Notes under the pieces: generated by a model
What the model was told of the DNA's origin: nothing
The model's database searches: none
The model's input: only the letters and a program-made list of their open reading frames with translations
From: Chrysophaeum taylorii
Taxonomy: Eukaryota > Sar > Pelagophyceae > Pelagomonadales > Pelagomonadaceae
NCBI GenBank assembly: GCA_029834535.1
Contig: JAQMWT010000331.1
Span: forward strand, 62,001 to 126,000
Reading direction: 5' to 3'
DNA length: 64,000 bases
In this document: piece by piece, positions 1 to 64,000 of the stretch
Position numbering within the stretch: the stretch's first letter is position 1
How the letters are laid out: each line of letters starts with the position of its first letter
Made by a program: the position numbers and the translations under genes

Positions 1-690
1 CCTGTGTGTTTGTAGTAGGAGGAGTTGCCTTTGGGGTGGGAGCAGTAACAACAGTATGGTGTTGTGGCTCCACGTAGTTTAACGACTTTTCGGTCGAGGA
101 TAGATGAACGTCTACATCATAAATGATGTCTTCTGCAAACATGAGCTGTTCGTTTAGACGAAGTAAACTACTGTTGTCCTCAGTAGATGTCGTTGACAGA
201 ATGTCAGCTGATTGTAATAGAGTCTCAAATAACTTGTTGATATTCTGTTGTAGCTGAGCCGTGGTATCATTATCTGTCACATGCTTCGTGAGTTCGCTAC
301 ACTGTTCTCGCAGGGTGTTTAAGGTGTGGTTTGTTCGATCTAATAATTTCATGTTAGACCGAGAGGACCTGTCAAAAGTGCGGGGGTAAATTGGACGGTC
401 ATGGGACTGTCCGGCAGTTTTCTTGGTGACGTAAGAATCACCAGAACGATAATACGATAAATCGCTGCGAGAGAAAGGCTGGCGAGCATCATTAGAGTTA
501 CGCAAGCGTCTAGCATTAAACGTGGAAGATGTACCAGGTTGGGACGAAGTGATGAAGGCGAGTGTGTTAGCAGTTTGAGTCAGACTTTTGTCTGATGAGT
601 CCAAAGTGTGTAAGTAGTAACTTTGGCTTTGGTTGAGATGATAAACCTTTGCCAAGAAACATTCTAAGCGTGTTCAACCCATTTGATGCT

Positions 691-894
691 AACCCTGATC
701 GCCGACTGCGGTTGCGATTGATGAAAGCCTTCCGAGGTTGGCACCTATTCGAGCCGGAACGTTCGCAGTTTGAAGACGGAAGGTTATCGACGAGTTGGTT
801 GTCAGTCACATCGCGGTCTCCTCGTCGCATGGCGACAAGGATGGTCACTCTTTGGCGCTTCGTCTACTGATTCTATAGAAAGTGGTAGTTAGTT
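691..894 (+). repeat. SINE-like repeat copy inside A1
   Basis: A shortened member of the repeat family that begins CCCTTACCCTGATCGCC and ends in TTAG repeats; fuller copies lie at 44,327, 44,847 and 48,286. It interrupts sequence that is continuous in element A near 58,270-58,310, so it inserted after A1. Its 5' end starts at ACCCTGATCGCC, its tail is degenerate, and I could not define a target-site duplication. Confidence 0.7.
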
Positions 895-2079
895 TTATAC
901 TACATTATATAAGCATAATGCGCATTCTAAGATATAGCTAGGGTTGGTACACAATCGTTCAGCTTCTGGCACAGGTCGAGATGAAGATCGGGTTTCGTAC
1001 ATATAACACCAATCTACCCAACCACGATCGTAACGGTTGTTGCTGGTATTATCGGCATAATGCCGATGTATCTCTTCATAGATTTTTCTGCAAAGAGTGC
1101 CAAAGTCGAATTGAAGGTCAGTCTCTTCCTGGTTAAGTTGGTAAGAGATTTGCCTAAATGCTAGGACAGCTTCGATAAATACATGGACATACCAGTTAGG
1201 ATTATAAACAACAGAGTTAAATTGCTGTTTCAAATAGGACACATCAGTAGTCGTAACAGACTCGTAGTGACTAAAGGCGATGAGCATAATAGCTCGAGCC
1301 TTGTTGGGTAAATAACTTTTGTTGTATACCTCATTGATGGCGGGCCAGGCCGCAAGTGCCGGTTTTCCAACACTTTCAAGATTGAAGTAAGTATGCAAGA
1401 ATGTAGCGTACGTGTTATGATAAGTGTGCCAGTCAGCTGCAGTTAACTAAAACATGGCAACAGGGGCACGAACACGGGTGTCGAAAGCTAGTGCCTTCGG
1501 GTGCGCGCGATTTAAGATTCGTTCCTCTTCTAAGAAACGAGCATTGATTTCAGGACGTAATGCCTTGACTTCATAGTCGTAACAGACAGTAGTTAGCTGA
1601 GCTACTTCTGCATCAGGTAAGTGGGGGAAAGCTTCGTTGGTGAAATGCCATTCCTGATACTCAGGGGGCAATTCATCAACAGCTAAACGGAGATCAGCAG
1701 CCCTATCGGTCTTCCATTCCAGGAAAACGCGATCGAGAATTTGATTCCGGAGGATCTCGTAGTCCTTGCATGACCGAGTATATGCTTCGTACGAGTCGTA
1801 CTCGAGGAAAGCATCGGCATGACTGGACCGTAACAATTGCTTAATGTGCTTGATTTGCAAGGATACCTTGCGGTTCTGAAGCTGAAATCGATTTCCATCG
1901 TTAAGAAACTCAACTACAGGAGCTTCGAGCTTCAATATATCCGCACCTGTGATCGCCTTGGGTGCGGCTCGTGCTGCGTGTTCTGCCATAGCAGTTGACG
2001 GGGAACCTGTGGGTTCAGTCACGCAGTTGACACTGTCTAGACATTCTAAGGGGGTCTGTCTATCGGTGTCTATGTACAC
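895..2079 (-). pseudogene. gag-like region of A1
   Basis: Two minus-strand reading frames (1447-2079 and 895-1398) encode the same helix-rich protein as the gag region of element A (58,847-59,482 and the start of 56,619-58,859). There is no zinc knuckle in the visible part. It is assigned as gag from its position just after the LTR, PBS and leader and ahead of a protease-like region in the fuller copy. The coding sequence is interrupted, including by a SINE-like insertion. Confidence 0.65.
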
Positions 2080-2496
2080 TCATCGTTTTCGATGGAAAGA
2101 TGTCTATTTGACGACTGTGCAAGCTGTGAGTCCAGAGTAGTGTCGCTAAGCGTAGTCACTCAGGCAGCTGGTTAGTTTTGGTGCTCTCAAGGAGCTTGTT
2201 AAGTGCATTGCCATGGAATGTACGAGTGGACGTACCCAAAATATTCCATAACATGTGTGCAAGAGTACAGGTTAGCCAATTACACACACATCAACATTGA
2301 CATGACAATACGATGCTATGAACAGGTGCACACAAGGTTACACGATCACGTGTGCAAAAAAATATTATATACAGCCCAATGGTAATGGCGATATATTGAC
2401 AAGTGTGTTTTCGTGGCGAGGCTGTGTCGGCGCGGTAACGACCCAATACCCATAGGTTACGTGCACGTTTTAACACATGGTTTCTCAGGGACCCGC

Positions 2497-2510
2497 CTGG
2501 GCCCATAACC
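2497..2510 (-). other. Primer-binding site of A1 (initiator tRNA-Met anticodon arm)
   Basis: The plus strand reads CTGGGCCCATAACC, identical to the anticodon arm of eukaryotic initiator tRNA-Met (CAT is the anticodon), and directly abuts the LTR, which begins TGCAGAG. Drosophila copia is primed by a 5' half of this tRNA in the same way. Confidence 0.8.
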
Positions 2511-2824
2511 TGCAGAGCATTTAGCAAGCAGTGGTAAGTCACCTGGGAAACCATCCCGTCTCATCGTGAACGTCTGGAAGTAGTTAATTCGGGAATGAAA
2601 AGGTATGTTCCCTATATCCTCAGAACACGACAGGCGGCATCTAGAACTACACGAGAAAGGTAAAGTGTATAGTGCTACATACCTCGGGACGCGCTAGACC
2701 ATGATGATGAGCGTAGGCACAAATCAGAGGACTATTTGATTGTGTAGAAAGGAAGAAGAAGGGTAAGGAAGAGATCACGTTCTCAACGGACGGATAAGGG
2801 TAAGAGGCAGCAGATTTCTCTGCG
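2511..2824 (-). repeat. 5' LTR of A1
   Basis: About 314 bp, homologous over its length to 47,401-47,715 and over most of its length to 59,907-60,186. On the plus strand it starts TGCAGAG next to the primer-binding site and ends near CTCTGC, an inverted terminal pair. The right edge meets coding sequence of element B. Confidence 0.8.
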
Positions 2825-4430
2825 CTGTGAAATTATTGGCGCGTGCCAATCGCGAGTTGAGTAGTGTCGAATGCGATCGAGTCGTGGATCGTACACGAGC
2901 ATATTAGCAAATCCACGAATGGTAGGAGTGGGAGTGTATATAGAATGAACTTTGGCACCCATCTTCCTATCGCTTGATGTTATAAAGCCCAAATATCTGC
3001 TTTGGGACAAATGCATGTCACTTAAAGCAAACATTTTATCGATAAACTCGAGACGATTTTCCTGAGGGTAGAAGACAAAAGAATCGTAAAAACAGGAGAA
3101 GTATAGGAAACCAGTGTTTGTACTAGACGACGCGTGTCTTGATTTTCATTATTATGATGGTATGCTTGGCAAAGCCAAAGAAAACCGGTAACAGGATCGA
3201 GAGAAGCAGTCTTATCGATTCCGGCATCATGTGTTAGGAAGGTGTAGGTTTCGCCAAAAGCATTTATATGTGCCTGGTATTTAGAAGAGGAGTTAGAAAC
3301 TGTTATGTCTCCGCCTGTATGTCTTCCACCGGTGATGTAAATGATGGAGGAAGTAGAGGATTTATTTAAGAATAACCTGTGAGATGGTTGGTTAGATTCG
3401 ATAGTTGTAATACGAAAGGACACAGGTAATGTGATGGATTTAGGGAATAAACGTCCCATAATATTATAGAGGAGCACAAAAGCTTTGAGTTCAATAGGGG
3501 ATCTCATGCAAGCAAGTGGTTTTCTTGAATTAGTCAAGAATCCCAGGCGAAAGTTAGAAATGCCCTCCATTTCATCTTGACTGGATGTTCGACTGTTTTA
3601 TTAGAGTGCAGACGAAGGAACAGCATAGTTAAGGTTTCAAGCTCAGTCACAGTTAAGCGCACGGATCCTGTGCGACTGAAAATATTGTAGGTTTTAGGTG
3701 TGGACACGAATGGTATGTCAGGAAAGACCTGCGTCCAAGGTTCGTCGACTATTAACTTGCGACTGATGGAATTAGCGTGGTCTGCAATGTCCAGAAAGGA
3801 AGTGACTCGTTTGTTAGGCCATGAAAGCAGATCAAGATGGCCGGTGTTATATTTGCGTGCAACGAGGATCCATCTTTCTCTGGCTTGATAATCTCCACAT
3901 AGATAGCATGGAAATCGGTCACATATATCCACCGTATAGTGCATCGTTGAGAAGATGAGATTAGCAACTCGTATATGATCTTCATACGATGCGGAGTGTG
4001 GTGGAGTCATTTCCATGAAGAGAACAAGCGGCTTTAAAAGCTCAAGTACACTTAGAGCACTTGGAAACAAGGAATCATCCATATCACGCTCGAAGGTGGA
4101 AATGGATCTCCCATTGATTATGTTGCGATTTGTGCATGGTGATGTCAATTCCACTATATCAGTGTAATATCGTGCACGTTCAACGTCCGATGCTCGATGG
4201 AGATATGTCAAAAACTTAGGTAGGGATGGGAAAACTTCGATGGAATTACCAAAACGTCTTCGTAGCATGTGCGTGATATTGTCGTCGCTCTCAACAAGAA
4301 CTTTAACGTTGATGTTGATTTGCAAGTCATTAGAAGCGCAAGCCAAGAATGCAGGAGTGGACATCCCAGAGCAAAGTAGAGTTACAGTAGGTGTTCGTGG
4401 GCTAGGAGACGAAGTTACTGTATGGAGCAA
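2825..4430 (-). pseudogene. C5-cytosine DNA methyltransferase-like region of element B
   Basis: Minus-strand frames 3534-4430 and 3022-3570, continuing to 2825, align with the methyltransferase region of A. Seen in order: LLCSGMSTPAF (motif I position), VLVESDD (motif II, acidic residue for the cofactor), a DIVEL...PC segment (motif IV position), FMEMTPP (motif VI position) and GDYQARERWILVARKY (motif VIII, compare G-x-x-Q-x-R-x-R). Further on come a target-recognition-like stretch and YSTRDW near motif IX, just before the A1 insertion. Known family: DNA methylases transferring a methyl group to cytosine C5. Activity cannot be judged; this copy is a fossil. Confidence 0.7.
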
Positions 4431-5772
4431 ACGTGTAGTAACCTTGCGTCATACAGGAGGTGAAATGCTTGCGTATGTAAGGCAGCTGCGAATGCATTGA
4501 CTCCAGGATGGTTTTAAGCCATGGGACGTAAATTACGCGTTCCATGAGGGTGGAATATAGTTTAAGCATTTCGCGTTGTTCATTAAAAGCACATAGTCTG
4601 AACTGTAGTGAGCGAAGTTCCATTTTACGCGCTTTTGCTTGTTGTAGCGAGTAAATTGGTAGAGTTGGCAACAGGTTACTGAGTCTAAACAAAGTAATCT
4701 TGACATTATCATCAATTTTACTCTGGATAGATGATTGTCCTTTAAATTCAACTCCATAAAGATGTATACCAAGTTTATCTTCTCCCCATTGAGTCATACT
4801 GATGATGTGCAGATCGGGATCGTTATGGTCGTTTTGCTTGGGTAGAAAAAGCGCAACGTCTAGCTTTACATATCCCACATTTGGATGCTTTGGGAGAGCG
4901 GGAATGACGGTCCTTATAATCATAGCATGTGTGATTCTCTGCGTATCCGTAGCAGTCTGGATAGCAGGTGATAAGGACTCGGGTAGCTTTGCGATGTGGA
5001 TAGGATCAGCATAACGTTTAAAGTTAATTACATGTTGAGAAGCACATGTGTCAGCATATCCTGGCGTAGTCATTAGCGGCAAATTGTACTCGTTGTACAG
5101 TTTAAGCATTGTTGCATAACAGGCATGTGTTGAGCTTTGACCAAACACGTACTGTGTCATGAAACTTTGCGTTTGTTCGGAAGGCACAACGACGAGTGTA
5201 AAACCAGTATTTAATTTTGGTAGCAACACAGGGGGATCTGTACCATATTCATTATCTTCGTTGGGTAGATTACTGGGGAGCTCAGAGTGCGAGGAAGTTT
5301 CCCGAGCTCGACGACGAACGATAGCATTCTGAGCTTTAGCATTTATGTGCTGCAATAGCGGCTGAGGGATGTTATCGATTTCATCATCTTTAATGGACAG
5401 AAAAGTGTGGAACATTTTCTCTGTATCAGCAGTCCCCCTCTGCTCCGCATCACTGGGGGACGCTTCAGGAGCAGATGTTTCAGTTTGATACTTTTCTTCT
5501 GAAACAAGAGATTCCTTATCGGCTTCTAAGAGGTTCGATATGGTATTGGACATAGTATCAACTCGAGATAAGTAGAGATGAATGGCTTCGTCAGAATCTA
5601 AGGACTGTGTCGAAGCTTGAGAAGCGGTTGTCCAGAGAGTACTCAATAAGCTTTTCATTTCCTCCTGTACCATTTTAGAGTCGGTAGAAGGGTTGGGATT
5701 CGCTTCCTGTAATTTACCAAACAGGTGGCGAAGACGATCAACTTGATAAGTAGCCCGGTACATAAGAGACAT
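4402..5772 (-). CDS. Element B gag tail and aspartic-protease-like region
   Basis: A 456-residue frame. The N-terminal part is helical, acidic and Ser/Glu-rich. Around residues 240-260 lies GYADTCASQHV, which resembles the D-T/S-G-A active-site loop of retropepsins, followed by the sheet-rich segment HPNVGYVKLDVALFLP, matched in element A by HPQVGYVKIDFALCL. Between gag and the methyltransferase region it occupies the protease slot of a copia polyprotein. No expression evidence. Confidence 0.55.
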   Translation of the reverse strand: MSLMYRATYQVDRLRHLFGKLQEANPNPSTDSKMVQEEMKSLLSTLWTTASQASTQSLDSDEAIHLYLSRVDTMSNTISNLLEADKESLVSEEKYQTETSAPEASPSDAEQRGTADTEKMFHTFLSIKDDEIDNIPQPLLQHINAKAQNAIVRRRARETSSHSELPSNLPNEDNEYGTDPPVLLPKLNTGFTLVVVPSEQTQSFMTQYVFGQSSTHACYATMLKLYNEYNLPLMTTPGYADTCASQHVINFKRYADPIHIAKLPESLSPAIQTATDTQRITHAMIIRTVIPALPKHPNVGYVKLDVALFLPKQNDHNDPDLHIISMTQWGEDKLGIHLYGVEFKGQSSIQSKIDDNVKITLFRLSNLLPTLPIYSLQQAKARKMELRSLQFRLCAFNEQREMLKLYSTLMERVIYVPWLKTILESMHSQLPYIRKHFTSCMTQGYYTFAPYSNFVS

Positions 5773-5944
5773 ATTAGAGCGTGCATTGCGGTTAGAGGAA
5801 GGTGAGTAGACAGGACGATCGAAGCTGGTACCTTTGACGTTATAATTTGAGGGTGGACGATAGTACGACGTGTCACGGGGTGAAATTGTCGATGCTTTGT
5901 CTTTGCATTACGAAGCTTACGAGCGTTGAAGCCAGACTGTCCAG

Positions 5945-6944
5945 CTACAGTGCTAACAACGAGTAAGCGTTGTTTAGAGAGTCGTGGGATTGATGAATAG
6001 TATCCATCAATAATACCTTAGGTGGCTTGGTAGCGGTAGTACCAGGGATGTAAGGGATCCAGGAAGCGGGTTTATCCAAGCGTCGGTTAGAAGAAAACTT
6101 TGTTTCATTGTATATCTTTAACAAGAATTCCAATAGTGGACGAACGTCGTTAGGATCAACTAGCTTTAACAATTCGGGATCGTGACTCGAGTTGTTACCA
6201 GAGCGTGTCTCGTAGAGTTTACACCATTCCAATAAAGATTGAGAATAGCGCTCGTGATCCGAGGGATTAGCATATAGACGGTAGATCTCCTCGTGAGCTT
6301 TAAGAGTGATTATGGAGTTATTAAATTGGATTGATGCTTCATCATTATTTAATTGCTTTGCCTGAGACTGGAAGGCAAGGAGTTGTTCGACAAAAACATG
6401 GGCATACCAATTAACATTTAGAGACATTCGATTAAACTGAGATTTAAGCTCAGTTACATCTGTACAAGACACTGTCTCATAGTAATGGTAAGCTAAAAGC
6501 ATTACAGCACGTAATTTACTTAGGATGTGCAGTAATTGCATAAATCTTCTTTAGTTGAGGCCACATAGCGAGAGCGGGCTTTTCTTGGGACTCCAAGTTA
6601 AAGAATGTGTACAAGAAACCAGCATAAGTTTCGCAGTGTTTGATCCAGTCGGCATTAGAGAGACCTGTAAAGGATATGTTAGTTAAAGATGAATCATACA
6701 CAATTGATTTAGGGAATCGGGTATCTAATAAAGTGAGGACACGTTTGACATCCTTATTTAATTCAGGACGAACGAGATTATACGACTCTTGGTAATAAAG
6801 TCGTTCGAGATTGTTACGGACATCAACTGTTAGTTGATGGGAAGAGTTGACGTGCCAAGTCTTTAAATGTTCGGGCAGGGCATCTTCATTAATGCAGATG
6901 TAATTCGTTAATTTTCTCGGATATCCATCTTGAAAAGATGGCAT
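5945..6944 (-). pseudogene. gag-like region of element B
   Basis: Two overlapping minus-strand frames (6516-6944 and 5945-6541) align with the gag region of A: for example NVNWYAHVFVEQLLAF against NPNWYVHVFIEAVLAF, and the downstream WCKLYETRSG against WCYMYETRS. No zinc knuckle is visible. Interrupted, treated as fossil. Confidence 0.6.
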
Positions 6945-7122
6945 CTACTTCGTTATAAAAGAATTTGGCTGTATTCCGGAGCATTCCGGATATTGGTATT
7001 TTTTAGGAGAAGTATCGTGACTGATCAAGGTAGGTTGGAGGATTGATAAACAGATTCGACACATAAGAATGAAGGGTTTCTCACGTGCGGGTTATATGTA
7101 CAGTACGCTATTTTAAACGTGG

Positions 7123-7287
7123 GCTTATTTACTAGACCAGCTTGATGGTCACTCTCCGCCGACCGACCTTTCGGCGCTCCTCGTCTACAGGCCCGTGATT
7201 CCGGACTGGCTCCTGTCGGTCCGGCCTGGCTCCCATGCTCGGGAGAGGTCTGAAGTTAGTTAGTTAGTTAGCTTATTTACAAGACCA
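7123..7287 (+). repeat. 5'-truncated SINE-like insertion with target-site duplication
   Basis: The 3' end of the (TTAG)n repeat family occupies 7140-7270. It is flanked by a 17-bp direct repeat, GCTTATTTACTAGACCA at 7123-7139 and GCTTATTTACAAGACCA at 7271-7287, with one mismatch. Truncation at the 5' end, a microsatellite tail and a target duplication of this size are what target-primed reverse transcription by a LINE leaves. It sits in the leader of element B. Confidence 0.85.
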
Positions 7288-7628
7288 AACAAATGAGCAT
7301 GCTATTTAAACAAGATGACTTGAGACTGAAGAATGGATTAGTTCTCGAGCAGTCAGTCTTTTGTTGGGGAATGGGAGGGAAAGCCCGTACAAGTTTCCGC
7401 GGCTTGTATAGGAAAAAATTTTAATTTTAATGCTTATGCGAGTGCATGTGACCAGTGACCGACCCAACTCGGTCACAAACCAAATTAACTGGTGGGCACA
7501 TACCGTCACACAACAAATATGTACTGTAGACCACCGCCAAACACATTGTCGCATTGTACTCGTGATCAGGCGTAAATTGATCACTCCATTTAGACGTACA
7601 ACACAGTTGGGCTGACACACCTACGCAT

Positions 7629-7642
7629 CTGGGCCCATAACC
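7629..7642 (-). other. Primer-binding site of element B
   Basis: CTGGGCCCATAACC on the plus strand, the same 14 bases as in A1 and A, next to TGGAGAG, which resembles the TGCAGAG LTR start of A. It matches the anticodon arm of initiator tRNA-Met. Confidence 0.75.
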
Positions 7643-7871
7643 TGGAGAGATTTGACCCTCTCCGGGTACATGGTAGAGACTGCGTGCAGTCTTGGGCGTG
7701 TACTGACCATTCCGCTTGTCACATGCTACTACACAAGGTAGGGATTTATTTAAGCCCTAACTCCTTAAGGACATTAGGTCCCATAGAAGCGTTTGCACTA
7801 ACAACGAGGAACGAAGCCTCTGTTAATTAAACAGAAAACCCCGTACCTAGAGGGTATGGGTAGATTCAACA
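7643..7871 (-). repeat. Candidate 5' LTR of element B
   Basis: The left edge is fixed by the primer-binding site. The right edge is inferred: read on the minus strand the segment would begin TGTTGAATC and end CTCTCCA, giving TG...CA ends and a length (229 bp) usual for copia elements. An AT-rich TTAAATAAATC stretch lies inside. No second copy is present to confirm the right edge. Confidence 0.45.
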
Positions 7872-9700
7872 TAGTCTGCATTGTCTCTAGCCCTGTTGAG
7901 AGACGTTCTCCCTTGTTTCCCCAAGCTTGAGAGACTGGACCGGGACGGAAGGTGTTCAAGGTTAGTATTAGCGCCGCAGAGGCCACCAAACATGTGCTCA
8001 AGACCCTTCGTGACCCCTAGAGGCACAGAGACCGTCGATACGACTGGTGGCAGTTTTGCTTTCCGCCTTGGTTTCAGCCAATCATCCAATAGAGAAGAAG
8101 GTATGCCCTGCGCGCCGAGGCGATGGGCCCAGCGAGCATCGATATGCGGGGACTCACTGCGGGAACTCGCGAGGTTATCGACCCTACATTAGCGCGATGC
8201 ACATGTTGGTCGGCTTTATGCACGCTTCAGCACAACCAACCTGACTCGGCATCGATCAAGCGTTCCGAGCCTCGCGGAGAGCGTCTGCGTCTGCGGACAA
8301 CTGTCGGAAATATCGTTCTCACCGCAGTCGCCCACCTTATCGACCGTCTTATGCCGCAACGGGAACACCGAAGAACAACGAAAGTGGTCATTGCGCACCC
8401 CTGAATATTATAGTAACATCGACCAGCCTTCCCCTAATATTCGACTCGCAGCAACGAGGCAGCAGCGAGGCAGCAGCGAGGCAGCAGCGAGGCAGGTCAC
8501 GCCGTAGGTATATGTCGATAGATCGACGAGGAGGAGGCCCTCGGGGACTGCCACAGTGCGCGTAAATACGGGCTAGCGGGTAGAGTCCGCGTTGGGCACG
8601 GCATGTGCGTAGCAATCCGCTTTGCCCCGGACAAGTTACAGGAGACACTTTACGCAGTAAATTTGTACAACGCTCAAGGCAAAATGTTTCCATCAAAGAC
8701 AGTATAAGCTCACCAATACCTACGTAATACCGCTTTGTCGTAAAATAAGGTCTCTGGAGTATTATGGGGGGCTCAAACAACGGGATTGGACACGGTGCTC
8801 ACCAACGCTGCCTGCACGACACATAGTACTAGCACGCGCGCGCGCGTGCAGACTGCACTAAACCAGACCCACGCCGACCCTCCCCGAGCTCCCCCAATTC
8901 CCACTTCCCTGGAGTAGTCGGTGCTTAGCATATTATTTGTCGGGAGTCTCGAGTCGAGTGAGCTGTGGTTGGCGCTCGCATGGAAGCCCCTCGGGCAGAG
9001 CAGAGCAGGCCGTTTCAACGCGCCACGATGATCAACTTACACGACGACATCACGACATCGTCCTGGTTCAACGCGAGTTCAGCCTTCTTGACCTTGGGCT
9101 TGAGGCCAGGATTGGCTCGCTTGACGTCGGATTCAACACGCGTGGCGGGAATCCGGTTGCGACAAGGCCCGATAACGACAGCCAGCCTCCCTGGGCGGCC
9201 ATTGCACGACGAGGACTTGTGCATGGTGTTGTGCTTTTGGAGTCGAGAGGACGGATCGTATGAGGATCCACTGTACACCTAGTGGTGGTGGTTTTCGAGG
9301 ACGAAGACGTAGTAAGAACCGTTGTTTACGGACTCATCGTTCATCATGCCCAAGTCGGCTCGACGAGAGCGGCGCGGCATCCTTCGTCGCTATGGCGGCG
9401 TACCTTCATCGCATCGCAGTCGGTTGCCTCGGCTACAGGTTTGCGCTTGGAGAGCTTGATGCAAAGGCGCAAACACGCCAGCAGTGCGATAGAGTCGTCG
9501 CTTCGCTGGGGCGCTCGTCTTCGTTATCGACGAATGCGCAGTCATCACCCTTATAACATCGTCGACATCGCTATCACGGTCGCTCCATTTAATGGAGTCC
9601 ATACTGCTGTCAAATCGAAGCGCTCTGGATCCCCCATATCTTCTTCTCTGAAACGGCGTGAAGACCGTGAGTTTTTTTAAGTCGACTACAAGTGCAGGCC
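7872..9700. other. Region without a recognised gene
   Basis: Short overlapping frames occur on both strands (for example 9282-9680 plus, 9015-9278 minus), but none shows a family motif or a sensible start. It contains a short minisatellite (8448-8495) and an alternating CG tract near 8832-8848. It probably holds decayed intergenic or transposon sequence; I cannot name it. Confidence 0.5.
8448..8495. repeat. 11-bp minisatellite
   Basis: The unit GAGGCAGCAGC is repeated about 3.6 times from 8456 to 8495, with a degenerate extra copy to its left. Confidence 0.9.
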
Positions 9701-9982
9701 AGTAAGTTCACCTAGTCCCAATCGCTAACCCCAGTAAGTTCACCTGGTCCCAGTAAGTTTCATATAAGTTCACCTGGTCAGTAAGTTCACCTAGGTCACA
9801 CCAACTCCTTTGACCTCGTCGCTCTCGCCTCCGCCAATCTAAGCTGCTTTGATCCGCACGCGCCGCCAACCTTTTAGTTTACTCTAAAAACCCTTTACTC
9901 TAAAAACCCCAGTATGTTCACCTGGTCCCAGTTTCACCTGGTCACTCAGCTCACCTAGTCCCAATCTCCAACCCCTGCAAGT

Positions 9983-10600
9983 TCACGTGGTCCCAGTAAG
10001 TTCACCTACAGTGCGCGTGTAGACGCCGTGAGGGGGCTTATCGGTATTGCGCAGCACGTGTGGGGTAGGGTGGAGTCGTCGACCCAGATGAGTATATCCT
10101 CGGGGATGCCGATCGACAGAGAGCCACGTAGAGCTGGACGTGGCAAAAGACGGGCTTGGGAAAGAGGACGCCGACCTCGCGGGGCGTCTGGCCCTGGCTC
10201 TTGTTGATCGTTTGGCGTAGGCGGGCCTTAAGCGATACAGGTTGGAGGAGCCTCGGTGACAACGACACGATCGATCATGTATCTGGTACCGTTGCAGTGG
10301 CCGTGCGACGGGTCGAGGTTGCGAAGACATTAAGCTCGCGATCAAAGTCAGCATGCCGTTGGTTGTCAGGGAGTTGAAAACTCTACTGTAAAGAGCGAGG
10401 CGTCGTCTTCCGACCCAGCCTAGTCAGCCGAAAAGAACTCCGACGCCTCGTTTTCGGGAAAAAAAGGCCGCGGTCATGCGCGCGTTGTCAGCATCGACAA
10501 CATCGTTTCGACGGGGCGTGAGAATGGCGCGCTGAAAGAGCCGCCGCGGGTCGTGGAAATAGTCTGCGAGGTCGCCGTAGACGGCTTGGAGGATCACTGT
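9983..10600 (-). pseudogene. PIF1/Helitron-type helicase C-terminal fragment, unit 1
   Basis: The minus strand retains the tail of a superfamily-1B helicase. The part ahead of the final motifs is recognisable in other units as AILTPRRNDVVDADNARM (compare the ILTP...N in PIF1/Helitron helicases). In this unit the last motifs read KARLRQTINKSQGQTPREVG and QLYVALCR (motif VI, QLYVALSR in the family). The two parts lie in different frames, so the gene is broken. The helicase N-terminus and the Rep domain are absent. Confidence 0.7.
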
Positions 10601-11029
10601 CTGGCTCTCGCGCCTACCTGATCCTTACTCTCGCGCCTACCTGATCCTTACCCTAAATCGAGGGACAGACAGACAGACAAACAAACATCTGTCGATTAGT
10701 AGTTAGGACAAGTGCAGGCCAGTAAGTTCACCTAGTCCCAATCTCTAACCCTAGTAAGTTCAGGTCTGGTCCCACTAAGTTCACCTGGTCAGTTAGTTCA
10801 CTTAGTCCCAATCTCTATCCCGGCGTAAACCCACTCGTGCTCACGCCCACTCACCCCACTCTCCTTTGAGCTCGTCGCTCTCACCTCCGCTAATCTACGC
10901 TGCTTTGATCCGCACGCGCCGCCAGCCTTTGAGTTTGAGTTGTCAAAAAACTCCAGTAAGCTCACCTGGTCCCAGTAAGTTCACCTGGTCACTCACTTCA
11001 CCTAGTCCCAATCTCAAACCCCAGTAAGT

Positions 11030-11644
11030 TCACCTGGTCCCAGTAAGTTCACCTACAGTGCGCGTGTAGACGCCGGGAGGGGGCTTATCGGTATTGCGCA
11101 GCACGTGTGGGGTAGGGTGGAGTCGTCGACTCAGAAGAGCATATCCTCGGGGTTGCCGATCGACAGAGAGCCACGTAGAGCTGGACGTGGCAGAAGACGG
11201 GCTTGGGCAAGAGGACGCCGACCTCGCGGGGCGTCTGGCCCTGGCTCTTGTTGATCGTTTGGCGTCGGCGGGCCTTAAGGGATACAGGTTGGAGGAGCCT
11301 CGGTGACAACGACACGATCGATCATGTATCTGGTACCGTTGCAGTGGCCGTGCGACGGGTCGAGGTTGCGAAGACTTTAAGCTCGCGATCAAAGTCAGCA
11401 TGCCGTTGGTTGTCAGGGAGTTCAAAACTCGACTGTAAAGAGCGAGGCGTCGGCTTCCGACCCAACCTAGTCGGCCGAAAAGAACTCCGACGCCTCGTCT
11501 CCGGGAAAAAAAGGCCGCGGTCATGCGCGCGTTGTCAGCATCGACAACATCGTTTCGACGGGGCGTGAGAATGGCGCGCTGAAAGAGCCGCCGCGGGTCG
11601 TGGAAATAGTCTGCGAGGTCGCCGTAGACGGCTTGGAGGCTCAC
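11030..11644 (-). pseudogene. Helitron-type helicase C-terminal fragment, unit 2
   Basis: Nearly identical to the neighbouring units. FQRAILTPRRNDVVDADNAR is in one frame and TINKSQGQTPREVGVLLPKP with QLYVALCR in another (11,085-11,315). A C-rich CCCCCCTCTTAGCAGTCGAC remnant at 11,726-11,746 upstream of this unit matches the end of the 31.8-33.3 kb insertion. Confidence 0.7.
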
Positions 11645-12079
11645 TGTCTGGCTCTCGCGCCTACCTGATCCTTACTCTCGCGCCTACCTGATCCTTACCC
11701 TAAATCGAGGGACAGACGAACAAAACCCCCCCTCTTAGCAGTCGACATTTAAAGACAGACAAGTGCAGGCCAGTAAGTTCGCCAGTAAGTTCACCTGGTC
11801 CCAATCTCTAACCCCAGTAAGTTCACCTGGTCCCAGTAAGTTCACCTAGTCCCAATCTCTAACCCCAGTAAGTTCGGCGTAAGCCCACTCGTGCTCACAT
11901 CTACTCACCCCACTCTCCTTCGAGCTCGTCGCTCTCACCCCCGCCAATCTAAGCTGCTTTGATCCGTACACGCCGCTAGCCGTTGCGTTCACTCTAAAAA
12001 CCCCAGTAAGTTCACTTGATCCCAGTAAGTTCACCTGGTCACTAAGTTCACCTAGTCCCAATCTCAAACCCCAGTAAGT

Positions 12080-12690
12080 TCACCTGGTCCCAGTAAGTTC
12101 ACCTACAGTGCGCGTGTAGACGCCGGGAGGGGGCTTATCGGTATTGCGCAGCACGTGTGGGGTAGGGTGGAGTCGTCGACTCAGAAGAGGATATCCTCGG
12201 GGTTGCCGATCGACAGAGAGCCACGTAGAGCTGGACGTGGCAGAAGACGGGCTTCGCCAAGAGGACGCCGACCTCGCGGGGCGTCTGGCCCTGGCTCTTG
12301 GTGATCGTTTGGCGTCGGCGGGCCTTACGGGATACAGGTTGGAGGAGCCTCGGTGACAACGACACGATCGATCATGTATCTGGTACCGTTGCAGTGGCCG
12401 TGCGACGGGTCGAGGTTGCGAAGACTTTAAGCTCGCGATCAAAGTCAGCATGCCGTTGGTTGTCAGGGAGTTCAAAACTCGACTGTAAAGAGCGAGGCGT
12501 CGTCTTCCGACCCAGCCTAGTCAGCCGAAAAGAACTCCGACGCCTCGTCTCCGGGAAAAAAAGGCCGCGGTCATGCGCGCGTTGTCAGCATCGACAACAT
12601 CGTTTCGACGGGGCGTGAGAATGGCGCGCTGAAAGAGCCGCCGCGGGTCGTGGAAATAGTCTGCGAGGTCGCCGTAGACGGCTTGGAGGA
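12080..12690 (-). pseudogene. Helitron-type helicase C-terminal fragment, unit 3
   Basis: Same structure and same frame change as unit 2. This unit, unit 5 (33.7 kb) and unit 8 (36.8 kb) share the variant LAKPVFCHVQ where others have LPKPVFCHVQ. Such shared variants between distant arrays suggest duplication or exchange between the two sides of the receptor gene. Confidence 0.7.
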
Positions 12691-12760
12691 TCACTGTCTG
12701 GCTCTCGCGCCTACCTGATCCTTACTCTCGCGCCTATCTGATCCTTACCCTAAATCGAGG

Positions 12761-12870
12761 GACAGACAAACAGACAAACAGACAAACAGACAAACATCTG
12801 TCGATTAGTAGTTAGGACAAACAAACAAACAAACAAACAAACAGACAAACATCTGTCGATTAGTAGTTAG
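12761..12870. repeat. (ACAAACAG)n microsatellite with duplicated unit end
   Basis: Two runs of ACAA/ACAG repeats, each followed by CATCTGTCGATTAGTAGTTAGG, close the left array. Similar runs occur at the matching unit boundaries at 33,306, 34,337, 35,357 and 36,396. The stretch 12,871-13,320 that follows shows no gene. Confidence 0.85.
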
Positions 12871-13319
12871 GATACGGAAGAACACCGTTACACACGCAAC
12901 AAACGTGACGCACATTGAACTTCCCGTTTCTTCGATCTGTTGCGTGTCAAACAACACACTGAAAAACTGAGCTGGCGATGACGGTTTCGTTAAAGCATTA
13001 CAAATCACCCGAAGAGCTTTGGTTAGACGTTATTAAACCAAAGTGATATGAGGTTAAACCTTCTCTTAGAGAGGTCTAGATTTTCAAAGAAAGGATCTTT
13101 AATGACTAGAATGTAGTTCGGAAATGTTTAGCTTACACAGGTATGACACAACGGTGCTCTGTGTCACATCCTTTGTGGGCCCTTCCCAAGCGCGACACTA
13201 CCCACCCGTGCCAAAATATCATGCCACCGAGGCCCACGGCACGACCTCTGATACAGGAGTCTCGCTCCGGGGTCTCCGACATTCTTACGCTTATCACACA
13301 CCCCTATAACCAGCGACGT

Positions 13320-15060
13320 GGACGGTGACATCCCTTCTGATGCGCGACCTCTTCCAGGTTATCATCGGAGCTGTTCCAGAGCCACCGACAAGCACCTCGC
13401 AACGCCACCCGCGACTCCCGACCGCGTCTCGCTCCTTTACATCCTACTTGTCGCAACGTCGATGGCGAAGCTCCGCCTCGCGACCCGCCGTAGTACGGGT
13501 ACCAACGCCTCAAAAATCGCTACGGTATCGCCCAGAAGGCGGACCTCCGCCGGCACCTCCACGAAGTATGCTACATCAACTACGGCTCGCCCGACCTCTA
13601 CGTGGCCGAGTTCGAGCGCGTCATCGCTGCTCTCGGGGACGATGGCGACATCATCGCGCGTGAGGACGTTGCCGACACTCACCGCTACCTAACCATCGAG
13701 AACACGCGCAACTATGACCGCCTCGCTGAGATCTCCAACAAACACACCCGCCAAACCCTGCCTTTTGCGCTACCGCTCCGGTTGGTTTGATTGGCTACGG
13801 CGCCTCTTGAACCGCGTCGCGTCCACGGATGGGCTTATCGACGTCACCATCACGCGTGCTTCCGCAGTTCCCGAAGACCGTGACGACGCATCGTGTTCGG
13901 TCACACCCGCCTCCCCTAACACTCCCCGCCTCGCCATGTGCAGATATCGGTGCTGTCATCATTTTTGCTGCCGTCCGCAGCCGCGCTATGGCTACACGCC
14001 CTGCGCGGGTGATGCCCGGTGCGCCTCACCTCCTCCCTCTCCACAAGCAACGCTACGTGCGTCCACCTCGATACATCACCGACTTCCTGCGTCGCCGCCC
14101 TGATGCGCCTCAGTACGACGACCCGTCCCGCTTGGTCTGGCACACTCTCCGACCTGTCTATGGCCTACCCGTGGCCGGCCGCATGTTGTACAACACCTTC
14201 TTTTGAGTATATCACGTCCTCTCTCGGTCTTTGTGAGTCTGCCTACCACCCATGTTTCTTCTATCGCCACGAATCCTCAGGACCCCCAACTGTCCTCAAC
14301 ACTGTCGTCCACAATGTCCCACTCGCCGGCCAACACACGTCTGTGGCCGACGTTCGGGACACACTTAGCGCCAGCTTCGACGTGACCTGGGAAGATATTG
14401 CCACCGACGTCTCTGGTTATATTTCGACTACAACTTTGATTTCTCCATTTTCGTCCATCAGCGTGGTTACATCGACAAAGTTTCAACCCACCTACGGTAT
14501 GCCGATGTCGTTGTTGGACCACCCGCGCCGATGCACATCGACTTGAACGAAGATCCGAATGTGCAGATTCGATGACGGTCTTCCGCTCGCCTCTCAACCC
14601 GCGTGAAGCACTTGGCTGGGTCATGTTCACGCGCGTGACACGACCTTCGCTGGCCCGGTCCATTCATGTTCTCGGGCCGTCACTGTCTGGAGACCCGAAC
14701 ATGACCGGGCTCTCGACCGGGCTTTCGACCGCGCTCTCCGCTGGCTTGCCGCCAACCGTCACCTCGGTATCCGCTTCTCCTCTTCCTACCGCGACCGGTG
14801 TCACTTAAGCGCATACCTCGCTCGACGAGAATCTCGCTTACCACTGGCGCAAACTCTTTCTCGCAACTGCGGTGCGATACTTCTTCAGGGCGCGTGCGTC
14901 TACGGGGCGAGCTGTCGGACTACGCAGACGTGTTACAGCACCGTTTTTTTCCCTCGAGGGCGATCGGCGCCCAAAATCCCATAACTTAGTGACCCACGAA
15001 ACCTCGCTGAACACCGAACTTTGGAAGCAGTATAAAACCAATGTCACTATGACTGACATT
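13320..15060 (+). mobile_element. Eroded Ty1/copia-type fragment C
   Basis: The plus strand has a gag-like stretch near 13,500-13,740 (HEVCYINYGSPDLYVAEFER resembles copia gag of the UBN2 type). Pol pieces follow at about 13,930-14,960: LRPVYGLPVAGRMLYNTFF and SAYHPCFFYRH match the copia reverse transcriptase stretch L-x-x-x-L-Y-G-L...W and D-P-C-L-F. No integrase or LTR is recognisable. Opposite in orientation to A and B and a different lineage. An old fossil with many breaks. Confidence 0.6.
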
Positions 15061-15176
15061 GTACAACAACAAAAAAGGGCAATGCTAACATCGTACGGCG
15101 AAAGGACGATGGGTCGACCACGCGCGACGCGAGATGTTGCCACGGACAAGACTATGTTCATCCGGAAGGCGCGAAG

Positions 15177-18100
15177 TCAGCGACCTAAACCGGAATGTGG
15201 TCGTACTTGCGGGGTAGAAGAACTACTCCGGGATCGTGAAGGGGCGTCGTGAAACTTGACGTAAGCGCCCACAAGTACGATGACAAGCGCGACAGCGAAG
15301 ATAGAGGCGAGAAGGAAATATAGCTCGCCGACGAGTCCTTCGGAGTTTGGGGACAAACGGCTGAGCAAAATAGACGTCGCGACAGCGCCAACGGTGGCGA
15401 CTGAGAGCACGAACTGCTTGAAGGCGGGCTTCCGGATTGCGTCGGGCAGCGCGACAAAAGCGGCAGAGAGCCGCAGACCTGCGCAGACTGCAGGCGGGGG
15501 CGTCCACGTCAAGTCCTCGTATATGCCTGGAAGCTCATTGAAGTAGAATGTCTCTTCAAGTTGGCCGTTGTCGCTCGACGAGCTATACGAGTCGCGTGAC
15601 CTGCGCGAGGTTTCGCCGAGGACGTGTCGTCCGAGGCGCGTCGATGCGTACGCGGGCTCGAGCTGGCAGAAAAAGAAGAGGGGCGAGGAGGGGATGTTGG
15701 CAGCGAAAGGAAATGTCTGAATCAAGGTTGGATCCTCGAGACGCCGTAATCTGTCAGCGATGAGCGAGGGCAGGGCGAACTCAAAGAAGATTATTTCGAG
15801 CGGGATGATGATGCCGTAGGTGAGCACCAGATGAACGATGACGCCCACGACCCAATGAAGCGAGCGGTCGTAGCCAACAGTGGTGGCTACCTGCAGCATG
15901 ATGACGACCGTGGCGGCCATGAGCCCCAGAACGCAGAGCCAAGCTAGAACGTAGGCGAGGGGCGAGGGCGGCGCTTTAATATCCTGTTGGCGAAACGTCG
16001 CTTGGTAGATGCGTCGCTCGACCAAAGTGAGATGTGCGGCGCGTTCAACGTCGACAAGGCGCTCGAGCCGCAACACAAGGGTCGCCTCGGGCGTGTCGCC
16101 CCATATCTTCCCTACTTCATTACGCAAGAGCCAGGCTTCCCGGATGTGACCACGCACCATTCGCATAACATTCTCCTCCCACACCACCTCGTCTGCATCC
16201 CAGCGCCACTCTCGCTGAAAGCGCTCCTCGAGCGCGGAAAGCATCAAGGCTGCATCAAAGTGCTTGTTCAACTCAGCGTAAATACGCCCTCTCTCAAGAT
16301 CGACAAGTCCGAGTTTCATGTTCTTCACGACGTTGATAACCAACGCACGCACGTCCACTGCTGCCATTTGGGGGCTTACCGCGCCGGTGGCCCACTTAAG
16401 AATCCCATATGAATCCCGGCTAAACGACTCCCGACCAAACAAATTCTTTTGACCAATCGGAAAACGCCCAAGCGACTTCCTGTCGCCTACGCGACTTCCC
16501 ATCTTTTTGTTTTTCTTCTCCGATCGTGTGGCTGGCGACACCTCATCGCTGGAGTCCGCTTCAAGGCTTGACAGACACCGCGCAACGAACTGAAGCCACA
16601 CCGCCGGATCTAATGTTCTCGTAGGCCCCCCGCCTGCATCGTCAATATCCTTGCTGCGGTCTGTCTTCGCACGAGATGTGCTTTCGTTCTTCGCTTCCTC
16701 ACCTTCCCTGTGACTCTCACCGTCGTCGAAATAAATGAGTGTCTTCTGTGACGCGGCGTCCTCCGTTGCATCTGTGAGCTTGTCTAAGTAATCTGCCACG
16801 TCGTCCTTGTCATCGCAGGCTTCTCCGAGTTGCACGGCCACATCATCGCCCCAAGCGATCACAACAGAGTCTGGAGGAGCAGCATCATTTCGATCTCGTG
16901 TGTCAATCTGCTGCGTGTCAACCTCCGACGTTCCGTCGCGAAAGCCTATTTTGGTTTTCCCAATCCCATCGTTTGATTCGGGTGCCGGGGGAGCACCGGC
17001 TGCAATTGAAGGTGTGTTGCCTTGGCGAGAATGAGAGGCACGACATAGCCAGACCGGTTTGAGCGCCGGAGGTACTGGCGCGGCGATGAAGTTGTCGATG
17101 AGCCAATCTACAAAAACGAACAACGGAATAACAATGGACAAAACGACCATCAACAGGAAGAAGTGTTCCACTGTGGCTGCAGCCTCCCTTGTACTCTTCT
17201 CGACACACGACCCAGAGCATACGTCAAACCTACAGAGTGGTTTGCGAGATACTAGACTCAGCGCCTTGCTACCACAATCATTTTCGTCATCATTATACAC
17301 GCCGCAGTCGATACTGGGGAACTCGATCCAGACGACCTCGAGCGCCAGCATGAGAAATATAAGGGCGATCTTGCAACCAAGCTTGAGAGCGCGGCATCTG
17401 CGAGAAATGGTCACGCTGTAATCAAAACACCAGTCAAGCATGGGGTGGTTTCGACTTAGAGATTCGACAACATTTAGCAATGATCGGCCAGCATGAACAG
17501 CCTGTCGGCGGGCAAGAGCACGTGTTGTTGGTGTATGCAGATCCTCAAGACTAGTTCTAATTGTTGTTGTAGCCGAGGAATCTTGAGGCTCCTGGATGTG
17601 ATTCGAAACATTGCCACCATTCTTCCCGATGAGCTTTTCGTTGCCTTTATCAAGATGCTCGCCGACAACGGCCGCAACGCAGGTGGCGAGTACAAGACAG
17701 AGGCATGCTGCCAATACGAGCCGTGATCGGCGGAGGTCGGGTTTTGTCTCAAAGACAGACGTGTACAGCTCGACCGAATTCGTTACTTCAGCGCGCGTAG
17801 AGTAATCCCTGGCACCATTGTCTTCAACGCGGCATTCGCAGCGCGTCGAGGCATCATCCGTGACAGCGTCGCAGGACGGCACGACCCAGCGACGACTCGA
17901 CACGTCCCACGACACGCAGGCGAGTGATGTTGAGTTGCACGTGTAGTTTATGATTCCGGGCGAGACCCCGTCGCAGAAGACTGGGACCTTCGCGTCTGGG
18001 CACTGAACCTCCTTGAATCCAACGAATCCGCATTCACACTCCGCAGTAACGGTAATTGCAGGTGTCACGTTCAGGGCCACCTTACCGGGGATCGTCAAGT

Positions 18101-19946
18101 TGACATCAGCAAAGGGCTGTGCGAAAGAACTTACTGCCCTTTCTCCTTCGCTAGTCGAGACATGAAGGTCAAAGCGCACAATCCGCGACAAGGCTGGCTT
18201 GATTTCTTCCAGATCGTGCGGGTTGACGAGGAACTCCGTTATCGAGATTGCGTACACAGAACCGTCGTCGGGTGCAATCGACGACGATGCGTTCATGAAC
18301 GCGAGCCCGATTTCTTGTACCCCGTCTTTGATCTCATTTGAGATTACCTTTGATGCCGTCTTGAGATTGGCAGCCTCCACCCCGGTCGCATCCTCGTTTG
18401 CCGCGAGCGTCTCGCGCTGGATCTGCGTCAGCGCGTCAACGGTCTGTAGGAGAACATCAGAAGCAACTCGAGGACTACCATCTTCGAGAAGACGGTGCCG
18501 TCGCGTAGCTTCAGGTGCGGTGAACAACAATCCCTTTGCCAATAAATTGCTAAGCGCTTCGGTAACAGCTTTGACGGCCACTGTGCTGCCAGATGCGCCA
18601 AGGCCCACACTTGCGAGCGTCGAGGTCAGCCCATCCAAGACCTCGAGAACTTCCTGCCCCGAAGCGTCGTTGAGGTTTGTCTCGGTCAAGGCCCGCGACG
18701 ATTCGATGCTGAGCTCGAGCTGTTCTAGCTCCGGGTCGACTAGATTTTCCACGGCGTCGGCGAGAGCGCTGACGATTGTTTCGAGCACCTCCTCATCGTC
18801 GTCTAATATACCCGCCGTCGAGACAACAACCTGACAAATTTCGCTCAACGAATATTCTGCGAATCCCGTCGACAGGGCGTCATTCACTTCGTTGACAAGC
18901 GAGGAAGATGTGTTGGAAAGAGTCACGTTAACGTTTCGAGACTCGCTGGCTGAGCCTTCGAGCGCATCGGTAACAACCACTGTGACTTGCAGGCTAGGTG
19001 GTGCGATACCAATCGGGAAGCGTGCTTTTTCGAGAACATTATCGGGCGAAGACGCCCTCATAATACCGCGCTCAGTCTCGAAACGATATTGAAGCGGCGG
19101 TTCAGCCGACACCCAGCCCTCGGCCAGGAGCTTGAAGGACGTGTACAGCGCAAAGCCGGCGGGGGGGGTCACGTCCAAGTCTCCAGATGTCGGGGGTTCG
19201 ATAGCAGTAACCGAGATGCTAGCATAACCGCGATTGCTGCCGAGCGTCGCTTCGAGTTCGAATGTGTATGTGCCACCAGGCACGAGTGATAAAGGTGCGA
19301 TGACGAGCGGGTGATACCGCGACGCGTTACCAGTGAGCATCTTCGACACGCTCAGTGGCGTCCGCGCGAAACTCGCAAGGCTCCTGTCGGCGACAAGGTC
19401 ACCGCGTATGAGCGACCAGGTTGAAATAACGACCTGCTCAGTATCGGCTGCGTCATCTGTCAACGCGACAGTAGCTTCGATGCTCAACTTGACCGTGGAG
19501 CTCACTATGGCATCAAACGTGGCGATATCGACGCTGGGTATTGACATTGTAACCACAGCCAGGATCTTCTGTGCTTCCGCCGTTCGTCCGTCTTGACTGG
19601 AGACCTCGACACTGAACGTGTATGTACCGGGTAAAAGTGTTCCAGGAGCCAATGATAGCTCGGGCCTTCTCGTGACTGGGACATTGTCGCATAGACCCGC
19701 GCTCTCCGAAACACAACGCCACCTGAAAGCGAGGGTTGCTGTTGGGTCATCTTCGTCGTATGATGCCGCAGCCGAAAGTTTGACGTTCTCCAATGTCGAG
19801 GCCGACTGACTTGTGCCACCTTCAATGACCGCGATGACTTGACCCACGCCGACGTGTATCGACACATCCTGCGTGTTGTTTCGCCCTGCAAGGCTCTTGT
19901 CGACGACGGTAGTTCGTAGCACGTAAGACGCGTTCGATGCCAAGGC
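15177..19946 (-). CDS. Exon 4: REJ/PKD-like repeats, GPS-like box, seven membrane segments
   Basis: 1,589 codons. Exon residues 1-650 hold PKD/REJ-like sandwiches (TLAFRWRC..., LLPGTYTFSVEV, LVPGGTYTFELEA). Residues about 630-720 contain a cysteine box (CECGFVGF, CVSWD, W-x-x-P-S-C, TRCEC) resembling the GPS motif of GAIN domains, but the H-L-T/S cleavage triad is not present, so autoproteolysis is doubtful. Membrane segments lie at about 741-761, 852-871, 926-948, 1331-1350, 1360-1385, 1500-1520 and 1540-1562. Before the second is SLSRNHPMLDWCFDY, like the HPWLS stretch of polycystin-1 relatives. A large acidic cytoplasmic loop (about 960-1320) is rich in Asp, Glu, Ser and Lys. It ends with a Ser/Arg tail. 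Confidence 0.75.
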   Translation of the reverse strand, partial: ALASNASYVLRTTVVDKSLAGRNNTQDVSIHVGVGQVIAVIEGGTSQSASTLENVKLSAAASYDEDDPTATLAFRWRCVSESAGLCDNVPVTRRPELSLAPGTLLPGTYTFSVEVSSQDGRTAEAQKILAVVTMSIPSVDIATFDAIVSSTVKLSIEATVALTDDAADTEQVVISTWSLIRGDLVADRSLASFARTPLSVSKMLTGNASRYHPLVIAPLSLVPGGTYTFELEATLGSNRGYASISVTAIEPPTSGDLDVTPPAGFALYTSFKLLAEGWVSAEPPLQYRFETERGIMRASSPDNVLEKARFPIGIAPPSLQVTVVVTDALEGSASESRNVNVTLSNTSSSLVNEVNDALSTGFAEYSLSEICQVVVSTAGILDDDEEVLETIVSALADAVENLVDPELEQLELSIESSRALTETNLNDASGQEVLEVLDGLTSTLASVGLGASGSTVAVKAVTEALSNLLAKGLLFTAPEATRRHRLLEDGSPRVASDVLLQTVDALTQIQRETLAANEDATGVEAANLKTASKVISNEIKDGVQEIGLAFMNASSSIAPDDGSVYAISITEFLVNPHDLEEIKPALSRIVRFDLHVSTSEGERAVSSFAQPFADVNLTIPGKVALNVTPAITVTAECECGFVGFKEVQCPDAKVPVFCDGVSPGIINYTCNSTSLACVSWDVSSRRWVVPSCDAVTDDASTRCECRVEDNGARDYSTRAEVTNSVELYTSVFETKPDLRRSRLVLAACLCLVLATCVAAVVGEHLDKGNEKLIGKNGGNVSNHIQEPQDSSATTTIRTSLEDLHTPTTRALARRQAVHAGRSLLNVVESLSRNHPMLDWCFDYSVTISRRCRALKLGCKIALIFLMLALEVVWIEFPSIDCGVYNDDENDCGSKALSLVSRKPLCRFDVCSGSCVEKSTREAAATVEHFFLLMVVLSIVIPLFVFVDWLIDNFIAAPVPPALKPVWLCRASHSRQGNTPSIAAGAPPAPESNDGIGKTKIGFRDGTSEVDTQQIDTRDRNDAAPPDSVVIAWGDDVAVQLGEACDDKDDVADYLDKLTDATEDAASQKTLIYFDDGESHREGEEAKNESTSRAKTDRSKDIDDAGGGPTRTLDPAVWLQFVARCLSSLEADSSDEVSPATRSEKKNKKMGSRVGDRKSLGRFPIGQKNLFGRESFSRDSYGILKWATGAVSPQMAAVDVRALVINVVKNMKLGLVDLERGRIYAELNKHFDAALMLSALEERFQREWRWDADEVVWEENVMRMVRGHIREAWLLRNEVGKIWGDTPEATLVLRLERLVDVERAAHLTLVERRIYQATFRQQDIKAPPSPLAYVLAWLCVLGLMAATVVIMLQVATTVGYDRSLHWVVGVIVHLVLTYGIIIPLEIIFFEFALPSLIADRLRRLEDPTLIQTFPFAANIPSSPLFFFCQLEPAYASTRLGRHVLGETSRRSRDSYSSSSDNGQLEETFYFNELPGIYEDLTWTPPPAVCAGLRLSAAFVALPDAIRKPAFKQFVLSVATVGAVATSILLSRLSPNSEGLVGELYFLLASIFAVALVIVLVGAYVKFHDAPSRSRSSSSTPQVRPHSGLGR

Positions 19947-22900
19947 CTAAGTGCGTTTCACATGAATTTTATGCGTAGAACACAACTTTCAATGAAATGC
20001 GCTTGACTCTGGGCTTTTTGCAAAGGCCGCCAGCTTGAAAAAACGCTTGTTCTTGGCGGTCGATTTATAATTCGTGCGCACCAGTAACCCATTGTCTGGT
20101 TGCTCCTCGAAGAGCGTCCACAAAAAGTCAACTTGTCGCTCTGAGGCTGCCCTCCCGTCACAATCTGTAGAAGAGCCCTTAGCTTCGATGGAGAGAGCCT
20201 CGCTTCGGCTCGTCAATTCGACTTTTAACCCGCCAACAATCACAAGCGACGGGATAAGGTCAAATGTCAGTCGAGTCGTGTAAGTGCCAATAGAGGTAGC
20301 CTATGTGCGAATCACGTGATCAGTGCGTGCGCCACGTAAAACACTGAGGATTTGGTGACGAACCTCAAGAAAATTTGTCAGGCTCAACGACAGCTCGAGC
20401 AAATCGCTGGCTGCGATTATTTTATCGAGCTCGAAGTTCGACAACTCGAAGAAAGCACTCCCTTGCGCACGATCAACGGCAGCTGCCAACATCGCGCTTT
20501 CACTTGCGGCTACCGCACTCCAGCGAAACTCCATCTGCCTACCAGCGCTGCCCGTAGATTGATCAGCGCGCAATGTGTAATTCTCGCATACAGAGATTAA
20601 CGTGGGTCCTTGGAATACCACGCGTGGGATGATGGCATTGGTGGGCGCCGTTGCGTGTATGGTCGTCGCATTCACCGGTTCGAAGCAGTCACACCTGCGC
20701 ACCAATCAAATTTGCCACCCAGCATCAGGCTATAGCACGTTGGAACTCCACGAGGGATTTGAATCTGATAGTGAGACGCACCTTTCGTCGTAACCGCATT
20801 CTGCTGCCACCACGCCATCCAGGAGCGTGACATTGCTTCCTGGCACAAAGCCAAGAGCACTGCTGATGATGGCATCTACAAACGTTGCGTTCACCCACGC
20901 GCAAGTTGTCGCTTCAACACCCGCGAACACGAACAGCTCGTTACAGGCGAACTCCACACCAACGACACGCCCAGCGCGATTTGTCGGCGAGTCGAAGGTG
21001 AAATCCAGTCGAGCGCCACTGGAGCTGAATTTCGCTGAGAGGAGCTGTGGCGGCTCGGGAATGTCAAGTTTATCGCACGGGACTTGGGTTGGTGATCTTG
21101 ACGGCTCGCTGCCTTTCGGAACTGACGACGGGTGGGATGTGATTGGGAGTAGCGTTGGCGGGCTGCTGGTCCATGTCTGGGGTAGACTCCGTATAACGGT
21201 TGGTTTTCGTGTCGGACTTTGCGTTGCCGAGTGATTAACGACCTTGGCTCTCGTTTCCTCTGCGATGATGGCCAATGAAGCGCTCTCGTCGACTGTTGCT
21301 TCGTCCAATGGCGATGTCGTGTTCGCCGCCGCGATGGCTGCTCGTAGTGAGTCTTGGAGAGGACTTGTTGACGTGTTGGCCGAGGTCATAACGGCAGTCG
21401 AGAGCTGTGCTTCGACGCGAGAAGTGAGCACGGGGTGTTTGGTTGCCGCGACGTAATGAAACAAGACAACAAATGATACGTCGATCGAACTGTCGACCTC
21501 TTGCAGTTGTCGACCAGAATTCGCAAGGCGACGGGTTGTGCGATCCTGCGCTTTGATATCGGTCACCTCGTCTGCACCGTCTATCAGGCCGAGCAGAACC
21601 GACGAAAAGAGTTCGGCTTCTGCTTCGCCGAACTCGCTCGCTGTCATGCTAGCGAAGACCACAGAAGATCCCACGCCAAGAGTCACATTGATTACCACTG
21701 ATGGTTTTGGCGTCGGCGACTTGGAGGACGACGGCGTCGGTAAAACCAACTCTCTGGCTTGCAATGACGGATAGCCGGCTGGCACTATGCTGGGTAGCAA
21801 GCTTGGTTGCGTTGCCCGCAACTGACTCGGTTTCATTATGGTGCGCACTGTCGTGGGAATGTGCGTGGTCGTTGGTGTCGGACTAGACACAGACGTCAGA
21901 TAGGTTGGTGTTGTCGTGTCCGGACAAACTGTTGGCACCCCAGAAGTTTCGCTTGATGGTGGTGTAGTAGGAACAAGTGAGGGGTTGACTGTCCAAGCAG
22001 TTGGCATTTTGGATGAGACGCTACCCACTTGAATCGTTGTGACTCTCGCTGTTGGCAGCAACGTCGGCGTGCTCGTTGACCTAGACGTTGATGCCATGGT
22101 AGGCAGAGTAACAGATAGAGTCACAGGTTGAGATGTTGGCGGCAACGTTGGCGGCGATGTTGGCGGCGTAGGCATCGGTGGCAACGAAGGCGACAACAAC
22201 GGATGGGGTGTTGGCACCCACGAGAGCTCAAGTCTTGGACCGAAAGTTGGTTTGGAGAATGATGGAGCAACGCTGGGGTGTTCTGACGGCTGTCCACGAT
22301 TTGACCTCGTGGGTATGAGCAGTACAGGGCACGGAGTGGGGAGCATGCTAGAAGGATGCGGGGTGCGTTCGGTTGGAATCTTTGAAGACAGAAAGGAGCT
22401 TGGCATGATTCCCATCCCACCGACTCGTGGTGCTGATGGCTGAGTCTGCGAGGAGACTACTGAACTAGGGAACGCTGCCAGATGATTTTCGCTGTGATTG
22501 AAACTCGGAGGTAGCGACGGCACAGAAAGTGAATCTGTTGGCATTGGTAAAGGTGACGAGCGCGTCGCCACGAAAGCAGGAGATTTAGTTGTTTTGGACA
22601 CACTTGGGATGGGGCTCGAGTGAAGAGGTGTGGGGGCTGTCGTCGCATAGGCGTTGATTGGCTGCACTACTGGCATTTGGGTTGGCGATTCAATTGGGTC
22701 CGTGGTCGGCATGCTCAAGGTTTCTCCAGATGATGCCGCCAATGGTAGCGATGTTGGACATTGACTTGGGCCAGGCGACAGTGACGGACCACTTGTGGGA
22801 GATGAGGTGGGTGGCTTTGATGGGACGCTCGACGGAACTGTCGACGGAATAAGGAGCATGCGTTCGCTCCTTGCAGATGGTTGTACTGATGGTGGTGTTG

Positions 22901-25900
22901 TCGGGCACGGACTTGGCACGGGAGATAACGATGGAAATATTGTGGGAGAAGTGGGTGGCAGCTGCGAGGGAATGCTCGTCGATGTTGTCGGATGCAGAGT
23001 TGGTGAAAGCGATAGCGATGGAGGACTTGTTGGAGTGGTGGTTGGTGGTTGTGATGGGAGGCTCTCCAGAGTTGTCGATGGTTGGCGAATGAAAGCACCA
23101 GATGATAATACTGTTGGATTCAGAATCGGTGAGTGCGACAGCGAAGGAAGAACTGTTGAATAGGAGATGGGCCGTTGAGGTGGAATACTGGTGGGAGCTT
23201 TAGACGGACCATGCAATCCTCCACCAAACTCTGATGGTTGTGATGTTGGATCCGCAGATGGAGCAGCATCCGGCGGCAAGGTCGGAACCCGAGTGGGAAG
23301 CGACGATGCCCAGGACCCACCACCGCCTCTCGACTTTGTCGCTGACGGAGTGGCAGTTGGGACTCCAGGTTGTGGGCTCGAGGGAATAACCGTGGGCGTT
23401 ACGCTCGTTGCGCTCGAGCTCAGAGGTGTCGGATTTGTCGATGGTAACGCAACAGGAACAGACATCGGCAACGCAGATGGATAAGAGCTGGGATGCAGTG
23501 CGGACGTTGACCACGGCGACAAGTTAGTCGGGTCAGCTGAGGGAGTCGACGATGAGGTCCGAACCTCAGTAGGAAGCGATGACGGTAAAGAGCTGGGTGC
23601 GCTCGACGACATCGCCATGAGAGCGGCTGAAGGGGTAGCGCTCGATGGGCTCGAGGCCAAACTACTCGGCACGATGCTGTTAGGGAAGCTTGAAGGGCTC
23701 GCAATAGGCACTGAGCTCGCAGGGCTTAAAGGCAGGGGCGTCGGATTCGTCGTCGGTGATGAGATAGAAACTGTCGTCGGAATCAAAGTGGAATATGACA
23801 TGGGGTGCTTCGTGGGCCTCGTCAACGACTGCGACGATGAGGGTGTGCTTATTGGATCCATAGAGGGAGCGGCAGTCGGCGTAAACAATGGAGCCTTTGT
23901 GGGAAGAGATGACAGCAACGAGCTAGACATGTTTGTTCGTAACGTAGACGGAGTAGCAGACGGTGTTCCAGACGCTTGACTTAAGGGGCATACGCTCGGA
24001 ATAACGCCAGGGATTCTTGATGGACATGCTGTCGGAACACTTCTAGGGATGCTCGGGGAACTGACTAATGGCGCTAAGCTCGGCGTGCTCGCAGGCTGAG
24101 GCGACGGTTTCGTTGTAGGGACAGAAATTGGAACCGATGTCGGGATCACGGTGGTATACGAGCTAGGCTGTCTTGTAGTCGTCAATGAGGGTATAGATGA
24201 GAGAGCGCTCCTCAGATCCGTGGGTGGAGTTGCGGTCGGCTTGGGTGTCGGAGCTTTGGTGGGGAGCGATGGCGGCAATGTGCTGGAAATGCTCGTGGGC
24301 TGATTTGAGGGCGATGTGCTTGGAATGCTGCTAGGGATGCTCGAGGAACTCGCTGTTGGTACTGAGCTCGGCATACTCGCAGGCTGAGGAGACGGGTTCG
24401 TTGTAGGGAAAGGAACTGGAACTGATATCAGGATCGTCGTTGGATACGAGCTAGGCCGCATTGAGGGCGTCAACGAGGGCGGAGATGATGGCGCGCTCAT
24501 CGAATCAGTAGATGGAGTTGCGGTCGGCGTGGATGTCGGGGCTTTTGCGGGGAACGGCGCTGGCAAAGTGCTGGGAATGCTGGTTGACAAAGCTGATGGA
24601 TTCGCCGTCGAGATTCCGGTGGGCTGGTTTGAGGGCGATGCGCTCGGAATGCTGCTAGGTATGCTCGAGGAACTCCCTGTTGGCGCTGAGCTGGGCAGGC
24701 TCGCAGGCTGAGGAGACGGGTTCGTTGTAGGGAAACGAACTGGAACTGATGTCGGGATCGCCGTTGGATACGAGCTAGGCCGCATTGTGGGAATCAACGA
24801 GGGCGAAGATGATGGTGTGCGCATCGGGTCAGTAGATGGAGTCGTCGTCGGAGCCTTGGCGGGGAGCGATGACGGGAATGTGCTGGGAATGCTCGTTGAC
24901 AAAGCTGATGGATTTGCAGTCGAGATTCCGGTGGGCTGGTTTGAGGGCGATGCGCTTGGAATGCTGCTAAGGATACTCGAGGAACTTGCTGTTGGTACTG
25001 AGCTCGGCATGCTCGCAGGCTGACGAGACGGGTTCGTCGTCGGGAAAGGGATTGGAACTAATGTCGGGATCGTCGTTGGATATGAGCTACGCCGCAGTGT
25101 GGGCGTCAACGAGGGTGAAGATGATGGCGCGTGCATCGGATCAGTAAATGGAGTTACGGTCGGCGTCGAAGCTGTGGCAGGGAGTGATGACGGCAAAGTG
25201 CTGGGAATGCTCGTTGATAAAGCTGATGGATTCGCAGTCGAGATTCTTGTGGGCTGGGTCGAGGGCGATGCGCTCGGAATGCTGCTGGGGATGCTCGATG
25301 AACTCGCTGTTGGCGCTGAGCTGGGCCCGCTCGCAGGCTGAGGCGATGGGTTTGTAGTAGGGAAAGAGACTGGAACTGATGTCGGGATTGCCGTGGGATA
25401 TGAGCTAGGCCGCGTTGTGGGTGTCAACGAGGGCAAAGGTAATGGCGCGCTCGTCGGATCAGTAGAAGGACTCACGGTCGGCGTGGATGTCGGAGCTGTG
25501 GCAGGGAGCGATGACGGCAAAGTGCTGGGAATGCTCGTTGACAAAGCTGATGGATTCGCAGTCGAGATTCTTGTGGGCTGGGTCGAGGGCGATGCGCTCG
25601 GAATACTGCTAGGGATGCTTGATGAACTCGCTGTTGGCGCTGAGCTGGGCACGCTCGCAGGTTGAGGCGACGGGTTTGTTGTAGGGAAAGAGATTGGAAC
25701 TGATGTCGGGATTGCCGTGGGATACGAGCTAGGCCGCGTTGTGGGTGTCAACGAGGGCAAAGGTAATGGCGCGCTCGTCGGATCAGTAGAAGGACTCACG
25801 GTCGGCGTGGATGTCGGAGCTGTGGCAGGGAGCGATGACGGCAAAGTGCTGGGAATGCTCGTTGACAAAGCTGATGGATTCGCAGTCGAGATTCTCGTGG

Positions 25901-28900
25901 GCTGGGTCGAGGGCGATGCGCTCGGAATGCTGCTAGGGATGCTCGATAAACTCGCTGTTGGCGCTGAGCTGGGCATGCTCGCAGGCTGAGGCGATGGGTT
26001 TGTTGTAGGGAAAGAGACTGGAACTGATGTCGGGATTGCCGTGGGACACGAGCTGGGCCGCGTTGTGGGTGTCAACGAGGGCAAAGGTAATGGCGCTCTC
26101 GTCGGATCTGTCGAAAGACTCACCGTCGGCGTGGATGTCGGAGCTGTGGCAGGGAGCGATGACGGCAAAGTGCTGGGAATGCTCGTTGATAAAGCTGATG
26201 GATTTGCAGTCGAGATTCCTGTGGGCTGGGTTGAGGGCGATGCGCTCGGAATGCTGCTAGGGATACTCGATGAACTCGCTGTTGGCGCTGAGCTGGGCAC
26301 GCTCGCAGGCTGAGGCGATGGGTTTGTTGTAGGGAAAGAGACTGGAACTGATGTCGGGATTGTCGTGGGATACGAGCTAGGCCGCGTTGTGGGTGTCAAC
26401 GAGGGCAAAGGTAATGGCGCGCTCGTCGGATCAGTAAAAGGACTCACAGTCGGCGTGGATGTCGGAGCTGTGGCAGGGAGCGATGACGGCAAAGTGCTGG
26501 GAATGCTCGTTGATAAAGCTGATGGATTCGCAGTCGAGATTCTTGAGGGCTGGGTTGAGGGCGATGCGCTCGGAATGCTGCTAGGGATGCTCGATGAACT
26601 CGCTGTTGGCGCTGAGCTGGGCACGCTCGCAGGCTGAGGCGATGGGTTTGTTGTAGGGAAAGAGACTGGAACTGATGTCGGGATTGCCGTGGGATACGAG
26701 CTAGGCCGCGTTGTGGGTGTCAACGAGGGCAAAGGTAATGGCGCGCTCGTCGGATCAGTAGAAGGACTCACGGTCGGCGTGGATGTCGGAGCTGTGGCAG
26801 GGAGCGATGACGGCAAAGTGCTGGGAATGCTCGTTGACAAAGCTGATGGATTCGCAGTCGAGATTCTCGTGGGCTGGGTCGAGGGCGATGCGCTCGGAAT
26901 GCTGCTAGGGATGCTCGATAAACTCGCTGTTGGCGCTGAGCTGGGCACGCTCGCAGGCTGAGGCGATGGGTTTGTTGTAGGGAAAGAGACTGGAACTGAT
27001 GTCGGGATTGCCGTGGGACACGAGCTGGGCCGCGTTGTGGGTGTCAACGAGGGCAAAGGTAATGGCGCTCTCGTCGGATCTGTCGAAAGACTCACCGTCG
27101 GCGTGGATGTCGGAGCTGTGGCAGGGAGCGATGACGGCAAAGTGCTGGGAATGCTCGTTGATAAAGCTGATGGATTTGCAGTCGAGATTCCTGTGGGCTG
27201 GGTTGAGGGCGATGCGCTCGGAATGCTGCTAGGGATACTCGACGAACTCGCTGTTGGCGCTGAGCTGGGCACGCTCGCAGGCTGAGGCGATGGGTTTGTT
27301 GTAGGGAAAGAGACTAGAACTGATGTCGGGATTGCCGTGGGATACGAGCTGGGCCGCGTTGTGGGTGTCAACGAGGGCAAAGGTAATGGCGCTCTCGTCG
27401 GATCAGTAGAAGGACTCACGGTCGGCGTGGATGTCGGAGCTGTGGCAGGGAGCGATGACGGCAAAGTGCTGGGAATGCTCGTTGATAAAGCTGATGGATT
27501 AGCAGTCGAGATTCTTGTGGGCTGGGTCGAGGGCGATGCCCTCGGAATGCTGCTAGGGATGCTCGATGAACTCGCTGTTGGCGCTGAGCTGGGCACGCTC
27601 GCAGGCTGAGGCGATGGGTTTGTTGTAGGGAAAGAGATCGGAACTGATGTCGGGATTGCCGTGGGATACGAGCTGGGCCGCGTTGTGGGTGTCAACGAGG
27701 GCAAAGGTAATGGCGCTCTCGTCGGATCAGTAGAACGACTCACGGTCGGCGTGGATGTCGGAGCTGTGGCAGGGAGCGATGACGGCAAAGTGCTGGGAAT
27801 GCTCGTTGATAAAGCTGATGGATTCGCAGTCGAGATTCTTGTGGGCTGGGTTGAGGGCGATGCGCTCGGAATGCTGCTCGGAATGCTGCTAGGGATGCTC
27901 GATGAACTCGCTGTTGGCGCTGAGCTGGGCACGCTCGCAGGCTGAGGCGATGGGTTTGTTGTAGGGAAAGAGACTGGAACTGATGTCGGGATTGCCGTGG
28001 GACACGAGCTGGGCCGCGTTGTGGGTGTCAACGAGGGCAAAGGTAATGGCGCTCTCGTCGGATCAGTAGAAGGACTCACAGTCGGCGTGGATGTCGGAGC
28101 TGTGGCAGGGAGCGATGACGGCAAAGTGCTGGGAATGCTCGTTGATAAAGCTGATGGATTTGTGGGCTGGTTAGTGGGCGATGCGCTCGGAATGCTGCTA
28201 GGGATGCTCGATGAACTCGCTGTTGGCGCTGAGCTGGGCACGCTCGCAGGCTGAGGCGATGGGTTTGTTGTAGCGAAAGAGACTGGAACTGATGTCGGGA
28301 TTGCCGTGGGATACGAGCTGGGCCGCGTCGTGGGTGTCAACGAGGGCAAAGGTAATGGCGCTCTCGTCGGATCAGTAGAAGGACTCACGGTCGGCGTGGA
28401 TGTCGGAGCTGTGGCAGGGAGCGATGACGGCAAAGTGCTGGGAATGCTCGTTGATAACGCTGATGGATTCGCAGTCGAGATTCTTGTGGGCTGGGTTGAG
28501 GGCGATGCGCTCGGAATGCTGCTGGGGATGCTCGATGAACTCGCTGTTGGCGCTGAGCTGGGCATGCTCGCAGGCTGAGGCGATGGGTTTGTTGTAGGGA
28601 AAGAGATTGGAACTGATGTCGGGATTGCCGTGGGATACGAGCTGGGCCGCGTTGTGGGTGTCAACAAGGGCAAAGGTAATGGCGCTCTCGTCGGATCTGT
28701 CGAAAGACTCACCGTCGGCGTGGATGTCGGAGCTGTGGCAGGGAGCGATGACGGCAAAGTGCTGGGAATGCTCGTTGATAAAGCTGATGGATTCGCAGTC
28801 GAGATTCTTGTGGGCTGGGTTGAGGGCGATGCGCTCGGAATGCTGCTAGGGATGCTCGATGAGCTCGCTGTTGGCGCTGAGCTGGGCATGCTCGCAGGCT

Positions 28901-30758
28901 GAGGCGATGGGTTTGTTGTAGGGAAAGAGATTGGAACTGATGTCGGGATTGCCGTCGGATACGAGCTAGGCCGCGTTGTGGGCGTCAACGAGGCCGAAGA
29001 TGATGGTGCATTCGTCGGATCAGTAGAAGGACTCGCAGTCGGCGTTGACGTCGGAGCTTTTGTGGGAAGTGATGATGGCAAGGTGCTGGGACCGCTCGTT
29101 GGCACTGGACTCGTCGCGTTAGACGCTATAGGATCTGACATCGGTACCAGCGTGGGACTTGTGCTCGGTTGTTCTGTCGGCGCCGATGATGGCAAAGAGC
29201 TAGATGCCGACAGACAGATCGTTGGAGCCGCGCTGGGAGAGCCCAACGGCGACGTTGACGGTTGCAACGTGGGCGCGAAAGTTGGTGTGGTTGCGGGGGG
29301 AGTAGTGGGCAAATCCGATGGCGACAACGACGGTTGCAGCAAGGGCGCGAAAGTTGGTGAGATTGTGGGGCAAGTCGTGGGCAACCCCGATGGCGACATT
29401 GACGGTTGCAGCAAGGGCGCGAAAGTTGGTGAGACTGTGGGACGGGATGTCGGCGAGCGCGACGGCGACGACATAGGGGGCTGCGAGGGCGTGGAAGTTG
29501 GTGAGATTGTGGGACGGGTCGTCGGCAAGCCCGACGGCGACGGCGAAGAGAGCGCGGCGGGCGCGGGATGCGCCGTCGTGGTTTGCGGCGCAATCGACGG
29601 AGCGGACGTGGGATCGGGGAGGATCCGAAACAGGTAAGCCGCGCCTTTGTCCGTGCCGGTATGAGCATACCCCTTCGCGCCGACGACGATTGCATCGTCG
29701 TAAACAGTTACGGATTGGCCAAAATCATCGTTGTTGCCTCCATCGCTCGCGACGAGCTTGGCGACCTGAGCGTAGGTCGCTGCATCAAAAACGTAGGCCG
29801 CGCCGGCCCTGTTGCCTTGATCGTCTTCGCCAGGGGCGCCGACGACGATCGTGTCGTCAAAGATCACGACAGACGAGCCAAACTGGTCATCAGCCTCCGC
29901 GTCGCTCGCGACGAGCTTTTCGATCTGAAGATGGGACGTCGCGTTGAAGATGTATGCGGAGCCCGCGTTGGTGGACCCGTCGTTGTCGTCCCCAACGGCT
30001 CCCACGACGATCGTGTCGTCGAAGATTGCGACCGAGCGGCCGAATTCATCGTTCGCCAAGCGGTCGCTAGCCGTAAGTTTTGCCAGTTGCGTACGGGTCG
30101 TGGCGCTAAAGACGTAGGCTGCGCCGGCTTGGTTCTCGTTATCGATCCTCGCCCACTTCGCGCCCGCAACGATGTTGGCCCTCGAAATCCCCACACTTTC
30201 GCCCATGTAGTCCTGGTTGGCGCCGTCGTTCGCGACGAGCTTGGCGACCTGGACGCAGTCGCGAAAGACGTAGACAGCTCCGTCGTCGGTCGCTACATTG
30301 TCGTGTCCAGGCGAGCCGACGACGATGGTGCCCTCAAAAACCGCCACACCCCACCCAAAATAGTCGTGTGCCTCGCCGTCGCTCGCGGTCAGCTTGCATA
30401 CCTCGTCGTACGAGCTGCTGTTGAAGACGTAGACAGCCCCGGCATTCTCGTCGTCGCCGTACGCCCCGACGACGATCCTCTCCTTATAAATCGCCACCGA
30501 GTAGCCAAAACGGTCGTTCCTGCCGCCGTCGCTCGCGGTCAGCTTGGCGACCTGGCTCGTCGAATTGAACACATACGCCGCGCCACTGGCCAGCCCCAAA
30601 GGGTTTGCCTCGTGCGCGCCGGCCACAACTGTCCCTCCGTACGTCGCGACTGAGATCCCTAGCTTGTCGTTGTTTTTGGCGTCGTCTGCGGTGAGCCTGC
30701 TCACCTGCGCCACACTCGACGCCCCGACGGTCGCGACCAGCGCCACGATCATCATCAT
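15177..30758 (-). CDS. Giant REJ/polycystin-1-like multi-membrane receptor with FG-GAP head and Ser/Pro/Thr stalk
   Basis: I predict four exons on the minus strand: 20,782-30,758, 20,364-20,694, 20,082-20,300 and 15,177-19,946. Together they give 15,297 bases, exactly 5,098 codons plus stop. The start is the ATG at 30,758, followed by a hydrophobic signal peptide (MMMIVALVATVGASSVAQ). Order: seven FG-GAP repeats, a Ser/Pro/Thr-rich stalk of about 2,600 residues, SEA-like and REJ-like domains, a GPS-like box, then seven membrane segments. REJ/PKD-type receptors act at the cell surface in egg-sperm and flagellar signalling in animals and protists; the ligand here is unknown. No PLAT domain or ion-channel pore was recognised. 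The gene is bracketed by Helitron-fragment arrays, with about 70 bp between its ATG and the upstream repeats. The third intron boundary is the least certain. Confidence 0.8.
19947..20081 (-). other. Intron 3 of the receptor gene (135 bp, boundary tentative)
   Basis: Acceptor CGCACTTAG|GCCTTGGC at 19,947 is clear. The donor chosen is TTACTG|GTGCGCACG, because it joins exons 3 and 4 in phase 0 and gives DNGLL-ALASNASYVLRTT. An alternative donor cannot be excluded. Confidence 0.5.
20082..20300 (-). CDS. Exon 3: second part of the REJ-like domain
   Basis: 73 codons beginning ATSIGTYTTRLTFDLIPS and passing through QVDFLWTLFEEQ (compare the Y/F-x-W-x-L of REJ/PKD repeats). In-frame sequence continues to about 19,990, so the 3' boundary at 20,082 rests on the donor CTG|GTGCGC and the required reading phase. 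Confidence 0.6.
20301..20363 (-). other. Intron 2 of the receptor gene (63 bp)
   Basis: Donor CTTGAG|GTTCGTCACC and acceptor GCACATAG|GCTACC, phase 0. The join gives NFLE-ATSIGTYTTRLTFDL, a natural REJ strand. Confidence 0.7.
20364..20694 (-). CDS. Exon 2: first part of the REJ-like domain
   Basis: Encodes about 110 residues including VVFQGPTLISVCENYTLRAD and MEFRWSAVAASES, the pattern of PKD/REJ beta-sandwich repeats (a G/S-x-x-x-L-D-A-S-like strand, then F-x-W-x). It ends at LSLTNFLE. Confidence 0.7.
20695..20781 (-). other. Intron 1 of the receptor gene (87 bp)
   Basis: Donor GAAAG|GTGCGTCTC and acceptor TGCGCAG|GTGTGACTGC. Splicing in phase 2 restores an Arg codon and continues from CGYDE into CDCFEPVNATT. 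Without splicing the frame stops within the intron. Confidence 0.75.
20782..30758 (-). CDS. Exon 1: signal peptide, seven-bladed FG-GAP head, Ser/Pro/Thr stalk, SEA-like region
   Basis: Residues 1-18 form a signal peptide. Residues about 20-370 hold seven FG-GAP repeats of the form KLTASDG...DxFGxSVAI...IVVGAxGDD...GAAYVF, enough for a complete beta-propeller as in integrin alpha heads. Residues about 375-3000 are built of PT/PS steps (xPSxxPTxxP), containing the 108-residue repeat array. Residues about 3019-3170 look like an alpha/beta SEA-type module (inferred from pattern only). The end has paired cysteines (CNELFVF, TTCAWVN, AAECGY), usual just before REJ segments. The donor AAG|GTGCGT lies at 20,781, inside the codon for Arg. 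Confidence 0.75.
24230..29070 (-). repeat. Coding tandem array of a 324-bp (108-residue) Ser/Pro/Thr repeat, about 15 units
   Basis: The unit includes SALSTSIPSTLPSSLPATAP, TPTTRPSSYPTAIPTSVP and FPTTNPSPQPASVPSSAP in order. The period is 312-318 bp at the C-terminal-coding end and 324 bp over most of the array, with one unit 12 bp longer and one 15 bp shorter; all keep the frame. The N-terminal-side units are nearly identical. The segment 25,717-26,688 is repeated as a block at 26,689-27,660 (972 bp, three units). Likely an extended, O-glycosylated stalk. Confidence 0.9.
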
Positions 30759-30819
30759 TCCACACCTGCCACAGTCAGTATTAGGTCAGGCGGGCAGCCA
30801 AGTTCTGGAATAATGAGGA

Positions 30820-31795
30820 ACAAGTCCAGGCCAGTAAGTTCACCTAGTCCCCGTTAAGTTCACCTAGTCCCAATCTCTAACCCCAGTAAATTCGGCGTAA
30901 ACCCACTCGTGCTCACATCCACTCTCCTTTGAACTCGTCGCCGTCACCCCCGCCAATCTAAGCTGCTTTGATCCGCACACGCCGCTAACCTTTGAGTTTA
31001 CTCTAAAAACCCCAGTAAGTTCACTTGGTCTCAGTAAGTTCGCCTGGTCACTAATTTCACCTAGTCCCAATCTCTAACCTCCGTAAGTTCACCTGGTTCC
31101 AGTAAGTTCACCTGGTCCCAGTAAGTTCACTTACAGTGCGCGTGTAGACGCCGGGAGGGGGCTTATAGGTATTGCGTAGCACGTGTGGGGTAGGGTGGAG
31201 TCGTCGACTCAGAAGAGCATATCCCCGGGGTTGCCGATCGACAGAGAGCCACGTAGAGCTGGACGTGACAGAAGACGGGCTTGGGCGAGAGGACGCCGAC
31301 CTCGCGGGGCGTCTGGCCCTGGCTCTTGGTGATCGTTTGGCGTCGGCGGGCCTTAAGGGATACAGGTTGGAGGAGCCTCGGTGACACGACACGATCGATC
31401 ATGTATCTGGTACCGTTGCAGTGGCCGTGCGACGGGTCGAGGTTGCGAAGACCTTAAGCTCGCGCTCAAAGTCAGCATGCCGTTGGTTGTCAGGGAGTCG
31501 AAAACTCGACTGTAAAGAGCGAGGCGTCGTCTTCCGACCCAACCTAGTCTGCCTAAAAGAACTCCGACGCCTCGTCTCCGGGAAAAAAAGGCCGCGGTCG
31601 TGCGCGCGTTGTCAGCATCGACAACATCGTTTCGACGGGGCGTGAGAATGGCGCGCTGAAAGAGCCGCCGCGGGTCGTGGAAATAGTCTGCGAGGTCGCC
31701 GTAGACGGCTTGGAGGATCACTGTCTGGCTCTCGCGTCTACCTGATCCTTACTCTCGCGCCTACCTGATCCTTACCCTAAATCGAGGGACAAACA
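30820..31795 (-). mobile_element. Single Helitron-helicase-fragment unit (unit 4) upstream of the receptor gene
   Basis: Same layout as the 9.7-12.9 kb units: AGTAAGTTCACCT-type repeats from 30,833, the helicase C-terminal fragment at 31,108-31,721 (AILTPRRNDVVDADNAR in one frame; TITKSQGQTPREVGVL and QLYVALCR in another) and the CCCTCGATTTAGGG leader. It is joined at 31,795 to an inserted plus-strand ORF. Confidence 0.7.
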
Positions 31796-31842
31796 GACTC
31801 GCCTCGGTTCTGGGTGGCACTTCTTTTCGCACAGGTAACGAG

Positions 31843-33291
31843 TTGCACCGTTGGCACCACCTCCTCGCATCCGGTTGCCGCCTGGGGCGGGCACTCGAGA
31901 CTGCGTGGGACGGACTTCGGGATGATCTCCGTACCACGCTGGCTTCCCACGGCGGCGCTGGTTCCGGCGACCCCGCCAACGTTCATCTCGTCGACGGTCC
32001 TCTCTCCCACGAATTCGTCTCCATGGGCGTCCTCGTCGACCCCACCATCTCGACACCCGTGCTCATACCCCAACTCCAGCGTGCTCTAACCTCCCAGCGC
32101 GAGACAGCTCGGGCCACTGCACTCCAGCGCCTTGCGGCCACCCTTCCCATCACCGAAGCACTTCGAGTAGCGGCGTCCTCATGGGATCGCTTCTCGACCA
32201 CGTTCATCAGCTCGTGGCCCAGCTCTGGCCTTCAAATCCCCAACCGCTGCTGGGCTGAGATGTGTGCCCAGTACTTTGGCTACCCCTCTCCAGCTTGTTT
32301 GGGCCTCGTGGGCACTCGCATTCTGGGCACTGACGTCGTTCTCGACGCTCACGGCAAGGTGCTTCTCACGCAGGCCAACCTTGTCAACCGCGGAGGAGCG
32401 CGGACCACCTGGCATGACGGCCAGCTCGACTGCGTCCACGGCAGCGTCAAAGAGGCCGGCATCCCAGCCCTGTCCGAGGTTTTCGGCATCTTTGCTGACG
32501 TCGTCGCCCCTACCATTCGCACGCGCCTCTACGGCCGGTACCGAGGCAATCTCGCCCGACGTCAAGTCGTCCCAGACATCCTCACCACGCTCGACAACAA
32601 GGAGCAACTCTACGACATCAAAACCCTCGCTTGGGGTTCGTTGTACACCGCCCACGCCCTCCATCCCTCCCACCCGTCGCCTGTCGATCGGCGCGCAGCG
32701 CAAGTCCACTCCGAATACCTCGCTCACGCCCGCGGCATCGACGCCATCATCCCCCAGCCGGGTACAGCACCACCGCCTGGCTTCTTGGGCCCTGTCGAAC
32801 AGCGGCTACGTAGCTACGGCACCGTCGCCGGCCTCGTCTTTGGTGCCTTCGGTGAGGCCAGCGCGGCGTGCCACGCTCTCGCCCAAACATGCGCAGAGCG
32901 CATCGCTGCGCGAACCTGGGTGACAAGCGGCTGCGCCAACTTCACAGAGGCAAAGGCGGCCCAAACTCGCCGCATCTACCGTGAGTGGGGGATCGCCAAC
33001 GCATTAGGCCGGGCTCGCTGTGCCCTCACCGCCCTCACCCATGTCGCCGCCTCGGGGAACCCCGCCCAGGCCGCCCGATCCCAGCAGGACGTCACCCTTC
33101 GTCGCACATATGTCCGGCGGCAGCATGCGTACGACCTACGGGCGGGGCCCGTCCTCTCTTCGCCTGCCCCACGCCTCGGCGATGACCCCACTAGGTCCCG
33201 CGTACTTATCTCCGCCCGTCAAGCACATCCTTCATACCCCACAAACCCACCCACATCCTTCAGGCTCCCCACACACACCCCCCCCTCTTAG
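31843..33291 (+). CDS. PD-(D/E)XK nuclease-like protein, probably transposon-borne (5' truncated)
   Basis: A 482-residue frame that stays open upstream to about 31,800, so its true start may be missing. The core reads VVPDILTTLDNKEQLYDIKTL (about residues 245-265), matching P-D...(D/E)-x-K nuclease motifs, followed by the conserved-looking DRRAAQVHSEYLAHARGID and LVFGAFGEAS. It lies divergently next to helicase-fragment unit 4 and shares its terminal CCCCCCTCTTAGCAGTCGAC with remnants at 11,726 and, inverted, 39,786. This suggests it once belonged to the same transposon as the helicase. Family not named; nuclease function is an inference. Confidence 0.5.
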   Translation: MHRWHHLLASGCRLGRALETAWDGLRDDLRTTLASHGGAGSGDPANVHLVDGPLSHEFVSMGVLVDPTISTPVLIPQLQRALTSQRETARATALQRLAATLPITEALRVAASSWDRFSTTFISSWPSSGLQIPNRCWAEMCAQYFGYPSPACLGLVGTRILGTDVVLDAHGKVLLTQANLVNRGGARTTWHDGQLDCVHGSVKEAGIPALSEVFGIFADVVAPTIRTRLYGRYRGNLARRQVVPDILTTLDNKEQLYDIKTLAWGSLYTAHALHPSHPSPVDRRAAQVHSEYLAHARGIDAIIPQPGTAPPPGFLGPVEQRLRSYGTVAGLVFGAFGEASAACHALAQTCAERIAARTWVTSGCANFTEAKAAQTRRIYREWGIANALGRARCALTALTHVAASGNPAQAARSQQDVTLRRTYVRRQHAYDLRAGPVLSSPAPRLGDDPTRSRVLISARQAHPSYPTNPPTSFRLPTHTPPS

Positions 33292-33680
33292 CAGTCGACA
33301 TTTAAAGACAAACAGACAAACAGACAAACAAACATCTGTCGATTAGTAGTTAGGACAAGTGCAGGCCAGTAAGTTCACCTACTCCCAATCTCTAACCCCA
33401 GTAAGTTCACCTGGTCCCAGTAAGTTCACCTGGTCAGTAAGTTCACCTAGTCCCAATCTCTAACCCCAGTAAGTTCGGCGTAAACCCACTTGTGCTCACA
33501 CCCACTCACCCCACTCTCCTTCGAGCTCGTCGCTCTCACCTCCGCCATTTTAAGCCGCTTTTATCCGTACACGCCGCTAGCCTTTGCGTTCACTTTTAAA
33601 ACCCTCGTAAGTTCACTTCGTCCCATTAAGTTCACCTGGTCACTTAGTTCACCTAGTCCCAATCTCAAACCCCAGTAAGT

Positions 33681-34292
33681 TCACCTGGTCCCAGTAAGTT
33701 CACCTACCGTGCGCGTGTAGACGCCGGGAGGGGGCTTATCGGTGCGCAGCACGTGTGGGGTAGGGTGGAGTCGTCGACTCAGAAGAGGATATCCTCGGGG
33801 TTGCCGATCGACAGAGAGCCACGCAGAGCTGGACGTGGCAGAAGACGGGCTTCGCCAAGAGGACGCCGACCTCGCGGGGCGTCTGGCCCTGGCTCTTGGT
33901 GATCGTTTGGCGTCGGCGGGCCTTACGGGATACAGGTTGGAGGAGCCTCGGTGACAACGACACGATCGATCATGTATCTGGTACCGTTGCAGTGGCCGTG
34001 CGACGGGTCGAGGTTGCGAAGACTTTAAGCTCGCGATCAAAGTCAGCATGCCGTTGGTTGTCAGGGAGTTCAAAACTCGACTGTAAAGAGCGAGGCGTCG
34101 GCTTCCGACCCAACCTAGTCGGCCGAAAAGAACTCCGACGCCTCGTCTCCGGGAAAAAAAGGCCGCGGTCATGCGCGCGTTGTCAGCATCGACAACATCG
34201 TTTCGACGGGGCGTGAGAATGGCGCGCTGAAAGAGCCGCCGCGGGTCGTGGAAACAGTCTGCGAGGTCGCCGTAGACGGCTTGGAGGATCAC
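33681..34292 (-). pseudogene. Helicase C-terminal fragment, unit 5
   Basis: Carries the LAKPVFCHVQ variant shared with units 3 and 8, and a 6-bp shorter segment where others read TATTGCGC. Broken gene fragment of a Helitron-type helicase. Confidence 0.65.
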
Positions 34293-34699
34293 TGTCTGGC
34301 TCGCGCGCCTACCTGATCCTTACCCTAAATCGAGGGACAAACAAACAAACTAACAAACATCTGTCGATTAGTAGTTAGGACAAGTGCAGGCCAGTAAGTT
34401 CGCCAGTAAGTTCACCTGGTCCCAATCTCTAACCCCAGTAAGTCACCTGGCCCCAGTAAGTTCACCTAGTCCCAATCTCTAACCCCAGTAAGTTCGGTGT
34501 AAGCCCACTCGTGCTCACATCCACTCACCCCACTCTCCTTCGAGCTCGTCGCTCTCACCTCCGCCAATCTAAGCTGCTTTGATCCGTACACGCCGCTCGC
34601 CTTTGCGTTCACTCTAAAACCCCCTGTAAGTTCACTTGGTCTCAGTAAGTTCACCTGGTCACTAAGTTCACCTAGTCCCAATCTCAAACCCCAGTAAGT

Positions 34700-35320
34700 T
34701 CACCTGGTCCCAGTAAGTTCACCTACAGTGCGCGTGTAGACGCCGGGAGGGGGCTTATCGGTATTGCGCAGCACGTGTGGGGTAGGGTGGAGTCGTCGAC
34801 TCAGAAGAGGATATCCTCGGGGTTGCCGATCGACAGAGAGCCACGTAGAGCTGGACGTGGCAGAAGACGGGCTTGGGCAAGAGGACGCCGACCTCGCGGG
34901 GCGTCTGCCCTGGCTCTTGTTGATCGTTTGGCGTCGGCGGGCCTTAAGGGATACAGGTTGGAGGAGCCTCGGTGACAACGACACGATCGATCATGTATCT
35001 GGTACCGTTGCAGTGGCCGTGCGACGGGTCGAGGTTGCGAAGACTTTAAGCTCGCGATCAAAGTCAGCATGCCGTTGGTTGTCAGGGAGTTCAAAACTCG
35101 ACTGTAAAGAGCGAGGCGTCGTCTTCCGACCCAACCTAGTCGGCCGAAAAGAACTCCGACGCCTCGTCTCCGGGAAAAAAGGCCGCGGTCATGCGCGCGT
35201 TGTCAGCATCGACAACATCGTTTCGACGGGGCGTGAGAATGGCGCGCTGAAAGAGCCGCCGCGGGTCGTGGAAATAGTCTGCGAGGTCGCCGTAGACGGC
35301 TTGGAGGATCACTGTCTGGC
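34700..35320 (-). pseudogene. Helicase C-terminal fragment, unit 6
   Basis: Same structure as its neighbours. A 1-bp difference within the KSQGQ segment and one in the A-run near 35,180 change the frames relative to the other units, so this copy has extra decay of its own. Confidence 0.65.
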
Positions 35321-35736
35321 TCTCGCGCCTACCTGATCCTTACCCTAAATCGAGGGACAAACAGACAGACAAACAAACAAACAAACAGACAAACATCTGT
35401 CGATTAGTAGTTAGGACAAGTGCAGGCCAGTAAGTTCGCCAGTAAGTTCACCTGGTCCCAATCTCTAACCCCAGTAAGTTCACCTGGTCCCAGTAAGTTC
35501 ACCTAGTCCCAATCTCTAACCCCAGTAAGTTCGGCGTAAGCCCACTCGTGCTCACATCCACTCACCCCACTCTCCTTCGAGCTCGTCGCTCTCACCTCCG
35601 CCAATCTAAGCTGCTTTGATCCGTACACGCCGCTAGCCTTTGCGTTCACTCTAAAAACCCCAGTAAGTTCACTTGGTCAAAGTAAGTTCACCTGGTCACT
35701 AAGTTCACCTAGTCCCAATCTCAAACCCCAGTAAGT

Positions 35737-36351
35737 TCACCTGGTCCCAGTAAGTTCACCTACAGTGCGCGTGTAGACGCCGGGAGGGGGCTTATCGGTA
35801 TTGCGCAGCACGTGTGGGGTAGGGTGGAGTCGTCGACTCAGAAGAGGATATCCTCGGGGTTGCCGATCGACAGAGAGCCACGTAGAGCTGGACGTGGCAG
35901 AAGACGGGCTTGGGCAAGAGGACGCCGACCTCGCGGGGCGTCTGGCCCTGGCTCTTGTTGATCGTTTGGCGTCGGCGGGCCTTAAGGGATACAGGTTGGA
36001 GGAGCCTCGGTGACAACGACACGATCGATCATGTATCTGGTACCGTTGCAGTGGCCGTGCGACGGGTCGAGGTTGCGAAGACTTTAAGCTCGCGATCAAA
36101 GTCAGCATGCCGTTGGTTGTCAGGGAGTTCAAAACTCGACTGTAAAGAGCGAGGCGTCGGCTTCCGACCCAACCTAGTCGGCCGAAAAGAACTCCGACGC
36201 CTCGTCTTCGGGAAAAAAAGGCCGCGGTCATGCGCGCGTTGTCAGCATCGACAACATCGTTTCGACGGGGCGTGAGAATGGCGCGCTGAAAGAGCCGCCG
36301 CGGGTCGTGGAAATAGTCTGCGAGGTCGCCGTAGACGGCTTGGAGGATCAC
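35737..36351 (-). pseudogene. Helicase C-terminal fragment, unit 7
   Basis: Almost identical to unit 2 at 11,030-11,644, including the LPKPVFCHVQ form. Fragment only. Confidence 0.65.
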
Positions 36352-36775
36352 TGTCTGGCTCTCGCGCCTACCTGATCCTTACCCTAAATCGAGGGACAAA
36401 CAGACAGACAAACAAACAAACAAACAGACAAACATCTGTCGATTAGTAGTTAGGACAAGTGCAGGCCAGTAAGTTCGCCAGTAAGTTCACCTGGTCCCAA
36501 TCTCTAACCCCAGTAAGTTCACCTGGTCCCAGTAAGTTCACCTAGTCCCAATCTCTAACCCCAGTAAGTTCGGCGTAAGCCCACTCGTGCTCACATCCAC
36601 TCACCCCACTCTCCTTCGAGCTCGTCGCTCTCACCTCCGCCAATCTAAGCTGCTTTGATCCGTACACGCCGCTAGCCTTTGCGTTCACTCTAAAAACCCC
36701 AGTAAGTTCACTTGGTCAAAGTAAGTTCACCTGGTCACTAAGTTCACCTAGTCCCAATCTCAAACCCCAGTAAGT

Positions 36776-37390
36776 TCACCTGGTCCCAGTAAGTTCACCT
36801 ACAGTGCGCGTGTAGACGCCGGGAGGGGGCTTATCGGTATTGCGCAGCACGTGTGGGGTAGGGTGGAGTCGTCGACTCAGAAGAGGATATCCTCGGGGTT
36901 GCCGATCGACAGAGAGCCACGTAGAGCTGGACGTGGCAGAAGACGGGCTTCGCCAAGAGGACGCCGACCTCGCGGGGCGTCTGGCCCTGGCTCTTGGTGA
37001 TCGTTTGGCGTCGGCGGGCCTTAAGGGATACAGGTTGGAGGAGCCTCGGTGACAACGACACGATCGATCATGTATCTGGTACCGTTGCAGTGGCCGTGCG
37101 ACGGGTCGAGGTTGCGAAGACTTTAAGCTCGCGATCAAAGTCAGCATGCCGTTGGTTGTCAGGGAGTTCAAAACTCGACTGTAAAGAGCGAGGCGTCGGC
37201 TTCCGACCCAACCTAGTCGGCCGAAAAGAACTCCGACGCCTCGTCTCCGGGAAAATAAGGCGGCGGTCATGCGCGCGTTGTCAGCATCGACAACATCGTT
37301 TCGACTGGGCGTGAGAATGGCGCGCTGAAAGAGCCGCCGCGGGTCGTGGAAACAGTCTGCGAGGTCGCCGTAAACGGCTTGGAGGATCAA
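36776..37390 (-). pseudogene. Helicase C-terminal fragment, unit 8
   Basis: Carries the LAKPVFCHVQ variant and a few private substitutions (for example AALFSRRRG). Its spacer is nearly identical to that of unit 7. Confidence 0.65.
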
Positions 37391-37545
37391 TGTCTGGCTC
37401 GCGCGCCTACCTGATCCTTACCCTAAATCGAGGGACAAACAAACAAACTAACAAACATCTGTCGATTAGTAGTTAGGACAAGTGCAGGGCAGTAAGTTCA
37501 CCTAGTCCCAATCTCTTACCCCAGTAAGTTCACCTGGTCCCAGCA

Positions 37546-40490
37546 AGTCCTAACTACTAATCGACAGATGTTTGTCTATCTGTCTGTCTGTTTGTCCCTC
37601 GATTTAGGGTAAGGATCAGGTAGGCGCGAGAGCCAGACAGTGATCCTCCAAGCCGTCTACGGCGACCTCGCAGACTATCTCCACGACCCGCGGCGGCTCT
37701 TTCAGCGCGCCATTCTCACGCCCCGTCGAAACGATGTTGTCGATGCTGACAACGCGCGCATGACCGCGGCCTTTTTTTCCCGGTGACGAGGCGTCGGAGT
37801 TACTTTTCGGCTACTAGGCTGGGTCGGAAGACGACGCCTCGCTCTTTACAGTAGAGTTTTCAACTCCCTGACAACCAACGGGATGCTGACTTTGAGCGCG
37901 AGCTTAAGGTCTTTGAAACCTCGACCCGTCGCATGGCCACTGCAACGGTACCAGATACATGATCGATCGTGTCGTTGTCACTGAGGCTCCTCCAACCTGT
38001 ATCCCTTAAGGCCCGCCGACGCCAAACGATCAACAAGAGCCAGGGCCAGACGCCCTGCGAGGTCGGCGTCCTCTTGCCCACAAGCCCGTATTCTGCCACG
38101 TCCAGCTCTACGTGGCTCTCTGTCGATCGGCAACCCCGAGGATACCCTCTTCTGGGTCGACGACTCCACCCTACCCCACACCTGCTGCGCAATACCGATA
38201 AGCCCTCCCGTGCGCCTACCTGATCCTTACCCTAAATCGAGGGACAAACAGACAGACAGACAGACAAACATCTGTCGATTAGTAGTTAGGATAAGCCCCC
38301 TCCCGGCGTCTAACGCGCACTATAGGTTAACTTACTGGGACCAGGTGAACTTACTGGAACCAGGTGAACTTACTGGGGTTAGAGATTGGGACTAGGTGAA
38401 CTAAGTGACCAGGTGAACTTACTGAGACCACGTGCGAACTTACTGAGGCTTTTAGAGTAAACTCAAAGCTTAGCGGCGTGTGCGGATCAAAGCAGCTTAG
38501 ATTGGCAGGGGTGGGAGCGACGAGCTCAAAGGAGAGTGGGGTGAGTGGGTGTGGGTTTACGCCGAACTTACTGGGGTTAGAGATTGGGTTTACACCGAAT
38601 TTACTGGGGTTAGAGATTGGGATAGGTGAACTTACTGGGGTTAGAGATTGGGAGTAGGTGAACTTACTGGCCTGCACTTGTCTTAACTACTAATCGACAG
38701 ATGTTTGTTTGTCTGTCTGTCCCTCGATTTAGGGTAAGGATCAGGTAGGCGCGAGAGTAAGGATCAGGTAGGCGCGAGAGTATGGATCAGGTAGGCGCAA
38801 GAGCCAGACAGTGATCCTCCAAGCCGTCTATGGCGACCTCGCAGACTATTTCCACGAGCCGCGGCGGCTCTTTCAGCAGCGCGCCATTCTCACGCCCCGT
38901 CGAAACGATGTTGTCGATGCTGACAACGCGCGCGTGACCGCGGCCTTTTTCCCGGAGACGAGGCGTCGGAGTTCTTTTCGGCAGACTAGGTTGGGTCGGA
39001 AGACGGCGCCTCGCTCTTTACAGTCGAGTTTTCGACTCCCTGACAACCAACGGCATGCTGACTTTGATCGCGAGCTTAAGGTCTTCGCAACCTCGACCCG
39101 TCGCACGGCCACTGCAACGGTACCAGATACATGATCGATCGTGTCGTGTCACCGAGGCTCCTCCAACCTGTATCCCTTAAGGCCCGCCGACGCCAAACGA
39201 TCACCAAGAGCCAGGGCCAGACGCCCCGCGAGGTCGGCGTCCTCTTGCCCAAGCCCGTCTTCTGCCACGTCCAGCTCTACGTGGCTCTCTGTCGATCGGC
39301 AACCCCGAGGATATCCTCTTCTGAGTCGACGACTCCACCCTACCCCACACGTGCTGCGCAATACCGATAAGCCCCCTCCCGGCGTCTACACGCGCACTGT
39401 AGGTGAACTTACTGGGACCAGGTGAACTTACTGGGGTTTGAGATTGGGACTAGGTGAACTAGTGACCAGGTGAACTTACTGGGACCAGGTGAACTTACTG
39501 GGTTTTAGAGTAAACTCAAAGGGTTGGCGGCGCGTGCGGATCAAAGCAGCTTAGATTGGCGGGGGTGAGAGCGACGAGCTCAAAGAGTGGGTGTGAGCAC
39601 GAGTGGGTTTACTCCGAACTTACTGGGGTTAGAGATTTGGGCTAGGTGAACTTACTGACCAGGTGAACTTACTGGGACCAGGTGAACTTACTGGGGTTAG
39701 AGATTGGGACTAGGTGAACTTACTGGCCTGCACTTGTTTCTACTAATTGGCAGGTGTTTGTCTGTCTGTCTGTCTGTCTCTAATGGTCGACTGCTAAGAG
39801 GGGGGCGTGTGTGTGGCGCATGAAGGATGTGGGTGGTTCTGCGGGGTAGGAGGGATGTGCCTGACGGGCGTAGATAGGTATGTCTGTCCCCGAATCAGGG
39901 CAAGGCTCAGGTAGGCGCGCGAGCCAAACATTGATCCTCCAAGCCGTCTACGGCGACCTCTCGGACTATTTCCACGACCCGCGTCGGCTCTTTCAGCGTG
40001 CCATTCTCACGCCCCGTCGAAACGATGTTGTCGATGCTGACAACGCGCGAATGACCGCGGCCTTTTTTCCCGGAGACGAGGCGTCGGAGTTCTTTTCGGC
40101 CGACTAGGTTGGGTCGGAAGACGACGCCTCGCTCTTTACAGTCGAGTTTTCAACTCCCTGACAGCCAACGGCATGCTGACTTTGATCGCGAGCTTAAAGT
40201 CTTTGCAAGCTCGACCCGTCGCACGGCCACTGCAACGGCACCCGATGCATCATCGATCTTGTTGTGTCGTGTCACCGAGGCATCTTGTTGTGTCGTGTCA
40301 CCGAGGCTCCTTCAACCAGTATCCCTTAAGCCCCGCCGACGCCAAACGATCAACAAGAGCCAGGGGCAGACGCCCCGCAAGGTCGGCGCCCTCTTGCCAA
40401 AGGCCCGTCTTCTGCCACCTCCAGCTCTACGTGGCTCTCTGTCGAGTCGGCAACCGCGAGGATATCCTCTTCTGGGTCGACGACTCCACA
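37546..40490 (+). mobile_element. Three inverted Helitron-helicase-fragment units
   Basis: The same unit in plus orientation, with helicase fragments at about 37,635-38,225, 38,811-39,425 and 39,928-40,490 (TINKSQGQTPCEVGVLL, TITKSQGQTPREVGVLL and TINKSQGQTPRKVGALL in turn). The third retains an intact local frame MTAAFFPGDEASEFF. They are more diverged from each other than units 5-8. The last unit is cut at 40,491 by element G1. A 100-bp remnant of the nuclease-ORF insertion tail, inverted, lies at about 39,775-39,880. Confidence 0.7.
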
Positions 40491-41400
40491 CCTGTGGCGG
40501 CAACTCCTGACCGCTAAGGCTTACCCTCCCTTTCTCGAGCCTTGATACTCGTTTAACGGGACGCCTTTCCCTACCTTCCTAGTGACATCACACCTCTTTC
40601 TTTTGAGAAGCATTCTTGCAGCATGCTTGTAGCCTTCTTGCTATCATGTACCATCTCTCCATCTTGTTGAGAGGCTTGGTGAGCGTGAGCAAGGTGTGTG
40701 GCGAGCATATCCGACCCCGAGTCCGTGTTTTCCTCGTTCAGTGAGGTCTAGGACGGGTCGTTGAATGCCCCCTTTATCACCCGGGGGTCGGGAGTGGTTT
40801 TTCTGTGCCGCCATACGTGGTCGAGGACACGAGATCGTGCGACTACATCGGTCACCGACGAACGAGTACTGCCTTACGTATTGTATTACGTGGTCCGGAT
40901 TTGCACGTGTGACCTGATCAAGCACGCGGAGTTCCAGTGGACCGGTTTGCGTTGAGAATATACGCGAACTTTGTTGTGTTCGTGCGTCCCGAGAGACGAC
41001 GAACACGCGTGCGAGTTGGAAATCGCAGCGCATCTCCCAGGGATTGACTTTGGTATAGCTGAACGGCGGAAGCTGTTTGGCGAGTGGGATCGCTACCCAC
41101 GGGCATTTTGGAATGCCAGCGGATTGGAATTCCGTGAGTCTGTTTTTACAGCGACAGATAGCGTTGTTGGGATCAACGTGCATTACTTCGAGTGATCGGA
41201 TCCGGACGTGTTTCGAGATTCCTCATCGACATTTGACACAGTATGGAGATAAACGCAGACGTGCGTGAGGAAGAATCTCCTCCAGTTCTTCCCGCCGCCC
41301 CTGAGATAGGCCGCGAGGAAGGTGAATTAAGAGAGGCCGAGGCAGTCGACGTTGCTGACGTGCCCCCTGATGTGCCTCCGGATACTGCCATTTTTCGCCG

Positions 41401-43398
41401 TTGAGTCCAGCGACTCCGGATCGTGGCGAGCGTGTTACTATTGAGCGCGGATCTGCAGCCCGATGTCGACTTCGTGAAGACCTCGAGCGGAGACGCCGCG
41501 AAAATGAACGATTAGCTGGGCGTTTTGCCCGTGAAAGGGCTGAAGCGAAAGAGGAAGCGGCTCGACGAGAAGTTGACATGCTAAATGACGCATTGCAGCA
41601 AGAGATTGAGACATCGAAGACCCTACGTGGAGAGGTTGAACGATTTCGTCGTGAACGAGATGAATTGTTAGCCGAACGTGCGCGTCGTGAGAGTAGCCGT
41701 GAACGACCCGTGAGTCGACCCGAACGGGAAACGCCCGTGAGGCCGCCTGAACCGGAACTAACTAACTAACTAACTAACTTCGGACTTCTCCCGAGCATGG
41801 GAGCCAGGTCGGACCGGCAGGAGAGGAACACTGAAACGGGGGATGAACCTCCGCCCCGAGTCGATACGGAGACTGAGGGTAGAGCGGAAGCTGATGATGA
41901 AGGTACGAGAATTTTACGGCGATCATCGCGGGGAATATCGCAGACGGTTGCGGCCGCCTTCGAAAAGGCCAACTTGAGCCGATCCCGTCGCCCCACTTCC
42001 AGTTTGAAGCCTGATAACTTCAAGCTCGTCATCGACGGCCGAGACCAACGGCAATTTAATTTGGATTCGGCGGCGATGATGCATACTTTAGCAGATGACC
42101 ATTACTCGGTCGAGAAATTACGTTACTTGCTACCTGTGCATCTGCGGGACACCGTTGCACCAATTTTTGAGGAACACTTGCAGAAATACGAGGAGCTCTG
42201 CGATGAGCTACCACACGGTCCGTCGTTTTACTTGAAATTATATACTGACGACGAAGAGCATGGAGTCTCGGTTCGTCGTATCCGTCGTCTTAACGAGACG
42301 TATTGCGACAAGATTTTGGATTATTTTAGATCGACTTGCCGACCTCCGCGCACGCAGCAGGAGCTGCTTGACAAGCTGCGGAAGGTCACCCAGGCTTCAG
42401 TTCCGAAGAAGTCTGGGGGGCGCCACGTCCAAACGTATTGTACCAGATTCCAATCTGAAGCCTTGGAGTTTTGTTCCGTGTCCAGCCGCACGATGGATGA
42501 TGTCGATATCCTCGACCAGCTTATCAGTGGATTGACGTCCAAGGAGCTGAGGACCCGTGTGCGGACTATGAGGAGCGGACATCCTGATAGTTACATGACT
42601 TTTAAGTCGATGGTAGCGCTTATTACGCGGCTCGAGAACGACTTACGAAAGTTGATGGAGGAGGAGAAGGACCAAGGCCAACCTAATCCGAAATCGAATA
42701 AACCGCCGCGAGGGCGGGGAGTTCGAGCTATGGCCTCCGATCAACAAGCCAAGCAAGATGCGGATAAACCGTCTGGGAATACGGATCCGATGATCTTACG
42801 AGATCCTTTTTTGTGGGGCAAGAGAACGTGCCCGCACTGTGGGTTCTTCTGGACCACCCATGATGAAGATGAACACGGAAATCGCGTAGTTTGCAACCGC
42901 GATCCGGATCGTTACTACTGTGCAATGTGGAAGCGAATTCGTAAGCAGAAGAAGCAGCCCATATCGCGGTCCGATTGGGCGAAGCGTGATGATGCATCTC
43001 GTGCGAACGCCACGCACGGATCGGAGCCTTCTAATGAAATTCAAACGGCCCTCACCGATCTTGGAACCACAATGGCGACCATGGTGAGCGAGGTCAGAAG
43101 CATCAAGGATACTACGTCGTTTTCTACACGACAGCGAGACGGACGATCACCTTCTAGACGATCGTCACGCCGACATCGAAGCCAGAGCCATTATCGAAAA
43201 GCCCATAGTGCTCAAGACAGCCCGAGTCCTTGCCGTCACCGGAGCTCTAGTCGCAATTCGCGCCTGCGCCGACGTCATCGACATTACGATGACGAGTATG
43301 ACGGAGGCAGATATCAGGATAGTTCGGGACATTCGAGCGCATCTTTCGCGTTCCAATCTTTATGCGACGCGCCGCCAATGTCGGGGGTTGTCTTTTAG
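41401..43398 (+). pseudogene. G1 gag-like region with unusual zinc motif and Ser/Arg tail
   Basis: An N-terminal coiled coil (41,401-41,760, Glu/Arg-rich heptads) is separated by a SINE-like insertion from the capsid-like part (LRYLLPVHLRDTVAPIFEEH, RHVQTYCTRFQSEALEFC, ELRTRVRTMRSGHP). Then comes a zinc-binding candidate, CPHCGFF...THDEDEHGNRVVCN, which is not the usual CCHC knuckle, and a Ser/Arg-rich tail (RSPSRRSSRRHRSQSHYRK). The same order occurs in G2. RNA binding by the tail is inferred. Confidence 0.65.
41762..41830 (-). repeat. SINE-like 3' fragment in G1 gag
   Basis: The reverse complement of the family's 3' end: six AACT-type repeats, then the segment that elsewhere reads GGCTCCCATGCTCGGGAGAGG. 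Heavily 5' truncated. A short GGAAC direct repeat on both sides may be the target duplication. Confidence 0.75.
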
Positions 43399-43399
43399 A

Positions 43400-44326
43400 C
43401 TCTCCGATGATGTTGCCGATGTCGCTGCGACGAGCAGCCATCGTTTGCAACAGGAGCAACATACCACCAACGCTCGGATCGTTCGGTGGCCTTCTACATC
43501 GTAATGTGGAAACAATGTCAGATGCTACTTGGGATTCTCCGCACTACTGGGGAGACTCAGATTCGGAGACTGACGAACCCATGCCGCAGGTTCCAGTGTT
43601 CCCCCATTCGTCAATGTGCATGTCTTGCAGGGCAGTTCACGATGATGACGTTAGACCTTTCGAGTTGACGTCGGGGACGACGTCTTCTTTTCCTACGGGG
43701 CCCCCCGAGACCGTTTTAGCCGTTTTAGCCGATGTTCTAGCCGATACCGTTTTAGTCGCAGCAGAGCAGACCACAGCGGCGCCGATGGAGGAGAAGTTGA
43801 CGGGAATGTCCGATTTGATGGACGAGAAACGACGATTACCAGAAGCTCCTATGCCTTCCGATTTCCAACCGATGCGCCGGGGACGGCTCATGTTTTTTCT
43901 GCTGCCCCCCCCCGACAATCAAAAGTGGACGTTCCGCCGGATCCTGAACCTGACCAGGAGCCGAAAGTAAGGAGCGAGCCGAATGTGCGCGTCAAAGGTG
44001 AAAAGATCAATAAGAGCCACCCTGAGGTGAGGTTCAAATACGAAGAAAAGCTCAATGTGCCATGGAAGGATGCACCGCGCGGACCTTCGATGCGGGCGTG
44101 TACCGTTACCCGATTCCCGAGCACGTCAAGACAATGATGCGATGAAAGTCGTAATTCCGACGAAGGAAGAAGCGAGAAGGTTGTTCGAGATCTAGGAATT
44201 CCCGACAACCCGCATCTGGATGATGATGCGAAGATGATGTTGAGCCATTGGCGTGCAATACGCGTGGGCTTCCTTCTTTTATCGATTATGAGACCCGTGC
44301 ACTCGCCACCGGTTTCTCTACGCTTA
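43400..44326 (+). pseudogene. G1 region between gag and reverse transcriptase
   Basis: Frames here encode acidic, Ser/Pro-rich protein. ELTSGTTSSFPTGPP (about 43,660-43,700) is matched in G2 by ELTSGTTPSFPADPP, so it is genuine element coding sequence. A protease active-site motif was not recognised. Confidence 0.45.
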
Positions 44327-44693
44327 CCCTTACCCTGATCGCCGACTACGGTTGCGTGGAGGACGGTGCCTCAGAAATCCTGAGCCTTGCGAAGGGCATC
44401 CGCCCTCCCCCCGGCGTCGGTTGGAACCATTAGCCCCGGGCGGGCGGTTGGCAGCCGGAAGTTCGCAGTGGGACGGGGTATGGCCGGGGGGCGGAATACG
44501 GGAAGGTTATCGACGAGTTTGTTGTCAGTCACAATCGCGGTCTCCTCGTCGCATGGCGACAAGCTTGATGGTCACTCCGCGACCGACCTTTCGCGCTCCC
44601 GTCTACAGGCCCGTGATTCCGGGCTGGCTTCTGTCGGTCCGGCCATGGCTCCCATGCTCGGAGAGGTCTTTCTGAAGTTTAGTTAGTTAGTTA
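44327..44693 (+). repeat. SINE-like element, near full-length copy in G1
   Basis: About 367 bp from CCCTTACCCTGATCGCC to the (TTAG)n tail. Internal landmarks shared with other copies are GAGGACGGTGCCTCA, AAGGTTATCGACGAG and CTACAGGCCCGTG. No tRNA-like A/B boxes are obvious. Confidence 0.8.
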
Positions 44694-46100
44694 AAGACGC
44701 AAACCCACGACCGATCAAGATGACGCCAATAGGTGACGCCAGCAAAGCTCGAGTGTCTCAGAAAGCAGATCAGTGAGTGGTGTCGCGATGGAGTCATCCG
44801 ACCGGCGAACTCTCCGTGGGGATTTCCTGTACTGATGCTGCCTTATCCCTTACCCTGATCGCCGACTGCGGTTGCGATGGAAGACAGTGCCTCATGAATC
44901 CTGAGCCTTGCGAGGGCATCCGCCCTCCCGGCGTTGGTGGCACCATTTCGCCTCACGGGCGGGCCGGTGGCAGCCGGAACGTCGCAGTGGGACTGGGGTA
45001 TGGCCGGGGGGCGAAGACGGAAGGTTATCGACGAGTTGGTTGTCAGTCACATCGCGGTCTCCTCGTCGTATGGCGACAAGCTTGAGGTCACTCTCCGCGC
45101 GACCGCCCTTTCGGCGCTCGACACCTCTACAGGCCCGTGTTCCGACTGGCTTCTGTCGGTCCGGATGGCTCCATGCTCGGGAGGGTCTGAAGTTAGTTAG
45201 TAGCTGCCTAAGAAGGGAGCGAGGCCGGGACGTCGAATGCTTTTCGTGCTGCCGTTGACTTGCGTCAGCTCATGATCAGCTGGTCAATGACAGTGGCCGA
45301 ATATTCGTCAAGATGATGCTTTGGCTTTTCTTGCCATGCCGCCGTTGGCGGACGTGCATTGATATTCGATGGGTTATCATAACTTACGTTTGGATGCCGC
45401 TGCTCAGGGCGACGTCCGTTACTATGGTTAGTCCACTTGGAGCCCATAGTTTTCTTGCGCTTGCCTCTAGGAGTAAAAAACAGCAGGAGCTCTCTTTTGT
45501 AAGCAGATGGCTAGCGATTTGTCCACACGGATGTATAAGGACTTGGTCGCGTTTTGTCGACGATATTATGATGGGATCGGATGAACTCCATCGACATTAC
45601 AAGTTTTGATTGAAGTGTTGTGCCATTTAGCACAGCGAGGATATAGTGGACGAACTTCGAAGTTCCCTCCACCTCATCGAGGTGAAATCGAGTTTTTGGG
45701 ACATATTTCGACTCCGGAAGGCTTGAAGCCGAATCCCAAGACGTTAGAAGCGTTGCAGCAGATGCCGATTCCCGGTACGTTGCCCATACGTCCCCGAAGA
45801 CCCATATTCGATCTTTCATTGGTATGAGCAACTATTGCCGCCGATATGTGATGAATTATTCGAAGATTGTGGAGCCGCTTAGGCGATTGTGTCTTGAAGG
45901 CGTTAAGTTTGAGTGGACGCCTGAGTGCCAAAAAACATGGGACACGATCATCGAAGCTTTGGTGGATTCTCGTGGAGTTTATCATCCTGACTACGATCTT
46001 CCTTTTCAGATCCGCTCGGATGCTTCCAAGGATGGTCTGGGTGCGTATCTTTTTCAGCTCGTGTAAATCAAGGACGAAACCGGCAAGGTGACACGAGAGG
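44694..46100 (+). pseudogene. G1 reverse transcriptase region
   Basis: The piece between the two SINE-like copies encodes ISEWCRDGVIRPANSPWGFP, the hallmark of Ty3/gypsy reverse transcriptase entry. Beyond 45,230 come [16 protein letters not shown] (the Y/F-V-D-D catalytic motif), [17 protein letters not shown] and RSDASKDGLGAYLFQL (the start of the RNase H-like part). Fossil, several breaks. Confidence 0.75.
44847..45202 (+). repeat. SINE-like element in the G1 reverse transcriptase
   Basis: About 356 bp with the same landmarks as the 44,327 copy. GCTGCCTTA at 44,837-44,845 and GCTGCCTAA at 45,203-45,211 make a short target-site duplication. It splits the reverse transcriptase motif region. 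Confidence 0.8.
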
Positions 46101-46116
46101 AACGAGCACTTGAGTA

Positions 46117-46701
46117 TTGGAGCCGAGCTGGCCGAAAGATATGCGGAACTATGAGCCTCGCCGGCTAGAGCTCCGGGCAGTTATTCTTTATCTTGAGCAT
46201 TTCCGCTCTTATATTGAAGGTCACAAGACGATCCTTGAAAGAGATCATCGCAACTTGACGTTTTTACGAAAGGCGAAGCACTCGTCTGGGCAGTTGGCTC
46301 GATGGGCGATGCGGCTCGCCAATTTTGATCCTGAATTGGGTTACAAGCCAGGGAAGTCGCCGGGAATGAGCATCCCTGACTGTCTCTCTCGCAATCCTAT
46401 AGATCATGTCATCGAGACGGACGAGTTTGGTGAACCCTCGAACCACGCGTATCTAGTGTGCCAAGAACTCCTCGTCTGTGATGATGAAGGAGTACCTTTA
46501 CCTGGGTGCCATGTCATTCTGTCGTTTGTTACGACTGAGTTGCCTGTGGAGGAAGAGGAGGAAGACCTCGATGATCCGATGCAATTGGTCACGTCTCATG
46601 CTACGAAACAACGTCAGAAGCAACGACTTCAGACCCAGCTTAGTATTTTCCGTGATGCCGATGATTACCAAGAGTACATCGACAAGATTCCGATAATTTG
46701 A
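46117..46701 (+). pseudogene. G1 RNase H region and connector
   Basis: A 194-residue frame: RRLELRAVILYLEHFRSYIE and ILERDHRNLTFL match Ty3/gypsy RNase H (the T-D-H-x-x-L step), followed by LARWAMRLANFDPELGYKPG and IPDCLSRNP, usual between RNase H and integrase. Confidence 0.7.
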
Positions 46702-46849
46702 CTTTGAAGAGATAGCCAAAGAGCAGATCACTGATGCTACTTGCGAGGACATTTCGTTATCGCATGGCACAGGGCCATTCTCTTCGTCGGTACGGAGCCA
46801 ATTATCGCTATCGAGTGGTGAAAGGAGTTCTCTACCGTGCCGCACCGAC

Positions 46850-47400
46850 TTGCACGATGATAGTCGCACCCCGAACTTTACGGACGCGTATCATCCGATT
46901 GTACATGACACACCTCTCAATGGTGGTCATATGGGTCGTCAAAGTACAGTGCAGTCGATACTTGAACGTTTTTGGTGGCCTCATATGTCTAATGAGGTGG
47001 GTGCTTACATTGCTAGTTGCATAGTGTGCAAGAAAGCTGGTACGCCTGAACCAAAGAGAGCAGGTCTGCTTCAGCAACCGGTGTATGATGGTGATTGTGT
47101 CGTCCTTTGTATGGATTGTTTGGACCTTTTGCCAGCTGTTTTCCTAGATTGCTGTGTCCCGAGACTATCTCATCGTATTTCTTTTTTGACCCATTTTCCC
47201 ATTTCTCGATTCTTGACGTACTACACCATAAGACTGCTGAGTCAATCCTCGAGTCTTTTGTCGCGTCAATCCTCGAGTCTTTTGTCGCGAATATATTACT
47301 CAAAGGTTATCTACCTCAGAGGATTCGTACCGACAATGGGAAAGAGTTCGTCAACAAGTTGATGGGAGAGTTTTGTCATCTTTTCGATGTTCGGTATAGT
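46850..47400 (+). pseudogene. G1 integrase, cut by element A
   Basis: The zinc-binding domain shows H...GGHMGRQST...FWWPHM...CIVCKKAG (the H2C2 type), then the core with RIRTDNGKEFVNKLM (the second catalytic Asp region). At 47,401 the sequence passes straight into the LTR of element A. Confidence 0.75.
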
Positions 47401-47715
47401 TGCAGAGCATTTAGCAAGCAGTGGTAAGTCACCTGGGAAACCATCCCGTCTCATCGTGAACGTCTGGAAGGTTAATTCGGGGAATGGAAGGTTATGTTCC
47501 CTATATCCTCAGAACCACGACAGGCGGCATCTAGAACTACACGAGAAAGGTTAAGTGTGTAGTGCTACATACCTCGGGACGCGCTAGACCATGATGATGA
47601 GCGTCGGCACAAATCAGAGGACTATTAGATTGTGTAGAAAGGGAGAAGAAAGGGCAAGGAAGAGATCACGTTCTCAACGGACGGATAAGGGTAAGAGGCA
47701 GCAGACTTCTCTGCA
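47401..47715 (-). repeat. 3' LTR of element A
   Basis: 315 bp starting TGCAGAG and ending CTCTGCA, a perfect 7-bp inverted terminal pair. The left edge interrupts the G1 integrase. Homologous to 2511-2824 and 59,907-60,186. Confidence 0.85.
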
Positions 47716-47725
47716 CCCCCTCGAG
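47716..47725 (-). other. Polypurine tract of element A
   Basis: Read on the minus strand, CTCGAGGGGG directly precedes the 3' LTR (TGCAGAG), the expected place for plus-strand priming. Confidence 0.65.
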
Positions 47726-47845
47726 ATGTCTTAAGCGCAAGGTGCGACTGTAGAGCATCTCTTGAGAAAGATGATGATGAAGAAGAAAACAAAGGAAAGG
47801 AAGGAGAATACAGTCTTGATGGTCGCAGAGGTCACATAAGAGGCA

Positions 47846-49393
47846 TCAAGAGTATAACAGGGTGTCTTCGGGCTTGGACTTGGTGGAGCTGAGAGTCGAC
47901 TTGGCGCTTTTGAACAGAGCATTACGAAACACAGGTACGACAGACGGTGTGTTAAAGCTATCTGAGGTGGTGGACGTTACTGGTTCGAGAGTATCGGTAT
48001 CGTCTTCGTCAGCTTCTGCTGTCAGGCGGTGAACGCCAATAGTAGACTGGTGTGGTACCATACGAAACGTGAGTGCAAGTAAAGCATTCAGTAGGGATGG
48101 CACTAGTGAGTCAAGTTGTAGGGTGTCCAGTTGGTTTTCCAAAAAGTTGGACTCAGCGAACGGATCCGAGAGGATAGAAGGGTCTTCCGATTCACATGCG
48201 AAGGGTGTGCTTTGAATACACGAGAGCAAATTATCACGCAGACGATGGAGGTGATCGTCCGGGGAGGAATGGTTGGCGGCATTACCCCTTACCCTGATCG
48301 CCGACCGCATGGTTGCGATGGAGGACGGTGCCTCATGAATCCTGAGCCTTGCGAGGGCATCCGCCTCCCGGCGTAGGTTGGCACCTATTCGCCTCTCGGG
48401 CGGGCCGGTTGGCAGCCGGACGTTCGCAGTGGGACGGGGTATGGCCGGGGGCGCAGACGGAAGGTTATCGACGATTTGGTTGGTCAGTGCACATCGCGGT
48501 TCCCTCGTCGCATGGCGACAAGCTTGATGATCACTCTCCGCCGACCCACCTTTCGGCGCCCCTCGTCTACAGGCCCGTGATTCCGGACTGGCTTCTGTCG
48601 GTCCGGCTGGCTCCATGCTCGGGAGAGGTCTGGAAGTTAGTTAGTTAGTATATGGTCATGAGTGTTAGCGTTAAGCGAGACACGACGGCGGCTGTGATCT
48701 ACACGAACAGTGTTACAAGCAACACGTGCTGATTGGCTGTAGGAGGAAAGAGCCGGATTGTGTAGGGAGGGGTAATGAAGCAATGGCTCCTGTATATCGT
48801 AAGGCAGATAGATTCTCAGCTTGCGCAGGGCTAAGTTTACCTTGCGAAATATAGGCGAAGACAGAGTATCTAGTGTCGCCTTTTCTCAGAGCCTGACAGC
48901 ATCAGGCGAGGCAGAAGACAGCAGGTTGTTTGCGAGTAAAGACATCTTCTTCGTCAGCTTCTGTGATGAGGTGGAGAACACAAAGCAGCAGTTGTGGTAC
49001 CATACGAGTGAGGTCTTCAGTACCATGCTTTGAAGTAGGTGGTTGATTTCGGTTTAGGAGTGCAAGGATCTTGATTCGGCGAAGTAAGGTGGGACCGACC
49101 ATTACACCAAGAGTGGTGGTGAACGTCCGGGAGATGAATGAACGGGCGATCGTCCTGTTGGTTGGATGGAGAGCGCTACCGGCTTGAGGTGCGTCGGCCA
49201 GGCGTGCGCGAGGAAGAAGGTGCCCTGAGCATCACGGCTTGCAGTAGAGGGAAAGTCCGCGCTGTGAAATCGGTGACGGTTCTGAGCGGGTTGGGCAGGC
49301 GACGGACAGGCGATGTTGTGGAACTCGTTTGTTGCGACGCTTTGCAAGACTTTCCAGAAGTCGTGTGCGCAGTGGCAGTTTCAACGAGGCATG
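47846..49393 (-). other. Element A 3' internal region, partly duplicated
   Basis: A frame at 47,846-48,260 encodes FRMVPHQSTIGVHRLTAEADEDD; a related stretch at 48,902-49,060 encodes TRMVPQLLLCVLHLITEADEED. This points to an old local duplication. Between them sits a SINE-like element (48,286-48,649). No known domain. Confidence 0.4.
48286..48649 (+). repeat. SINE-like element in the 3' region of A
   Basis: About 364 bp from CCCTTACCCTGATCGCC to TTAGTTAGTTAG, same landmarks as the copies in G1. No clear target duplication was found. Confidence 0.8.
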
Positions 49394-50551
49394 TCAACAC
49401 CTTGTGCAAGTGGGTGATTTTCGTGTTGCAGGAAGTCTTGATGTTCTGCCGGAGTATGTGGGAGAGATCCAGAAGTGATGGCGTTTGTCTGAGGATGATA
49501 CGTAGTCGTCAAGGTGTTGTGCCCACGATTGGATAACAGTATGAATCACATGGTGGTATTTGGTGGGCTTGAACATAGCCTGAGTTTTACGAGCTTGTGT
49601 TCGCTCGAGCGTTACAAGAAAGTTAAGATGCTCCAGGTGCATCTGAGTAATAAGCCGAAGATCCAGTGCCAATGGCAGTTGAGTGGTGGAATCTGTGGCT
49701 GCATCGGTTACTGATAAGACTAAATGAGCAAGTGACGAATATTGCGTTAGACTGCTAGTCAAGAGAGTATGTAGCTCCTTTGGCAAATGATACGTGCGTA
49801 TGATGGTTGCGCGTATATGACCAGCTGAGCACCCATCACAGGAGGGTTGGAAGGAAGTAGCATTACGTGCACATACGTTAGGTTGTATGGGCGCCTGATC
49901 GGTGTTGTGACAAGCACAACAAATGTTAGTGGTGATAGTTGAGATGGGGATGTGACCATTCTTCTTGTGGTCATCTGTGTTGAGGTGACTCAGCACTTCA
50001 GTGGGGAGTAAGAAATGTAGGCTGCCCCAAATCGTTGAGGCATTGCGTACAGTAGGATGACAGGATGAAACGTTCACGTTTGGGGCCTCTGTAGCAGCCA
50101 ATAGAAGTAATAGCAGGAGCAGCTTCCCAAAATGTAGTAATGGGTAGGCGCATGGATATGAATGTCGTTAGTTCCACAAACAGTAAAGAGTCAGCAGATT
50201 CATATATCGAGTTGAGTGCCGTAGAGATTTCCGCTCGCATAACAGAAGAGAGAAAGGGCGTAGCAGGAGTACGGAAGCTCTCAGAAGAGAGAATCCTCGT
50301 TCAATCAGGGCAAAATCCATGTTGAGGCCATCCTGGAGTGTTAGGGATTGTAGTAAAACAGGTTCAGCTGGTGTCGGTGAGACAGTAGCAGCCTGGGAGG
50401 TAGTAGGAGTGACAGTGGTTATGGGTTGTCGCTTTTGAACAACATGGGAGAAGGCTCGGCCGTGGAGAGCGAGCGTGGAATTGTCCTTCGAACGACTGGA
50501 GATGCCACGGCCACGGCCACGGGAGTGCCAAGAAAAAGACATGAGCGACAC
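49394..50551 (-). pseudogene. Unassigned coding region downstream of RNase H in element A
   Basis: Minus-strand frames 49,394-50,101 (235 residues) and 50,168-50,551. The first contains a cysteine cluster, CCACHNTDQ...CARNATSFQPSCDGC, that could bind zinc, followed by a helical stretch. No signal peptide or membrane segment is visible, so an envelope gene is not supported despite the position. Function unknown. Confidence 0.4.
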
Positions 50552-50646
50552 TCACACGACACTTACAAAAAAATGTGGCAAAAGAAGGAAAGGCCAGGGC
50601 TAGTTTGCTAGTTTAACGACGTTGCGGTCACTAGGGTTAGGCATCT

Positions 50647-52425
50647 TCAATCCTGTAAAGGATTGTCGTCAGAGGCATGATGCATACCGAGTAGAGAACG
50701 AAAAGTGGAGAACTCAGCAGCAAGTGGCTTTGTAAAACCATCCGCCACGTTCAGCTTGCCGGGAACATGATGGACTCGTATTTTCTGTAGCGAGATGTAC
50801 TCACGGATTTTAAACCATCTGGTCGACAGTGCCTTGGATCGAGAGGACCCATCTGGGTTATTAGAGGTGTGAACAGCGGCAGCATTGTCAGACAAGAGAG
50901 GTAGGCTTCTGATGAAGCGCATATCTTCAGCAATTGGGTTGTCATTGTCATCGAAGTCAACAGGGTCAGCGGTGTTCTCACCATTAGCATTGTTGACGTA
51001 GAAGGTGGGGTTGACGACAAAGGAGAGTTCCAACAGCAGCTTGCGTAGCCAAACAGCTTCATCAGCACAAATACTGAGGGCAATCAACTCAGCTTCGTGA
51101 GTTGAGCAGGAGACAATCGGTTGAAGTTTGCTTTTCCAACCAATAAGGCAGTTGAAAAGATAGAAGACAAACCCGGTGGTAGATTTCCTATCTTCCTGTG
51201 CTAAGGAAGGGGCATTGTCAGCGTCAACCATGGCAACTAAGGGGTCAAACTGTCCAGTAGATACATCCTGCGGTTGGTAGTCGACCACAGTGGATAGATC
51301 AATTCGATTAGCGGAGACAGTGCGAAGGTGAGCTTCAATGGCATTACCTTTAGGATGGAACCAGAGGCGAAGTGAGCGGTTTTCCGGCTTCTTGAGGTAG
51401 CGAAGCAAATGCTCTAGCATTTGGACGTGAACATACGTGGGTGCATGCATACCACGCGAACATCTGCCCAAGGCTTGCGAGAAGTCAGGTCTGCAGGCAA
51501 CTTGCATGAACACCAGCTTGCCAAGGAGGGTGGCAAAGTGCGAATTGATGTACAACTCTGTTTCAGAGCTGGGAGTGCCATCTTTATACTTGAAGGACGA
51601 TGACATAGGATATTTAAGCGGGGTCAGTTGCTGCAAGACTGGGTGATCAGCGAAGAGTTCATCCAGCTTGGCTTGCACATCCAGAGAAATGGAGCCGTCA
51701 GATGTGCGACACACACGCATGCCTAGGAGGGTATGGACAGGTTCAAACTGCTCTACAGCATACCGTTTGTGGAGGGCATCCTGTAATTCAGTACGAAGAG
51801 GGTCGTCATTGGACACAATAACAATGTCGTCTACAGACAGACTGCATACGACGAACTTAGCATGTGCGGATACTCGAGCATATAGGCAAGAGTCCGAATG
51901 CAGGCGTTTGTAGCCAAGGCTACGGAAGAAGCCGTCTATCTCTTTGTTCCAAAGGGATGGTGATTGCCGAAGTCCATAAAGTGACTTCAGCAGTTTCGGT
52001 AGACGTCGGCCCTTGTACTTAGCGTCATCGGGGTCGATAAGCTTGATGCCGTCTGGTAACTGAACATAGACATTGGCATCGATGTCAGACTGAACGAAGG
52101 CGTTCGGGACGTCTGCATGGTAGACAGGCAATTGCTTGTATGCTGCAATAGCTAGTAGTACCCGGATTGCGGTCATGGTGGCCATGGGGCTGAAGGTACC
52201 AAAGAAATCGGCGCCAAGAGATGCTAGGAAGCCACGTAGTACGAGGCGAGCCTTGTGCTTAACGTATTTGCCTGCAGAGTCTGTTTTAATCTTCAGCACC
52301 ATCTTGCTGTCAATAGGACGAGAGACACCGTCGGGTAAGGAAAGTTTGAAGCAGCCAAAGCGGATAATGTCGTGGAGTTCCTTGGCGATGGCCTTGAGGT
52401 AGGCGTGCCTGTTTTCAGGCGACAA
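50647..52425 (-). CDS. Element A reverse transcriptase and RNase H
   Basis: A 592-residue frame of copia type (RVT_2 family). Seen in order: KARLVLRGF, HADVPNAFVQSDI (first catalytic Asp region), KSLYGLRQSPSLWNKEI, CSLSVDDIVIVSND (the x-V-D-D box), then RNase H with DADNAPSLAQEDRKSTTGF, STHEAELIALS, LSDNAAAVH and IRVHHVPGKLNVADGFTKPL, the usual end of copia RNase H. Copies RNA of the element into DNA when active. The longest continuous frame of the element. Confidence 0.85.
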   Translation of the reverse strand: MSPENRHAYLKAIAKELHDIIRFGCFKLSLPDGVSRPIDSKMVLKIKTDSAGKYVKHKARLVLRGFLASLGADFFGTFSPMATMTAIRVLLAIAAYKQLPVYHADVPNAFVQSDIDANVYVQLPDGIKLIDPDDAKYKGRRLPKLLKSLYGLRQSPSLWNKEIDGFFRSLGYKRLHSDSCLYARVSAHAKFVVCSLSVDDIVIVSNDDPLRTELQDALHKRYAVEQFEPVHTLLGMRVCRTSDGSISLDVQAKLDELFADHPVLQQLTPLKYPMSSSFKYKDGTPSSETELYINSHFATLLGKLVFMQVACRPDFSQALGRCSRGMHAPTYVHVQMLEHLLRYLKKPENRSLRLWFHPKGNAIEAHLRTVSANRIDLSTVVDYQPQDVSTGQFDPLVAMVDADNAPSLAQEDRKSTTGFVFYLFNCLIGWKSKLQPIVSCSTHEAELIALSICADEAVWLRKLLLELSFVVNPTFYVNNANGENTADPVDFDDNDNPIAEDMRFIRSLPLLSDNAAAVHTSNNPDGSSRSKALSTRWFKIREYISLQKIRVHHVPGKLNVADGFTKPLAAEFSTFRSLLGMHHASDDNPLQD

Positions 52426-52489
52426 ACCGTGGAGGCACTTAAGTTTATATTCGTCAATGGAAACGTCCGCTTCTTGGACCTTATATTCG

Positions 52490-53269
52490 TCAGGACCAAC
52501 AGTGGCTGGTGAAATTATAGTTTAGCGACGTTGCGGTCGAGGCAGTGTGCGCAACTTCGGGATAAGCGGAAACAGCGTCAGTAGGAGTAGTAGGGGCAGA
52601 TTCCAGTTGGATATGGATAGTAGGGTCGGTACGTAAGACCTGGGTGATAAACTCTGTAGAGACCAGAAGGTATTCCTCCAAGTCAGCCAGAGATGCAGAA
52701 GTAGCGCCAAACTCGGATGAGTTGTGATCAATAAAGCTGGTCGGCGCCAGGTACGTAAGTGCATATTGTAAGGAAGAAGTGCCGAAGGCAGCAGCGTGTT
52801 CAGTGAACGCAGATAAAAGGGGCTGAGGAATAGGGCACGCAGGTGAACCATCAGCAGTTAAAAAGGTTGCAGCTGGGATGCTGGATGCGCACTTGGCGTG
52901 GGCGAAGTAACCATCGACGTGCGGGTAGCGGGCAAGTAAGTCAGTGCGCAACGGGAGAAGAAGACGAGCTAACAACGCATGTTCCCCCTCTGAGCAGATA
53001 GCAGACCAGAGGATACCACCACGGAGATGAAGGGCGGAGAGGGCGGGAGACTTGAACGTAAGAAAGTGGTGGCGAAGATCCCAGCGGAAATCGGCGAGCT
53101 TGCCACCAGCGGCTTTGTAAGCACCAATAGTAGACGCTTGTAACCGGGCTCGGATAGTTTTCATAGAAGTGGCCTTGCGAGTGTTAGGCTGTTTGGAACC
53201 TGGGACAAGAATGAGGTCATCTTGTGCAAAAAGGTCTTTGTAAGAAGGAAGCAAGGGCGGCGGTGACAT
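52490..53269 (-). CDS. Element A unassigned module between integrase and reverse transcriptase
   Basis: A 259-residue frame with Pro-rich start (MSPPPLLPSYKDLF) and no motif I recognise. In copia elements this stretch is the variable integrase C-terminal extension. It ends with TATSLNY, one of the repeated junction peptides. Confidence 0.5.
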   Translation of the reverse strand: MSPPPLLPSYKDLFAQDDLILVPGSKQPNTRKATSMKTIRARLQASTIGAYKAAGGKLADFRWDLRHHFLTFKSPALSALHLRGGILWSAICSEGEHALLARLLLPLRTDLLARYPHVDGYFAHAKCASSIPAATFLTADGSPACPIPQPLLSAFTEHAAAFGTSSLQYALTYLAPTSFIDHNSSEFGATSASLADLEEYLLVSTEFITQVLRTDPTIHIQLESAPTTPTDAVSAYPEVAHTASTATSLNYNFTSHCWS

Positions 53270-53341
53270 AGAGCCAGATTCGTCGGCGAGAGCGTCAGAA
53301 GAGGGAGAAGAGGCCGGAGTAGGGGACGAAGAAGGAGGAGC

Positions 53342-54579
53342 TCAAGGAGGTGGGGAGTGCCCCCTCTGAGGATGAGGAGTCCTTGTCCCCCTCTGAATGA
53401 CATGGTCTTGGATAGTGGTGTGGGGTGTGAGCGAGAAAGGCGCGGAAGGAGCGTGTGGCGGAGGAGCTAGTTCAGGATCAGGAGTAGGATGCTGCAACAT
53501 GTAGAGGAATTGCAGCTTGGACGAAACACGAATTTGTCCGTTTTCAGGGTTGAGGACGACGTCAGCGAGATGGTCGACGCGTGGGGAGACGAGCGGGTTT
53601 TGCGCGTTGGCGCAACAGAGATACAGATATTTGCGGCGGCACGGTTCCCACTTGTGGTGTTCATGGGGCTCCAATAGGAGGTAACATTCAGCGCCAAAAA
53701 TCTTGAGCATATCGTGTTGGGGAGTGCTGAGTTGGTTGTAGAGTAGCTGTTGCGGACTCAGAATAGCATGATGAATGCGCTCGAGCGTGGCGTTCGGGAG
53801 AAGGTTGTAGCTTTGAACGGTGTGTATCACCGCCCATGGGAACATGATAGCGGGTTCCACGATCTTGGCGCCACGATAGTGAGCATTAAGGAGAGAACGA
53901 AGGCGAGTTGAGGAGGCGGAGGCGATGAAACCGATGGCAGACTCAACTTCAAAGTTAAAGTGGTGCATGTACGGCGGGAAGGCAATGAGTTGAATGCCCT
54001 TATCGACGCGGTACGGGGAGGTAATGTGCTGGCTAAAGTAGGGCTTGAATGCATCGGAGTAGAGGGTGCGCATGTGCACGTTGAGTTGTGTACGACAGAA
54101 GTCATACACAAAATCCAGAGCTTGAGTGAACTCCGTGGCGTTGGTGGTGCGTGTAAAGTACACCAAGAGAAATTTCGAAATGAGTTCCTTGAAGACGATG
54201 ATATGTGTGAAGCCTCCCCATTCGGATGGGATGGTCACATAGCCGCCGTCGCACGCCCAGACTTCGCCGGCTTTGTGAGTTTGCTCAAAAGAAGGCTTGG
54301 TCGCATTGAAATGCTTGTGCGGGTGGCGCTTGTTGTGTGCGATGCAGTCGGTGCATAAGTCGCGATATGGTATGTCAGAAGCAGAGAATCCAGGGCGAGC
54401 AAGTACGTTGGGGGCCTTGGCAGCGACGTTGTCGGGGCAGTGATGCACCCGGTGAAAGCGATTGGCACGTTCTTTGGCATTGAGATATTCGGTGGATCCG
54501 TGTGCGAGGACTTACGAGGAATTGGATGAGCGGGAATGTGCCGTTTGCGCCGAACATCGAACTTGAGTTCGGTGTCCAA
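53342..54579 (-). CDS. Element A integrase
   Basis: Zinc-binding region with H...CTDCIAHNKRHPHKH, then the DDE core: GEVWACDGGY (first Asp), TLYSDAFKPYF (second Asp) and MHHFNFEVESAIGFI (Glu), followed by ECYLLLEPHEHHKWEP and the copia-type C-terminal domain. Inserts the cDNA into the genome when active. Confidence 0.7.
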
Positions 54580-54645
54580 GGCAGGGAAGGCGGTGCGTCG
54601 TCATCCTGGTGCGCAGCAGGGTCACTTGGAGGTGCATCCTCATCA

Positions 54646-56603
54646 TCACGAGTAGCGAGAGTATCTTCGTAGGACGAAGATATATAGTTTAACGACATTT
54701 CGGTCAAGCAGTTGCTGGAAATAGACATCATAAAAGATTGTGCCAAAGACAAGGTATCTGTGCTGCACGTGGTGGAGGTCAACGGTCATGAAATTGGATA
54801 CATAGGATTTCTTCGTCACGGCAGCAGTATGTTGGAAGGTAGGGTCCAACATAAGGGATTTAATATCGGCGACGATGAGCGAAAGGTGCTTGTACAGAGT
54901 GCTGTACGTACCGGCAGGCAGAGCATTGCTGAGCATGTCACAGCAAAGGTCATGGCGTAGAGACAATAGGCAAGATTCCTGTTGTTTGGTGTGGTTGTTA
55001 GCACGAATCAACTCCGGTCGAGTGGGGTAACGTAATTTCCCGTTGCGAGGGTCGAGTAAAATCATATTGGCATACCCTCGGACGGTTGGCAATGGAGCAA
55101 GCACTGAGTGGATTTTAGAGCCGAGCTTGCGGTCACTTCCACGAAGGTACACTATATAGCGACTATGAGATAGGTGATGATCTTCCAGGGCAAAAAGAGA
55201 ATCCTTGTAATCGAAAGAGTTGTCGGTGGCCTTGTAGGTAAGGCAGCCAGGCATCACGAGAGAGCATCTGGACAAGAGTTTTAGTATGGCGGTGCCATAG
55301 GTGGTAGCGGAGCCAACTTGGGGAAGGGCTTGGACTATCCACACGTAACCTATAAACGGCTCCAGATATATGGACCTGTCCCGGTCGCGGGGGATGTCGG
55401 AAGCAGTGAACGTATGCGTGCTTCCAAAGGCGTTGATGGGGGTCTTTTGGTTGGTGGTGGCGTTCTCTATGGTGAGGTTGCCGTCGGAATGGTGGCCACC
55501 AGTTAAGAAGTAGGAGTTGTGTGATGTTGATGAGGTTGTAAATAATAACCTGTGTGACGGTTGGTTAGTTTCCAAAACGGTTATGTAATAGGACACAGGA
55601 GTGGGTGAGTTAGCAAGTAAGCTTGCGAACACGTTATAGAGGATTGTAAAAACCTTGACGTGTATAGGATGTGTTGCATTGGGTAATGGCTCCATAGAGG
55701 AGCGTTTAAAGCACAACTGATGATAAGTACACTCGGATTGAACAGAGTGAGTACGTTGCTCGTGAGCCTGTTGTGAGTGAAGGCGAAGCAGTAACATATT
55801 GAGGGATTCGAGGTCTGCCATAGTAAGCTGAGCAGAACCTGTGCGAGAGTAAGGTGCAAACGTTTTAGGAACAGGGATATATGCAGGATCGGGGAACACC
55901 CGGATCCAGTCTTTGGATACGTGGTTAGGTAGCCAAAGGCGCTCGGGGATAGCGTGTAGATCATCCACGATCTTTAGGAGGGGGCATGGATGGAGGATGG
56001 GCCACGATGATAGTTTAATTGGCCCAGTAGAATACCTGCGTGCAATGCATACCCATCTTTCTCTAGATTGGTAGTCGCCACCGAGGTAGGTCGGGAACCT
56101 ATCAACAACATCGACACAGTAATCAAGTGTAGTATGGATAAGGTTGGCCACTGTGATGTGGTCTTGATGACAGTACTTATGCGGAGGCGTCATCTCAGCC
56201 AGTAGTACCAAGGGCTGGAGTAGCTTGATGACAGACAGCATGCTGTCGAAAAGAGAATCGTCCAGCAGGCTGTGTAAGTCTTCCGTCTTTGCTGTTCTAG
56301 TAAACTCCTGTTTGTGCAGGGAGGAGTGATCTCAATTATATCACAATAGAATGTGCGCCTTTCCTCTGGTGAGATTAGGTGAAGATGGTTAATAAAGGCG
56401 GGGAGAGATTCAAATAATAGTACAGTAGGAAAACGGTGGCGTAACATACGAACAAGCGTATCATCAGACTCAACAACAACTTTTACATTGATATTTAAGC
56501 CTAAGTCATTAGTGGCTTGAGACAGGAACGCCGGAGTTGACAAACCAGAACAAAGTAACATGACAGAGGGTTTGCGGAGATTGGACTCTTGTGAGAGAAA
56601 CAC
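54646..56603 (-). pseudogene. C5-cytosine DNA methyltransferase-like region of element A
   Basis: Frames 56,190-56,603 and 54,646-56,241. In order: VMLLCSGLSTPAFLSQ (motif I), VKVVVESDD (motif II), CDIIEITPPCTNRS (motif IV with the catalytic P-P-C), LLAEMTPPHK (motif VI position), GGDYQSRERWVCIARRY (motif VIII), a recognition-domain stretch ending LAPLPTVRGYAN, LRYPTRPELIRA (motif IX) and MLSNALPAGTYSTLYKHL (motif X, G/S-N-A-V/L-P). This is the full motif order of a DNMT/Dcm-type enzyme. It may modify the element's own or host DNA; that role is inference. Regarded as a fossil. Confidence 0.75.
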
Positions 56604-56618
56604 TGGGCGTGAGAGTAG

Positions 56619-58859
56619 TCAAGTTAATGGCTGCGTATTTTGCTGAACAAATTTGTTCTGTTTCCGAAGATTGAGAACCAAAGGGCGAATCCACGGGCGA
56701 TCTGGTAAAACTCTTTGGAGTAGGTAGTTGTAGTATGCCAGTAGATCCCTGTTTTCATGGTATCGCTTGAGGGGAAATGCGAGAGAGCGAAGTTCCAGCC
56801 GCTTGTCGCGCGCGATGTTGTAAGTGAGACAAGGGAGAGCAGGTAAATTAGCTGCTACATAATGTATGGGTATACGTACATCTTTGTCTATGCGGCTCGT
56901 GACAGCGCTGAGCTTTGGCTCAGCTCGATCATTGAACACAGTGGTCAGGTTCGTCTGGTTCCACTCGAGCATGCTCAGGATAGCGAGATGTCGGTCATGC
57001 ACTGGCTGAAGACATAAAGCGAAGTCGATCTTAACATAGCCAACTTGTGGATGATCTGGTAGGGGAATAACGATGTTGCGTGTTAACATCATGTGTGATG
57101 CCCGTTGTTGTCCTGTTGCCGTCTGAATAACAATCGGCGCGTATTTGGAGTCCAATGGAATTATATGATTGGGTATTGCGAAATCGTAGGTGGACATCAA
57201 TGAGATGGTAGCACAAGAGTCAAAATATAGAAAAGAGCAATGTGGAGGGACACTGTTTACCTTCATGTAGTTGGTGAGGAAGGCGTTTTCCGAATGTGGG
57301 CAAGTAGTGGAGAGGCTGGCTGTGAAGAAGTTCTTCAGCAATAACAGATTCGTTGGAATAATGATCGGTTGAACAGGTGGTGATGGTTCGTCAGCCTCAT
57401 CAGCCATGCCGTGCTTTTCATCAAATGACGATAGCGAAGTATGATCGGCATCCCTTTTGGTTTCGGCTTGTGATGGTAGGTTGAGGGCAGATTGGACCTG
57501 TGAAGATAGCGAGGACAATAATGCTGGTGGTAAAGCCGAGATGGCGGAAGCGGTAAAGAGGTTAGGCACAGTATTGGAAGGATTACCCTGTGTGTTTGTA
57601 GTAGGAGGAGTTGTTGTTGGGGTGGGAGCAGTAACAACAGTATGGTGTTGTGGCTCCACGTAGTTTAACGACTTTTCGGTCGAGGATAGATGAACGTCTA
57701 CATCATAAATGATGTCTTCTGCAAACATGAGCTGTTCGTTTAGACGAAGTAAACTACTGTTGTCCTCAGTAGATGTCGTTGACAGAATGTCAGCTGATTG
57801 TAATAGAGTCTCAAATAACTTGTTGATATTCTGTTGTAGCTGAGCCGTGGTATCATTATCTGTCACATGCTTCGTGAGTTCGCTACACTGTTCTCGCAGG
57901 GTGTTTAAGGTGTGGTTTGTTCGATCTAATAATTTCATGTTAGACCGAGAGGACCTGTCAAAAGTGCGGGGGTAAATTGGACGGTCATGGGACTGTCCGG
58001 CAGTTTTCTTGGTGACGTAAGAATCACCAGGACGATAATACGATAAATCGCTGCGAGAGAAAGGCTGGCGAGCATCATTAGAGTTACGCAAGCGTCTAGC
58101 ATTAAACGTGGAAGATGTACCAGGTTGGGACGAAGTGATGAAGGCGAGTGTGTTAGCAGTTTGAGTCAGACTTTTGTCTGATGAGTCCAAAGTGTTTGTA
58201 AGTAGTAACTTTGGCTTTGGTTGAGATGATAAACCTTCGACATAGGGTTGCCAAGAAACAGGGCGTTCTAAGCGTCTTTTGTTCGACCCATTTGATACTA
58301 CATTGTAAAGGTCTAATGCGTATTCTAAAATGTAGCTAGGGTTGGTAGGGTGACACAATCGTTCAGCTTCTGGCACAGGCCGAGATGAAGATCGGGTTTC
58401 GTACATATAACACCAATCTACCCAACCACGATCGTAACGGTTGTTGCTGGTATTATCGGCATAATGCCGATGTATCTCTTCATAGATTTTTCTACAAAGA
58501 GTGCCAAAGTCGAATTGAAGGTCAGTCTCTTCCTGGTTAAGTTGGTAAGAGATTTGCCTAAATGCTAGGACAGCTTCGATAAATACATGGACATACCAGT
58601 TAGGATTATAAACAACAGAGTTAAATTGCTGTTTCAAATAGGACACATCAGTAGTCGTAACAGACTCGTAGTGACTAAAGGCGATGAGCATAATAGCTCG
58701 AGCCTTGTTGGGTAAATAACTTTTGTTGTATACCTCATTGATGGCGGGCCAGGCCGCAAGTGCCGGTTTTCCAACACTTTCAAGATTGAAGTAAGTATGC
58801 AAGAATGTAGCGTACGTGTTCTGATAAGTGTGCCAGTCAGCGGCAGTTAACGAAAACAT
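56619..58859 (-). CDS. Element A gag C-part and aspartic-protease-like region
   Basis: A 746-residue frame. The first ~330 residues are helical, matching A1 and B gag (WYVHVFIEAVLAF, WCYMYETRSS). A linker with Ser/Thr/Pro runs follows. At about residues 545-565 CSFLYFDSCATISLMS resembles the D-S-G-A loop of retropepsins, and HPQVGYVKIDFALCL follows as in B. The junction peptide STEKSLNY lies at about residue 395, between gag and protease. Confidence 0.6.
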   Translation of the reverse strand: MFSLTAADWHTYQNTYATFLHTYFNLESVGKPALAAWPAINEVYNKSYLPNKARAIMLIAFSHYESVTTTDVSYLKQQFNSVVYNPNWYVHVFIEAVLAFRQISYQLNQEETDLQFDFGTLCRKIYEEIHRHYADNTSNNRYDRGWVDWCYMYETRSSSRPVPEAERLCHPTNPSYILEYALDLYNVVSNGSNKRRLERPVSWQPYVEGLSSQPKPKLLLTNTLDSSDKSLTQTANTLAFITSSQPGTSSTFNARRLRNSNDARQPFSRSDLSYYRPGDSYVTKKTAGQSHDRPIYPRTFDRSSRSNMKLLDRTNHTLNTLREQCSELTKHVTDNDTTAQLQQNINKLFETLLQSADILSTTSTEDNSSLLRLNEQLMFAEDIIYDVDVHLSSTEKSLNYVEPQHHTVVTAPTPTTTPPTTNTQGNPSNTVPNLFTASAISALPPALLSSLSSQVQSALNLPSQAETKRDADHTSLSSFDEKHGMADEADEPSPPVQPIIIPTNLLLLKNFFTASLSTTCPHSENAFLTNYMKVNSVPPHCSFLYFDSCATISLMSTYDFAIPNHIIPLDSKYAPIVIQTATGQQRASHMMLTRNIVIPLPDHPQVGYVKIDFALCLQPVHDRHLAILSMLEWNQTNLTTVFNDRAEPKLSAVTSRIDKDVRIPIHYVAANLPALPCLTYNIARDKRLELRSLAFPLKRYHENRDLLAYYNYLLQRVLPDRPWIRPLVLNLRKQNKFVQQNTQPLT

Positions 58860-59482
58860 GGTAACGGGGCACGAACACGGGTGTCGAAAGCTAGTGCCTT
58901 CGGGTGCGCGCGATTTAAGATTCGTTCCTCTTCTAAGAAACGAGCATTGATTTCAGGACGTAATGCCTTGACTTCATAGTCGTAACAGACAGTAGCTAGC
59001 TGAGCTACTTCTGCATCAGGTAAGTGGGGGAAAGCTTCGTTGGTGAAATGCCATTCCTGATACTCAGGGGGCAATTCATCAACAGCTAAACGGAGATCAG
59101 CAGCCCTATCGGTCTTCCATTCCAGGAAAACGCGATCGAGAATTTGATTCCGGAGGATCTCGTAGTCCTTGCATGACCGAGTATATGCTTCGTACGAGTC
59201 GTACTCGAGGAAAGCATCGGCATGACTGGACCGTAACAATTGCTTAATATGCTTGATTTGCAAGGATACCTTGCAGGTCTGAAGCTGAAATCGATTTCCA
59301 TCGTTAAGAAACTCAACTACAGGAGCTTCGAGCTTCAATATATCCGCACCTGTGATCGCCTTGGGTGCGGCTCGTGCTGCGTGTTCTGCCATAGCAGTTG
59401 ACGGGGAACCTGTGGGTTCAGTCACGCAGTTGACACTGTCTAGACATTCTAAGGGGGTCTGTCTATCGGTGTCTATGTACAC
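58847..59482 (-). CDS. Element A N-terminal gag-like frame
   Basis: A 211-residue frame starting MYIDTDRQTPLECLD. It includes ILKLEAPVVEFLNDGNRFQL and an R/K-rich helix, almost identical to 1447-2079 in A1, and its end overlaps the following frame by 13 bases. First coding sequence after the primer-binding site. Confidence 0.55.
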   Translation of the reverse strand: MYIDTDRQTPLECLDSVNCVTEPTGSPSTAMAEHAARAAPKAITGADILKLEAPVVEFLNDGNRFQLQTCKVSLQIKHIKQLLRSSHADAFLEYDSYEAYTRSCKDYEILRNQILDRVFLEWKTDRAADLRLAVDELPPEYQEWHFTNEAFPHLPDAEVAQLATVCYDYEVKALRPEINARFLEEERILNRAHPKALAFDTRVRAPLPCFR

Positions 59483-59892
59483 TCATCGTTTTCGATGGAA
59501 AGATGTCTATATGACGACTGTGCAAGCTGTGAGTCCAGAGTAGTGTCGCTAAGCGTAGTCACTCAGGCAGCTGGTTAGTTTTGGTGCTCTCAAGGAGCTT
59601 GTTAAGTGCATTGCCATGGAATGTACGAGTGGACGTACCCAAAATATTCCATAACATGTGTGCAAGAGTACAGGTTAGCCAATTACACACACATCAACAT
59701 TGACATGACAATACGATGCTATGAACAGGTGCACACAAGGTTACACGATCACGTGTGCAAAAAATATTATATACAGCCCAATGGTAATGGCGTTGTATTG
59801 ACAAGCGTGTCACATGGCGAGGCTGGGGCGCGGTAACGACCCAATACCCATAGGTTACGTGCATGTTGACACATGGTTTCTCAGGGACCCGC

Positions 59893-59906
59893 CTGGGCCC
59901 ATAACC
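59893..59906 (-). other. Primer-binding site of element A
   Basis: CTGGGCCCATAACC on the plus strand next to the LTR start TGCAGAG, as in A1 and B. It matches the anticodon arm of initiator tRNA-Met. Confidence 0.8.
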
Positions 59907-60186
59907 TGCAGAGCATTTAGCAAGCAGTGGTAAGTCACCTGGGAAACCATCCCGTCTCATCATGAACGTCTGGAAGTATTTAATTCGGGGAATGAATTGT
60001 ATGTTCCCTATATCCTCAGAACACGACAGGCGGCATCTAGAACTACACGAGAAAGGTAAAGTGTATAGTGCTACATACCTCGGGACGCGCTAGACCATGA
60101 TGATGAGCGTAGGCACAAATCAGAGGACTATTTGATATTTCGATAGAAGAGGAAGAAAGAAGGGTAAGGAAGAGAACGATCACGGA
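59907..60186 (-). repeat. 5' LTR of element A (outer end altered)
   Basis: Starts TGCAGAG at the primer-binding site and follows the other LTR copies to about 60,186. The next 100 bp (60,187-60,290) do not match them and show no gene. Confidence 0.75.
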
Positions 60187-60290
60187 TTTCATTTCAAAAA
60201 TTAAATTTATTGGGAGTCCATAAGACACGGTCTTCATAGGAGTTTCGAACAACAACAAGATTCACCTACTGAATGGAAGCTTCTGCCAGT

Positions 60291-63200
60291 TGTGGCGGCA
60301 ACTCCCGCCTCCTAAGGCTTACCCCCCTTCTAGGGCCCCCTTATCAGGGGCACCCTACTCCGTTCCGATGATGTCAGTTTTTCTATGACATCATCTTTCT
60401 TCGTGACGCACGTCACCCTGATTTCCTATTTTCGATATATCCTTGATCATAAAGCAACAGCCGATCCTCAAGTTGAGAGGACCAGGCGCAGGAGTTGTTT
60501 GTGGTCGCGTGGCGGGAGAACGGCCATCCTCGTCCAGTGATCCCGCACGGACGCGATCGGCGAGCCAGGATTCGAAGGCACGCCAGGTAGCCCCTAAAAT
60601 TCTCCTTACGCCACAGGTGGTGGAGGAATACGAGATTCGAGCGACTATATCGGTCGCAACGAACTAGTGCATCTTGCATTCTCTACACGGTCCGGACAAG
60701 CCGTGCGCGCCCTGATCAAGCGCGCCGACAAGGAATTCCAGAAGGACCATTGCCGTGGGAAAGTTCCCCGGCCGGATACGTTAGTCGTCGGAAGTGACGA
60801 CGCGCGATTTGGTGCTAACCGACGCGCAACCCGGGTACCGCTGCCGCAGGCGAGCGGAGTGAGATCGCAACTCACGGATAAGGCATTGTTTGCCGGGCAG
60901 AGACGAGTTCTGCCGCCCACCGTACGGATAGATTTGTCGGTGGAAGACGCACGCAACGACGATATTACGCGTGTCGTGGACGATTAGAAGTTCCAGAGCC
61001 GAAGGAGCACGAGAACGACGACGACTCAACCATTTTGGACCCGCTCTGATCTCGGCCGACTAGAACGAGCCAGAGCCGATATGGAAGACGATGATGCTGC
61101 CGTCGAGCAGCTACGATATGAAGAACCGCCAAGCCGTCAGGATGAGACGAACGAGCGGAATGACGATGATGATAATGATGACGATGAAGAAGAGCACGAT
61201 ACAGAAGTTGACGAGGAAGAAGAGCTAGACTACAACGACGGCAAGCCCACGGAGAGACCGACGGGAGGACGATCGACAGCTCCGTCAACGCGTGCAGTAC
61301 CCCCGGACCCAACGATAATGAAAGAGTTCTATGAGGCTCTCTTGCGGGAATTACGCGTAGAGAACGAACGCGCGCAAGAACAACTTTTAAAACAATTAGG
61401 GGAAGACGACGAACGAAAAGAACGGCTACAACGGAAGGAGAAAGAAGAACTAATAGAGCAACTGCGTCGGGCCAACGCTCGAGCAGACGCCTTCCAAGAG
61501 CAAGTAAGCTCGTTGACCCGTGAAAGAGACGAGTTGCGTACGCCGAGTCGATCAAGGCGAGCGAGCAGCCCGGAGTCCCGAGCTGAGGAAGAGCCGCCGA
61601 CTACACGATCACGCGCGAAAGCTAGGAAGCCGCGCTATGAAGACGATGATGAAGAAGAAAAGGAGGAGACGCGTGGCGCCGGAAAGATCGACACCCAGGA
61701 GTTCTTGATGGGTTTTACGGATCGACTCGCGAGCGCGTTAGCTAAACACGATCGCAACAAGGAGCGGCGATCAACCTCTGGATTAAAAACCGAAACTTTT
61801 AAACTGGTTCTCGATGGACGCGATCAGGACCAGTTCGATTTAGATGCGGGCGCGGTGATGAGTACGTTAGCCGAAGACCATTTCAGCTTGGAGAAACTCC
61901 GATATCTGCTTCCCGCGACCCTGCGCGACACCGTCGCACCGATTTTTCGATAACACTTAAAGAAGTATGAAGACCTGTGTAAAGACCTAGATCACCCAGC
62001 GTCTTTCTATTTACGTCGGGATATCGACGATGAGGAGTACGGTTGCGTGGTACGACGGATGTGACGATTGAACGAGAAGTATTGCCTCAAGATTTTGAAA
62101 TATTTCCGAGAGAGCTGTCCGCTGCCGGTGACGGCAGAGGAATCATTACGAAAGTTACAAGGCACGACCCAAGCGACCGTTCCGAAACGCTCTGGAGAAC
62201 GTCACGTGCATACGTATTGCATTAAATTTCAGCAAGAAGCCATGGCATACTGTTCCGTGGCCAACCGAGATCTCAACGACGTGGAGATCATCTCTTACTT
62301 AATACGTGGACTGGAGTCCAGCGAATTGAAATCCCGCGTGCGAACGATGCGCAGCGGACACCCGACGACGTACAAGACGTTTACGTCTACGTTGTCGCTG
62401 ATTACGCGGCTCGAAAACGACTTCGCAACAGCCATGGCGGAGAAGAACAGCCGAAACTCGATGAACCCCTCGAGCGGGAAGCCGCAGAAGCCGCCGCCTG
62501 GACGCGGAGGACGAGCTCTCGTCTCGGGAACGAAAGACAAAACAACGAAATATGAAGCCTTGCGCCTCGAAGAGAATCCGGAAGGTGGTTCGAGAGGACG
62601 TGCAAGGACTGTGGGTTTTTCTTAGCGACCCACGACAAGGATGAACACGGGAACCGCGTCATTTGCAACCGCGAGCCCGACGACTATTATGTAGCGATGT
62701 GCAAATACATCAAAGACGGCAGAAAGCCCATTTCGCGAGGACGATGGGAGAGCCGACAAAGGAAAGATAATCATTCGCGTGACGACGGCAGTTCTAATGC
62801 CACCCTCGGTTCGAGCGCTGCTCACGATATTCAGAGCAGACTCAATGATATGGGCACGCAGCTAACCACGGTTATGGATACCGTGCAGCACTTAACAGAT
62901 GGACACGGCCGATCGTCTTCGACACGAACGGGCCGTCGAGATAGCCGGAGCCCCCGACGCCACGACAAGAGCCGTAGCAGCTCGTGCCAGCGCCGACGGA
63001 AAGATAGCAGGAGCTCTAGCAGACATTCACGCCGCCGCCGGCGACGAAGATCTCGCGATCGAGATTCGGACGATGGTCGTTACCGAGAAGACTCGGGACA
63101 GTCGTCTGCAACGTTCGCATTTACGACCCCTTGCGGTCAACAGTTACCATTAGGAGTGACGGTGTACCCGAACACGGACACCCGCACCGACGACGCAGCC

Positions 63201-64000
63201 GACGCCCTTGCCGCGGCCGCATTCGAAGATCTTGCTCGCCCACCGATGGACGAGCCACCCAACGACGTGCTGACCAATCGTCGGTCTTTGGCACAGATTT
63301 ATGAGCAGATGTCGAGCGATGAGCTCGAAGATTCGAGCGAGGAACTTGAAGCTCCACGATACTGGGAAGGCGATTCAGATTCGGAAGATGAAGAAGCTAC
63401 ACTTTGTGAACCAGTGTCCGCGTTAACGTTATTTGACGAGTCGTCCACGGACGACCCACCGTTTATTTTTGATGAGGAAGCCCTCGATGCCATCGGCTTA
63501 TCTTTGGACCCTCCAGAGACGACCGCTGGCGACCGAACTGGCTGTGAGCCAGACATGAATTTCTGCAGTGATAGCTCGTGCGCGCATTCGACTGACGAGA
63601 CGATGACCAGCGCGAGTATTGCAGACGACGATTTTACGACAGAGTTGACGTCGGGGACGACGCCATCTTTTCCTGCGGACCCCCCCCCGAAACGGTTTCG
63701 ATTACTACGGATCGAGACACGGATACGCCGCCGGAAGAAAAGGATAGATTTATGAAGAAGATTAGCAGCGTTCTCAAGTGTGACGAAGACGAGCCGACGT
63801 GGAACCTGCAGGATTGGTGGACGAAAGCTCGGAATTTCTTGCTAAAGAAGCCACCAGAACAACCGCGCAGCTGCAGACTCAAAGCCGCAGCTGACACGGA
63901 ACCGATCGCCGATGCTGATGAGGATCAGCAGGCGACGAATGAATTCACAGATGCATTATGGAACGACGAAATGAATGATTTATGGGAGGGGTTGTTTGCT
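60291..64000 (+). mobile_element. Ty3/gypsy-type retroelement G2 (5' part, runs off the right edge)
   Basis: Begins TGTGGCGGCAACTCC like G1 and has the same leader (CGACTATATCGGTC against CGACTACATCGGTC). It holds the same gag order through 63,755 and beyond, but is clearly diverged in sequence. The pol region lies outside the window. The gag region contains a few breaks. Confidence 0.75.
61081..63755 (+). pseudogene. G2 gag-like region
   Basis: Frames 61,081-61,953, 62,068-62,625 and 62,697-63,755. The N-terminal third is very acidic (runs of Asp/Glu), then a coiled coil (EERKERLQ...-type heptads near residues 80-150). The capsid-like part has LRYLLPATLRDTVAPIF and SRVRTMRSGHPTTYKTF, the zinc-type segment has HDKDEHGNRVICN, and a strong Ser/Arg tail follows (SRHSRRRRRRRSRDRDSD). 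An acidic tail ends with ELTSGTTPSFPADPP. Compare G1 gag, which keeps the same order. Confidence 0.65.

Follow-up and report, generated by a model that had tools for sequence, protein, structure and literature searches.

Organization of the element

The DNA analysed here is a stretch of 64,000 nucleotides from Chrysophaeum taylorii (assembly GCA_029834535.1, contig JAQMWT010000331.1, positions 62,001-126,000), designated the window. An LTR retrotransposon of approximately 12.8 kb, designated family A, lies on its minus strand and carries a putative C5-cytosine methyltransferase (MTase) between the protease and the integrase (Table 1). The two LTRs, each about 270 bp, were 92% identical over 271 columns with gaps counted, at a spacing of 12506, and their ends, located by eye, read TGATC...CTCTGCA, the TG...CA type found in Ty1/copia elements. 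The integrase precedes an RVT_2 reverse transcriptase (RT), which is also the Ty1/copia order. No target-site duplication was found, the flanking 5-mers being ATCCG and ACTAT, as expected for an old or rearranged copy.

Table 1. Features of the family-A element and of the rest of the window, with the basis of each assignment.
Feature	Position	Strand	Basis and remarks
Family-C MTase copy	2807..4403	-	tblastn, family-C MTase as query; 89-91% identity along most of its length
Long ORF, 3342 aa	20730-30758	-	uninterrupted
99-bp repeat, first copy	44870-44968		86% identity to second copy
3' LTR	47401..47668	-	matches 5' LTR
99-bp repeat, second copy	48311-48409		within the element, near its 3' end
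Third ORF, remains	49394..50551	-	between RT and 3' LTR; 154 matches in the genome
RT and RNase H region	50647..52425	-	RVT_2 E 2.5e-42; RNase H from position and by eye
Integrase-RT linker	52490..53269	-	ORF; no Pfam match
Integrase	53342..54448	-	rve E 0.0015, SH3_retrovirus E 4.8e-5, both below the Pfam curated cut-offs
MTase, second piece	54646..56241	-	ORF in another frame, alignments; at least 86 matches in the genome
MTase motif X	~54910-54933	-
MTase motif IX	~54991-55032	-
MTase motif VIII (QSRER)	~56056-56070	-	followed by a long region
MTase motif VI, Glu	56194-56196	-
MTase, first piece	56190..56603	-	ORF, alignments; motifs I (degenerate), II, III region and IV (TPPC, Cys at 56316-56318)
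UGA then CUA, possible readthrough site	56619..56621	-	between gag-protease and MTase; kept in most family-A copies
Gag-protease ORF	56619..58859	-	ORF; protease motif YFDSCAT by eye; no Pfam protease match
Gag, 5' part	58847..59482	-	ORF; frame differs from the next ORF in the window copy
5' LTR	59907..60182	-	matches 3' LTR; outer end by eye

The window copy (L029) is broken, with frame shifts within the MTase and again ahead of the integrase. Other copies are better preserved. The two gag parts match in a single frame in the related element of L027, and in L036 and L040 one frame stayed open past the gag-protease stop for 1116 and 1115 aa, respectively, as far as the retrieved sequence extended. 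The third ORF of family A was open over about 665 aa in another copy (L044:9-2006), where it had several Cys-rich stretches; it gave no Pfam match. The position of one copy of the 99-bp repeat inside the element suggests a nested insertion.

Identity of the methyltransferase domain

The domain was labelled with the motif names and patterns that we take to be those of the C5-MTases. The original prediction had placed a methylase-like stretch between protease and integrase, and this stretch is real and is followed by RVT_2. It had also listed motifs I, II, IV, VI, VIII, IX and X in order; motifs II to X of that series were confirmed in this order, but motif I proved degenerate. The AdoMet-binding motif I of C5-MTases is FxGxG. 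The corresponding segment was LLCSG[LM]S in families A and C and IIAGGLH in family B, so that one glycine was kept and the second was absent.

A search with the Pfam profile PF00145, suggested as a check on the assignment, returned no match at E<=1 for either piece of the window copy, an outcome that the original prediction had named as refuting it. Among other family-A copies, L036 matched at E 0.075, below the cut-off, and also matched PHROG 116, a DNA methyltransferase, at E 0.0076, while L040 had no PF00145 match. Family B, however, which has the domain at the same position in Pol, matched PF00145 with a best E of 1.1e-10 (2.9e-8 and 1.1e-7 in two long ORFs), as well as TIGR00675, below its cut-off, and PHROG. 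Family A was linked to the profile through family B. The Smith-Waterman score between the A and B MTases was 86, compared with 42.1 +- 6.2 in 500 shuffles, none of which scored as high, and the alignment, which had not been guided by the motifs, paired the motif IV Cys, VI Glu, VIII Arg, IX Glu and X Asn. Because relatives match PF00145 and A and B align, the missing profile match in the window copy does not overturn the assignment. A likeness of family A to the C5-MTases arising by chance would fit that missing match and a PDB search in which the A/C profile found no MTase; it was rejected on the A-B score against the shuffles and is, in our estimate, very improbable.

A host gene or contamination was also rejected, because many copies have the domain together with integrase and RT. 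The position in Pol, the profile matches of family B and the A-B alignment thus bear out the prediction of a C5-MTase homologue within a Ty1/copia Pol, and the domain is very probably such a homologue as judged from these comparisons. Its motif order, motif IV Cys, VI Glu, VIII Arg and C-terminal motifs IX and X are those of the M.HhaI, DNMT1 and DNMT2 families, but it differs from them in the degenerate motif I, the long region between VIII and IX and the lack of a close sequence relative in our searches. No public protein was kept from the approximately 7,700-8,000 candidates scored per search, for which shared 5-residue words were needed, and none of 20 pattern matches in a scan of viral contigs was confirmed.

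Three families carry the domain

The original prediction concerned a single element; the domain was traced to three families of copia elements, A, B and C, at more than 200 listed places in the genome. Family C was found upstream of RT loci, when three loci on the list of RVT_2 matches were taken for their differing match ranges. The domain was present at all three, as the family-C MTase on C483 and C338 and the family-B MTase on C58. The genome matches amounted to at least 86 rows for A, at least 79 for C and at least 88 for B, some rows being pieces of one copy. Contigs C10 and C297 had twin rows with equal scores for the A and B matches and are perhaps two haplotypes of one region.

The association with RT was recurrent. 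For at least 46 of the 150 best RT matches, the A and C lists contained an MTase on the same strand at 0.5-8 kb upstream, mostly at 2.2-2.5 kb, and for none of the 150 did they contain one on the wrong side. This pairing was based on 80 of the 86 A rows and 71 of the 79 C rows, with family B, short second pieces and a split copy (C32) left out.

The order PR-MTase-INT-RT was common to A, B and C. Between A and C, identity was 48% in the MTase and 54% in the integrase, and between A and B it was 24% and 27%, respectively. The identities of the two domains thus drop in step, which favours a single capture in a common ancestor. Separate captures by A/C and by B would agree with the different wording of the motifs (TPPC, AEM and QSRER in A/C compared with TLPC, VEN and ISKTR in B) and with the low hhalign probability, but the domain occupies the same place in Pol, is colinear up to motif X, lacks the same motif I glycine and has diverged in step with the integrase, and we regard two captures as improbable. 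The comparisons indicate instead that the MTase is an old shared component of the three copia families and not a single recent capture.

Predicted recoding ahead of the MTase

Of 12 family-A copies, 11 had a UGA between gag-protease and the MTase, and in 9 of the 12 CUA came next; the UGA of L039 had been removed by a 3-base deletion. Both family-C copies seen had a UGA at the same place. UGA-CUA is a known leaky stop context. The arrangement differed in family B, where an overlap of gag and pol in the -1 frame lies at CTTTTTC, a site kept in 19 of 20 loci (L009-L028). The MTase of families A and C would be translated by ribosomes that read through the in-frame UGA at the end of gag-protease, and a -1 frameshift would take the role of this readthrough in family B. 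Synthesis of the MTase, together with integrase and RT, would in this scheme depend on recoding.

Conservation, selection and predicted activity

The motif IV Cys, VI Glu, VIII Arg, IX Glu and X Asn were present in all 12 family-A copies. Among 21 family-B copies, the Cys, Glu and Arg were found in 20 of the 20 that covered them, the IX Glu in 15 of 16 and the X Asn in 15 of 17. An alignment of 10 sequences from A, B and C had 21 invariant columns, a count to which late columns could not contribute since one family-C sequence was partial. These included the motif IV P-C, VI E and VIII R. Motifs IX and X aligned across the three families after the target-recognition region.

The median dN/dS of the MTase was 0.30 in family A (45 pairs of 10 open copies, range 0.12-0.81) and 0.14 in family B (6 pairs, 4 copies), and the one family-C pair gave 0.07; all values came from open copies and are therefore biased to low values. 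The corresponding medians were 0.25 for the A integrase (34 pairs), 0.11 for the B integrase (10 pairs) and 0.18 for the B RT (6 pairs). The MTase medians lie near those of integrase and RT, indicating that the MTase is under purifying selection.

CpG decay was examined in 12 family-A copies. Transitions were more frequent at CpG (0.0278) than at other C/G positions (0.0228), but transversions were also higher at CpG (0.0224 compared with 0.0175), so that these copies had no clear methylation footprint. The lack of a clear footprint and the degeneracy of motif I in all three families would fit a domain that has kept the fold but lost catalysis and has another function, whether in binding nucleic acids, in selecting the integration site or as a structural component of Pol. 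That the motif IV P-C, VI E and VIII R fall within just 21 invariant columns, and that dN/dS resembles that of the enzymes of the same Pol, argues against such a loss, which we consider unlikely, albeit the most serious of the alternatives. The MTase is predicted to be enzymatically active, which we consider more likely than not.

Structure models had pLDDT values of 33.5 and 34.8, too poor to carry weight. With the family-B model (pLDDT 34.8), DNMT2 structures topped the Foldseek list at a TM of 0.17, with DNMT1 and other AdoMet enzymes close behind. An active MTase might act on RNA (that of the element, the primer tRNA or another) and not on DNA, as the DNMT2 ranking would suggest; RNA methylation was also raised for the LINE case by the authors of PMC5890265, in the part of that paper available. 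However, a ranking from so poor a model weighs little, the other enzymes follow closely and no particular RNA is indicated, which makes an RNA substrate rather unlikely. DNA, including cDNA, may be the main target, an assignment that falls somewhat short of an even chance, and cDNA is the likeliest target of the predicted MTase.

Comparison with known retroelement methyltransferases

Retrotransposons bearing DNMTs are already known. The available text of PMC5890265 describes DNMTs under purifying selection in LINE and DIRS elements of Symbiodinium and in Gypsy elements of Klebsormidium. The SymbioDIRS enzymes methylate CG in yeast, the LINE and Gypsy enzymes gave no clear result and, in the same portion, Symbiodinium Copia elements are without a DNMT. 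As in those elements, the MTase of the C. taylorii families lies in the element coding region, is present in many copies and is under purifying selection. The class is nevertheless different from the LINE, DIRS and Gypsy carriers of that text, in agreement with the prediction that a copia family would be a separate case.

KnitGypsy-Dnmt3 of Klebsormidium nitens, as described there, is likewise an LTR element with a C5-MTase in Pol under purifying selection, but it has a Gypsy-type Pol, a DNMT3 origin and a charophyte host, whereas the present elements have the Copia order PR-MTase-INT-RT and form three families in one genome. The SymbioDIRS-Dnmt3 and SymbioLINE-Dnmt elements share with them the many DNMT-bearing copies and a host whose enzymes include DNMT5. 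They belong to the DIRS and LINE classes, however, and SymbioDIRS is active in yeast, whereas activity of the Copia-borne MTases described here is a prediction.

PMC12344493 refers to DNMT3 elements as 'LTR Copia and DIRS', but cites the 2018 streptophyte and dinoflagellate cases, for which the 2018 paper itself says Gypsy; an element like families A, B and C is not described in its available text. The accessible part of a DNMT survey that includes pelagophytes (PMC9998398) has the 2018 paper only in its reference list. Apart from PMC5890265 and the phrase quoted from PMC12344493, both as far as their text was available, no Copia-borne DNMT was found in the literature covered, to which preprints and most subscription papers do not belong. 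Within the reach of our searches, novelty lies in the class of element, in how deep the association goes, in the divergence and in the DNMT5 setting of the host, and the Copia elements of a probable red-lineage alga join the element classes that bear a cytosine methyltransferase.

Host enzymes and a proposed role

PF00145 gave 57 matches in the genome. Two were host genes, 20 lay in the fetched family-B loci, 19 overlapped family-B protein matches, 3 were within 1 kb of such matches and the remaining 13 were weak. One host gene was DNMT2-like (L001; human DNMT2 structure 1g55, E 3.9e-39) and the other DNMT5-like (L002; 7r76, named Rad8, E 2.6e-143), 7r76 being presumably Cryptococcus Dnmt5. 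Apart from the 13 weak matches, which may include a further host gene, no other host C5-MTase was recognised among the 57. A search for DNMT1-RFD in the host gave no match, but as the controls gave none either, this negative carries no weight.

We propose that a C5-MTase homologue joined Pol between protease and integrase in an ancestor shared by the three copia families and was passed on thereafter as a standing Pol component. Recoding would provide small amounts of the MTase, which would be synthesised alongside integrase and RT and packaged in the particle, and the active enzyme would modify the nucleic acid of the element itself, first the new cDNA. The series of steps up to this point has, in our view, about an even chance of being correct. 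New copies would then be methylated at or soon after integration, and the host DNMT5-like enzyme could maintain the mark written by the element. If the MTase is active, these elements may themselves add the methylation by which hosts often silence them, in a genome whose recognised host C5-MTase genes are DNMT5-like and DNMT2-like only.

According to the available text of PMC9246332, Cryptococcus DNMT5 is a maintenance enzyme without de novo activity, and substrate preferences elsewhere are undetermined. The source of de novo methylation in such lineages can consequently be tested directly by methylation sequencing. It is a doubtful proposition, on present evidence, that the copia elements give de novo cytosine methylation and that the host only maintains it through the DNMT5-like enzyme; if true, retrotransposons would seed the methylation pattern of the genome and the host would copy it.

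The DNMT2-like gene is adjoined by a light-harvesting gene of the chlorophyll a/c type, in keeping with an alga whose plastid is of the red lineage.
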